Below the pieces are notes generated by a model. That model ran no database searches. It saw only the letters and a list, made by a program, of their open reading frames with translations, and was not told the origin of the DNA. Positions 1 through 46,169 of a DNA stretch of 46,169 nt are shown piece after piece. A program made the position numbers and the translations under genes. The number at the start of each line of letters is the position of its first letter. Position 1 is the first letter of the stretch. Source of the DNA: Syntrophomonadaceae bacterium (GTDB lineage: Bacteria > Bacillota > Dethiobacteria > SKNC01); NCBI GenBank assembly GCA_003560915.1, contig PWJM01000181.1, positions 1 through 46,169 on the forward strand, read 5' to 3'.

Positions 1-2
1 CA

Positions 3-584
3 ATCATTCAGCCGGTAGTATCCTACATGGAAAAAATGTGCAGCAGAAGACCGATGCTGGTCAATCTTTATGCCTCCTGCTACAAAGAGGTGGTGGCCAG
101 GGAAATAAACCTGGCCGGCATTTCCTGCCATGATACGGTTCTTAACATAGGGTGCGGCGCCATACCCTTTACCGCTATACACCTGGCACGGCTTACAGGG
201 GCCCGGGTGTGGGCGGTGGACCGGGACAGGATGGCTGTGGAGAAAGCCAGGTACAGTCTCAAGAAACTGGGTCTCTCAAAAAAAATAAAGCTTATAGAGG
301 GGGACGGGTCGGAGCAGATGCCCGCAGGTTTTACGGCAGCCATAGTAGCCCTGCAGGCGGAACCCAAGGAAACCATTTATGAAAATCTTTTTTCCCTGGG
401 CAGCCCCGGTGCCCGCTTTGTTTTTCGACAGCCCAGCCCCCCCTACCAGTCTTTTTATGACCGGCTGCCGGAAGATTACAAGCCGGTGGCACTGACAAAC
501 CAAAACATGAAAACCTTTGACAAATCTATACTATTTGTTAAAAGAAGGGGGAACACCAATAATGAAAAACTGCTTGACTCGTGA
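3..584 (+). CDS. Nicotianamine-synthase-like SAM enzyme, 5' end outside window
   Basis: Class I SAM-binding protein. The SAM loop reads VLNIGCGAIPFTAIHLA, followed by an acidic strand end (AVDRD), the layout of the nicotianamine synthase (NAS)/CntL family, which joins aminocarboxypropyl groups from SAM to build metallophores. The frame is open to the left edge of the window; the first ATG (27) has no ribosome binding site, so the gene is most likely truncated here and its N-terminus is missing. It is a paralogue of the gene at 1955-2629, which aligns over the same core. The stop overlaps the next start by 23 nt, indicating one operon leading to feoAB. Seen: the SAM fold and paralogy. Inferred: NAS-like chemistry. 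A generic methyltransferase remains possible. Confidence 0.6.
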   Translation: MIQPVVSYMEKMCSRRPMLVNLYASCYKEVVAREINLAGISCHDTVLNIGCGAIPFTAIHLARLTGARVWAVDRDRMAVEKARYSLKKLGLSKKIKLIEGDGSEQMPAGFTAAIVALQAEPKETIYENLFSLGSPGARFVFRQPSPPYQSFYDRLPEDYKPVALTNQNMKTFDKSILFVKRRGNTNNEKLLDS

Positions 585-831
585 AAAATCTTCTCATATT
601 GTATTAACTATTGTCCTCTTATCCATGATGCTTATGCTATTAAGTGGAACCGCCTCGGCCCAGGAGGAGGGCGTTTACCTGGAACCTCTGGAGCATATTG
701 CCGAAGATATTGAGGAAATTCATGAAGACATGCATAAAGTGGCCTTTTCTCTGCGCCTGATTTCTTATTCTTCCATCGGTATTTTCCTGGTTTTGTTAGG
801 CCAGCTGTTTGTTTTAAGCAAAAAGTCTTAG
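562..831 (+). CDS. Small secreted/membrane-anchored protein of unknown function
   Basis: An 89-residue protein not recognised as a known family. Residues about 10-31 form a hydrophobic signal segment ending in GTASAQ, a plausible signal peptidase site; a short acidic amphipathic stretch follows (EHIAEDIEEIHEDMHK), then a C-terminal membrane helix (about residues 64-84) and a KKS end. The start at 562 is chosen because AGAAGGGGG lies about 8 nt upstream; an in-frame ATG at 517 has no such site. It overlaps the upstream NAS-like gene by 23 nt and precedes the flippase-like gene by 59 nt, so it is probably co-transcribed with the iron operon. The acidic/His segment between two hydrophobic parts could contact metal or a membrane partner, but this is speculation. 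Confidence 0.7.
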   Translation: MKNCLTREKSSHIVLTIVLLSMMLMLLSGTASAQEEGVYLEPLEHIAEDIEEIHEDMHKVAFSLRLISYSSIGIFLVLLGQLFVLSKKS

Positions 832-890
832 AGCTTACTTAAAAGAGCAAAGTGCCAACCGGATTTATTTTTTAAAGGAGCTGTATACCT

Positions 891-1928
891 TTGGGGAAAA
901 AACCACTCTTATTGTTAGCAGGAATCATAATAATTACCGCCATGGCTGTATTATGGGGCGGGGAGGAAATTGCCAGGCTCTTACATGGTGTTTCCCCCCA
1001 TACCATTGCTGCTCTGTGCCTGCTGCAGCTTCTCACCCTGTCCCTTACCTCCTACCAGTGGTTTTTTGTCCTGAAGAAGCAATGTGAAATACCCTTTGGG
1101 AAAGTGTGGCTGATTTACCTGGCAGGAAACTTCGTAGAAAGTGTAACCCCATCAGTAAAAATGGGAGGGGAAGCCGCCAGAATCTTCCTCTTTCGACGGA
1201 GTACTTGCCTGGAGTACTCACAGCTGGCGGGTATGATGCTGGTTCAAAAGTACATCATCCTCCTCCCTTTTTTGCTGCTGTGTTCCCTGGTTTTGGCCGC
1301 ATCCTCCCTGCTGGTAGAACTTCCCAGCGCAGCTTATGCCGCCTTTATTTTTTTAGCCCTGCTGGTGGCACTGCTTTTTAAAGTCACCGGGGAAAACGGC
1401 AGCACCGGTGAAGTGAATGTTACCCCTAAAGCAAAAAAGGTAAGTGAAAAAACTTCCCAGGGACTGCTGGATACCCTTTCAAGCTTATATGATAAAGTTT
1501 CCGCAATAATAATTAGAACCAAGGCTTTTTTAAGCAAGGCCTCCTGGGCCTCCCGGTCGACGGTAACCGAAAAAGAAAAGCTCTTTCTCATGTTCATTTC
1601 CCTGCTGGTTTGGATACTGTATCCCATAAAAGTTCTTATAGTGGCTGATATGCTGGGCTTTTCTGTAGGTATCATCCCCCTGGCTTCCGCAGTTTTTACC
1701 GCATACATGGTCAGCATGGTACCACTGCTTCCCGGAGGGCTGGGAAGTTTTGAAGGCAGCATGGCGTTATTGTTAACTGGAATGGGGTTAACCCCTGCAG
1801 AAGGGCTGGCTGTAGCCCTGGTGTCCCGTTTAATTACCTACTGGTTTCCCCTGCTCCTTTCCGGAGGAGCTTCCGCATACCTGGTCTGGAATCAAAGAAT
1901 TCGGTTTACAGCCGTTGAAAATTCATAA
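891..1928 (+). CDS. Flippase-like membrane protein (LPG-synthase TM family, UPF0104)
   Basis: A 345-residue integral membrane protein with about eight hydrophobic helices. The C-terminal signature LLPGGLGSFEGSMALLL, followed by a helix containing ALVSRLITYWFPLL, is typical of the lysylphosphatidylglycerol-synthase transmembrane family (TIGR00374/PF03706), whose members flip or modify lipids; many are of unknown substrate. The start is TTG at 891 with AAAGGAG ten bases upstream. A hydrophilic loop at about residues 165-225 is longer than usual and lysine-rich. It lies between two NAS-like genes and feoAB. In this setting it could export a small product or act on the membrane lipid environment, but no direct evidence for a substrate is visible. 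Confidence 0.8.
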   Translation: MGKKPLLLLAGIIIITAMAVLWGGEEIARLLHGVSPHTIAALCLLQLLTLSLTSYQWFFVLKKQCEIPFGKVWLIYLAGNFVESVTPSVKMGGEAARIFLFRRSTCLEYSQLAGMMLVQKYIILLPFLLLCSLVLAASSLLVELPSAAYAAFIFLALLVALLFKVTGENGSTGEVNVTPKAKKVSEKTSQGLLDTLSSLYDKVSAIIIRTKAFLSKASWASRSTVTEKEKLFLMFISLLVWILYPIKVLIVADMLGFSVGIIPLASAVFTAYMVSMVPLLPGGLGSFEGSMALLLTGMGLTPAEGLAVALVSRLITYWFPLLLSGGASAYLVWNQRIRFTAVENS

Positions 1929-1954
1929 GCATAAAGAGATATATGGGGGTTAAC

Positions 1955-2629
1955 ATGATGGAAAGAATTGCAAAACTGGTAAATTCACATTACTTCCAAT
2001 TTCCCAAAGCTTTCATTTTAAAACTTTTTACTATAGCTGTAGGAATCTTTGAGCATCTGGGCAGCAGGTACTCATTTTTTGGAAAACTGTACAATACCTT
2101 TTTTTATCGAACCATGGTAACCACTGAAGCTGAAGCAGCTGGACTAAAGCCGGGTATGAAAGTACTCCACATCGGCAGCGGCCCCCTTCCCATGACCGCC
2201 ATATCCCTGGGCCGCGCGGGATGCAGCGTAACCGCTGTAGACAGCGATTCCAGGGCTGTTAAAGCCGGTGCCCGGCTGGTTAAAAATACTGGAATGGAAA
2301 AACAGGTCACGGTAAAACAGGCCCGGGGACAGGACATTGACTGTTCCGGGTATGATGCCGTCTGGGTATCCCTTCACGTCTTTCCCAAGAAAAAAGTGCT
2401 CCTTCAATCCTTTCAATCCCTGAAACATGGAGGGGCTTTGATATACCGAAACCCGGGGGGCTGGCTCAAACACCTGTATCCCCGGTTAGAGCCGGAGGAA
2501 GTGGATTCTTCCAGCTGCCACCGTCATCTTAAAATAAATCAGCCCTTAGGCAAAGCCACGATAATAATAAAAAAACATTCCCTGGAGGAAAACCGGAAAG
2601 GAGAGGTTGTTCATGAGAAATCAGCATAA
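1955..2629 (+). CDS. Nicotianamine-synthase-like SAM enzyme
   Basis: Full-length paralogue of the truncated gene at the window edge (224-228 residues). The SAM loop HIGSGPLPMTAISLG matches the hallmark GSGPLPxTxIxLA of nicotianamine synthases; further down, RNPGGWLKHLYPRLEP corresponds to the family's R-x-G...LYP-x-v-x-P segment, and the C-terminus (INQPLGKATIIIKK) to its N-x-v-i-i-x-r-k strand. These similarities are recalled from family knowledge, not from a search. An N-terminal hydrophobic stretch (about residues 24-40) may lie on the membrane. Start is ambiguous: ATG 1943 has no clear ribosome site; ATG 1955/1958 follow a GGGGG run. It overlaps feoA by 17 nt, so its product is made together with the ferrous iron transporter. 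Confidence 0.65.
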   Translation: MMERIAKLVNSHYFQFPKAFILKLFTIAVGIFEHLGSRYSFFGKLYNTFFYRTMVTTEAEAAGLKPGMKVLHIGSGPLPMTAISLGRAGCSVTAVDSDSRAVKAGARLVKNTGMEKQVTVKQARGQDIDCSGYDAVWVSLHVFPKKKVLLQSFQSLKHGGALIYRNPGGWLKHLYPRLEPEEVDSSSCHRHLKINQPLGKATIIIKKHSLEENRKGEVVHEKSA

Positions 2630-2912
2630 AGCGGCCGCAGCATCATTGAAAAGCAGCGGTGAAGTGCCCGGTAAAGTAACCCTGGAACAGCTAAAAAAAG
2701 GACAGGAGGGGATTATCTGCTTTGTTCCCGATCATCCGGTTCTGCCGCCCCTGGGCTTCAGGCCGGGAAAAAAAGTACGGTTGTGCTGCCTGGAAAGTTT
2801 TGGAGGTCCGGTCATTGCAGAGATAGAAAAAAGAAGCATTGCCCTGGGACGTTCCCTGGCCCGGGAGATTCAAGTTATCTGCGGTGAGGCTGAGGCCCAT
2901 GCACTGCAGTAA
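2613..2912 (+). CDS. feoA: FeoA-domain protein
   Basis: A 99-residue SH3-fold FeoA protein, the small cytosolic partner of the ferrous iron permease FeoB. The C-terminal half carries the usual pattern LPPLGFRPGKKVRLCC...GPVIAEIEKRSIALGRSLAREI (conserved G-F-x-P-G, then the hydrophobic ALGRxxAxxI end). ATG 2613 is preferred over an upstream in-frame TTG (2607) because GGAGAGG ends six bases before it. The N-terminal 25 residues are an extension beyond the usual domain. The gene overlaps the NAS-like gene upstream and feoB downstream (14 nt), so all three are translationally coupled. Confidence 0.9.
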   Translation: MRNQHKAAAASLKSSGEVPGKVTLEQLKKGQEGIICFVPDHPVLPPLGFRPGKKVRLCCLESFGGPVIAEIEKRSIALGRSLAREIQVICGEAEAHALQ

Positions 2913-4653
2913 GGATCAGCTGCAGCCGGAACATGCATCATTAGTAAAAATTTTGTTGATTGGACCTCCCAACGTAGGAAAGAGCGTGTTCTTCAACCGG
3001 CTGACCGGATTGGATGTAAATGTAGCCAACTATGTGGGAACTACCGTTGAATATACCCAGGGAAAGGCGCAGCTGGACAGCATGAACGCCCTGCTGATAG
3101 ATGTTCCGGGGACATACACCCTGGATGCCACCAATGAAGCGGAACAAGTGGCGGTAGAAATGCTGAACAGCGGTCCATCGGCGGTAATCGTCGTGGTGGA
3201 TGCCAATAACCTGGAAAGCAGCCTGTACCTGCTGCTGCAGCTGCTGGAACAGAGGCTCCCCACGGTGGTGGTTCTGAACCGTTATGACCTGGCCCGGGAT
3301 AAGGGATACGAGGTGGATACCTCGTTTTTATCTTTAAAGCTGGGGGTACCGGTAATTCCCACCATTGCCGTAGCCGGCGAGGGAATTCAGCGGTTGAAGC
3401 AGGAGGTGGAACAAGTTATTTCCCGGGGCCTCACCCATGAAATCAGCTGGAAAGAGGACAAGCCCTCCCGCTGGCAGAAAGCGGAGGAGTTAACCCAAAG
3501 GGCAAAAAACCCCCTGGAAAAAAAATCCCCCCTGCTTCAGCGGCAGAAATGGGGAGAATGGCTGGTAAAACCCTGGCCGGGACTGCCTATGGCAGTTCTT
3601 ATCCTGTCTTTAATTATGGCTGCAGTGATTGGTGTAGGGATGGGATTGAGACGTTTTGTCCTGCTTCCCCTTTTTCGAGGACTTATTATCCCACAAATAA
3701 TAATTGTGGTGGAAGCAGTAATTCCCTCCGGAATTTTTCAGAATATACTTATAGGAGAATACGGCTTCCTGGTAAAAGGACTGGAATGGCCCTTTGCTCT
3801 GGTACTACCCTATGTCATTTCCTTTTACAGCGTGTTGGGAATTCTGGAGGACAGCGGCTACCTTCCCCGACTGGGAGCGCTGCTGGATGGTTTATTGAAT
3901 AAAATCGGGCTGCACGGGTCCAGCGTGGTCCCTCTGCTCTTGGGGCTGGGATGCGGCATTCCCGGAATACTGGCCACCCGCAACCTTAACTCCCAAAAGG
4001 AGAGAATTGTAGTTTCCAGCTTAATTTGCTTATCAGTCCCCTGTATATCTCAGACCGGGGCCTTTGTGTCTCTACTGGCGGAACGTTCCATAGGAGTCGT
4101 TCTGGCAGTTTTCGCCGTTTCCGGCATAGCCCTGGCCTCCGCCGGCCTGGTCCTGGACCGGGTGGTCAAAGGACCCCGGTTCCATACCCTTATGGAAATA
4201 CCGGAACTTTTGGTGCCCAGAAAAGACATTCTTTTTAAAAAAGTTTGGGTACGCCTGAAGAGGTACATCACCGATGGCGCACTTCCTATGGTAGCAGCCG
4301 TAGGCCTGGCCGCTGTGATGTACGAAACAGGCCTGATGGCCGTCTTTGGTCAAGTTCTTTCTCCCCTGGTTAGCGGCTGGTTAAGGCTGCCTGAGGAAGC
4401 AGCAGTACCCCTGGTCCTGGGGATTCTACGCCGGGAAATGGCGGTTCTTCCCCTGATGGAGATGAACCTGGACACCCTGCAGCTTTTTACCGGGGCCGTA
4501 GTGGGGCTTTTTTACGTTCCCTGCATTGCCATGATTGCCATATTAGCCAGGGAGTTTAAACTTTCTCTGGCCTTTGGGATACTGGTTATGACCACCGCGG
4601 CTGCCTTCCTCATAGGGGGCCTTCTGGCCCGGCTGGGGGCCTTGGTAATGTAA
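2899..4653 (+). CDS. feoB: Ferrous iron transport protein B
   Basis: A 584-residue FeoB: N-terminal GTPase domain plus a membrane permease taking up Fe2+. G motifs are visible: G1 GPPNVGKS (residues 22-29), G2 within NYVGTTVEY, G3 DVPGTYTL, G4 NRYD. The membrane part contains the two gate regions, including GLGCGIPGILATRNL, where the conserved Cys of FeoB pores (GCxxP) is present, and a second gate near LGILRREMAVLPL. It is shorter than the E. coli protein (773 residues), as is common in Firmicutes. The chosen start (ATG 2899) overlaps feoA; the longer reading frame to 2839 would run deep into feoA and is unlikely. No FeoC follows; the next gene is convergent. Confidence 0.93.
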   Translation: MHCSKDQLQPEHASLVKILLIGPPNVGKSVFFNRLTGLDVNVANYVGTTVEYTQGKAQLDSMNALLIDVPGTYTLDATNEAEQVAVEMLNSGPSAVIVVVDANNLESSLYLLLQLLEQRLPTVVVLNRYDLARDKGYEVDTSFLSLKLGVPVIPTIAVAGEGIQRLKQEVEQVISRGLTHEISWKEDKPSRWQKAEELTQRAKNPLEKKSPLLQRQKWGEWLVKPWPGLPMAVLILSLIMAAVIGVGMGLRRFVLLPLFRGLIIPQIIIVVEAVIPSGIFQNILIGEYGFLVKGLEWPFALVLPYVISFYSVLGILEDSGYLPRLGALLDGLLNKIGLHGSSVVPLLLGLGCGIPGILATRNLNSQKERIVVSSLICLSVPCISQTGAFVSLLAERSIGVVLAVFAVSGIALASAGLVLDRVVKGPRFHTLMEIPELLVPRKDILFKKVWVRLKRYITDGALPMVAAVGLAAVMYETGLMAVFGQVLSPLVSGWLRLPEEAAVPLVLGILRREMAVLPLMEMNLDTLQLFTGAVVGLFYVPCIAMIAILAREFKLSLAFGILVMTTAAAFLIGGLLARLGALVM

Positions 4654-4666
4654 TATGTTTACAAAG

Positions 4667-5551
4667 TTACAGCCTGACCAGGATCTTCCCTAACCGGCTG
4701 ACCATCTGGTGGGATAGTTTTCCTTCCTGGGCCTGACTTTCCAGAAATGTTTTAACTTTATCCTTGGGATAAGGTTCTTCTTTCCCAAATATCTGAAGCT
4801 CATTTAAAAAGAACGGCACTGCTTCCTGGACAGTTGTTTCCACCTGTCTTCTTTCTTCCCAAACCCGAAAATCCAGTTGGTAACCCCTGGAATAAAGAAG
4901 ATTTAAAATAAAAATAACATGGGCAGGCCATGTAGGGATTTCCTCTCCATAAACATCCCACCAGAGCTCCTCCATGATACTGCTCTGTCTCCTGCCGGCA
5001 AACTGGCTGATAAAACAGTATTTTTTTGCACATAACAGAGCTTTATGTATCGTTTCCCAGTTATTAATTCCAGGGGTCATGGAGGCAAAAACCAGGTCAA
5101 ACTCTCCTTTCAATCCCCGGGCGTACAGATCCACCTCTTCCCAGGTATCCTGAATCACTTTAATGTTTGTAATTTTACCTTTTTCTATTTGTTCTTCTAA
5201 AAAAGCCACCATGTTTTCTGCCGGTTCCAGCGCCACCACCTGCCCCACCTTTTCTGCAAAGGCCAGGGAAAAAGGACCAGGGCCGGCACCAATATCCAAG
5301 ACTTTCGCCCCTTCCAGCACCACTCCCTGGGCTGCCAGCCACTGAATTACTGTATTAACACGATTTATTCCTTTTTCACTCATTACGTTATCGGTAAAAT
5401 TATCAGCCCTCCGGTTCCAAAAATCCACGGTATCCTTTAATGTCTTATCTTTCTTTTTAAAGATTGATTCTTTGTTCGCCCGTTCCCAGGCTTTTTCCCA
5501 AAACTCCGGACTTTTCAATTGTTCTGGATCCGGCGTATGCATTGATATCAT
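4667..5551 (-). CDS. Class I SAM-dependent methyltransferase
   Basis: A 294-residue methyltransferase with a clear SAM motif (KVLDIGAGPGPFSLAFAEKV) and an acidic ribose-binding residue after strand 2 (VVALEPAENM). About 75 residues precede the motif, with FWNRRADNF near residue 46, a phrase common in small-molecule methyltransferases of anaerobes. Its substrate is not evident. The start ATG follows GGAAGGAG with a 9-nt gap. It is convergent with feoB (13 nt between stops) and co-directional with the FmdE-type gene, from which a terminator-like hairpin separates it. It is not closely similar to the two NAS-like enzymes across the intergene. Confidence 0.8.
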   Translation of the reverse strand: MISMHTPDPEQLKSPEFWEKAWERANKESIFKKKDKTLKDTVDFWNRRADNFTDNVMSEKGINRVNTVIQWLAAQGVVLEGAKVLDIGAGPGPFSLAFAEKVGQVVALEPAENMVAFLEEQIEKGKITNIKVIQDTWEEVDLYARGLKGEFDLVFASMTPGINNWETIHKALLCAKKYCFISQFAGRRQSSIMEELWWDVYGEEIPTWPAHVIFILNLLYSRGYQLDFRVWEERRQVETTVQEAVPFFLNELQIFGKEEPYPKDKVKTFLESQAQEGKLSHQMVSRLGKILVRL

Positions 5552-5584
5552 TTACAGCTGCTCCTTCCTAATATATAACAGTTA

Positions 5585-5700
5585 CAAAATATTACGAATA
5601 ACATCTTTGTACCACATCAATCACTTCAATTACTTCGACATCCCGTTAAGATTCCCTGCCCAAAACCATGAAATGCCTGTCTATAGCCAGAAACCTTTTA
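5585..5700 (-). pseudogene. Possible small gene remnant
   Basis: On the minus strand this spacer reads like decayed coding sequence: one frame gives HGFGQGILTG and a neighbouring frame continues DVEVIEVIDVVQRCYS before a stop, as if a single-base shift separated two parts of one C-terminus. There is no start codon or ribosome site. The parent family was not recognised. It may be chance. Confidence 0.25.
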
Positions 5701-5746
5701 TGCAGCCGGTTTTTTCTATACTTTTACGTTAAAAATGTTAAATACA

Positions 5747-5783
5747 AAGAAAGACAGGGGTAAGAATAACATCTGTCTTTCTT
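5747..5783 (-). terminator. Hairpin downstream of the FmdE-type gene
   Basis: Perfect 11-bp inverted repeat (AAGAAAGACAG / CTGTCTTTCTT) with a 15-nt loop, followed on the minus strand by a T-rich stretch. It lies about 60 nt past the stop of the FmdE-type gene and before the methyltransferase gene. Confidence 0.65.
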
Positions 5784-5846
5784 CATCTTTCATATTTTAA
5801 TTAAAAACACAGTCTACATTATTCTCGCAAAAATTTTTAAAACTTA

Positions 5847-6125
5847 CTATTTATTATCTTCTTCCAAACGCTTTAACCTTTTTTCCACTTCTTTGGCTTC
5901 TGCTTCTAAGTTTTTAAGGTAATCTTTCAGGCGTTCTATTTTTTCCTGCTTACTGTAAAATAACCGCTGAAAACTGAAAGGGACCGGCGTTTCGCATCCG
6001 CAGCCGCAGGTGCAGACATCCGTACACCCGCAGCCGCAAGTACAAACATCCGTACACCCGCAGCCGCAAGTAGAAACTTCCATGCCATGCCTGCGGGCAT
6101 GTCCTTTATGATGATGACCGTACAT
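5847..6125 (-). CDS. Possible internal in-frame start: Cys/His-rich coiled-coil protein
   Basis: Inside the FmdE-type gene the minus strand reads AAAAAAAAGGAGGAAAGCAT then ATG: an excellent Shine-Dalgarno 7 nt from an ATG, giving a separate 92-residue product that begins MYGHHHKGHARRHG. Stand-alone proteins of this type (DUF5320-like) are common in anaerobes. The eight-A run directly before the site is also a hot spot for frameshifts, so the fusion could stem from an indel that joined two once-separate genes. Confidence 0.5.
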   Translation of the reverse strand: MYGHHHKGHARRHGMEVSTCGCGCTDVCTCGCGCTDVCTCGCGCETPVPFSFQRLFYSKQEKIERLKDYLKNLEAEAKEVEKRLKRLEEDNK

Positions 6126-6629
6126 ATGCTTTCCTCCTTTTTTTTGAATTCCATCCTTTTGATAAACAGCGTAATCCACCTCTTCAACCCGGCAAACTTT
6201 TTCTATAGGTTCTGATAAAATTTCTGCTATTACACTTTTCATTTTCGCAGCTAATAATTCTTCTTCCCCTGTTTTCTTATGAGCCATTATTTCTTCCCGC
6301 CGGGCTTTCCAGTCCTCTTTAAGTGTAACCCGCACGGCTTTATCTTTATGAGGAAGAGTGAAAATGTATCCCGGTCCAATGTTTTGAATTAAAAAGTTCC
6401 TTTTCCCCAAGGTACATCCTGTTATAAATTGAACCGCATCGACTGAACAACTTACGTTTTCTACAACTGCCACCATCTCTTCATTGGAATCCCCCCCGCA
6501 TCCGCAGCCGCACCCGTTTTGCAGGGCATTTACAGCAGCTTCTGCAATACGATAGCCTGCTGCCAGCCCAATACACTCGTGCCCATGAAAATCAACTGTC
6601 TGCTCCCATAAGGTTTTTTCCATACACAT
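5847..6629 (-). CDS. FmdE-domain protein fused to a Cys/His-rich coiled-coil tail
   Basis: A 260-residue protein. Residues about 1-150 are an FmdE domain (named after formylmethanofuran dehydrogenase subunit E), with the metal-site motif FHGHECIGLAAGYR and CSVDAVQFITGCTLGKRN. FmdE domains also occur in many anaerobes without methanogenesis, usually near metal or Mo/W genes. Residues about 169-260 form a second module: MYGHHHKGHARRHG, three units of a 10-residue CGCGCTDVCT-type repeat, then a charged coiled coil resembling the end of DUF5320 proteins. GGAGG lies 7 nt before ATG 6629. The junction contains its own ribosome site and ATG (see internal start at 6125), so the tail may also be made separately. 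Likely role: binding or sensing of a metal; inferred. Confidence 0.75.
   Translation of the reverse strand: MCMEKTLWEQTVDFHGHECIGLAAGYRIAEAAVNALQNGCGCGCGGDSNEEMVAVVENVSCSVDAVQFITGCTLGKRNFLIQNIGPGYIFTLPHKDKAVRVTLKEDWKARREEIMAHKKTGEEELLAAKMKSVIAEILSEPIEKVCRVEEVDYAVYQKDGIQKKGGKHMYGHHHKGHARRHGMEVSTCGCGCTDVCTCGCGCTDVCTCGCGCETPVPFSFQRLFYSKQEKIERLKDYLKNLEAEAKEVEKRLKRLEEDNK
5991..6080 (-). repeat. Three 30-bp tandem repeats coding CGCGCTDVCT units
   Basis: Units at 5991-6020, 6021-6050 and 6051-6080. The last two differ at only two positions; the first is more diverged. Each encodes ten residues with four cysteines, giving a run of Cys-Gly-Cys motifs suited to soft-metal or zinc binding. Confidence 0.9.
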
Positions 6630-6815
6630 AAGCTTTCCTCCAGTTCATTTTATTTACCATCACTTATTTTCCTAAACAAATCTAACCGCATACTTTTCCT
6701 GGTAAACACAAGTCCGTTACTCTTCACCTCCCAGGTATTAACATCCTTTAAGATGGGTTTTTACATGGAAAGGGTAATTCTCCTTATTAAGGTGCTTACG
6801 CTCCAGCTGTATGGC

Positions 6816-7208
6816 TCAACCGTAATACCTCTTTAAAAAATACTCCAACAGTTTTTTGTTCTGTTCAATATTCTTTGCCCACATGGTAAGAACATTTTCC
6901 CCTTCAGAAGTTATTACGTAAGCTCTTTTCGCAGGCCCTGACTTCGACATCTGCCAGTCAGATCTTACAAACCCCACTTCCTCCAACCGCCTCAAATTTC
7001 TATAAATAGATGCGGTATCAAAAGATGCCCCTTCAAGACAAAAATCTTTCAAGTTGTCTAACAGGTCATAACCATGGGAATTCGGTTTTTCCTGCACCAA
7101 CAAAAGCAAACAGGGTTGAATAAAGCGTTCGATACGGGATCCAGGGCAGGTGCATTTTTCGTTTTTGCACTTATTATATTTTTTTCCCCCTTTTCCTCCC
7201 AGGCACAT
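6816..7208 (-). CDS. PadR-family transcriptional regulator
   Basis: A 130-residue winged-helix repressor of the PadR family: PCLLLLVQEKPNSHGYDLL, then TASIYRNLRRLEEVGFV (recognition helix and wing) and a GPAKRAYVIT strand are diagnostic. The N-terminus has a Cys cluster (CKNEKCTCPG) before the DNA-binding domain, suggesting metal or redox sensing. AAAGGAG lies 6 nt before ATG 7208. An ATATGT-N7-ACATAT dyad sits 26 bp upstream of the start, just after a predicted promoter, consistent with autorepression. The FmdE-type gene follows 186 nt downstream in the same direction and is the likeliest target. Confidence 0.88.
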   Translation of the reverse strand: MCLGGKGGKKYNKCKNEKCTCPGSRIERFIQPCLLLLVQEKPNSHGYDLLDNLKDFCLEGASFDTASIYRNLRRLEEVGFVRSDWQMSKSGPAKRAYVITSEGENVLTMWAKNIEQNKKLLEYFLKRYYG

Positions 7209-7233
7209 GGCAATCTCCTTTCTTCAAACATCT

Positions 7234-7252
7234 ATATGTTGCTTGCACATAT
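7234..7252 (-). promoter_or_regulatory. Candidate PadR operator
   Basis: Perfect dyad ATATGT-TGCTTGC-ACATAT. PadR proteins typically bind ATGT...ACAT palindromes. It lies between the predicted transcription start and the padR ribosome site, where a bound repressor would block transcription. Confidence 0.6.
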
Positions 7253-7264
7253 GTTTATGCCACC

Positions 7265-7293
7265 ATTCTATGACAAAGGTGTACGTTTTTCAA
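7265..7293 (-). promoter_or_regulatory. Predicted sigma-A promoter of the PadR gene
   Basis: TTGAAA (7288-7293) and TAGAAT (7265-7270) on the minus strand, 17 bp apart, about 60 bp upstream of the padR start. Confidence 0.55.
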
Positions 7294-7345
7294 TACTTTT
7301 TTTTCAAATGTTTGATCTCTTTCCGGGTGCCGGGATGAAAAATGC

Positions 7346-7495
7346 TTAAGCGGCCCCTCGTTTTAACACCCGTGCCATTTCCAGCATGGCCCCGGGTTTA
7401 TTATCAAAAAGGTGTGTATTTCAATATCCGGGTTATCTCTCAATCGCTGGGCATCCGATTCATTGAGCTTTAAAGCCATATCCACCTGGCCGGAT
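7346..7495 (-). pseudogene. Degenerate gene fragment
   Basis: Within the gene-poor stretch 7209-7787, the minus strand carries coding-like sequence: VDMALKLNESDAQRLRDNPD then IEIHTF in one frame, shifting to PGAMLEMARVLKRGAA in the next, as if one or two bases were lost in a run of A. No start or ribosome site is present. The parent protein was not identified. The rest of 7209-7787 holds the PadR control region, a weak hairpin (7516-7554) and the promoter of the next gene. Confidence 0.35.
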
Positions 7496-7515
7496 TATAA
7501 TTTATTTATGATAAA

Positions 7516-7554
7516 AAGCAGGAAGACCCCTTGTAAAAGAAACCTTCCTGGCTT
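7516..7554 (-). terminator. Weak hairpin, possible orphan terminator
   Basis: AAGCAGGAAG pairs with CTTCCTGGCTT (one bulge) around an 18-nt loop, followed on the minus strand by a T-rich stretch. No intact minus-strand gene precedes it, so it may be a relic of a lost gene. Confidence 0.3.
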
Positions 7555-7729
7555 TAATTTATAGTTATCATTATTAAATTTTTAAAATGCAGCCGTATAA
7601 AGATTTTAATATTGTAGTTATAAGAAAACTGGCTGAAAACCACGTAGGCTTGCCCTGTGGAGCATAAAAAGATAATGAAATAATTGCCATATTAATAGCT
7701 AATATTGATTTATGTTTAGCTATACTTTC

Positions 7730-7758
7730 TTGACATTATGGCTATTTTTTCTTATAGT
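7730..7758 (+). promoter_or_regulatory. Sigma-A promoter of the Phd-Uma2 gene
   Basis: TTGACA (7730-7735), 17-bp spacer, TATAGT (7753-7758), about 30 bp before the start codon. Confidence 0.7.
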
Positions 7759-7787
7759 AAATATAATATTTTAAGAAATGTGGTGAA

Positions 7788-8522
7788 ATGATGCGTGTCA
7801 GTGCTACAGACCTGCAGAATGCTTTTGGGAAATACCTTTCCCTGGCAGAAAAAGAAGACATAATCATAGTTAAAAACGGAAAGAGCGTTGCCAAGCTAAT
7901 TCATTATACTGAGCCTGAATATTTTATCGTTCACGAAGAATCAAAAAACTACAAGTCCCACAGAAAAATTAGCTATGAGGAATATTTAACCCTGGTGAAC
8001 TCGTCGGATCAAAGATATGAACTCATAAAGGGGGAAATTTTTTTTATGGCTTCCCCTGGCTTCACCCATCAAGTTGTAGTTAATGAAATCGGCTGGAATT
8101 TTAACAATTATTTTAGGGAACGTCCCTGCCGTTCATTAACAGCGTCTTTAGATGTGAAACTTTTCGGTTATGCCACCAAATTTCAAGAAAATCCCAATGT
8201 GGTCCAGCCGGATATTATTGTTATCTGTGATGAAAACAATGTTAAGGAGAATAAGTACCAGGGTATACCTACAATGGTTGTGGAGGTTTTATCTCCCACC
8301 ACTAAAGGTAAGGACCTGGTCCTGAAGTTAAATTTATACATGGAAAGTGGCATTCAAGAATACTGGGTTGTGGATATAGACGCTAAAAGTATTTTGCAGT
8401 ATATCTTTTCCCAGGACAGGGATATAGAGAGCGTGCATATCTTCCGGGAAGAAGACACTATAAGCTCCAGTTGTTTTGAAGGTTTGGAGATACCATTAAG
8501 AAATATTTTTTCTGATATATAG
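7788..8522 (+). CDS. Phd/YefM antitoxin domain fused to Uma2-family nuclease-like domain
   Basis: A 244-residue two-domain protein. Residues about 1-45 (VSATDLQNAFGKYLSLAEKE, then IIIVKNGKSVAKL) are a Phd/YefM-type DNA-binding antitoxin domain. Residues about 60-244 form a Uma2 (DUF820) domain of the PD-(D/E)xK nuclease fold: YELIKGEIFFMASPG, VQPDIIVIC, MVVEVLSPTTKGKD, LKLNLYMESGIQEYWVVD. The acidic and lysine positions expected of the active site (PD, EV, K) are present. A GTGGTGA site precedes ATG 7788/7791. It stands alone, with its own promoter. Uma2 proteins are widespread but their function is not established; fusion to an antitoxin module suggests self-regulation. Confidence 0.85.
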   Translation: MMRVSATDLQNAFGKYLSLAEKEDIIIVKNGKSVAKLIHYTEPEYFIVHEESKNYKSHRKISYEEYLTLVNSSDQRYELIKGEIFFMASPGFTHQVVVNEIGWNFNNYFRERPCRSLTASLDVKLFGYATKFQENPNVVQPDIIVICDENNVKENKYQGIPTMVVEVLSPTTKGKDLVLKLNLYMESGIQEYWVVDIDAKSILQYIFSQDRDIESVHIFREEDTISSSCFEGLEIPLRNIFSDI

Positions 8523-8585
8523 AAATGAAAACTTCTAACCAATGATTTTCAAATGTAAAAAAAACTTAATTAAAAAAAACAGAAA

Positions 8586-8611
8586 GCGGGCAGGCCTGCT
8601 AAGCTGCCCGC
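8586..8611 (-). terminator. Strong hairpin with minus-strand T-tract
   Basis: GCGGGCAG / CTGCCCGC (8 bp, 10-nt loop); on the minus strand it is followed by TTTCTGTTTTTTTT. It would end transcripts from ccdA and the truncated thioredoxin remnant. The rest of 8523-8848 is AT-rich with no supported gene. Confidence 0.75.
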
Positions 8612-8848
8612 GAATCTTTAATAAGGAGGAATGTTCTTATTAAAGAGGTTAGGATTTTGACCTTCCTGTAAAAAATAAATCTTTCCTGTGTTACTAATAT
8701 TATTTTTGTATTACCTGTTATTGTCTTATTCTACATCTTTGTTGGATTTCCTTCTTGATAAAAAATTTTTTAGTATTTTTACTTCTTCCCTTTTAAAAAA
8801 ACACTTTCTAAACAATTGTACATAAAAAAACCTGGAAATTAATTCAGC

Positions 8849-8998
8849 TTACAAGTTATCCACGCTTTCCACCAGGCCGGCCAGTCCCTCTTCATCGAAG
8901 GCCCCTATTTTTACTGCAGTAATTACTCCCTCAGTATTCACCGCGTAAGTTGTGGGCAGGGCCCGACCCTGATACCCCTGAAAAACATTTCCCCTTAC
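8849..8998 (-). pseudogene. C-terminal remnant of a TlpA/ResA-type thioredoxin
   Basis: Directly after the ccdA stop the minus strand encodes about 46 residues: GYQGRALPTTYAVNTEG, then VITAVKIGAFDEEGLAGLVE and a stop. This is the end of a TlpA/ResA domain, with the cis-Pro loop LPTT and the G-x-I strand. The WCxxC-bearing N-terminal half is missing and no start codon exists in this frame. CcdA normally passes electrons to such a thioredoxin, so the partner gene seems to have been truncated by deletion. Confidence 0.65.
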
Positions 8999-9678
8999 TA
9001 TAACAGCCCGCTAACCAAAAGCCCCCCGATAATCAACAGCAGAATACCTCCCGCCAGGTTAAAATAGGGTAGATAACTGTTCAATTTCTGCAGCTTACCT
9101 GTAATTCCTTCCAGGAATAAAGCAATAATTAAGAAAGGCACGGCCATTCCCATGGAATATACAAAGAGATACCCCGCCGCAGTAAAAAGGCCAGGGGCTG
9201 TCAGGGAAAGAAGCAGTATGCCTGCCAGAACAGGTCCTACACAGGGGCTCCATCCAATGGAAAATACCGCTCCCAATAAAAAAGCGCCCATCAATCCCGA
9301 TGCCCCCCCTGCTTTTCCTGAAACTTTCCAACTTCTTTCCAGAAAAGCAACTTTTAAAAGTCCCAACTGTTTTAATCCCAAAAAGATTACCAGCAGGCCT
9401 CCCAACCGGTACAGAACCTGCCGGTATTCCAAGAACACCCTTCCTAACAAACCTATGGAAGCGCCCATAATTACAAAAACCAGAGTAAAACCCAAGATAA
9501 AAGAAAGCGATACAAATAAGGCCCGGCCCCGGGAGAGCGTCCCGTCCGATGAACCTTCGCCCGGAAATGCCCATGCTCCCATGGAAGCCAGGTAAACGGG
9601 AATAAGGGGAAGCACACAGGGTGAAAAAAAGGATAACACTCCTGCAGAAAATGCTATCAAAATATTTAATTCCTCCAA
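8998..9678 (-). CDS. ccdA: CcdA-type thiol-disulfide transmembrane protein
   Basis: A 226-residue DsbD-core/CcdA membrane protein that moves reducing equivalents from cytosolic thioredoxin across the membrane. Six helices are visible; the paired redox cysteines sit in SFFSPCVLPLIPVY (first helix) and GWSPCVGPVLAG (fourth). TTG 9678 is preferred: GGGAGG lies 7 nt upstream, while the in-frame TTG at 9693 overlaps that site. The partner thioredoxin immediately downstream is only a remnant, so CcdA probably serves another thiol protein, or is itself losing its role. Confidence 0.9.
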   Translation of the reverse strand: MEELNILIAFSAGVLSFFSPCVLPLIPVYLASMGAWAFPGEGSSDGTLSRGRALFVSLSFILGFTLVFVIMGASIGLLGRVFLEYRQVLYRLGGLLVIFLGLKQLGLLKVAFLERSWKVSGKAGGASGLMGAFLLGAVFSIGWSPCVGPVLAGILLLSLTAPGLFTAAGYLFVYSMGMAVPFLIIALFLEGITGKLQKLNSYLPYFNLAGGILLLIIGGLLVSGLL

Positions 9679-9724
9679 GAAAACGCCTCCCAAGTATCAA
9701 TTATACACAAATTGTTTCACAAAA

Positions 9725-10492
9725 TTATGAATCCTTACAGACTGCCTGGCTTCTCTTAAACATCCACCAGGCCAGAAGCATGAGGGCCGGAGTCATAAGC
9801 TGGATTAAGGAGAAAAAACCAGCACCCCAGGCTTCATTCACGTAGCCCCACAGGGAAAGGGGCATTTCCCGAAAAGTTTCTTCAATAAAGCCTCGGAGAA
9901 AGGAATAAACAAGAAAAAATGCCCAAAAATAACCGCCAGGTTTATAGCCGCGGTTTCTAACCAGGTAGTTGTGAAATAAAAGCATGCTGAGACCATTTAG
10001 AAAACCGTAAATTTGAGCTGGATGCCTTTCAAAGGGTAGAAGATCTGCCGTTCGGCCCAGCAGCTCCTGGTTAAATATATTGGCAATCCGTATCAGCATA
10101 TAGGTAATGGATATCCCGGGAACTGCCAGATCTGAAATTACCCCAAAGTTAAAGCTGTACCTTTTGGCCATGACCCAGGCTGTCAAAAAACCTCCCATAA
10201 TTGCACCGTGAAAGGCCAGGCCTCCATGGTCCACCCGGATGATTTCGTGTGGATTGACAGAATAAAAACCCCAGTTCGTAAGAACAAAAAGAGCCCGGGC
10301 ACCAACTAATGCTCCTAGGATCGTAAGTATAGTTATATTTAACAGTTTATCTTCATTCATCCCAAATTTTTTTCCATATTTTAAAAAAAGATGAGTGCCC
10401 AAAATAGCTGAGATGGCCACCATAAGTCCATACCAGCGCACTGCCAGAGGGCCTATGGTGAATATAATCGGGCTGATTTCTTCTATGAACAA
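9725..10492 (-). CDS. lgt: Prolipoprotein diacylglyceryl transferase
   Basis: A 255-residue membrane enzyme that transfers diacylglycerol from phosphatidylglycerol to the lipobox Cys of prelipoproteins. Family marks: VRWYGLM near the N-terminus, GGLAFHGAIMGG with the catalytic His, the signature RIANIFNQELLGR, and RHPAQIYG. TTG start with an AAGGCGGGG ribosome site. It lies between ccdA and a peptide/nickel ABC operon whose binding protein is a lipoprotein, an obvious Lgt client. Confidence 0.93.
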   Translation of the reverse strand: MFIEEISPIIFTIGPLAVRWYGLMVAISAILGTHLFLKYGKKFGMNEDKLLNITILTILGALVGARALFVLTNWGFYSVNPHEIIRVDHGGLAFHGAIMGGFLTAWVMAKRYSFNFGVISDLAVPGISITYMLIRIANIFNQELLGRTADLLPFERHPAQIYGFLNGLSMLLFHNYLVRNRGYKPGGYFWAFFLVYSFLRGFIEETFREMPLSLWGYVNEAWGAGFFSLIQLMTPALMLLAWWMFKRSQAVCKDS

Positions 10493-10577
10493 CTAATTCC
10501 CCGCCTTTTTCTCTATACGCCCTTTCTACTTGTAACCAATTATACTCCGTTATTTTTTAAGAGTCAATAAACAGCGT

Positions 10578-12344
10578 TTAATGCTGTGTTTTATGCTTAT
10601 GAACATGTTCATGAGTATGAGGATGGTGATGGCTTTTATGAACGTGCTGGTGCTCTCCGAAAGCCGCATCTATAAGCTCTTTGGTATGACAGCAGCAGGG
10701 ATCGGTAAACAACCGCCGGGAGGAGCCGGTTTCCACAATTTCTCCCTGCTTCATTACCATCACCCGGTCCGCTACCTTACGGGCCAGTTCCAGGTCGTGA
10801 GTAATAAACAGCATGGCAAACCCTTTAGAATTCTGCAGCCCCTTCAGCAGGCGGAGCAGGTTGGCCTGGGTAGAGGGATCCAGCATGGAGGTAATTTCAT
10901 CCGCCAGCAGCAGGGCCGGCTTCATGACCAGAGCCCGGGCAATGGCTACCCGCTGTCTCTGACCTCCGCTCAGTTCAAAGCAAAAACGCTTTAAAAAGTC
11001 TGTTCCCCAGGGGAGCTGAACCTGTTCCAGGGCCTCCCTAACCCTGCTGCTCCTCTCCTGTGAAGTCCCGATTTTATTTATATCCAGGGGTTCCCGCAGG
11101 ACCTGTTCCACAGTCAAGCGGTGGCTGGTAGAAGAAAAAGGGTCCTGCATAACGATCTGAATTCCATTCTCCTGCCGGGTCACCCCATTGTAGAACTTTT
11201 CCCCACGGAAGGTAATATCTCCGGCAGTAGGCTTCATAAGCCTTCCCAACATCTGGGCCACGGTAGACTTTCCGGACCCGGTCTCCCCCACCAGGGCAGC
11301 CACTTCTCCCTCCTTAATATAGAGGTCCACTCCGTTAACCGCCTGCAGCACCCGCTTCTTTAAACGGTACTCCTTCTTAAGTCCTGAGGCCTCCAAAATA
11401 GTCACTATTCCCCCCCGGTGACAAGCTACCCGCCTTTCACAACAGACCTGCTGCAGGGCAGGAACCCCCTCCCTACAGCTCTCCAGGGCCTGGGAGCACC
11501 GGCTGTGGAAGGAACAGCCCGCTTCCTGTCCCGTGGGAGGCTCACCGGGTATCCCCCACAAGTCTTTATATGCAAAGTAGTGGGGAGAGGAATTAATGAG
11601 CCCCCGGGAATAGGGATGAAAAGGGTCCTCCAGAAGCTCCTCCGTCAATCCCTCCTCCACCACGCGACCCCCATACAGTGCCAGCAGCCGGGAAGTAAGC
11701 CGGGAAATACAGGATAAATCGTGGGAAATCACCACCAGGGTAAAGCCGTACTCCTGCTGCAGCCTTCCCAACAGCTCAATCATCTCTTTTCGGGAAACAG
11801 GGTCCAGGGAAGTGGTGGGCTCATCCACCAGCAGCAGTTCCGGCTTACAGGAAAGAGCCATGGCAATCAAAACCCGCTGTCGCATGCCTCCGGAAAGCTG
11901 GTGAGGAAAAGCCTCTTTCCACTGGGGGTCCAGCCCTACCAGCTGAAACAGTTCCTCTACCCGGGCCTCCAGCTCTTTCCCCTTCAGATAAAGATGCTTT
12001 TTTAACGGCTCCCCCACCTGTTCCCCAATATTCAACACTGGATTCAGGACCTCCAGTGAATTCTGAAAAACCATGGCAATATGCTTCCAACGAAGCGCCT
12101 TTTTTCCCTTATCACTGAAGGATAGAAACTCGGTCCCCCGGAAATACGCATTTCCTTCCACCCGGTCTTTCCCCCCAATCAAGCCCATTAAAGCCAGGCC
12201 CAGGGTAGTTTTACCGCTGCCGGATTCCCCGATAATCCCCAGGGTATCCCCTTCCTTCAGAGAAAAAGAAATCTCCTGTAATGCCCGTACCGGGGCTCCC
12301 TCCGCCTGGTAGGTAACGCTTAAATTCCGAACCTCTAATACCAT
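10578..12344 (-). CDS. Fused double ATPase of a peptide/nickel ABC importer, His-rich tail
   Basis: A 588-residue fusion of the two ATPases (DppD/NikD and DppF/NikE types) normally encoded separately. Half 1: Walker A GESGSGKTT (39-47), signature LSGGMRQR, Walker B LLLVDEPTTSLDP, then an oligopeptide-transporter C-terminal Cys region (FHSRCSQALESC...CCERRVACH). Half 2: Walker A GETGSGKST, signature LSGGQRQR, Walker B LLLADEITSMLDP. The last about 25 residues are a His-rich string (HVHKSHHHPHTHEHVHKHK), a feature of nickel or cobalt handling proteins. The ATP sites look intact. It ends the order binding protein-permease-permease-ATPase. Nickel is the favoured substrate by inference from the tail; peptides are not excluded. 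Confidence 0.88.
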   Translation of the reverse strand: MVLEVRNLSVTYQAEGAPVRALQEISFSLKEGDTLGIIGESGSGKTTLGLALMGLIGGKDRVEGNAYFRGTEFLSFSDKGKKALRWKHIAMVFQNSLEVLNPVLNIGEQVGEPLKKHLYLKGKELEARVEELFQLVGLDPQWKEAFPHQLSGGMRQRVLIAMALSCKPELLLVDEPTTSLDPVSRKEMIELLGRLQQEYGFTLVVISHDLSCISRLTSRLLALYGGRVVEEGLTEELLEDPFHPYSRGLINSSPHYFAYKDLWGIPGEPPTGQEAGCSFHSRCSQALESCREGVPALQQVCCERRVACHRGGIVTILEASGLKKEYRLKKRVLQAVNGVDLYIKEGEVAALVGETGSGKSTVAQMLGRLMKPTAGDITFRGEKFYNGVTRQENGIQIVMQDPFSSTSHRLTVEQVLREPLDINKIGTSQERSSRVREALEQVQLPWGTDFLKRFCFELSGGQRQRVAIARALVMKPALLLADEITSMLDPSTQANLLRLLKGLQNSKGFAMLFITHDLELARKVADRVMVMKQGEIVETGSSRRLFTDPCCCHTKELIDAAFGEHQHVHKSHHHPHTHEHVHKHKTQH

Positions 12345-12398
12345 AACTTTACCTCCCTGCCGCTATTAAATCTCTCCCGTATAAACCTGCGACTACCC

Positions 12399-13304
12399 TT
12401 AATTTCTTTTTACCACCCTGGGGTCAGCGATTCTTTCCAGATCCCTGCCAAATAGAGCCAGGGAGGTAATAAGAAGGGTTAAGAAAGCCCAGGGATACAT
12501 CAACCACCACTTCCAGAAAGGGGTAAAGTAAATCCCACTGAAATTCAGGGCATGATTGATAATTAACCCCCAGCTTTTAGAGGTGGGATCCCCCAACCCC
12601 AGGAAAGAAAGGGCTGCTTCGGTAACGATGGCCATCCCCGAAAGTCGAATCATGCTGACCGCCAGGATGGGGAAAAGTTCCGGCAGGAAATGTTTAAAAA
12701 TAATGTACAGGTCTCCTGCTCCGTAACTTTTGGCCATTTTTATATATCCCTGTTCCTTTAAGGACAGAACCTGGGCCCGGATAATCCTTGCCGGATGAGA
12801 CCAGGAAAAAAGAGCCAGAACAATAATAATATTTCTTAAGCTGGAACCGAAGAAAGCAGCCAGAATAACCATAATGGGAAGGTCCGGAAGCACAATCATG
12901 ATATCAATCAGGCGCATAATAACTCGCTCTATCCATCCCCCCCGGTAACCGGCCCAAATACCAATGATACCGCCTCCCAATCCCGCCAGAAGAGCGGTGC
13001 CTAATCCCACCAGAAGACTAACCCTTGCCCCATAACAAATCTGAGACCAAAGATCTACTCCCATTTCATCAGTTCCCATAAGGTGATCTCCCCCCGGGGG
13101 CACCAGCGCAGGCCCCGAAGACACATTGTGAGGAAGCCAGGTGAAGAAAGGGGCCCCCACAGCCAGAATTATCATGGCCAGGATTACGGTTAAACCAAAT
13201 TTCCCGAAGATGGACAGGCTTTTCCAAAACGCTATTCCTTTTTTGTATAGTTCCCCTGGTACTCTTAAAAGCAGCCGGGGATTCATAACCTGGCTCTGGT
13301 ACAT
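12399..13304 (-). CDS. ABC importer permease (DppC/NikC type)
   Basis: A 301-residue inner membrane permease with an N-terminal cytosolic leader, about six helices, the DHLMGTDEMGVDLWSQICYG segment typical of DppC/NikC, and the EAA loop near EAALSFLGLGDPTSKSWG. AAGGGAG precedes ATG 13304. It pairs with the DppB/NikB-type permease upstream to form the channel. The gene between the second permease and the fused ATPase fits the standard importer order. Confidence 0.88.
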   Translation of the reverse strand: MYQSQVMNPRLLLRVPGELYKKGIAFWKSLSIFGKFGLTVILAMIILAVGAPFFTWLPHNVSSGPALVPPGGDHLMGTDEMGVDLWSQICYGARVSLLVGLGTALLAGLGGGIIGIWAGYRGGWIERVIMRLIDIMIVLPDLPIMVILAAFFGSSLRNIIIVLALFSWSHPARIIRAQVLSLKEQGYIKMAKSYGAGDLYIIFKHFLPELFPILAVSMIRLSGMAIVTEAALSFLGLGDPTSKSWGLIINHALNFSGIYFTPFWKWWLMYPWAFLTLLITSLALFGRDLERIADPRVVKRN

Positions 13305-13437
13305 ATTAGGCTCCCTTAATATTATTTAAAATAGCAGCAGCTTGGCCCTATTCGTTATGGTGTGATACCCTTAATACAAATTTATAGTTTTAGTTAATAC
13401 TTTTTTGAGCAGCTGCTTGTGACTCTCATAGAATCAC

Positions 13438-14430
13438 TTAAGCCGTTTCCTGTCCCCGGGTTCGGGGGTCCAGTACCCGGTACAGCAGATCCGCCAGCAG
13501 GTTAGCCCCCAGAACCCCAAAAGCTAAAACCAGGAAAATTCCCTGCAGCAGAGGGTAATCTCTCACAAAAACTGCCTGCCTCATCAGCAGGCCCAACCCC
13601 GGGTAAGCAAAAACATTTTCCACCAGAACTGCGCCGCCTACCATGGCACCCATCTGCAGAGCCACCCGGGTTACCAGGGGCAAAAGGGCATTTCGTAACG
13701 CATGGTAATAACGAATCCTTTTCTCAGTGAGGCCTTTGGCCCGTGCCGTGCGGATGTAGTCCTTCCCCATAACAGTAGTAAAGGTATTCCTGACCAGCAG
13801 GTATATTCCACCTACCCTTGCCAGAGAAAGAGTAATCACCGGCAGTGCAGCGTGATGAAGAACATTCTTGACATGCTCCCAACCGGTGTAGTTGGCAAAG
13901 TGTCTCATGGCTCCGGAAAGGGGGAAAAGGCCCATCCCCGCTGCAAAAATTATTAATAGAACAATCCCCAGCAGAAATGCAGGTATTTCGGAAAAAACTA
14001 TCATAAGTAAATACAGGCTTTTATCCTTCCAGGACTCCCGGTGGAAAGCAGAAAAACTCCCCAGCACAGTGCCCAGCAGCAGGCTTAACAGGGTGGCTCC
14101 GGCAACAATCATCAGGGTCCAGGGAAGCCTTCTTAAGATGATGGAGGACACCTGGTCCTTGTAATAGTAACTTACCCCCATATCTCCCTGAATCAACCCC
14201 GTAAGATACCGGGCATACTGTTCAGGCAGAGGCCTGTCCAATCCATAGTACTCAATGAAATACTGCCTCTGTTCTGCAGTAAACGCCCAGACCTCTTCAC
14301 CCCCCTCCCCGGATAGGTGAAGAAAAGGGTCTCCGGGCATCATCCGGGGCAGCATAAAATTCAGGGTTATAATCACCATAAAGGTAATCGCATATTCCAT
14401 TATCCTGAAAACCAATCCTGTATTTTTCAC
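13438..14430 (-). CDS. ABC importer permease (DppB/NikB type)
   Basis: A 330-residue permease: first helix followed by LNFMLPRMMPGDPFLHL, the usual DppB/NikB opening, and the EAA loop with YIRTARAKGLTEKRI (ARAKGL is diagnostic). GTG 14430 is chosen because AAGGGG lies 7 nt upstream and the helix begins soon after; an in-frame ATG at 14535 would add 35 polar residues without a ribosome site. A 133-nt spacer with loose GCAGC inverted repeats separates it from the second permease. Confidence 0.88.
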   Translation of the reverse strand: MKNTGLVFRIMEYAITFMVIITLNFMLPRMMPGDPFLHLSGEGGEEVWAFTAEQRQYFIEYYGLDRPLPEQYARYLTGLIQGDMGVSYYYKDQVSSIILRRLPWTLMIVAGATLLSLLLGTVLGSFSAFHRESWKDKSLYLLMIVFSEIPAFLLGIVLLIIFAAGMGLFPLSGAMRHFANYTGWEHVKNVLHHAALPVITLSLARVGGIYLLVRNTFTTVMGKDYIRTARAKGLTEKRIRYYHALRNALLPLVTRVALQMGAMVGGAVLVENVFAYPGLGLLMRQAVFVRDYPLLQGIFLVLAFGVLGANLLADLLYRVLDPRTRGQETA

Positions 14431-14612
14431 ATCTATACCCCTTGCTGGCTGCTTCCATATAATTGGACGGCGCAAACTTCTACGCTGAATTGACAATGTA
14501 ATAATGCCAAAACATTTATCCCCGGTTTCTGGCATAAACGAGAGGAGGCCCTGGGGCTCTATGATTGTGCCGGCAGCCTGATGACGGTAAGAAATCTTTA
14601 AACCATGAATAT

Positions 14613-14650
14613 GCTGCCTTCCCTTGTTTGTATAAACCAGGAAAGGCAGC
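14613..14650 (-). other. Intercistronic stem-loop between binding protein and permease
   Basis: GCTGCCTT / AAGGCAGC pair around a 22-nt loop with a few further pairs, in the 331-nt gap 14431-14761. No T-tract follows on the minus strand, so it is not a classical terminator; such structures often stabilise the highly expressed binding-protein mRNA. Confidence 0.5.
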
Positions 14651-14761
14651 AGCCCTTCTTACAGCATACAGTAAAATTTAATAATTTTCAATAAACCATT
14701 CATAACTGCAATACCAACTTCCCGATGGAGGAACTTCTTTTCGGTTTAACACAGGTGATAT

Positions 14762-16396
14762 TTACCTTTCTAAGAAGGAAAATTTGGCATGGGTCATCAT
14801 CGCATGGTCAAACATGAAGGTCCAGCCATCATACTCCTCAGGCCTGAAAACAAAATAATAGTAATTGTTATACAAGGGAATCTCCGGAACATCCTCCGCC
14901 AGAACTTCCTGAAGCTTAAATATTACCTGCTTCCGTTTTGCCCGGTCTGTTTCCCGGAGCTGTTCCAGGCAGAGACGGTCAACTTCAGCATTCACATACC
15001 CCTGGTTATTGCCCAGTAGGCCTGTGGCGGAACCGCCGGAACCTTCTTCCAGCTGGCTGTAGTAACGCAACCTTAAATAGTCAGCATCTAATCCCCAGGC
15101 ACCCATGGATAGTATGGCCATTTCATAGTTCCCTTCATTGGCCCGGGCATCCCTGGACTTACTGTCTACTGATGTTACCTTTAAATCAATATTCACTTTG
15201 GCCAGTTGTTCCTTAAGCAGTTCACCTACACGGACTTCAGGGCCCTCTGACACTAGAAGCTCAAAAGACAGGCTGCCATCTACTCCTGCTTCTTTAAGCA
15301 GTTCTAATGCTTTCTCAGGATTATGCTGATATTTGGGCTGGTTTGAATTATACCATTGATGGTCTATTGGAAGAATTCCTGGACTTCCAGGCTTTGCAGC
15401 CCCTCTCATCACTTTTTGTATTATTTCCTCTTTATCAATAGCGTGATTAAAAGCCTGCCGAAACTCCTTTTTCTTAAACAGTTCATTTTTATTCATATTA
15501 AAACTAATCATGGTTCCTGCCAATGCAGGGCTTTCTACCACCAGAAATTCATCATTATTTTCAAAGCGGGAAAGAAGATCCGGGGTAATCCTGGTAATGG
15601 TAATGTCTCCATTTTCAAAGGCTAAAATCTCATCGCTGACCGGCACCATTTCTATCACATCAACCCGTGGTTTGGGCCCCCAGTAGTCTTCAAAGGCCTC
15701 GTAACGGTAAGTGCCGTGTTCCTTGCTGTAGTCTGTTAAAATAAAGGGTCCGCAGCCAATTAATGCGCCCTCATCGGTAAATTCGTACGGGTCATCAATA
15801 TCTTTCCATATATGTTCGGGAATAATCCTCATCATTCCTGCTTCACAGTAAAAAGTTGCATCGGGTCCAGAGGTAATGATTTTCACCTGGTAGTCGCTAA
15901 CTGCCTCAATACTCTGAATATAACCGGCTTTAGTAATCACCTCACCGATAAATACCGGGGGGTGCTCCAAATAATATTCAAAGGAAAAAACTACGTCTTT
16001 TGCGGTCATTTCCTCTCCATCATGCCATTTTACCCCTTCTCTCAGGTAAATATCGTGGGTTTTCCCATCTTCACTGATATCCCACTTTTCTGCCAGCCAG
16101 AGAGTACACTGTTCCTCGTCCGGTTCCAAAAGGGAATCAAAAACATACTTCATAACGGTACCCCTCATGCGGGGATAATGGCCAAAGGGTGAAGGAAAAC
16201 CGGCATCTCCCCCTTCTAGTTTAACAATTACAGGATCTCTGGGTGTTTCCACCTCACCGGGATCTGACACTGCTGCGTCCTCATCACCGGTACCCACATC
16301 TCCGTTTCCGTTACAACCTGCCGTAAAAGAAAACACCAGCAAAAGAATCCATAACCATAATACTGCCTTACTTAAAAAACACGACTTGACTGACAA
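14762..16396 (-). CDS. ABC importer substrate-binding lipoprotein (family 5; DppA/NikA type)
   Basis: A 544-residue solute-binding protein. The N-terminal hydrophobic signal ends in the lipobox FTAGC (Cys 28), followed by an acidic linker; the mature part has family-5 marks: LAEKWDISEDGKTHDIYLR, GVKWHDGEEMTAKDVVFSFE and the FRQAFNHAIDKEEI segment. TTG 16396 follows AAGGAGG by 7 nt. It heads the importer operon. Family 5 proteins bind peptides, nickel-chelates or opine-type metallophores; given the His-tailed ATPase downstream, a metal complex is favoured but not shown. The protein has a long polar linker but no visible His-rich site of its own. Confidence 0.88.
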   Translation of the reverse strand: MSVKSCFLSKAVLWLWILLLVFSFTAGCNGNGDVGTGDEDAAVSDPGEVETPRDPVIVKLEGGDAGFPSPFGHYPRMRGTVMKYVFDSLLEPDEEQCTLWLAEKWDISEDGKTHDIYLREGVKWHDGEEMTAKDVVFSFEYYLEHPPVFIGEVITKAGYIQSIEAVSDYQVKIITSGPDATFYCEAGMMRIIPEHIWKDIDDPYEFTDEGALIGCGPFILTDYSKEHGTYRYEAFEDYWGPKPRVDVIEMVPVSDEILAFENGDITITRITPDLLSRFENNDEFLVVESPALAGTMISFNMNKNELFKKKEFRQAFNHAIDKEEIIQKVMRGAAKPGSPGILPIDHQWYNSNQPKYQHNPEKALELLKEAGVDGSLSFELLVSEGPEVRVGELLKEQLAKVNIDLKVTSVDSKSRDARANEGNYEMAILSMGAWGLDADYLRLRYYSQLEEGSGGSATGLLGNNQGYVNAEVDRLCLEQLRETDRAKRKQVIFKLQEVLAEDVPEIPLYNNYYYFVFRPEEYDGWTFMFDHAMMTHAKFSFLER

Positions 16397-16480
16397 AACA
16401 TCCCCTCCTTCATTAATTTATTGGCTACAATAAAGTCAAAACGATTTGATTTATTAAAATGACTGCCCAAACCGTATGTA

Positions 16481-16501
16481 TTACTAATTTTTACTTAGTA
16501 A
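16481..16501. promoter_or_regulatory. TTACTAA dyad upstream of the importer operon
   Basis: TTACTAA-N7-TTAGTAA, a perfect 7-bp inverted repeat 85-105 bp before the binding-protein start, inside the 404-nt divergent spacer 16397-16800. The same TTACTAA word recurs near the MarR gene (16759-16781), so it may be the MarR site controlling both. Confidence 0.4.
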
Positions 16502-16709
16502 CACTATTAGCTATTGTTCTACAAATAAATAACAATATCCTTTCTATTTTTTAAACTTTTTAATGTTTTAATTTTTTGAATTTTGCAGCTTTGTTACACA
16601 TGCTCTTACACCAGGTTAAAAACATTAAATATACTGCCCCTTAATACTTCCCTCACAAATAACGTTGAAGCATTAACTTTAGAAATACAACAAAATTTTT
16701 TCAAAAGTG

Positions 16710-16739
16710 TTGACAACAGGAAAATACCTGGTTTATCAT
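16710..16739 (+). promoter_or_regulatory. Predicted MarR-gene promoter and operator region
   Basis: TTGACA (16710-16715) and TATCAT (16734-16739), 18 bp apart. Immediately downstream are TTACTAA (16759-16765) and TTACTATACTAA (16770-16781), placed to block transcription when bound. Confidence 0.45.
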
Positions 16740-16800
16740 AATATTTGAATATCAAACATTACTAAAAACTTACTATACTAATTTCAAAGGAGAATGCTCT

Positions 16801-17220
16801 GTGAAAGATTTAGAACAGCTTACCGACGAACTGCTCTGTTTTTTTAACGGATTTGCTTCCTGGGAAAGCTCTGTAATACGTTCCAGCGATTTAACGGTTT
16901 CCGAGGCCCATGCCATAGAAATACTGGGACAGTACGGCAAAATGAACATGAAACAGCTGTCTGAAAAATTAGGAGTTACAACCGGTACCACCACCGTTAC
17001 CGTGGACCGCCTGGAAAACCGAGGATATGCCCGCCGGGAATCCATCAAGGAGGACCGGAGAGTAAATTTAATTAGCTTAACGGTAAAAGGAGAGAAAGCT
17101 TTTGAAGAGCATCACCGTTATCACTTATGTCTTACAGAGCAGATGGTCTCTACCCTTTCCGCCGAAGAAAGCTCCTTGCTGCTGAACATTTTAAAAAAAA
17201 TAAATAAAGAGGTATTTTAA
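16801..17220 (+). CDS. MarR-family transcriptional regulator
   Basis: A 139-residue winged-helix protein: MKQLSEKLGVTTGTTTVTVDRLENRGYARRES is the helix-turn-helix and turn (about residues 43-75), followed by the family's wing EDRRVNLISLTVKG. GTG start with AAAGGAG 9 nt upstream. It is divergent from the metal/peptide importer and co-directional with the defective P-type ATPase. Ligand unknown; genomic context suggests metal or efflux-related control. TTACTAA words before it may be its binding sites. Confidence 0.9.
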   Translation: MKDLEQLTDELLCFFNGFASWESSVIRSSDLTVSEAHAIEILGQYGKMNMKQLSEKLGVTTGTTTVTVDRLENRGYARRESIKEDRRVNLISLTVKGEKAFEEHHRYHLCLTEQMVSTLSAEESSLLLNILKKINKEVF

Positions 17221-17259
17221 AACCGTGCGACAACCAGGGACGGTTCTCAAAGTATCGCA
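17221..17259. repeat. GGGACGGTT-type palindromic repeat copy
   Basis: AACCGT / ACGGTT and TGCGA / TCGCA nested inverted repeats around CAGGGACGGTTCTC. The core GGACGGTTCT recurs at 20391-20423 (inverted) and 31667-31773. A short dispersed element rather than a terminator. Confidence 0.55.
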
Positions 17260-17379
17260 TAATTTTACGACTATTTTTAACAGCAGAAACAGTTCTTACT
17301 CTGTCACCTAATTTAAACAAAAACCATTAGTTTTCATGGGGGAACCCAATATCCCGTTGAGAAAGGAAGTGTCAAACTA

Positions 17380-18471
17380 ATGATTGGAAGATATGCCGGC
17401 GCAGTAAAATACAAAGAACTGCTGCAGAAAAAAGAGTTTTTTATGGTGTCCATGGGAATTCTATTGGTTACCCTTTCTTTCTTAACAGGAAACAAAAATG
17501 TTTCGTTCCCCCTGTCTGACCTGCTGGCCTTGGGTGCTGTTCTTCTTTTAGGCGGGCCTATCATTGTTGAAGCTGTGCGGGGACTCATCCAAAAGGAGGT
17601 AAATGTGGTTGAACTGGTCAGCCTGGCCATCATAGCTTCGGTGATAGCTGGAGAATACCAGGCCGCGGCTATCGTGGCTACGATTATGGTTCTTGGCTCC
17701 CTGGTGGAACAGTTCACCTCCCAAAAAGCCCGTTCGGCCATACTTTCCCTGATGGAACTAAAGCCGGAAAAAGCCAGCCTGCTCCGCCTCGGAACAAAAC
17801 ATTCAGAAAAAGCCCTTTCGGCAAAAGAAAATGGTTCCCTTCTGGGATTCATTCATATTCAGGAAGAAATTCGCCCCGGGGTTCATGAAGTAATTGGCTC
17901 GCTGGAGAAAACAGGGATTTCAGAAATACACCTGCTGTCCGGTGATCGCCAGCAGGCTGTCCAAAAGGTGGCGGAGAAAACCGGAATCCCCCATTGTTCC
18001 GGTGAAATGCTGCCGGAGGATAAACTACGTTTTCTAAAGAAGATTCAAAAGAAAAATAATAGCGTGGCCATGGTGGGAGATGGAGTAAATGACGCCCCTT
18101 CCCTGGTTACCGCCAATGTGGGAATTGCCATGGGAGTTATGGGCACCGACACGGCCATTGAATCTGCAGACATTGCCCTTATGGCCGATGACCTGGAAAG
18201 GCTGACTTTTTTATTCCGCCTGGGAAAACAAACGGTAAAAACGATTCACTCCAACATCTTTTTTGCCCTGTTCTTCAATCTGGCAGCCTTGATTGCTTCA
18301 GGGAGCGGTATGTTAACCCCGGTAACCGGCGCCATTACCCACAATATTGGTTCCATCTTTGTGGTGGTAAATTCAGCACTGCTTCTTAAGTTTTCGGGAG
18401 AAAAACCCGAATTAACCGGTCAAAAAATCCACGAACAAATTTCCGGGCAAATCTCCGCCGACAAATATTAA
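17380..18471 (+). pseudogene. Internally deleted heavy-metal P-type ATPase
   Basis: A 363-residue open frame with both ends of a P1B ATPase but no middle. Present: four N-terminal helices (to about residue 115), the start of the actuator domain (SLMELKPEKASLLR), then abruptly the end of the catalytic domain (HLLSGDRQQAVQKVAEKTGI, MVGDGVNDAPSL) and the last two helices (THNIGSIFVVVNSALLL). Missing: the TGES loop, the CPx metal-site helix and the DKTGT phosphorylation site. Family members are usually 600-750 residues, so roughly 270 were lost in frame. It cannot pump by the normal mechanism. GAAAGGAAG precedes ATG 17380. A recent deletion or a repurposed short protein are both possible; a terminator follows. 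Confidence 0.8.
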
Positions 18472-18544
18472 TTGGCCTGTCCCTGTTCGAAGGCAAGCGC
18501 TAATCCCTTTCGTGGAGCCTTCCTCATTCCATTCAAAAATGTAA

Positions 18545-18569
18545 AACCGGAAGGTTAACCCTTCCGGTT
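18545..18569 (+). terminator. Terminator after the P-type ATPase remnant
   Basis: Perfect 10-bp stem AACCGGAAGG / CCTTCCGGTT with a 5-nt loop, followed by CAATAACAATTTTTT on the plus strand. Confidence 0.8.
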
Positions 18570-18710
18570 CAATAACAATTTTTTCAAGCTCCTGAACTAA
18601 TCCCTGGAAAGAAAGGACAGTTTGCTGTGACTCAAGGCATGATGATCAAATATTAGACTGGCGCCTACCATTTGGGGTGCACTTCAAGTTGTTTTTTTTC
18701 CACATATCCG

Positions 18711-19127
18711 CTAACGGGAACATTTGTCACACAGGCCTCGAATAAATACCTCCTGTTCCTCAACAGTGTACCCGGGCCTGATTTCCGAAAGCTGGGGAAT
18801 CTTCATTTCCTTAATGCATTCTACTTTGCCGCATGAATTACACACAAAATGTGGGTGGTGTTCCTCACCATCTTTGGCATCCGTCAGGGCAAATCGCCAG
18901 ATCCGATCCCCGGTTTCTACCCGGTGAACAATGCCTGCTTCCAAAAAAGCATGCAGAGATCGGTAAACACTGACAAAATTAAAATCAATATCCGATAATT
19001 GATTGGAAATTTCCTGTTGTGACAGCGGTTGTTTCGTCTTGAGAAGAAGCTCAATCAAAGCAATTCTTCCTGGGGTACATTTAAACCCATTTTTTTGTAA
19101 TATGTCCCGGGCAGTCTCGCAGTTCAT
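18711..19127 (-). CDS. Fur-family metal-responsive regulator
   Basis: A 138-residue Fur/Zur-type repressor. The N-terminal winged helix contains CTPGRIALIELL and VSVYRSLHAFLEAGIVHRV; the dimer domain has the metal-site string EEHHPHFVCNSCGKVECI, and the C-terminus ends in CDKC, giving the two CxxC pairs that hold structural zinc. AAAGGTGA lies before ATG 19127. It follows the cobalt-transporter genes (74 nt gap). Whether it senses zinc, iron or another metal cannot be told from sequence; the two CxxC pairs and HHPHF are compatible with Zur or Fur. Confidence 0.88.
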   Translation of the reverse strand: MNCETARDILQKNGFKCTPGRIALIELLLKTKQPLSQQEISNQLSDIDFNFVSVYRSLHAFLEAGIVHRVETGDRIWRFALTDAKDGEEHHPHFVCNSCGKVECIKEMKIPQLSEIRPGYTVEEQEVFIRGLCDKCSR

Positions 19128-19200
19128 AACTTCACCTTTGCAGATAATATGTACAGCAGACTTATTATATCATCGGGAAGAACTTCTGCCAAGTCACATA

Positions 19201-19635
19201 TTACTCTACAGGTAGAGCTGCTTCTTTATTTTTCACCCTGTAATGAAATACCAGAGCAATAATTACAAATCCCAGCAGTACTAAAATTACTGTCACTGCC
19301 CTGGACAGTTCATCACCATGGGAATCTCCGGTTTTCCATTCCGCCCTGTGTCCTAAACCGTCATCAGCGACAACTCGAACATCTCCCTGGTCTAAAGGAT
19401 AATAGAAATGTCCCTTTTCATCCAGACCCCCCCGGGCAATTTCACTACCGGCTTCATCATATACCACCACTTCTGCTCTTCTAGCAATTCGTCCTCCATC
19501 ATATATAACTTTTACTATACCTTCCTCCACCGGCTCCACAATCATTCGGTGAGCGGATACCGTTGAAGAGAGCAGAAATACTAGGGATAAGGTTATAATA
19601 ACAGGAAACAAATACCGTTTAAAACTTCTGCCCAT
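19201..19635 (-). CDS. NikL/CbiL-type accessory protein of a Ni/Co ECF transporter
   Basis: A 144-residue secreted, membrane-anchored protein: signal helix ending in VSAHRM, an immunoglobulin-like domain with DGGRIARRAEVVVYDEAG, GGLDEKGHFYYP and DDGLGHRAEW, and a C-terminal helix with a basic tail. This is the layout of NikL-like proteins that replace or assist CbiN in CbiM-type transporters. His after the signal peptide and the GLGHR loop may handle metal. It follows cbiM by 34 nt, in the riboswitch-controlled unit starting at 21480. Confidence 0.8.
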   Translation of the reverse strand: MGRSFKRYLFPVIITLSLVFLLSSTVSAHRMIVEPVEEGIVKVIYDGGRIARRAEVVVYDEAGSEIARGGLDEKGHFYYPLDQGDVRVVADDGLGHRAEWKTGDSHGDELSRAVTVILVLLGFVIIALVFHYRVKNKEAALPVE

Positions 19636-19669
19636 AAGCAGCTACCACCCCTTTAGTGCCAAAATAACT

Positions 19670-20311
19670 TTATATCCCCTTGATTGATGGATTGTTTGCA
19701 GCATTTACTGCAGGTATTTTCAGCATACCCGGCTTGGCATTATACAAAAACTTAACGGCATAACCAGTAATTAATCCCTCCACTGCAATTAAAGGTAGAT
19801 GACCCGCGGCCAAAAGGTTAATCACAGAGAAAAATCCCTCCGCAAACCTCTGATCACTGAACAATAAAAATAAAATCAACAGTACCAGTGTACCTGTGAT
19901 GGCCAGGCCTCCCGCCAGGGCTCCCCCCATAAAGACAGACCGTTTCTGAATCCCTAGAAATAATTTATGAACCAAAAGTGCTGGTAAAGCCAACATAAGC
20001 GTATTGGCACCCAGAGTAGAAAGGCCCCCGTGTTGAAACAATATGGCTTGAAGCAGCAGACCCACAAAGAACGCCAGCGGAGCCCGCCTTCCCAGGATAA
20101 TGCCTAAAAGGCCTCCCAGTATAGGGTGTACAGTTGAAGGACCTACAGGGATACTGATTAGGGATATTGCAAAAAACCCCCCGGTCATCAGGCTTATCAT
20201 AGGAATTTCTTCCTCCTGGACACCCTTTATTGAATAAGCTACCAGAGCTCCTGCCCCTACATATGCCGCTGCGGCCACAGGCAAGCTTAAAACACCGTCG
20301 GCTAAGTGCAC
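19670..20311 (-). CDS. cbiM: Cobalt ECF transporter substrate-binding component CbiM
   Basis: A 213-residue membrane protein. The mature N-terminus MHLADG, whose His2 coordinates the metal in CbiM/NikM, is intact; GPSTVHPILGG and FQHGGLSTLGANT are family hallmarks. Start GTG 20311, seven nt after AGGGAGG. It lies in the unit lipoprotein-cbiM-nikL-like under a cobalamin riboswitch, which points to cobalt rather than nickel. No CbiN gene is present; the NikL-like gene next door likely takes its place. Confidence 0.92.
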   Translation of the reverse strand: MHLADGVLSLPVAAAAYVGAGALVAYSIKGVQEEEIPMISLMTGGFFAISLISIPVGPSTVHPILGGLLGIILGRRAPLAFFVGLLLQAILFQHGGLSTLGANTLMLALPALLVHKLFLGIQKRSVFMGGALAGGLAITGTLVLLILFLLFSDQRFAEGFFSVINLLAAGHLPLIAVEGLITGYAVKFLYNAKPGMLKIPAVNAANNPSIKGI

Positions 20312-20390
20312 TTCATTCCCTCCCTTGCGTACTATTAAAACAGTATAGGCAACCTTGCCCTGTGAAAAGCGGCACTATCCGAAGAATATC

Positions 20391-20423
20391 AATAAGACAG
20401 CAGAACCGTCCCCTTGTCTTATT
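20391..20423. repeat. GGGACGGTT-type repeat copy (inverted) forming a hairpin
   Basis: AATAAGACA / TGTCTTATT, a perfect 9-bp stem enclosing GCAGAACCGTCCCCT. The core AGAACCGTCCCC is shared with the elements at 17221 and 31667. It lies between the lipoprotein gene and cbiM. Confidence 0.6.
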
Positions 20424-20455
20424 CTCTTATAAGGCTCCTTGGGCCTAGTTTCGGT

Positions 20456-20998
20456 CTAGTGATAATGCCCGCAATCTTCGTACTCAACAGGGTTTTTAGC
20501 TTCTACCTCATTCCCACTGCTGTCTAACATTTTAAGGTCGAACTCATGGGGAAAATGCTCCAAAAATACAACGTATTCCCCTGCTTCCGTTATTTCAAAG
20601 GTAAATGTTGTTTCATCTGAATTTAATATAAGAGAGTAACCATAGTCCGGTACCACGGTAAAAATTCCTCCGGGTTGGATCTCTTCCATATCCTCTTCCA
20701 TAATATGGTGGGCAAGGTGGGCAATATCATCCATGTGTCCTTCATTTAAAAGAAAAGCGATATCACAGGAGGGGTCACCACTTTCCCCAAACTCCAGGGT
20801 GTAAATGCCTGCCTCAAAGGAATATTCACCGCTCCATTCATAGGGAAGATCTCCATGGTCATGGTCATGGGAATGATGATCATGATCTGCGGGTTCATCA
20901 TTCTGGGATCGATCTGGAGCTGCCGTATCCTGTCCCCCGCATCCGGCAATAATTAGTAAGCTTATCAGTATGATTGGTAAAATCCAGTATTTTTTCAA
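20456..20998 (-). CDS. His-rich lipoprotein under cobalamin riboswitch control
   Basis: A 180-residue lipoprotein: signal helix with lipobox IIAGC, then a flexible His/Asp-rich segment (DHDHHSHDHDHGD) and a folded part of about 130 residues beginning YEWSGEYSFEAGIYTLEF, with paired repeats of beta-strand type and a CGHYH end. Not recognised as a named family with certainty. TTG 20998 is chosen for the AAGGAG site about 10 nt upstream and the signal peptide that begins there. Being first in the riboswitch-controlled cobalt unit and having many metal ligands, it probably captures cobalt outside the membrane for CbiM; this is inference. Confidence 0.72.
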   Translation of the reverse strand: MKKYWILPIILISLLIIAGCGGQDTAAPDRSQNDEPADHDHHSHDHDHGDLPYEWSGEYSFEAGIYTLEFGESGDPSCDIAFLLNEGHMDDIAHLAHHIMEEDMEEIQPGGIFTVVPDYGYSLILNSDETTFTFEITEAGEYVVFLEHFPHEFDLKMLDSSGNEVEAKNPVEYEDCGHYH

Positions 20999-21192
20999 TC
21001 CTGTCACTCTCCTTGTAATATTCAATTTGGTCCTGGTTTTATAATGTGACCTTTTTCCCCTTCTCAATCTTTCAAATACTCTTTTTATTAATAAAAGAAT
21101 ATTTTATTATAGTTATTCTTAATAATTTCTGCAAGCCTGTTATGTTTAAACTATAAACCACCTCCAGTAAATCTATTGGCTGTCAAAACAAA

Positions 21193-21224
21193 AACCTTTA
21201 TATCCCATCAAGGGTATAAAGGTT
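21193..21224 (-). terminator. Riboswitch-linked terminator before the lipoprotein-cbiM unit
   Basis: AACCTTTATACCC pairs with GGGATATAAAGGTT on the minus strand, followed by TTTTTGTTTT. It lies between the cobalamin aptamer and the first gene, so B12 binding would promote termination. Confidence 0.75.
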
Positions 21225-21280
21225 CTGAAGACAAAATACTTGTGAAATCTTAACCCCATACACCGTGGGTAGTAAAATTA

Positions 21281-21480
21281 AGAAAACAAGCAGGTCTCCT
21301 GGCTTAGGTTCATCGCTCTTTTACGCCTTCCCGGCAGGAGTTTTCCATTAATGGAATCTCTATTTGCCAGTGGCTGCTCTGCTTGTAAAAGGCTCACCAT
21401 CACAGTGACGGGATCGCGCTGGATTCTCACCAGCTTCCCTTTTATTCTTTTAAGAAAGAACTTGCTTTCTATTTATTTAG
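21281..21480 (-). ncRNA. Cobalamin riboswitch 1
   Basis: On the minus strand: AGGGAAGCTGGTGAGAATCC, GCGCGATCCCGTCACTGTGA and GCCAGGAGACCTGCTTG, i.e. the L3/J conserved box, the CCxxCACTGT box and the closing B12 box. The outer P1 helix pairs AGAAAGCAAG with CTTGTTTTCT. It precedes a terminator and the lipoprotein-cbiM-nikL-like genes, consistent with shut-off of cobalt uptake when B12 is plentiful. A hairpin CCCACGG...TGGG lies between aptamer and terminator. Confidence 0.92.
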
Positions 21481-21706
21481 TTTTTAAAGGCTGAATCCGA
21501 TTAATTTAATATTACATTACAAAATATACAATTGCAAGTAATTTGCATTAAAAAATGTTACAATTTATATGTTTTATATCTCCTGTTTCTATTTTATTAC
21601 CTTTTTATTAAAACATTCCATTAAAGGATTAACATATTTCTTTAAGAGTTAAGACATTCCTTTTATCTTTACCTTTAAGGGAAAACCCGTCAGCACCCTT
21701 AACTAA

Positions 21707-22525
21707 TTAATTTTTGTTTTTTCCAACCGGCATACAGGACCTGATTATTCCCGCCGCTTCTTCCGGGCTGCGGGGACTAAATCCGGTGCCTTCAAAAATA
21801 TCCGCCAGCATGGGGACCTCTAAATATCCCTGAATCATCAATTCCCTGTCCGTCAGCAGCTCCACCTCTCCTGCAGCCAGTATTTCCCCTTCTTTCATAA
21901 TAATTACCTGGTCGGCCCAGGTATAAGCCAGATTTACATCATGAGTACTGAGGATAAGGGTTGCTCCCTTTATACTTAAGTCATTCAGTATATCCACCAT
22001 TTGACAGGTAGAGTAAGGATCCAGGCCCGAAAAAGGCTCGTCACAAACCAGCATTTCCGGCTCCATGGCCAGCAGTCCGGCAATAGCCACTTTCTTTTTT
22101 TGCCCCAGGCTTAAATTATACGGGGGTTTGTCCTTCAGCCCTTCAATGTTTACCATTTGTATGGCCTTGAAAGTTCTGGATAATACTTCTTCCTCTCCCA
22201 ATTTTAAATTCCTGGGTCCAAAGGCAATATCGTTAAATACCGTAGTGGAAAACAGCTGGTTATCGGGATTATCAAAGAGAAGTCCTACTTGCTGCCTGAT
22301 TTTTGATATATTTTTCTTTAGTAGTGGAAACCCCATTACCGTAACCTGCCCCTGCTGGGGCAGAAAAATCCCATTCAAGTGATAAATTAAAGTAGTTTTT
22401 CCGCTTCCATTGGAACCCAGTATAGCTGTTTTTTTGTTTCTTTCTATTTTCAAGTTGATATCATTTAAGGCTTCGGTACCATCGGCATAATTATATTTAA
22501 GACCCGTAATATCTACAGCATTCAT
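21707..22525 (-). CDS. cbiO: Cobalt ECF transporter ATPase CbiO
   Basis: A 272-residue ATPase energising the ECF transporter: Walker A GSNGSGKT (about 37-44), Q-loop FDNPDNQLF, signature NLSLGQKKKVAIAG, Walker B MLVCDEPFSGLDP, switch STHD. DNPDNQLF is typical of CbiO/NikO. Its ATG follows the cbiQ stop directly, showing translational coupling. The C-terminal 50 residues are the usual CbiO extension. Confidence 0.92.
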   Translation of the reverse strand: MNAVDITGLKYNYADGTEALNDINLKIERNKKTAILGSNGSGKTTLIYHLNGIFLPQQGQVTVMGFPLLKKNISKIRQQVGLLFDNPDNQLFSTTVFNDIAFGPRNLKLGEEEVLSRTFKAIQMVNIEGLKDKPPYNLSLGQKKKVAIAGLLAMEPEMLVCDEPFSGLDPYSTCQMVDILNDLSIKGATLILSTHDVNLAYTWADQVIIMKEGEILAAGEVELLTDRELMIQGYLEVPMLADIFEGTGFSPRSPEEAAGIIRSCMPVGKNKN

Positions 22526-23269
22526 TTACAGCACCACCTGTTCTATAACGATTAAAAAGATTACTGAAAATACTGTAACCACCATTTTAAAAATATCCAT
22601 AGAGGTAATGGGAGAAGGGATGCTTACAGGCATTTTCCCCTGAAAACAACGGGAGGACATGGCTCTGTAAACATGTTCAGACCGATCCACCGATTTAATA
22701 AAAACTCCTCCTGAAAGTTCACCATACACCTTTAACGCATCCAGTTTTAGCCCACCAGAAAAAAGACGGGAAGCCAGGGCCCTCTGAATACTCTTAACCT
22801 CCTGCACAAACAAAAAAGTATAGCGATAAGCCAAAAACAAAACGGTAATAATAACATAAGGCACTTTAAGATGATACAGGCCCTCTAAAAATTCCTCCAG
22901 GGGCTGAGTAAGCAGCATGACTATCATGGCTGTCATGGAAGTTAACGCTTTCAGGGATATAAGAGCAGCAAAGGAATACCGGTCAGGTGAAGGGGGAAAC
23001 CCTCCCCCCAGTATAATGGGTAAAGACATCAGAGTTAAAAAAGGAACCAACAGCAGCAGTTTTTTCAGCAGAAAAAAGAAAGTGAAACCCATAAGTCCAG
23101 CAGAAATCAAGGTAAAGGCTAGAGCCGTCAAAACCAGTACAGGAGTATTTAAACTGACCACACCAAAGACCAGCAGTACTGCAGCAATGGTCTTGGCCCG
23201 GGAATCCCAGTTACGACCCCAGGAACGTACCTGTATGGTTTGATTCTCTTTCAAATTGTATCGGCCCAA
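22526..23269 (-). CDS. cbiQ: Cobalt ECF transporter T-component CbiQ
   Basis: A 247-residue coupling membrane protein linking CbiM to CbiO. Several helices are followed by the cytosolic coupling segment with RSEHVYRAMSSRCFQG, the position of the Ala-Arg-Gly motifs of T-components. TTG 23269 is chosen: AAGGAG lies 9 nt upstream, whereas the upstream in-frame ATG (23305) lies inside the riboswitch terminator and has no ribosome site. It is the first gene after cobalamin riboswitch 2, with cbiO immediately after. Confidence 0.9.
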   Translation of the reverse strand: MGRYNLKENQTIQVRSWGRNWDSRAKTIAAVLLVFGVVSLNTPVLVLTALAFTLISAGLMGFTFFFLLKKLLLLVPFLTLMSLPIILGGGFPPSPDRYSFAALISLKALTSMTAMIVMLLTQPLEEFLEGLYHLKVPYVIITVLFLAYRYTFLFVQEVKSIQRALASRLFSGGLKLDALKVYGELSGGVFIKSVDRSEHVYRAMSSRCFQGKMPVSIPSPITSMDIFKMVVTVFSVIFLIVIEQVVL

Positions 23270-23290
23270 TATTATTCGCTCCTTACAGAA

Positions 23291-23324
23291 AAAAACCTTC
23301 ATCATTACAAGGATAAAGGTTTTT
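23291..23324 (-). terminator. Riboswitch-linked terminator before cbiQ
   Basis: AAAAACCTTTATCC pairs with GATGAAGGTTTTTTT around a short loop on the minus strand, ending in a T-run that becomes part of the cbiQ leader. An upstream TTAAAGG could pair with CCTTTA to form an antiterminator. Confidence 0.75.
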
Positions 23325-23375
23325 GAGTAACTGAAATTCCTTTAACCCATGTACCGTGGGCATTTGGAAATAGCT

Positions 23376-23540
23376 GACGGGCAGGTATCCTGGCTCAGGT
23401 TCATCAGCTCTTTACGCCTTCCCGACTTAATCACTAATGATTGTCAGTGGCATATGTAAAAAGCATCCCCTTTACAGTGACGGCATCGCGCTGGAATTTC
23501 ACCAGCTTCCCCTTTTCTCCCCTGTGGGAGTAACCCGTTC
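23376..23540 (-). ncRNA. Cobalamin riboswitch 2
   Basis: Minus strand: GGGGAAGCTGGTGAAATTCC, GCGCGATGCCGTCACTGTAA and the B12 box GCCAGGATACCTGCCCGTC; P1 pairs ACGGG with CCCGT. A hairpin CCCACGGTACATGGG between aptamer and terminator is nearly identical to that of riboswitch 1 (CCCACGGTGTATGGGG), so the two switches probably share an ancestor. Controls cbiQ-cbiO. Confidence 0.92.
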
Positions 23541-23712
23541 AACAATTCTATTAAGTTATTTAGTCTTCTAAGACAAGCCTATGTTCATAATAATAATATA
23601 TTTGCACACAAAAAACAAGCGTATTTAGCTTAACATCCTCAGTTTATATATGCTAGCTGAAAACTTCTTGACTCGCCGTGGGGCTTGCCCTTTGGATTAA
23701 AATTCAAAAAAA

Positions 23713-23738
23713 TACGATTTCAATGAAATGAAATCGTA
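23713..23738 (-). terminator. Terminator after the LysM gene
   Basis: Perfect 10-bp stem TACGATTTCA / TGAAATCGTA, loop of 6, then TTTTTTT on the minus strand; A-run on the other side makes it usable in both directions. Confidence 0.75.
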
Positions 23739-23773
23739 AAAAAGATACTACTGGGAGGTTAATTCTTTTATGG

Positions 23774-24394
23774 TTAGCTTAATGGCACATTTATAATCTG
23801 GCCCACAAAAATCAAGTTGGGATCCTCAATCTGTGGATTGGCGGCAATAATAGCTTGAACAGAAACCCCGATACGTTGGGCAATACTGGTCAATGTTTCT
23901 CCCACACTGACATAAAGCTGAATTGTACCCTTGGGGGGTTTTGGAGGCAGAGGCGGTGTCACCGTAAGATTTATCACCTGACCAGGGTGAATAAGATTGG
24001 GGTCCACGATTTGAGGATTCTCCTGTATTAACAGGTCTACCGTAAGACCAAACATCTGAGCAATGAGAAATAAACTATCACTCGGCCTCACCAGGTACTG
24101 AGCCCGGGCAAATTCCGGATCCGGACCTATCAAAGGACGGGCGGGAATTCTAACAATCTGCCCGGGAAATATCACATCGGGGTCAATAATACCAGGGTTC
24201 ACCTGAAGTATTTCTTCTACACTAACCCCAAAGGTCTGAGCAAAGAAAAACAGAGTATCCCCGGAACGCACCACAATATTTAATAATTTTCTTTTATGTT
24301 TTTCTTTTTTATAATCATGCTCATATATGTCTTGTTCTGGTAAAATTTCTTCATTTTCATTCATCTCTTCATCTACATACTTTTTGGATACCAT
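23774..24394 (-). CDS. Triple-LysM protein
   Basis: A 206-residue protein with three LysM domains (about residues 40-85, 99-143 and 157-205), each with the pattern of a G/S-D-T/S-L motif, an I/F-A-x-x-F/I-G helix, N-P-x-I-x-D-P and a P-G/V-Q-I/V-I strand. LysM binds peptidoglycan. There is no signal peptide; the N-terminus is acidic and lysine-rich, and loops are Pro-rich. Cytosol-made LysM proteins of this kind occur as spore coat or cortex-associated proteins, a reasonable guess in this organism. ATG 24394 follows GAAGGGA; the frame extends further up but without a ribosome site. Confidence 0.8.
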   Translation of the reverse strand: MVSKKYVDEEMNENEEILPEQDIYEHDYKKEKHKRKLLNIVVRSGDTLFFFAQTFGVSVEEILQVNPGIIDPDVIFPGQIVRIPARPLIGPDPEFARAQYLVRPSDSLFLIAQMFGLTVDLLIQENPQIVDPNLIHPGQVINLTVTPPLPPKPPKGTIQLYVSVGETLTSIAQRIGVSVQAIIAANPQIEDPNLIFVGQIINVPLS

Positions 24395-24516
24395 AACAGT
24401 TCCCTTCTTCCATAGAATTTCTTTCAAAAAAAAGTTAACAGTTTCCCTGTCAATGTATTTATTTATATATCTTATGAGCAAACAGGCAAAAGTGTTAAAA
24501 CTCTAAGAAAAATATT

Positions 24517-24549
24517 AGGCTGCCCCCGGATTATATCTAAGGACAGCCT
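24517..24549 (-). terminator. Terminator after the second glutamate-synthase-like gene
   Basis: AGGCTGTCC pairs with GGGCAGCCT (one mismatch) around a 15-nt loop, followed by AATATTTTT on the minus strand. Confidence 0.7.
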
Positions 24550-24587
24550 TGAAAACATTATATTCTTATTTAAAACCTCATTAGAAG

Positions 24588-26171
24588 TTACGCATCCAAT
24601 ATATCATCTACTTCCTTATTATCAAGATCCATAACATAGGTGATCCCACTTACCTGGGAAGCTTCCCTGGTCAATGCGCAGATATCATCTCTAGTCAAGT
24701 ATTCCAGAGCAAATTTTCGGCTTCCGCACATCAGCTGCTGCATCCCCTGGGCCAGCCTTTGATAATAGGTATATACTCCCAGGGCAGCGGGAGGAAGCTT
24801 CTTAAAGGCATCGGCACCCAACTCCTCTTTTAGCTCCGCTGTGCATACAAATACTCTGTCTAAGGTATCACCGTATTTAGCCAAATTAGAGGGTAAACTC
24901 CCCTCTGCAATCTTTTGTCCCAGAGTTTTCCCTACCATAGCAGCAGTTAGGGGAGACCGGGCCATACCGATAATCTTAGTATAAGGGGCTCCCATAGCAA
25001 GACCTTTATACATCTGGTCTTCCAGGGCAAACCCACCAGCTGGAGCCAGATCAGGCACATGTTTTCCCTTGGCCTCCAGTCTCCTGCAGTATTCATAAGC
25101 CAGGGAGTGAAGCTCAACCATAGGTACTCCCCACTCATTCATCATCCTCCAGGGGCTCATCCCTGTTCCTCCGCCGGCCCCGTCAATGGTCAGCAAATCT
25201 ATTTTAGCCTCGGAAGCATACTTAACCGCCCTGGCCAAATCTGCCGGACGATAGGCCCCGGTCTTAAGAAAGATGTATTTAGCTCCGGAAGCTCTTAGCT
25301 GCTCAACCCTTTTCATAAATGCATCAAAGTCCACCATTCCTACCCTGGAATGTCTTTCAAATTCATTAAACCCTCCGGTTTTGAAATCCTCTATAACTCT
25401 GGGGTTTTCCGGATCCGGAAGTACGATGTAACCCCTTTTCTTCAGCATTTGAGCCTTTTCCAGGGTCCTGATTTTTACCTCTCCGCCAATATCCTTGGCC
25501 CCCTGACCCCATTTAAGCTCAACTACTTCAACTCCACATTCATTGATAACATATTCCAGAACGCTCAGTCGGCTGTCTTCAACATTTTCCTGGACTACTA
25601 TTTCTCCGTACCCATCCCTCTGCCACTTTTTGAAACAATCCACTCGCCATTTCAGGTTAACAGTGCTGACTACCCTATTGTCTTTAAAAACAGCTTCCGG
25701 ATCCATTCCGGCTACGTTTTCACCCACTGTTATCATGGTTCCGGTTAAGGCAGCACCCGCAGCCAGGCCTTCCCAGTTATTATGAGCAATATCTGTGGAA
25801 CCAATTCCAGGAATTACAATGGGGAGCTTTAATTTGATTCCATCCCCTGCTCCTACTTTCGTCTCTAAATTAACATTAGAAAAAATTGCCTTGTCGCTGT
25901 CAGCTTCTACGCCCAGCGCACCTACCGCGGTACCCATAATGTTGAAATGTGAGTAATCTACAGGATAGTCCTTTTCTGAGGCAGATGTCGTTGTCCCAAA
26001 GGGTTGGGGGTATAAATTTTCATGCCCCCGAAAAGATGACATTCCCACTTCACATAATCCCGGGCACCCTTCAATACAAGTAGTACACAAACCACTAAAC
26101 GGACTTACTGAATCTTTAGTGCGGTTTTTGGTCAGCGTCGCCGCTGAAGCATTAGGTCTTGAATAAGTCAC
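24588..26171 (-). CDS. Glutamate-synthase-like FMN protein, paralogue 2
   Basis: A 527-residue protein with the FMN-binding TIM-barrel domain of glutamate synthase large subunits (GltB family): EVVELKWGQGAKDIGGEVKI, DGAGGGTGMSPWRMMNEWG, and the AYRPADLARAVKYA helix. It lacks the N-terminal amidotransferase domain and the Cys motif for the 3Fe-4S cluster at the expected place (here IIGMARSPLTAAMVG). Near the N-terminus is another Cys cluster, CTTCIEGCPGLCEVG, suggesting an Fe-S site. GTG 26171 is chosen after GGGAGAGG; its length then matches the paralogue at 26615-28198. A terminator lies between the two, so it likely has a separate promoter in 26172-26486. Substrate unknown. Confidence 0.82.
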   Translation of the reverse strand: MTYSRPNASAATLTKNRTKDSVSPFSGLCTTCIEGCPGLCEVGMSSFRGHENLYPQPFGTTTSASEKDYPVDYSHFNIMGTAVGALGVEADSDKAIFSNVNLETKVGAGDGIKLKLPIVIPGIGSTDIAHNNWEGLAAGAALTGTMITVGENVAGMDPEAVFKDNRVVSTVNLKWRVDCFKKWQRDGYGEIVVQENVEDSRLSVLEYVINECGVEVVELKWGQGAKDIGGEVKIRTLEKAQMLKKRGYIVLPDPENPRVIEDFKTGGFNEFERHSRVGMVDFDAFMKRVEQLRASGAKYIFLKTGAYRPADLARAVKYASEAKIDLLTIDGAGGGTGMSPWRMMNEWGVPMVELHSLAYEYCRRLEAKGKHVPDLAPAGGFALEDQMYKGLAMGAPYTKIIGMARSPLTAAMVGKTLGQKIAEGSLPSNLAKYGDTLDRVFVCTAELKEELGADAFKKLPPAALGVYTYYQRLAQGMQQLMCGSRKFALEYLTRDDICALTREASQVSGITYVMDLDNKEVDDILDA

Positions 26172-26486
26172 ATATTTCCTCTCCCTTCCAATATGTAAAA
26201 CTTGTTTTCGTATTATAATAATACACGGTGGCAAAATAATCGTCAATAATTTTATCGCTATTTAAAATAAATTTTTACTATATGAAATACCTTTGAAAAT
26301 TACTATCTTGTTCGGTAAAAAAATAGCATAGTTAACCGATTGAATTAAATAAAATTTCGGCCACTATAATTTATGATGGCCGGTTTGATTGTTACCTTGT
26401 CTATACTGGAAAGTTGAAACTTTTCTTTTAACTGAAGCCTCCATGCATAGGAATAGGAGAGCGTATTGAATTTTTAACATAAAAAA

Positions 26487-26515
26487 AACAAGCTGAGAAC
26501 TGTTCCCAGCTTGTT
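26487..26515 (-). terminator. Terminator between the two glutamate-synthase-like genes
   Basis: AACAAGCTGGGAAC / TTCTCAGCTTGTT stem (one mismatch) with a 2-nt loop and a following T-run of eight on the minus strand. The 443-nt gap 26172-26614 also holds a small CGGCCA / TGGCCG hairpin (26358-26382); no gene was seen. Confidence 0.8.
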
Positions 26516-26614
26516 TATAATTCTTCAAGCACTTTACTCACTCTAACTTCTAATCTCCAGCAAGTGACAATCGTCCCCGACCGACTTGCCCTTTTATAAA
26601 TAAACGTATATTTT

Positions 26615-28198
26615 TTATCTGCCCAATATTTTACTAACTTCCTCTTTATCTAATTCTGTTACGAAGGGTATGCCGCTGACGTCTTCCACTTGTCTGGTCA
26701 GGGAACAGATGTCATCCCTGGTGATATGCTCCAAACCAAACTTTCGGCTGCCGCACATGAGCTGCTGCAGACCCTGCTCCAGGCGGTGATAGTAGGTGTA
26801 AAGGGCTAAAGCAGCGGGAGGGACCTTGTTAAAGGTATCTGCTCCCAGTTCTTCTTTTAGTTCCGCCGCTGTAACAAAAATCTCTTCTGTCGTTGTACCA
26901 AAGCGCTCTACATATACGGGAAGTTTATTCTCATTCATTTTTCTGCCGATAGTTTTACCCACCATAACTGCTGCAATAGGTGAACGGGCCATACCAATAA
27001 GTTTTGTATATGGTGCTCCCAGGGCTAACCCCTTAAATATTTGGTCTTCAAAGGTAAACCCGCCGGCAAAGGCAATATCCGGCACATATAATCCTTGATC
27101 ATCCAGTATCTTACAGTACTGATAGGTCAGGGAATGAAGCTCAACGGAAGGAATACCCCACTCGTTCATCATCCTCCAGGGGCTCATACCTGTGCCCCCC
27201 CCTGCACCATCTAAGGTCAGGTAATCTATCTTAGCTTCAGAAGCGAATTTGACAGCCCTGGCCAGGTCAGCCGGCCGGTAAGCCCCGGTCTTTAAAGTGA
27301 TGAACTTAGCTCCTGCGGCCCTTAACTCTTCCACTCTCTTCATGAAGGACTCAAACTCTACCATTCCTACCCTGGAATGCCTCTCAAACTCTTTAAAAAC
27401 ACCCTTCTTAAAGGCTTCTATCACTGCAGAGTTCTCCGGGTCAGGAAGGACCACATAGCCTCTTTTCTTGAGCATTTGCGCCTTTTCCAGGCTCTTTATT
27501 TTTACTTCGCCGCCAATATCCTTGGCTCCCTGGCCCCATTTAAGCTCAACAACTTCCACCCCAAGTTCATTTATAGCATACTCTTGTGCTCCCAGCTTGG
27601 TATCTTCAACATTGGCCTGGACAACTATGGCGCCGTAGCCGTCCCTCTGCCAGTCCTGAAAATATTTAACTCTCTGTTTTAGATCAACAGTGTTCACGAC
27701 TTTCCCATCTTGTATCTCACTTTGCTCATCCATACCGCAGACATTTTCACCGATAGTCAATATGGTTCCCGCGAGAGCTGACCCTATGGCCAGGCCCTCC
27801 CAGTTTTCTTTGGCCACATTTGTAGAACCAATACCGGGAATCACAAAGGGCATCTTTAACTTGATCCCGTCACCCCGGCCAACCTTCGTCTTTATACTAA
27901 CATTAGAAAAAATTGCTTTATCGCTATCAGCTTCTATCCCTACAGCTCCAACTGCAGTCCCCATGATGGAAAAATGGGAATAGTCCACCGGATAGTCTTT
28001 TTCTGAAGCAGTAGTAATAATTCCAAAGGGCTGGGGATAAATGCATTCATGCCCTCGATATGCTGATTTTCCTATATCACACATTCCTACACAACCGTCT
28101 ACACAGGTTACGCACATGCCGCTGAAGGGACTGACTGAACCTTCCGTCCGGTTCTTGGTTAAAGTTGCTGCAGAGGCGTTTAATCTGGTCAAGCTCAT
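26615..28198 (-). CDS. Glutamate-synthase-like FMN protein, paralogue 1
   Basis: A 527-residue close paralogue of the downstream gene, with the same FMN-domain marks (ELGVEVVELKWGQGAKDIGG, TLDGAGGGTGMSPWRM) and an N-terminal Cys cluster CVTCVDGCVGMCDIG. There is no amidotransferase domain and no CX5CX4C motif, so it should not act as a standard glutamate synthase. ATG 28198 is preferred (GGAG 7 nt upstream); an ATG 6 nt earlier sits too close to the site. It follows the NuoG-like subunit by 36 nt and ends at a terminator, so it is the fourth gene of the redox operon starting near 31513. It may be the catalytic subunit served by the NADH and Fe-S subunits. Confidence 0.84.
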   Translation of the reverse strand: MSLTRLNASAATLTKNRTEGSVSPFSGMCVTCVDGCVGMCDIGKSAYRGHECIYPQPFGIITTASEKDYPVDYSHFSIMGTAVGAVGIEADSDKAIFSNVSIKTKVGRGDGIKLKMPFVIPGIGSTNVAKENWEGLAIGSALAGTILTIGENVCGMDEQSEIQDGKVVNTVDLKQRVKYFQDWQRDGYGAIVVQANVEDTKLGAQEYAINELGVEVVELKWGQGAKDIGGEVKIKSLEKAQMLKKRGYVVLPDPENSAVIEAFKKGVFKEFERHSRVGMVEFESFMKRVEELRAAGAKFITLKTGAYRPADLARAVKFASEAKIDYLTLDGAGGGTGMSPWRMMNEWGIPSVELHSLTYQYCKILDDQGLYVPDIAFAGGFTFEDQIFKGLALGAPYTKLIGMARSPIAAVMVGKTIGRKMNENKLPVYVERFGTTTEEIFVTAAELKEELGADTFNKVPPAALALYTYYHRLEQGLQQLMCGSRKFGLEHITRDDICSLTRQVEDVSGIPFVTELDKEEVSKILGR

Positions 28199-28234
28199 AC
28201 TCATTCTCCTCTCTACATATAAAAATTATTAAAA

Positions 28235-28921
28235 TTATTTATTAGGCTTTTTATCAGTGTTCAATTCACAGGCCACACAGGGATCCATGTAGCACATAAC
28301 ATCCTCAAATTTTTCCAGGCAGGGCGGCTCCAGATTCAGGCAGGCATTGCACAATATGTTCTCCTCCTGAGGGCCCTGGCATCTGGTCTGACAGGCAGGA
28401 CAAATATATATACATGCTCCGCATAAACGGCAGTCCTCCGATTTCTTTGCAAAGGGAGTAGACACTAAACGCCTTCCGCCCCGGTTCACAAAACTGATGG
28501 CCTTGGCCTGCATCTGTTCATCGCACATCCTGACACAAAGGCCGCAGAGAATGCAGTCCTCGTGTTTCGGTGAAAAACGAACTTTTGTAACGTGATATTT
28601 TGAAGCCAGGCACTGTATCACTTTTGATGAAGGACAGAGAGCCACATACATTTCTATCAGAAGCTTTCTAGCTTTTATTACCCTCTCCGAATGAGTCCTT
28701 ACATTTAAACCTTCCCGGGCCTGATACGTGCAGGAGGACACCAGCCGTGAACGTCCGGGGGTTCCAATTTCAACCAGGCATAACCTGCAGGCACCATAAG
28801 GGCTGAGGCCCTTATCATGGCAGAGGGTGGGAATTTCAATTCCGTAAAAATCTGCGGCTTCCAAAAGGGTAGTTCCTTTTTCCACGGAAACTTCTAACCC
28901 GTTTAAAGTAAAATTAACCAT
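28235..28921 (-). CDS. NuoG-N-terminal/HoxU-type iron-sulfur subunit
   Basis: A 228-residue electron-transfer protein. Residues 1-80: a 2Fe-2S ferredoxin fold with CHDKGLSPYGACRLC and SSC. Then a C...C...H stretch (CPSSKVIQCLASKYHV), two 4Fe-4S motifs (CILCGLCVRMCDE and CRLCGACIYICPACQTRC), and a C-terminal part with more cysteines (CNACLNLEPPC and CYMDPCVAC) not usual in NuoG. It sits between the NuoF-like gene (19 nt upstream) and the first FMN protein (36 nt downstream), so it probably links the NADH-oxidising subunit to the FMN subunit. There is no molybdopterin or H-cluster domain, excluding a formate dehydrogenase or hydrogenase on this chain. Confidence 0.88.
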   Translation of the reverse strand: MVNFTLNGLEVSVEKGTTLLEAADFYGIEIPTLCHDKGLSPYGACRLCLVEIGTPGRSRLVSSCTYQAREGLNVRTHSERVIKARKLLIEMYVALCPSSKVIQCLASKYHVTKVRFSPKHEDCILCGLCVRMCDEQMQAKAISFVNRGGRRLVSTPFAKKSEDCRLCGACIYICPACQTRCQGPQEENILCNACLNLEPPCLEKFEDVMCYMDPCVACELNTDKKPNK

Positions 28922-28940
28922 ATTATCACACCTTCACCTC

Positions 28941-30794
28941 TTATTCTTTGATAACGGCATCATATTTACAGGTTTCCAAGCAGATACCGCACTTGGTACA
29001 TAGATCCTGTAGAATATTATGTGATTCTTTTTTCTCTCCCTGAATTGCTTCCTCAGGACATTTTTTTAAGCAGGCCCTGCAGCCGTTACACAACTCCTGG
29101 TCAATTCTAAAGCTGATCAACTCCCGGCATACTCCCGCCGGACATTTTTTTTCCAGGATATGGGCCCGATATTCATCCTCAAAATATCGTATGGTTGACA
29201 AAACCGGATTCCCACAGGTCTGGCCCAGGCCGCACATGGAAGCATCTTTAACTACCTCGGCTAACTCCTGTAAAAGGTCCAGTTCCGCCAGGGAACTCTG
29301 CCCCCTGGTTATATGATCCGTTATTTCCAGCATCCTGGTGATTCCTTCCCGGCAGGAAAAACAGCTGCCGCAGGATTCATCCTGGGTAAAAGCAAGGAAA
29401 TATTTGGCCACATCCACCATACAGGAACTCTCATCCAACACAATCATTCCGCCGGAACCCATCATAGAACCTGCCTCAGTTAGTTTTTCATAGTCAACAG
29501 GAAGGTCCAGCAGGTGTTCCGGAATACATCCACCCGAAGGCCCCCCTGTCTGTACCGCCTTAATCTTTTTCCCCTGAGGCACTCCTCCACCGATATCTAT
29601 CACAAGATCTCTTAAACTGATGCCCATGGGAACTTCCACCAGGCCGGTGTTGTTCACTTTTCCAGTAAGGGAAAATATCATGGTCCCTTTACTGGTTTCA
29701 GTCCCTATCCGGGAAAACCATTCAGCGCCATTATTTAAGATAATTGGGATATTGGCCCAGGTTTTAACATTGTTCAGCACTGTGGGCTTATTCCAAAGCC
29801 CTCTCTCTGTGGCATGGGTATGCTTGTCCCGGGGTTCTCCCACATTTCCCTCAATGGAAGCAATCAAAGCGCTGGACTCTCCGCAGACAAAAGCTCCACC
29901 GCCCTTGTTTATTCGAATATCAAAACTAAGGCCGCTGCCCATGATGTTTTCCCCTAGAAGCCCATAGGCCCTGGCCTGTTCAACGGCAATCCCAAAATTT
30001 TTAATAGCCAGAGGATATTCGTTTCTCACATAAATATAACCCTGTTTTGACCCTACTGCATAAGCTCCAATAACCATTCCCTCTATCACAGAATGAGGAT
30101 TTCCCTCCAGGAGGTATCCGTCCTGAAAACATCCCGGATCTCCCTCATCCGCATTACAGATTAAATACTTGGGCGAATCCGTCGCGTTATAACAGGATTC
30201 CCATTTTATTCCTGTGGGAAATCCTCCCCCGCCCCGACCCCGAAGGCCCGAAGCTTTTACTTCAGCTACCACCTGTGCTGGAGATATCCCCTCCAACACT
30301 TTTCTTAAGGCGCTGTAGCCTCCCAGTTCTATATAATCATCAATTTCAGTGGGAACCAGCTTGCCATTATATGCAAATATCAGGCGATACTGTTTTTTGT
30401 AAAATGGGATTTCATCTTCTCTTACAATCTTTTCCCCCGTAACCGGATTCACATATAACAGCCGCTCTATGATTTCGCCACGCATAATAGTTTTTTCAAC
30501 AATTTCCTCTACATCATGCTGATTCACTTTACAATAAAAAATATTTCCCGGCTTGATTACCATCAGGGGTCCCTGTTCACAGAAACCATGACAACCGGTT
30601 ATTCTAGTATCAAGATCAGCATCAATATTTTTTTCTTTTAAGATTTTTTCAAAAGATGATACTACCTCCAGAGCTCCTGAAGCTAAACAGCCTGTACCAC
30701 AACAAACGGCCACACTGGGCTTGTCCGGATCTCTGCGGTCAATTATGATTTTTCTCAATTCCTCCAACTCAGCTGGTTTTGTTATCTTTTTCAT
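28941..30794 (-). CDS. NuoF/HydB-type NADH-binding flavoprotein
   Basis: A 617-residue diaphorase subunit of HydB layout. N-terminal thioredoxin-like 2Fe-2S domain (CCGTGCLASG, GCHGFCEQGP); NuoF core with the FMN/NADH sites GRGGGGFPTGIKW, ADEGDPGCFQDG and GGGAFVCGESSALIASIEG; the 4Fe-4S motif CGSCFSCREG with the distal Cys in CGLGQTCGNP; and a C-terminal 2[4Fe-4S] domain (CNGCRACLKKC, CTKCGICLETC). ATG 30794 follows GGGAGGAAATC and overlaps the NuoE-like gene by 26 nt. HydB-like subunits occur in electron-bifurcating hydrogenases and formate dehydrogenases; here the usual catalytic partner is replaced by a glutamate-synthase-like protein. Confidence 0.92.
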   Translation of the reverse strand: MKKITKPAELEELRKIIIDRRDPDKPSVAVCCGTGCLASGALEVVSSFEKILKEKNIDADLDTRITGCHGFCEQGPLMVIKPGNIFYCKVNQHDVEEIVEKTIMRGEIIERLLYVNPVTGEKIVREDEIPFYKKQYRLIFAYNGKLVPTEIDDYIELGGYSALRKVLEGISPAQVVAEVKASGLRGRGGGGFPTGIKWESCYNATDSPKYLICNADEGDPGCFQDGYLLEGNPHSVIEGMVIGAYAVGSKQGYIYVRNEYPLAIKNFGIAVEQARAYGLLGENIMGSGLSFDIRINKGGGAFVCGESSALIASIEGNVGEPRDKHTHATERGLWNKPTVLNNVKTWANIPIILNNGAEWFSRIGTETSKGTMIFSLTGKVNNTGLVEVPMGISLRDLVIDIGGGVPQGKKIKAVQTGGPSGGCIPEHLLDLPVDYEKLTEAGSMMGSGGMIVLDESSCMVDVAKYFLAFTQDESCGSCFSCREGITRMLEITDHITRGQSSLAELDLLQELAEVVKDASMCGLGQTCGNPVLSTIRYFEDEYRAHILEKKCPAGVCRELISFRIDQELCNGCRACLKKCPEEAIQGEKKESHNILQDLCTKCGICLETCKYDAVIKE

Positions 30795-31305
30795 GATTTC
30801 CTCCCAGCATCTTTTCAATCTTATTTAGTGTTAATTTCCCAACATACTTACCGTCAAAAACCACCAGCGGCCCCTGTGCACATGCTCCCACACAGTTTAC
30901 TGTTTCAAGGGAAAACTTGCCATTCTCTGAAGTCTTTCCAGGCTTAACCTGAAGGTCCCGGGTTACTTTTTCCAGTATGCGGGAAGCTCCCCTCACATGG
31001 CAGGCTGTTCCCATACAAACCTGGATTTCATGCTCTCCTTTGGGAACGAGGCTGAAACATTTGTAGAAGGTAGCAAGACTGTACAGATGGCTCATAGACA
31101 CTTCCATCTTTTGTGAAACCCGGTACAGGGCTTCTTCCGGCAGATAACGGTATTCATCATTTATATCCTGTAAAATGCTGATATAAGGTACATCTTCATC
31201 GTCTTTGTACTTGTCAATTATCTGGTTAATTATTTGGTCAATCTTTGTTAAGTCTACCTTCATGTAGCTGCGGTAACATGCCTTAGGATTTGTCCGTAAA
31301 CCCAA
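30769..31305 (-). CDS. NuoE/HydC-type 2Fe-2S subunit
   Basis: A 178-residue thioredoxin-like [2Fe-2S] protein (ligands in CMGTACHVRG and NCVGACAQGP) with an N-terminal helical domain (YISILQDINDEYRYLPEEAL). It is the usual partner of NuoF. Start: TTG 31305 has an AAAGG site upstream; ATG 31263 gives 164 residues, closer to typical NuoE length, but has no ribosome site. It is first in the operon, about 200 nt after a sigma-A promoter. Confidence 0.9.
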   Translation of the reverse strand: MGLRTNPKACYRSYMKVDLTKIDQIINQIIDKYKDDEDVPYISILQDINDEYRYLPEEALYRVSQKMEVSMSHLYSLATFYKCFSLVPKGEHEIQVCMGTACHVRGASRILEKVTRDLQVKPGKTSENGKFSLETVNCVGACAQGPLVVFDGKYVGKLTLNKIEKMLGGNHEKDNKTS

Positions 31306-31519
31306 AACACTTTACCTTTCCCTCCTTTTCTCCTTTGTAAAAGTTCTGCTGAAAGCCCCATTGCTTGAGCAAAAAACGTTACAGAGGCGGAAAAGCCTAT
31401 AAAAAAGCAGAGGTTAAAGGCTTTTGCGTCTTTGCAGAAGTTATTACTCCTCGCTTACATTTTTAAAATTATGAAAATTTTTACATAATGCAAAAAGGTT
31501 TCAAACAATACTCCGCTTT

Positions 31520-31549
31520 ATTATAAACTGCCTCAAAACAAACTGTCAA
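31520..31549 (-). promoter_or_regulatory. Promoter of the redox operon with two upstream dyads
   Basis: TTGACA (31544-31549), 18 bp, TATAAT (31520-31525) on the minus strand. Upstream are TTTCG-N5-CGAAA (31559-31573) and TCACGA-N14-TCGTGA (31587-31612), placed for an activator or redox regulator. The about 200-nt leader (31306-31513) holds AAAAGCCT / AGGCTTTT pairing near 31394-31428 and may be regulatory. Confidence 0.6.
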
Positions 31550-31666
31550 GAAAATTGCTTTCGCATTACGAAATGCCTGCAATTTTTCACGATACAACCA
31601 ACCCTTTCGTGATGTAAAACATGAAGCCCTGCTTTTTGGACAAGAAACTTTCCAAATAACAAGGGG

Positions 31667-31773
31667 AAGAAAAGGGGACGGTTCTTCTGTCTTATTATAG
31701 AATTATTATGATGAGGAAAATGCAACGAAAAAAATAACTAAAAAAGAAGACAAGAGAACCGTCCCCTTATCTT
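31667..31773. repeat. Paired inverted GGGACGGTTCT repeats
   Basis: Two 27-bp arms (31667-31693 and 31747-31773) around 53 bp of AT-rich DNA; both contain AGGGGACGGTTCT and nearby GTCTT. The same core occurs at 17240 and 20403. The structure resembles a bacterial REP pair or small non-autonomous element lying between cobT and the redox operon. Confidence 0.75.
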
Positions 31774-31796
31774 CTTTCTCTTGTTTCCGTTTTCCG

Positions 31797-32861
31797 TTAC
31801 TCCTCCTCCACCTTTTCCGAAACTCCCGCCTCGGAGAAAGTAGCCATTTCATTCAGAATCTTCAAAGAGGCATCTATGATATCCATGGCCAGGGCAGCAC
31901 CTGTTCCTTCTCCCAGGCGCATATTCATGTGAAGCATTGGTTTTAACCCCAGGTAATCCAGCATCGCCCTGTGTCCCGGTTCCTCCGAAAGATGAGAAGC
32001 GATAAGGTAATCTTTAACCTCCGTTTTTAAGGCCACCGCAATTACCGCTGCCGCTCCGGAGATAAAACCGTCAATTACTACTGGAACCCTGTGGGTTCCA
32101 CAGGCTATAATCCCCCCGGTCAGGCCGGCAATTTCATAACCGCCCACTTTGCTCAGGACATCAATAGGGTCAGCAATATCGGGTTTATTGATTTCTACGG
32201 CACGTTTAATGGCATTTATCTTTATGTTCAATCTTTCATCATCTACCCCGGTCCCCCGGCCCACCACTTCCTCTACTTTCTTTCCAGAATAGAGTGAGAT
32301 AATAGCCGTGCTGGGGGTAGTGTTTCCGATTCCCATTTCTCCGATACCAATTAAACCGGCCCCTTTCAATATCACTTCTTCCGCCACTTCAATCCCGTTT
32401 TCAATAGCTTCTACCGCCTGTTCCCGGCTCATAGCCGGGCCACTGCACATATTATTCGTACCATAGGCTACTTTTTTCTTAATTAAAAGAGGCATATCCG
32501 GCAGATCACTGCCCACTCCCATATCCACAATCAAAAGTTCTGCCCCTACGTGCCGGGAAAGAACATTCATGGCCGCCCCGCCGGAAATAAAATTCATTAC
32601 CATCTGGGGAGTCACTTCGCTGGGATAAGCGCTGACTCCTTCCGCCACAACCCCGTGGTCTCCGGCCATAAGTATACATGTTTTTTTGGGAAGGCCTGGC
32701 TTTACCACATTGGTAATCCCGGCAATTTTTTTAGCAATACATTCCATCACCCCCAGGCTGCCTAAAGGTTTGGTCAGGTCATCCAACCTTTCCTGGGTTT
32801 GCTCCATTACTTCTCCGTTAACAGGTAAGATCTTTTGTAGGGTCTCTTGAAACTTTTGCAT
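31797..32861 (-). CDS. cobT: Nicotinate-nucleotide-dimethylbenzimidazole phosphoribosyltransferase
   Basis: A 354-residue CobT, which activates the lower-ligand base in cobalamin assembly. Visible: LDDLTKPLGSLG near the N-terminus, MAGDHGVVAEGVSAYPSEVT, GIGEMGIGNTTPSTA and the EPGHRAMLDYLGLKP end with the catalytic region following. AGGAGG lies 8 nt before ATG 32861. It stands alone behind a cobalamin riboswitch, terminator and strong promoter. No cobS or cobU is in the window. Confidence 0.95.
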   Translation of the reverse strand: MQKFQETLQKILPVNGEVMEQTQERLDDLTKPLGSLGVMECIAKKIAGITNVVKPGLPKKTCILMAGDHGVVAEGVSAYPSEVTPQMVMNFISGGAAMNVLSRHVGAELLIVDMGVGSDLPDMPLLIKKKVAYGTNNMCSGPAMSREQAVEAIENGIEVAEEVILKGAGLIGIGEMGIGNTTPSTAIISLYSGKKVEEVVGRGTGVDDERLNIKINAIKRAVEINKPDIADPIDVLSKVGGYEIAGLTGGIIACGTHRVPVVIDGFISGAAAVIAVALKTEVKDYLIASHLSEEPGHRAMLDYLGLKPMLHMNMRLGEGTGAALAMDIIDASLKILNEMATFSEAGVSEKVEEE

Positions 32862-32910
32862 GTTTATTTCCTCCTATCTTTTTTGTCGCCGAAGTTTAAA
32901 AAATAAAAAA

Positions 32911-32938
32911 CCCCGACCAAAATAAATTTAGGCCGAGG
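32911..32938 (-). terminator. Riboswitch-linked terminator before cobT
   Basis: CCTCGGCC / GGTCGGGG stem (two G-T pairs) around a 12-nt loop, followed by TTTTTTATTTTTT on the minus strand. Confidence 0.75.
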
Positions 32939-32991
32939 ATTTTACCATCATCCTTCAGCAGTTTTCCTCTCCACGGGGAAAACTAACTCAT

Positions 32992-33145
32992 AAACAGGCA
33001 GGTCTCCTGGCTCCCTTTCATCATCCTCCGCCCCTTCCCATTCTTTAAGAACAGTGGGCTAACTACGAAGGACTCCTTGGTTACAGTGGCGGGACCGCCC
33101 GGGATTTTAACCCGATTCCCTATTCTCCACAAACGGCACCTGTTT
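32992..33145 (-). ncRNA. Cobalamin riboswitch 3
   Basis: Minus strand: AGGGAATCGGGTTAAAATCC, GGGCGGTCCCGCCACTGTAA and the B12 box GCCAGGAGACCTGCCTG; P1 pairs AAACAGG with CCTGTTT. A GTTTTCC / GGAAAAC hairpin (32961-32982) lies between it and the terminator. Controls cobT. Confidence 0.92.
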
Positions 33146-33175
33146 AATCTTACTATTTATTTAATTGTCAATAAA

Positions 33176-33204
33176 ATTATATAAATCAATTATGTAATTG
33201 TCAA
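33176..33204 (-). promoter_or_regulatory. Consensus sigma-A promoter of the riboswitch-cobT unit
   Basis: TTGACA (33199-33204), 17 bp, TATAAT (33176-33181) on the minus strand. A 13-bp direct repeat TAATTGTCAATAA at 33162-33174 and 33195-33207 duplicates the -35 region. Confidence 0.8.
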
Positions 33205-33326
33205 TAAGTGAAACCATTTTATTTTTTGGTTATACAAGAATCTTTTTAACATGAGAGCTTCAAAAATGTTTAATTTTTAAAAATATGTTAAAACTATAAA
33301 TAGAAAGAATCCGTGGAGGTGAAAAT

Positions 33327-33590
33327 ATGCGGCTAAATGCCATTGTTCCTCAAGAAGTCCGAGTGGCTGCTCTTTATGACAAGTTAAGCGATGAAGGTTT
33401 TAAACAGAATGATATTAATATTTCTGAACTGGATGAACGGATTGATTTTCGTGATGTGGACCAAAATATCGATTACCAACAATTCCATGATGACAGTTTT
33501 ATGATGGGCTTTGAGGTTCCGGATAATAAGGTAGATAGAATAAAAGACCTTTTTGAAAAAGAAGGAGTCCGGGAAATCTGGTTAAATTAA
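33327..33590 (+). CDS. Small acidic protein of unknown function
   Basis: An 87-residue soluble, acidic protein with no transmembrane segment or cysteine. It has a central region rich in Asp (DERIDFRDVDQNIDYQQFHDD) and a C-terminal helix ending in GVREIWLN. I do not recognise a family. GTGGAGGTGA lies 7 nt before ATG 33327. It is isolated, running against its neighbours, and is followed by a very strong hairpin. Confidence 0.75.
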   Translation: MRLNAIVPQEVRVAALYDKLSDEGFKQNDINISELDERIDFRDVDQNIDYQQFHDDSFMMGFEVPDNKVDRIKDLFEKEGVREIWLN

Positions 33591-33611
33591 AAGGTAGGAA
33601 ATGTTTCCACA

Positions 33612-33648
33612 TAAAAGCTTCATCTGCCAGCGGCAGATGAAGCTTTTA
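33612..33648 (+). terminator. 17-bp perfect hairpin terminator
   Basis: TAAAAGCTTCATCTGCC / GGCAGATGAAGCTTTTA with a 3-nt loop, T-rich on both flanks; it can serve the small acidic gene (+) and the ferredoxin gene (-). Confidence 0.85.
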
Positions 33649-33697
33649 TAAAAATGTGTATCAAGTTATTTAAATAATGATGTTTTATTTTAAAATA

Positions 33698-33871
33698 TTA
33701 CTCAACCTTGATTGCATCCTCAGGGCACTCATCTTCACAGGTGCCGCAATCTGTGCACTCATCATTATCTACAACTGCTATATCATCCACCATAGTAATG
33801 CATTCTGCCGGACACTCATCAACACAGGTGCCACAACCGGTGCATTTTTCCTTTTCCACTATTACTCCCAT
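33698..33871 (-). CDS. 2[4Fe-4S] ferredoxin
   Basis: A 57-residue bacterial-type ferredoxin with two motifs, [15 protein letters not shown] and [15 protein letters not shown], each CxxCxxCxxxCP, and a very acidic surface. It carries low-potential electrons for anaerobic redox enzymes. ATG 33871 is chosen (AGGAGG 9 nt upstream); ATG 33877 would leave only 3 nt. The gene is monocistronic, bounded by the hairpin at 33612-33648. Confidence 0.92.
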
Positions 33872-34041
33872 TCTCATATCCCTCCTTCTATTTTTTAATT
33901 AAAAAACTTTTGTGCGTCATACGCTCTAAAAATTCCTATTCGACAACAAAATGAAAAATCCTTCTAGAATAAATAGTAAATTTCATCAAAAATGCTCTCC
34001 ATCATAATTGCGTGCAGCTGTACTATTCTTTTCCCTCTACT

Positions 34042-34422
34042 TCAAGGTTTCATAGTAAAACTAAAAGGAAGAAGTTCCTTTACAGATTTAACCATAAGAC
34101 CTTCCGCTCCACCCATGACCACTAAAATATCCGTCCCAAATTCCGCAAGGACCTGTCGGCACTCACCACAGGGAGCTGCCCTATGGAGGCCCGCATAAAC
34201 AGCCACCGCCGTAAACTCCCTACAGCCCTGAGAAACCGCTTTGTAAATACAAACCCTCTCTGCACACATGGTGGAACTGTAAGCAGAGTTTTCAACATTA
34301 CAGCCGGTAAAAATTTGATTATCTTTAGTTAGCAGAGCAGCTCCCACTTTAAATTTGGAGTAGGGAGCATAGGCAAATTCCCTGGCCTCTTCCGCTTTTT
34401 TGAGTAAATCACTGTAATCCAA
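34042..34422 (-). CDS. cdd: Cytidine deaminase
   Basis: A 126-residue zinc enzyme deaminating (deoxy)cytidine to uridine. Zinc and catalytic motifs: TMCAERVC (Cys-Ala-Glu) and APCGECRQVL (PCxxC), the tetrameric-type arrangement. FKVGAALLTKD and GCNVENSAYSSTMCAER match the family. TTG start with GGAG 8 nt upstream, 16 nt after the DUF881 gene, last in the co-directional block as in many Firmicutes (ybeY-dgkA-cdd order). Confidence 0.93.
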   Translation of the reverse strand: MDYSDLLKKAEEAREFAYAPYSKFKVGAALLTKDNQIFTGCNVENSAYSSTMCAERVCIYKAVSQGCREFTAVAVYAGLHRAAPCGECRQVLAEFGTDILVVMGGAEGLMVKSVKELLPFSFTMKP

Positions 34423-34438
34423 TTCTTCAACTCCTGCA

Positions 34439-35485
34439 TTAACCCGAATAACCGGGTAAAGTAAGTTTGTCTACTTTCTCAATTTCAATACGGGGCCCAC
34501 CCCATATCTCATAATATGTTGAAATTATATCCAGGCCGCTGGCCAGGACCTCCGGATTCCCCACGGCTTTTATAATCACAGGGTTAACGGGGATGCTCTT
34601 ATCATTCACCCTTATAATAGAACCAACGCAGCGTATATGAGAAGTAGCGATAATACGCTGGTCTCCTACCGCTACACCCCTGGCCTCGGAGTTAAATAGT
34701 TCGTTTACCAGGTCCCTGATATCGGAATCATGGACAATAGCATCAGAAGTATGGGCATTATCTGCATCATACACCCGGATAATAACTCCCTCTCCAGTCA
34801 TTTCCGCAAACCCTGCCGCCACCCTGGTTTCATAAAGCACAGACCTCAATGAGTTCAATTCATTGGTCAGTATATTAATATGATCCAGGGGATTATGGGT
34901 AGCTATAGGTTTCGCCTGTCCGCTTTCTAACTCCAGCTCAACAATCTGCCGGGGGGAAACATCGCTTTGAAAAGCAGTCTTACTGATTTCCTCCAGAGTA
35001 TCTTCCTCCAATAACCCTTCAGGTTCAACAACAATTCCCGATTCAAAATCATAGGTAATGGTTACGATTAAGTCTGAATCGGTCTCCCTGATCTTTGGAT
35101 CCTGGTTTACCAGCGTCAGGATAATATCCTGCTGGTGGCTTTCGTATTCCCTCAATATAGTTTCCTGCACTGTTCTACCGTTGGTTAAAATGACCTTATA
35201 TAATTCTTCGCTTCCGGAAGCCAAGTTGATCTCATAATAAAAGCGGGACAAAACTTCTATAACCCTTGGCCTTTTATCTACCTCCAATTTTTGAGCCAAT
35301 TGAGAGTTGTATTCTACTATCTCTTCAGCAAATATCTTTTTTTCGTCCAAATTATCTGAAAGTTGTCCCTCCAGAGGCCTTAAAAAATTAATCCCGATGG
35401 TCAGGAGAAGAGTATTTAACACCAAAAGAATAATAGAAAAAAGTAAAAGCTTATTCTCCTTAACATGAACATGTATGGTCTTCAT
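34439..35485 (-). CDS. DUF881-family membrane-anchored protein, extended
   Basis: A 348-residue protein: N-terminal membrane helix (about residues 13-35), then about 160 residues of unknown type, and a C-terminal DUF881 domain (about 205-330): NELNSLRSVLYE, GEGVIIRVYDADN, DLVNELFNSEARGVAVGDQR and IKAVGNPEVL. DUF881 proteins are usually about 240 residues; the insertion between helix and domain is unusual. DUF881 proteins occur near division and sporulation loci, function unproven. It is separated from DUF502 by 136 nt. Confidence 0.78.
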   Translation of the reverse strand: MKTIHVHVKENKLLLFSIILLVLNTLLLTIGINFLRPLEGQLSDNLDEKKIFAEEIVEYNSQLAQKLEVDKRPRVIEVLSRFYYEINLASGSEELYKVILTNGRTVQETILREYESHQQDIILTLVNQDPKIRETDSDLIVTITYDFESGIVVEPEGLLEEDTLEEISKTAFQSDVSPRQIVELELESGQAKPIATHNPLDHINILTNELNSLRSVLYETRVAAGFAEMTGEGVIIRVYDADNAHTSDAIVHDSDIRDLVNELFNSEARGVAVGDQRIIATSHIRCVGSIIRVNDKSIPVNPVIIKAVGNPEVLASGLDIISTYYEIWGGPRIEIEKVDKLTLPGYSG

Positions 35486-35621
35486 TCAATCACTGAATCC
35501 CCTTTACTAAAAAGCTTTAAAAACCCAAGGAAAGATATTTGCAAAATATTACATCATAGTTAATTTCGACATTAGATATAAGAACCCTACAAAAAAAATA
35601 ATTAAGAAATATAAAGCTTTC

Positions 35622-36215
35622 TTAAAGGTTGTTTTCAGGGCTAAAAACCCCACCGGAAATAATCAGTTTTAACCCCTCCTCCACAGACATCTTGAGAAAT
35701 ATGACCTCCTGACTGGGCACTAACACCAACATCCCTGAAGTGGGGTTGGGTGAAGTGGGCACAAAAACATTTAACGTATCCGAATGGGTATTTTCCTGCA
35801 CCTCCCCCCGGCTTTCACCGGTTAAAAAACCCAAAACATAAAGCCCTTTCCTGGGATATTCAATCATAACCACCTTTTTAAAGGCGGTTTTATTCTGCTG
35901 CATAAAGGAATCCACAATTTGCTTAAAAGAGGAGTACACATTTCGCAGCAGGGGAACTCGGAAAAAAACATAATTCATAAATCCCAGTATTTTTCTTCCA
36001 AGAAAATTAGACGTCAAATAACCTACCAAAAAAATAAAAAAAATAGTGACGATAAATCCTAATCCCGGTAATGGACGGCCAAAAATTGGAGCAATTAGAA
36101 AAGATAAAAAACCATCTAAAAAATTAAAAAGCAGCCAGAACACATAAAGAGAACCGACCGAGGGAATTAACACGGCTAAACCAGCAAAAAAATAATTTCT
36201 TATTTTTTTAATCAT
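35622..36215 (-). CDS. DUF502 membrane protein
   Basis: A 197-residue protein with two N-terminal helices (FAGLAVLIPSVGSLYVFWLL and a second near GLGFIVTIFFIFLVGY), then the conserved RVPLLRNVYSSFKQIVDSF and a beta-rich soluble part ending with TSGMLVLVPSQEVIFL, all typical of DUF502. Function unknown. GGAGGTAGTAG precedes ATG 36215 inside the end of dgkA, so it is coupled to that gene. Confidence 0.85.
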   Translation of the reverse strand: MIKKIRNYFFAGLAVLIPSVGSLYVFWLLFNFLDGFLSFLIAPIFGRPLPGLGFIVTIFFIFLVGYLTSNFLGRKILGFMNYVFFRVPLLRNVYSSFKQIVDSFMQQNKTAFKKVVMIEYPRKGLYVLGFLTGESRGEVQENTHSDTLNVFVPTSPNPTSGMLVLVPSQEVIFLKMSVEEGLKLIISGGVFSPENNL

Positions 36216-36218
36216 CTA

Positions 36219-36581
36219 CTACCTCCACAACATTACTATTCTAGGAATAAATATTACCACGCCGGTAATCACAGAAAAAAGTGCTGCGGTTAAAACTGCT
36301 CCCGCTGCTACGTTTTTTGCCACCTGGGCCAAGGGACATATCTCGCTGGTGCATAAATCTACGGTTTTTTCCACTGCTGTATTGAACAGTTCCGCAGCAA
36401 GCACCAGAAAGATCGCATTTAAAACAAACAAAAGCTCCACTGTAGATATCTGTAAATAAAAGCTCAATAAAAGGGCTAAAACGGCTGCTGTAATATGAAA
36501 TCTGAAATTAACCTGGGTCCTTAAAGCATACATTATTCCGTGTAGTGCATAGGGAAAGCTCTTCATCATTTTTTTGAACAT
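36219..36581 (-). CDS. dgkA: Diacylglycerol/undecaprenol kinase
   Basis: A 120-residue three-helix membrane kinase: family marks NFRFHITAAVLALLL, then AIFLVLAAELFNTAVEKTVDLC, with the catalytic Glu and NTAVE. In Gram-positives this enzyme phosphorylates undecaprenol for cell wall synthesis. It follows ybeY by 9 nt, a conserved arrangement. Confidence 0.92.
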   Translation of the reverse strand: MFKKMMKSFPYALHGIMYALRTQVNFRFHITAAVLALLLSFYLQISTVELLFVLNAIFLVLAAELFNTAVEKTVDLCTSEICPLAQVAKNVAAGAVLTAALFSVITGVVIFIPRIVMLWR

Positions 36582-36590
36582 ATCCTCACC

Positions 36591-37064
36591 CTAATCATTA
36601 TTATACACATCATACCCTATTATTTCCATAATTTTCTTCATTTTATTCCACATCAACTTAAATTCTTCATCACTGTGGTGATGGTATGACAAAAGGTGAA
36701 GAAAACCATGAACAAAAAGCATCGCCACTTCCTGGTTGATAGAGTGTCCGGCTTCTTCTGCCTGTTCCCTGGCTTTTTCCAGTGAGACCACAATATCCCC
36801 TAAAAGTATTTCCGGTTCTGTGGAAATATCCTCCCATGGATCTTCCTCCAGGGGGAAAGAAAGAACATCGGCAGCCTGGTCTTTTCCCCTGTATTGTTTG
36901 TTTAAATCCTTAATATAATGATTATCTACAAAACACAAGCTGACTTCAATATCAGCAGAAAGATTTTCTTCCTTAAGCATTTCCTCCGTAATACGTTCCA
37001 GCTGGGACAGAAACGTATTTTCCAGGTGTACTTTATTTTGAAGGTCCCTTATGATTAATGCCAT
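36591..37064 (-). CDS. ybeY: Endoribonuclease YbeY
   Basis: A 157-residue zinc RNase for rRNA maturation and quality control. The zinc motif reads HGFLHLLSYHH against a usual HGxLHLxGYDH: all three histidines are kept, but Gly-Tyr-Asp is Ser-Tyr-His. DVLSFPLEE and LLGDIVVSLEKA are other family segments. Start ATG 37064 overlaps pgpH by 32 nt. Confidence 0.92.
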   Translation of the reverse strand: MALIIRDLQNKVHLENTFLSQLERITEEMLKEENLSADIEVSLCFVDNHYIKDLNKQYRGKDQAADVLSFPLEEDPWEDISTEPEILLGDIVVSLEKAREQAEEAGHSINQEVAMLFVHGFLHLLSYHHHSDEEFKLMWNKMKKIMEIIGYDVYNND

Positions 37065-39192
37065 TCTGTCCCTTCCTTTCTATTTCTGCTTTCAGGTCCT
37101 TTTCCGGATATTCTATCCGGGAATGAAAGATTCCGGAAAGAATGCTGGTCATGGCATCAGCCATCTTATCTAAATCCTTTAAGGTTAAGTCACTTTCATC
37201 CAACTGCCCATCATTGAGCTTTTCTTTAATAATTTTACGAATTAGTCCTTCTACCCTTCCTGACGTAGGTTTGGACATAGCCCTTACCGCAGCCTCAACA
37301 GAATCGGCAATCATAATGATAGCTGCCTCCTTGGTCTGGGGTTTAGGCCCTTCGTAACGGAAATTCTCCTCTGCTACGTTTTCCTTCTTCTCCTTCTCCG
37401 TAGCCTGGTGATAGAAATACGTAACCAAATTTGTCCCGTGATGTTGAGAAATAAAGTCTGTTATTATTTCTGGAAGCCTGGCTTCCCTGGCCATTTCTAT
37501 CCCATCTTTAACATGTGCAGTTATGATCAAAGTACTGAGGCTGGCAGAGATCTTATTGTGAGGGTTGTCATTCACCAGCTGGTTTTCAATAAAAAAGTAA
37601 GGCCGCTTAATTTTCCCTATATCATGATAGTAAGCTCCTACCCTGGACAGCAGGGGATCTGCCCCCACCACCTCTGCAGCTGCTTCAGCCAGGTTGGCTA
37701 CGATAATGCTGTGGTGATAGGTCCCCGGCGCTTTAATCAGCAAGTTTTTCAACAGAGGCTGATTGGGATTGGCCAGCTCCAGTAAGCTTACCGCTGTAGT
37801 CAACCCAAACCCGCTTTCCAAATAAGGAAGCATTCCTATGGCCATTACCGCGGAAAACAGGCCGTTGACCACTCCAAAAACCATTCCTAGACTGAGTTCC
37901 TTGATAAACTCATATTCCAGCTTAAATCCGCTGAAAAAAAGGAAGGTGGAAACGACAATCAAGACATTAACCAGGGCTACATAAAAGCCCGCTTTAGTCA
38001 AATCGGAACGCTGATAAAGCCTGGCCACGCTGTAAGCTGCCACCAAACCGCCCATCAGCCCCATGACGATAAAACGAAATTCACCCCCAAAAATAATACC
38101 GATAAAAATGGCAAAAATTACGTTGAGCAGAATGGCCAACCGGGAATTAAACAGTACTGTAATCAAAATCATTCCCATGGCAATGGGGATCAAATAACCG
38201 GAAATAATTTTTGCAGCTACGATAAAAACCAGGGTAATGATAATTATTATGCTCAGCAGAAGCAGTAGAGAAGGACTGTAAAAAACCTCCGGCTCATGGA
38301 TATACAGGTATATCCCTCCCACCAGGAATATGGCCAGCAACATCAGCGCCAGTCCCAGGATTATATTATAGTCTGCCAGTGTCCTCTGCAGCCCCAGCGC
38401 CTCCAATTGAGCCATATGAGCTTCCGTCACCGTCTCCCCTTCACTGATAATGCGGGTCCCTTTGAGAATCTTTACCGGCTCTACTTCCTGTCGGGCCGCT
38501 TCCCTGGCTCTTTGGGTAACTTCTTCGTTATACAACATGTTTGACCGAACTAGAGGTTTTACCACTTCGGCCATACTGTCCGTCAGCTCTGTCTGATACA
38601 CCAGCAGGTTTACTTCCTGAACTACCTGCCGACGGGCATTTTCCAGCCCCTGCTCCTTTACTCCCTGCTCCATAATCCCTTGAAAAATACCTAAAATATC
38701 ATATTCCAGGGCCTCCAGTTCACTGCGTTCCGTTTTAATAAATACTTCCGCCTGCTGTGAATCTAATTCTTGGGGAAATAATTGAATCAACTGTTCAATC
38801 TTTTCCTCCTCGGAGACCTCCATCTGCCGAATTTCATATATTCCCGCAGTAAAGTCCTGGAATTCCCTGGTTATTTCATCTAAAATGGCCGGCTCAACAT
38901 CAAAAGCCTCTGGAACTGCCGCCGCTGCCTCTTCCTTTAAAAGTTCCGTAGTATAAGGGTCCACAGCCTCCCTGGGAGCGTAAATCGTTGTATGGCTGGG
39001 CCTGCCCACCTCCAGAGTCACCCGGTCGGGAAGCACGGACAAATATAGAATTAAGAATACCACAACGAACAGTGCCAGGGTTAATAGTAAACGCTGCCAC
39101 AAGGATTTCTTTTTTAAGAAGTTAAAACCAGATAACAGCTGAAAACCGGAAAAACTTTTTTTAGGCTCCTTTTGGGGAGTATTAGGTATCAT
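37033..39192 (-). CDS. pgpH: 7TM-HD phosphohydrolase (PgpH type, c-di-AMP phosphodiesterase)
   Basis: A 719-residue membrane protein: one N-terminal helix, a large extracytoplasmic 7TMR-HDED domain (about 60-285), seven helices (about 290-470), and a cytosolic HD domain with H...HD...H: YYHDIGKIKRPYFFIENQ and TDFISQHHGTNL. PgpH-type enzymes degrade the second messenger c-di-AMP. The gene sits between phoH and ybeY, as in many Firmicutes. Confidence 0.93.
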   Translation of the reverse strand: MIPNTPQKEPKKSFSGFQLLSGFNFLKKKSLWQRLLLTLALFVVVFLILYLSVLPDRVTLEVGRPSHTTIYAPREAVDPYTTELLKEEAAAAVPEAFDVEPAILDEITREFQDFTAGIYEIRQMEVSEEEKIEQLIQLFPQELDSQQAEVFIKTERSELEALEYDILGIFQGIMEQGVKEQGLENARRQVVQEVNLLVYQTELTDSMAEVVKPLVRSNMLYNEEVTQRAREAARQEVEPVKILKGTRIISEGETVTEAHMAQLEALGLQRTLADYNIILGLALMLLAIFLVGGIYLYIHEPEVFYSPSLLLLLSIIIIITLVFIVAAKIISGYLIPIAMGMILITVLFNSRLAILLNVIFAIFIGIIFGGEFRFIVMGLMGGLVAAYSVARLYQRSDLTKAGFYVALVNVLIVVSTFLFFSGFKLEYEFIKELSLGMVFGVVNGLFSAVMAIGMLPYLESGFGLTTAVSLLELANPNQPLLKNLLIKAPGTYHHSIIVANLAEAAAEVVGADPLLSRVGAYYHDIGKIKRPYFFIENQLVNDNPHNKISASLSTLIITAHVKDGIEMAREARLPEIITDFISQHHGTNLVTYFYHQATEKEKKENVAEENFRYEGPKPQTKEAAIIMIADSVEAAVRAMSKPTSGRVEGLIRKIIKEKLNDGQLDESDLTLKDLDKMADAMTSILSGIFHSRIEYPEKDLKAEIERKGQNGINHKGPSK

Positions 39193-39235
39193 AATAAACC
39201 TTCCTTTTTGAATAATTCTCAGCAGTCATTGTTGT

Positions 39236-40216
39236 TTATTCCGTATTTGCCTCATATCTCTCATACGCTTTAATAATCTTCTGTACCAGGGGGTGCCTGA
39301 CCACATCTTTTTCTGTGAAAAAAACAATTTCAATCCCGGGTATATCCGGTAAAATTTTAGGTATCTGCGCCAACCCCGAAAATTTTCCTTTGGGCAGATC
39401 GATCTGAGTAATATCTCCGGTAATCACCGCTTTTGCACCAAACCCCAACCGGGTTAAAAACATTTTCATCTGTTCTGCTGTAGAGTTCTGGGCTTCGTCC
39501 AAAATAATAAAAGAGTCATCCAGTGTCCTTCCCCTCATGTATGCCAGCGGAGCGACTTCGATAATACCCTTTTCCACGTATTTCTGGAAGGTATCTACTC
39601 CTAACAAATCATAAAGAGCATCATATAACGGCCTCAGGTAGGGATCAATTTTTTCCTGAAAATCACCCGGCAAAAACCCCAAATGTTCCCCTGCTTCCAC
39701 CGCCGGACGGGTCAATACCAGCCTGTGTACCTCTTTATTCTTCAGACTGGCAATAGCCATAGCCATGGCCAGATAAGTCTTGCCGGTTCCAGCAGGGCCA
39801 ATGCCAAAAACAATATCGTTATTTCTTATTGCGGTTACATACTTCTTCTGTCCCATAGTTTTAGGCTTAATTTTTTTCCCCCGGGTTGTAACATAAACTA
39901 GATCAGAAAACACTTCCTCCATTTTATCCCCCTGGTTCTGCTTCACCATATTGATAGCATAACTGATTTCTGAGGGGGTAAGGGCATTTCCCTTTCTCAG
40001 TAATTCTTGAAGCTGTTCAATTAAAAATGATACTCTTTTAATTTCCTGAGGTTGTCCCTGTAGAAGCAAAAACTCTCCCCTGGGAATTAGAGTAATTTTG
40101 AAAGCGCTCTCAATAAGATTTAGATTTTCATCCAGCCTGCCCAGTAAATTTAATGCTTCTTCCTGGTCTTTAAACAGAATCTTGTGCTCCTTCTGGTTAT
40201 GATGATCCAGGGTCAA
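39236..40216 (-). CDS. phoH: PhoH-family ATPase
   Basis: A 326-residue P-loop protein: Walker A GIGPAGTGKTYLA, Walker B DSFIILDEAQNSTAEQM, and the arginine-bearing GDITQIDLPKGKFSG. The N-terminal part has a KH-like fold, common in PhoH, suggesting RNA binding. TTG start after AGGAGGGA. It follows yqfD by 29 nt. Confidence 0.92.
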   Translation of the reverse strand: MTLDHHNQKEHKILFKDQEEALNLLGRLDENLNLIESAFKITLIPRGEFLLLQGQPQEIKRVSFLIEQLQELLRKGNALTPSEISYAINMVKQNQGDKMEEVFSDLVYVTTRGKKIKPKTMGQKKYVTAIRNNDIVFGIGPAGTGKTYLAMAMAIASLKNKEVHRLVLTRPAVEAGEHLGFLPGDFQEKIDPYLRPLYDALYDLLGVDTFQKYVEKGIIEVAPLAYMRGRTLDDSFIILDEAQNSTAEQMKMFLTRLGFGAKAVITGDITQIDLPKGKFSGLAQIPKILPDIPGIEIVFFTEKDVVRHPLVQKIIKAYERYEANTE

Positions 40217-40245
40217 TAAACTGATCCCTCCTAAAATATATTTAA

Positions 40246-41481
40246 TTAATTATCCAGGACCATTGGCTTTTCTTTACCTATTTCTTCAATGGTTTCAATA
40301 ACATACCTTACCTCAATAAGCTGTTCATCCTCAGTATCCAAGATTTCTTTATATTCTTCAAGAATCTCCACTGGAGAAGAAAGCTGTCTTCTGGCCTCCT
40401 CCTCCGCCTGAAGCGCTGCTTTCTCCAACGCTTCCTCCGGGGTTAACTCTTTCTGCAGCAAAGACAATTCATTGTACTGAAGATGTACTACTTCCACAGG
40501 AAGCTTGAAATTCCTCCATCTTAAGGTTCGTTTGGATTGATTTAACCTGGCATAATCAAAGGGATTCTGACCGTCTCCCTCTGTAAATATTTCCTTATCT
40601 CCAATTTTAATATAAGAGCTGGTGTAGTAATTTCCCGTAGGTTCATACTTCTTTACCTGCAGAGTAGAAACACCTAAACCTTCATACCAAACTCTGGCTT
40701 TCACGGTACCTCGGGCCCTGACATAATCCTTCCGAACACTGCCTTCATCAGGGGCCATTTCTTCTTCTGCTTCAAACTCTGGGGGATCGGGACGAAGAAT
40801 ACCACTGATTAAGACCTGTCCGGCAGTAACTGTATCCCCTGCCGCGGCTTCGGCCATACCTGAGATTACCATAATATCTGTAATTAACCCTTCTTTCGAA
40901 GCGATAATATGAGAATAGCCTTTTTCCCCAGGGCCTTCCCCTTTCACTTTCTCCACAATTTCTACTTTAGCCCGGGTCCCGGTAATTTCTATCCCTGCCC
41001 AGGAAATATCGGAAATCCGGAGGACAATTTCATTGCTGATTTTTTCCAGGTTCAAAGTATTTTTAAAAGCACCGGGCTTTAACCCCAGTTCCCTGGATAT
41101 TTCTGAAACCTGCCGGGGTTCAATGTCTTCTGTGCCAACAATTTCCACAAACCACACAAAGGAAGAAAGAAGATACAACAAAAAAATAAATAAAACTGCT
41201 CCTGCTACAAACCCCCTACGGACAGTCAATCTGTAAATAAAAAAAGGAATCCCTGCTTTTTTTTCAATTTTAACCCTACATCTTGTCCTGCGGGCAAGGG
41301 GCCTTAATTTTTTAAATCCTTCAATATCCACCTTCATATAGGCGATGTTATCAAAACGGCGAATATCCCGCAGAATGATTCCCTGGTTTATGGCCAGGTT
41401 AATCAGCCTTTCACTGCGGCTCCCCCGTATAGAAATTATAATATATCCATTCATATAATACCATAAATTAATTATGGACAC
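40246..41481 (-). CDS. yqfD: Sporulation protein YqfD
   Basis: A 411-residue protein of the YqfD/SpoIV family: an N-terminal basic domain (GSRSERLINLAINQGI, LRPLARRTRCRVKI), one membrane helix (about 90-112), then a FtsQ/POTRA-like start (FVWFVEIVGTEDIEPRQV) and a large outside domain with ARGTVKARVWYEG. GTG start with AAGGAGG 8 nt upstream. It pairs with yqfC; both act in forespore engulfment or coat development in Bacillus. Confidence 0.9.
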   Translation of the reverse strand: MSIINLWYYMNGYIIISIRGSRSERLINLAINQGIILRDIRRFDNIAYMKVDIEGFKKLRPLARRTRCRVKIEKKAGIPFFIYRLTVRRGFVAGAVLFIFLLYLLSSFVWFVEIVGTEDIEPRQVSEISRELGLKPGAFKNTLNLEKISNEIVLRISDISWAGIEITGTRAKVEIVEKVKGEGPGEKGYSHIIASKEGLITDIMVISGMAEAAAGDTVTAGQVLISGILRPDPPEFEAEEEMAPDEGSVRKDYVRARGTVKARVWYEGLGVSTLQVKKYEPTGNYYTSSYIKIGDKEIFTEGDGQNPFDYARLNQSKRTLRWRNFKLPVEVVHLQYNELSLLQKELTPEEALEKAALQAEEEARRQLSSPVEILEEYKEILDTEDEQLIEVRYVIETIEEIGKEKPMVLDN

Positions 41482-41524
41482 CAGTAATACCTCCTTTCAC
41501 GGTTTCCCTCTTCCAAATATTCTG

Positions 41525-41800
41525 TCACACCGCATATTCCAGGTGATTTATCAAGCCATTAATAAAGATTTCTTCAGAATAAATGTTTTTTATGGTCAAA
41601 TCTTCACCCTTGATAATGAGTTCACCACCACTGATACTCACACGAATAACATTGTCCGAATATTCCACCACACCCTTGTGGTTTTGCACATACATCTGTA
41701 CATTTCCCACCAGAGTAACCCGGGGTAGATCCAACAAAATTTCTTTCGGCAGTTCAAATGCATCCGCAAGGGAACTCCTAAAATTTTTTTTGAAATTCAA
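41525..41800 (-). CDS. yqfC: Sporulation protein YqfC
   Basis: A 91-residue YabP/YqfC-family protein: ELPKEILLDLPRVTLVGN, a central GVVEYSDNVIRVSISGGEL and KGEDLTIKNIYSEEIFINGL are the recognisable family stretches. TTG start after AGGGGAGG. It precedes yqfD by 43 nt. The gap 41801-41973 upstream is AT-rich and may hold a sporulation promoter, but no sigma-E site could be fixed. Confidence 0.9.
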   Translation of the reverse strand: MNFKKNFRSSLADAFELPKEILLDLPRVTLVGNVQMYVQNHKGVVEYSDNVIRVSISGGELIIKGEDLTIKNIYSEEIFINGLINHLEYAV

Positions 41801-41973
41801 GCGGATAACCTCCCCTAATCTCTCTTATAGGTTTATGCGCTTAAAATTAAAAGTATGAAACTAATTGACAGCAGGATAAGATCCAGCCGTATACTTTCAA
41901 ACAAAAAAAGAAGAGTATGAAAAAATATTGACACTCTCTACAAAGTTTTTCGATATCACGGTTAAATTTTAAA

Positions 41974-42543
41974 TTAACGGATAGAATTCTGTATTTTATT
42001 GGACTGCCTAAAGGAAAAAGGCTTTCGGGATTTGGGGGGACCAAGTATTTCAGAAAATAAAATCCCCGCAGCCGCGTTATCCGCCGTAACTCTAAATCCC
42101 GATGGGGATACATCTTCCGGTACTATCTCTAAGTTCACCGGGGATGCAGACTTTTCTAAAGCCATTATTTTTTTCTTTCGATCCCGCTCTTCACGGGGCA
42201 TTTCTTCTTTCTTTTTTTCTAATTTTATTATCTTATTTTTTTCTACAACAGGTTCTTCCCTTGTTTTACTTCTGATTACACTCCCGTCCTGGGAAACAGT
42301 ATAAGATTCCTCCTCTGTCCTTTGGCCCGAGCCTGAAAACCTTTCGAAGAGCTGCTCCAGTTCATCAAAGGGGCTTCTTCCCTTTTCAGCTTCCCTTACC
42401 TTGACAGGGCGGCCTTCCTGTCCCCTTTCTGGGGGTAAACGCCTCCCAGGCTTTCCCGGTACCGGAGGTTCTCCTTTCTTCTGGAGCAGCCTCCTGACCA
42501 CGGAGAAAATAATGAAGACTATTATAAGCCCGAGATTTTCCAT
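41974..42543 (-). CDS. Hypothetical membrane-anchored protein of the floA-yqfC locus
   Basis: A 189-residue protein: short N-terminal helix (LGLIIVFIIFSVVRRLL), a long basic and Pro/Glu-rich low-complexity middle with coiled-coil tendency, and a conserved-looking C-terminal motif AAAGILFSEILGPPKSRKPF. I recall similar proteins between floA and yqfC in Clostridia, but no function. The N-terminal anchor beside a flotillin gene suggests a membrane-domain partner; inference only. Confidence 0.72.
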   Translation of the reverse strand: MENLGLIIVFIIFSVVRRLLQKKGEPPVPGKPGRRLPPERGQEGRPVKVREAEKGRSPFDELEQLFERFSGSGQRTEEESYTVSQDGSVIRSKTREEPVVEKNKIIKLEKKKEEMPREERDRKKKIMALEKSASPVNLEIVPEDVSPSGFRVTADNAAAGILFSEILGPPKSRKPFSFRQSNKIQNSIR

Positions 42544-42579
42544 GAATCTTCACCACCGTTCTTGAAAAAACCTTTGTAT

Positions 42580-43569
42580 TTATTTATCTTCTTTTTCTTT
42601 TCCCTGGTCTTCTACCTTACCTATAGAATCCCTCATTCGGGTATCAGCTATGATATTTTGAAGGTTTTGATAGTCCAGAACACCTAAGTTGCCTTCCCTC
42701 AAAGCCTGGGCCATAGCCTTGGGCACCTCTGCTTCTGCCTCCACCACCTTGGCCCTCATCTCCTGCACTGAAGCTCTCATTTCCTGCTCTTTCGCCACAG
42801 CCATGGCCCTTCTTTCTTCCGCCTTGGCCTGGGCAATCCGCTTGTCAGCCTCCGCCTGGTCTGTCTGCAGCATGGCACCAATATTCTTGCCCACGTCTAC
42901 ATCAGCAATGTCAATGGAAAGAATTTCAAAAGCTGTCCCTGCATCCAGGCCCTTGTTTAACACATTTCGAGAAATGGAGTCGGGATTTTCCAGAACATCT
43001 TTGTGACTTTCGGCGGAACCGATAGAAGTAACTGTTCCTTCCCCTACCCGGGCAATAATAGTTTCCTCACCGGCACCTCCAACCAGCCGGTCGATATTTG
43101 CCCGAACGGTAACTTTAGCCTTGGCCTTTACCTCAATACCATCCTTGGCCACTGCGGCAACGATGGGTGTTTCAATTACCTTAGGGTTAACACTCATCTG
43201 TACGGCAGTTAAAACATCCCTACCGGCCAGGTCGATAGCTGCAGCTCTTTCAAATCCCAGGGGAATATTCGCCCTCTGGGCTGCGATCAGGGCATCAACA
43301 ACCCGATCCACATTACCCCCGGCCAGGTAGTGGCCTTCCAGTTTATCCACGCTTAGGTCCAATCCCGCCTTATTAGCTTTAATCAGGGGATTTACAATTT
43401 TGGCCGGTGGAACCCGCCGCAGTCGCATTCCAACCAGGGTAATAATACTGATTTTCACGCCAGCAGCCAGGGCCGATATCCACAATCCCAGGGGTATAAT
43501 ACTGAGAATAAAGGAAAAGACCACAAACACCAGCGCAATGATGATTAAAAGAAAAACAAAATCAGGCAT
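42580..43569 (-). CDS. floA: Flotillin-like protein FloA
   Basis: A 329-residue membrane scaffold (UPF0365/YqfA): N-terminal hydrophobic hairpin, SPFH-like domain ([40 protein letters not shown]) and an Ala/Glu-rich coiled coil (about 240-300). Start follows the nfeD stop at once, with the ribosome site GAGGAGG inside the end of nfeD. FloA organises lipid microdomains for secretion and wall enzymes. Confidence 0.94.
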
Positions 43570-44904
43570 TTACTTTACCTCCTCATCTTTATTTTTTAAT
43601 TCCTGTACAATAACTCGGGGTCCATCAATCTTGATGACTTTTACCGGGGAATTCACCGCAACAAATCCCCCTTCACTAACTACATCATATCTGCTCCCAT
43701 CAAATTCAGCGGTACCTGAGGGCCTTAAAGGAGTCAGGGTAGTCCCCTCCTTATCCAGCAGTTGAAAAGCGTGCTGGGGTCCTACATAACCCAGGTCTTT
43801 ATCCTCCTTATAGTTGAGGATAATATTGCTGAGCCATTTGCTTCTTACCATGTACTTCAACGAAACTCCGATAATAACCCCGGAAAGAACCAGGGCAATC
43901 ACCATATTTGTGAGCATTTCACCGGTTTCAGCTGCAGAAAGCAAAATAGAGGCTGCCAGAGCAGCGATTCCCGCCAGCCCCAGTATACCGAATCCAGCAA
44001 TAAAAGCTTCCGCCAGCAGTAATATGATTCCCGTAATAAACAAAATTACCACTTCATCCCCTGCCAGTCCTGCCAGAATATGGCCGCCGAAGAAAAGTGT
44101 AAAAGCTAGAATGCTTACACTTCCACCCACTCCAAAACCTGCTGTCATGATTTCCAAAACCAGTGCCACAAAAGCTATGGTTAGGAGAAGAGTAGCTGTA
44201 ACCGGATGGGTAACGAAACGGGCCAGCCGCTCCGCCGATGACATCTCCTTGGTAATAATCTGGGCATCCCCCAGATCCAAATGATTCAACAGTTCCCCCC
44301 TGCTGTTAAATATCCCGTCGATAAAGCCTAAAGAATCTGCCCTCCGGGCGGTCATCGTCAAGAGCTGGCCGGATGCCACCACATCAGGAATGCTGATCTC
44401 CCTCCTGACCATGGCAGCGGCAATATCAGGATCCCTGTCTCTCAGTTCTGCGACATTTCTCATTTCGGCCTCCCAAACCGACAGGAGCTTTTCATCGGTA
44501 ATCTCCTCGGAGGTAAGGCCTTGTCTCAGTTCCGCAGCCCCGATGGTGCCCCCCGGTGCCATGTAAAGCCTGTCGCAGGCCATGGCCAGATAAGCCCCCG
44601 CAGATATGGCCTGCTGTCGGACATAAGCGTATACCGGGACTTCCGCGTTTAAAATAAGCCCTTTAATTTCCTGGGCTGCATCAACTCTACCCCCCGGAGT
44701 ATTAAACTCCAGAATCACAGCGGAGGCATTGTTCCGTTCCGCTTCATCGAAAGACCTTTCCAGGTAAATCTTCAGGCTGTGTTCCACGGCACCCTCCAGG
44801 GGAACCACGTAAACAATATCCCCCAGGATCGAAGCCTGAAGCAGGGAAGCAGCAGACAAGCATATTAGAATTACTATAAAAATCAATATTTTTAGCCTTA
44901 CCAA
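43570..44904 (-). CDS. nfeD: NfeD-family membrane serine protease (ClpP class)
   Basis: A 444-residue protein: signal-like helix, ClpP-class protease domain (about 30-205) with FNTPGGRVDAAQEI and the nucleophile in RQQAISAGAYLAMACD, several helices (about 235-350), and a C-terminal OB-fold NfeD domain (TLTPLRPSGTAEFDGSRYDV). This is the long form. TTG start after GGGAGGA. It is coupled to floA, its usual partner. Confidence 0.92.
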   Translation of the reverse strand: MVRLKILIFIVILICLSAASLLQASILGDIVYVVPLEGAVEHSLKIYLERSFDEAERNNASAVILEFNTPGGRVDAAQEIKGLILNAEVPVYAYVRQQAISAGAYLAMACDRLYMAPGGTIGAAELRQGLTSEEITDEKLLSVWEAEMRNVAELRDRDPDIAAAMVRREISIPDVVASGQLLTMTARRADSLGFIDGIFNSRGELLNHLDLGDAQIITKEMSSAERLARFVTHPVTATLLLTIAFVALVLEIMTAGFGVGGSVSILAFTLFFGGHILAGLAGDEVVILFITGIILLLAEAFIAGFGILGLAGIAALAASILLSAAETGEMLTNMVIALVLSGVIIGVSLKYMVRSKWLSNIILNYKEDKDLGYVGPQHAFQLLDKEGTTLTPLRPSGTAEFDGSRYDVVSEGGFVAVNSPVKVIKIDGPRVIVQELKNKDEEVK

Positions 44905-44934
44905 AAGAACTCCTCCCCAATTTCAAATAAAGGA

Positions 44935-44955
44935 CTTGGTGCATTACACACCAAG
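44935..44955 (-). other. Hairpin between yqeY and nfeD
   Basis: CTTGGTG / CACCAAG, 7 bp, followed on the minus strand by TCCTTTATTT. Weak as a terminator; it may lower read-through into nfeD. Confidence 0.45.
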
Positions 44956-44964
44956 CCCATGTGG

Positions 44965-45408
44965 TTACTCTAGAAAAGACTGTACTATTTGGTTTACCAA
45001 CCGGCCGTCGGCTCTGCCTTTAAGTTTGGGCATAATTACACCCATCACTTTGCCCATGTCTTTCTTACTCTGGGCTCCTGTGTTTTCCACAGCGTCTCTC
45101 ACGATTTCCGTGATTTCTTCTTCTGTAAGCTGTTCCGGCAGGTAAGCAAGGATAATCTGTACTTCTTTTTCCAGGTCAAGGGCCGTATCCTCCCGGTTGA
45201 ATTTTCGATATTCCTCCGCAGCGTCTTTCCGCTTCTTTAATTCACGGCTTAGAACCTGAACAATCTCATCATCATTCAAATTCTCTCTTTTGGATATTTC
45301 CTCGTTCTTAATTTCAGAACGCAGCATTCGCAAAACAGAAAGGGTAAATTTTTCTTTCGCTTTCATGGCAGCTTTCATATCTTCATTTATTCGATCATTT
45401 AGGGTCAT
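44965..45408 (-). CDS. yqeY: GatB/YqeY-domain protein
   Basis: A 147-residue helical protein of the YqeY family: LNDRINEDMKAAMKAKEKFT, LSVLRMLRSEIKNEEI and AYLPEQLTEEEI are typical. The family shares the tail domain of GatB and may bind tRNA; function not settled. It follows rpsU by 11 nt, a highly conserved pairing. Confidence 0.93.
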   Translation of the reverse strand: MTLNDRINEDMKAAMKAKEKFTLSVLRMLRSEIKNEEISKRENLNDDEIVQVLSRELKKRKDAAEEYRKFNREDTALDLEKEVQIILAYLPEQLTEEEITEIVRDAVENTGAQSKKDMGKVMGVIMPKLKGRADGRLVNQIVQSFLE

Positions 45409-45419
45409 CCAGCTTCCCC

Positions 45420-45599
45420 CTAGTAAAAACGTTTCTTTTTTCGAGCTGCTTCTGACTTCTTCTTCCGCTTAACACTGGGTTTTTCATAATGCTCCCGCTT
45501 ACGCACCTCTGCCAGAACACCCGCTTTGGCGCATTGTTTCTTAAACCTTCTTAAAGCACTGTCCAGAGTTTCATTTTTGCCTACTTTAATCTCCGCCAC
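45420..45599 (-). CDS. rpsU: 30S ribosomal protein S21
   Basis: A 59-residue S21: [20 protein letters not shown], then [20 protein letters not shown] and a basic tail ([15 protein letters not shown]). GTG 45599 follows GGGAGGG; the longer frame to 45662 is not supported. Headed by a perfect promoter 100 bp upstream. Confidence 0.96.
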
Positions 45600-45701
45600 A
45601 ATTTCCCTCCCCTCGCTACAAACCGCATTAACAAAAAGCCTTGTACAGTATGACATGCTCAACTGCGATTATTACCATAAGTAAAATATTTGATACAATA
45701 A

Positions 45702-45730
45702 ATTATACACTGTGCATAATATGCTGTCAA
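45702..45730 (-). promoter_or_regulatory. Consensus sigma-A promoter of rpsU and the downstream block
   Basis: TTGACA (45725-45730), 17 bp, TATAAT (45702-45707) on the minus strand, immediately after the hit stop codon. Confidence 0.85.
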
Positions 45731-46075
45731 CTAGCCCGGGGGCCAGGTTAATGGACGGCCTCCCAAGAGATGAAAATGTATGTGAGGAACAATCTGGTCA
45801 CCATGTTTGCCGTAATTGCATACCAGCCTTAAACCGCTTTCTGAAACCCCCAGTATTTCGGCAATTTCTTTCACCTTCATATGTAGATGCCCGATTAATT
45901 GGGAGTTTTCCTCCGTCACATCTATAATCGTGGGTATATGTTCCTTGGGGAGCACCAGGACATGTGCCGGAGCCTGAGGCTGGATATCCTTAAAGGCAAT
46001 AATTATATCATCCTGATAAACAATATCACTGGGGATTTCCCCGGCAATAATTTTACAAAAGAGGCAGTCACTCAT
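45731..46075 (-). CDS. HIT-family nucleotide hydrolase
   Basis: A 114-residue histidine-triad protein: CLFCKIIAGEIPSDIVYQDD at the start and the catalytic triad HIHFHLLGGR near the end. HIT proteins cleave nucleoside phosphoramidates or dinucleotides. ATG 46075 follows GGGGGT by 7 nt; upstream codons to 46153 lie over the promoter. Confidence 0.95.
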   Translation of the reverse strand: MSDCLFCKIIAGEIPSDIVYQDDIIIAFKDIQPQAPAHVLVLPKEHIPTIIDVTEENSQLIGHLHMKVKEIAEILGVSESGLRLVCNYGKHGDQIVPHIHFHLLGGRPLTWPPG

Positions 46076-46124
46076 AATGTACACCCCCTTTAGAATCCTT
46101 ATAAATCCCTGCATATTAATGCTT

Positions 46125-46153
46125 ATTATATCATTTATAAACCTGGATATCAA
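46125..46153 (-). promoter_or_regulatory. Sigma-A promoter of the HIT gene
   Basis: TTGATA (46148-46153), 17 bp, TATAAT (46125-46130) on the minus strand. Confidence 0.75.
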
Positions 46154-46169
46154 GAATAGGAACCGTTAA

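Follow-up and report, generated by a model that had tools for sequence, protein, structure and literature searches.

The window that we analyzed is a stretch of 46,169 nucleotides from a Syntrophomonadaceae bacterium. At positions 17380 to 18471 it contains an open reading frame (ORF) with parts of a P1B-type heavy-metal ATPase, and regulatory genes lie on both sides of it. We compared this locus with that of G002, a complete genome from the same genus (one contig of 3,558,951 bases). The features are:

16801 to 17220, plus strand: intact MarR-family regulator, directly upstream of the ORF and 92% identical to its counterpart in G002
17380 to 18471, plus strand: probable remnant of a P1B heavy-metal ATPase gene (363 codons, open frame)
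17380 to 17787, plus strand: N-terminal piece with four hydrophobic helices, corresponding to residues 1-136 in G002 (81% identity)
17788 to 17802, plus strand: junction of the deletion (5 codons that do not align, versus 285 in G002, for a net loss of 840 bp)
17803 to 18453, plus strand: C-terminal piece with the second half of the P domain (LSGDR, GDGVNDAP) and the last two helices, corresponding to residues 422-638 in G002 (74% identity)
18609 to 18680, minus strand: what is left (a tail of about 24 codons) of a second ABC substrate-binding protein gene, which is intact in G002 (L061:8851-10398)
18711 to 19127, minus strand: intact Fur-family regulator, 88% identical to its counterpart in G002, at the right border of the eroded stretch

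The window and G002 share the order of ABC transporter genes, binding protein, MarR, ATPase, and Fur. The placement of the MarR gene directly upstream of the P1B ATPase gene is also kept in several genomes of the class, and the two are likely to form a regulator-pump operon.

The frame of 363 codons is open from 17380 to 18471. Four hydrophobic stretches remain near its N terminus and two near its C terminus, together with LSGDR and the GDGxND hinge of the P domain (as GDGVNDAP). TGES, CPC, and DKTGT are all absent from it. The phosphorylation motif DKTGT, in the P domain, is present in G002 and in the other intact orthologues, and the orthologues also have the metal-binding CPx motif (CPC) in the helix that precedes the P domain. 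Altogether, the actuator (A) domain with its TGES motif and the DKTGT strand are gone from the ORF, as are two membrane helices (one of them with CPC) and the greater part of the ATP-binding domain. An earlier note, made from the DNA alone, had described the gene in much these terms (both membrane ends and GDGVNDAP kept in an intact reading frame, and TGES, the CPx helix, and DKTGT gone), and both the motifs in the ORF and the alignment to G002 confirm this.

The profile for the actuator domain with its TGE motif (PF00122) matches the G002 protein and not the window's protein. Both halves of the ORF match models of heavy-metal ATPases, with scores under the cut-off for every heavy-metal (IB) ATPase model. 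For TIGR01525, which has a cut-off of 346 bits, the window's protein scores 220.9 bits and the G002 protein scores 563.7 bits. The G002 protein passes both of the P1B-type heavy-metal ATPase models (TIGR01525 and TIGR01512) and aligns over its full length with ZntA (structure 4UMV). The window's pieces are 74-81% identical to G002. Unlike P1B-type ATPases, the window's copy has neither an A domain nor the CPC helix or DKTGT, and it is missing most of its N domain. Because it lacks a phosphorylatable aspartate, an actuator domain, and the metal-binding CPC helix, the 363-residue product would be unable to pump; judging from these motifs, no P-type pump cycle would be possible for it.

The G002 orthologue is intact (641 amino acids, L007:241-2166) and has the same neighbourhood as the ORF. 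Residues 1-136 of the window's protein align with residues 1-136 of this protein, and residues from 142 onward align with residues from 422 onward. The E values for the two pieces (about 1e-59 and 1e-95) imply that the similarity is not due to chance. Relative to G002, the window is short by 840 bp, or 280 codons, in frame, with the two pieces joined at 17787-17803. Comparison with relatives, which the earlier note had suggested as a check, is what reveals this loss. For a pseudogene formed by deletion, an intact orthologue is expected at the same locus in a close relative, and G002 has one, with conserved synteny. The start of the window's ORF is intact, as is the ribosome site whose retention had been noted earlier (AGAAAGGAAGTGT, identical in G002).

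The ATPase gene is not the only one to be affected. In G002, the ATPase and Fur genes are separated by the second binding-protein gene, which is on the minus strand. Alignment of its tail in the window (18609-18680) to G002 shows indels of 16 nt and 4 nt, and about 2 kb are missing from the window. This second deletion lies within 300 bp of the ATPase remnant (140-300 bp downstream). Thus, the ATPase locus is eroding, with the neighbouring binding-protein gene deleted as well.

Among other genomes, G002 and seven more from the class have an intact orthologue of about 640 amino acids at the corresponding position. Three more distant relatives have ATPase copies that are broken differently: the copy in G047 is missing its N terminus and has a frameshift, the copy in G095 includes residues 139-369 only (L098:4715-5407), and just the C terminus is present in G034. 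In G001, which is the second genome of the same genus, there was no close copy of the ATPase among the matches listed. As the query for recurrence against 399 genomes of the phylum, we used the 165 residues that span the junction. No short gene with the same junction was among the matches listed from about 500 genomes (these 399, the relatives, and the class). A broad scan of genome contigs yielded distant homologues only, and a search of the literature found nothing specific on P-type ATPases shortened in such a way. As a side observation, the left edge of the G095 fragment is within a few codons of the edge of the window's deletion.

The deletion could instead be an artefact of the assembly or of a mixture of strains, so that the gene is full-length in the organism, or in most of its population, and 840 bp were dropped during assembly. 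This is a draft genome (183 contigs, with an estimated contamination of 3.27%) and the short gene was observed just once. However, the junction is well inside its 46-kb contig, and the sequences that flank it each occur once in the assembly. In the G002 gene, a repeat search turned up no direct repeat connecting the two ends for an assembler to collapse, and the missing segment is in no other contig of the assembly, so a collapse is disfavoured. (The other ATPases that were found in this genome are paralogues, with 31-36% identity.) Two further observations argue against an artefact: a second deletion with a decayed tail adjoins the first, and the remnant is changing relatively fast compared with its neighbours, as described below. 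We consider an artefact to be unlikely, and the deletion is very probably real. An imperfect direct repeat that flanks the junction (17723-17738 and 17807-17822, 15 of 16 nt) was considered as the cause of the deletion and rejected, as both copies remain.

To compare rates of change between the two branches, we used aligned sites, with G092 as the outgroup. The amino-acid branch length for the remnant is 0.165 in the window versus 0.078 in G002 (95% interval of the difference, 0.007 to 0.167). For four intact neighbours, the same comparison gives the reverse (0.045 in the window versus 0.071 in G002). Polarised changes (window:G002) number 29:20 in the remnant versus 50:73 in five neighbours (Fisher p 0.04), or 21:9 versus 28:51 if one outgroup is used (p 0.002). 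The faster change of the remnant on the window's branch includes sites that are conserved in at least six of seven outgroups. The asymmetry is modest and varies with the choice of outgroup: if G011 is used, the N-terminal piece shows none. Constraint is relaxed, to this modest and outgroup-dependent extent, on the branch that carries the deletion.

The earlier note had also proposed looking for purifying selection. Pairwise dN/dS values relative to G002 are well below 1 (0.098 for the N-terminal piece and 0.170 for the C-terminal piece, versus 0.053-0.096 for the neighbours), but these values do not show selection on the short form, because most of the distance predates the deletion. In simulations of neutral drift, the probability of having no stop codon fell from 0.38 at 0.04 substitutions per site to 0.09 at 0.1. 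As the absence of a stop is expected only after a short period of neutral drift, the open frame fits a recent event, and the deletion is probably recent.

Overall, we think it likely that the ORF is what remains of a MarR-linked gene for a P1B metal-exporting ATPase, with an in-frame loss of 280 codons, in a locus that is eroding. The exporter gene would have lost these codons in the window's lineage; its product, if made, would be unable to pump metal; and the neighbouring second binding-protein gene would have been deleted too as the locus eroded. The ATPase frame would still be open because the length of the deletion happens to be divisible by three (a one-in-three chance) and because the event is probably recent. 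Given the lost motifs, the 363-residue product would most likely be non-functional. Against this, the ORF retains its reading frame, its start, and its ribosome site, and both pieces have dN/dS well below 1.

A rival reading is that the shortened protein has been retained in a different role, for example as a membrane subunit with a regulatory or accessory function. In its favour, the frame is open, the ribosome site is retained, the upstream MarR gene is intact, and the pieces have dN/dS of 0.10 and 0.17. However, the short form did not recur among the matches listed from those roughly 500 genomes, the remnant changes relatively faster (including at those conserved sites), the adjoining gene was deleted as well, and orthologues are broken elsewhere. 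Also, the half of the P domain that remains, without its nucleophile strand, is modelled poorly by AlphaFold: the mean pLDDT is about 44 in the short protein (residues 141-230), whereas this half (residues 421-510) reaches about 73 when the protein is intact. The same alignment of seven sequences was used for both proteins. This drop is weak evidence that half of a P domain does not fold alone, because that alignment is shallow and neither model is good overall. We view retention for another role as quite improbable; the earlier note had offered it alongside a very recent deletion, and of the two, only the recent deletion gained support. Even less probable is a more specific proposal, that a single deletion turned a P1B pump into a stable six-helix membrane protein of 363 residues without ATPase activity, which senses metal or partners with the other P1B pumps under the MarR regulator.

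The preferred reading, a remnant left by a recent deletion, places the ORF among in-frame deletion pseudogenes of eroding loci. It resembles these in having a single internal deletion between retained ends, a neighbour reduced to a tail, and orthologues that are broken differently. It differs in that it has no stop or frameshift yet and, from the sequence by itself, reads as a gene. Most likely it is not a new kind of protein but a dying gene caught before its frame broke. The remnant has little importance in itself. It does illustrate cleanly how a deletion that preserves the frame can leave behind an ORF that would be annotated as a protein, and that comparison with relatives reveals to be a remnant.

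Two other short ATPase frames in this genome, on C88 and C150, were considered as further truncations and rejected: they are paralogues (34-37% identity) that are cut by the ends of contigs. Finally, the terminator that was said to remain is a weaker detail. The hairpin at 18544-18570 is no better than shuffled sequence (2 terminator-like sites were found versus 2.2 expected), and it was scanned as a minus-strand terminator, just past the stop of the neighbouring gene's remnant.
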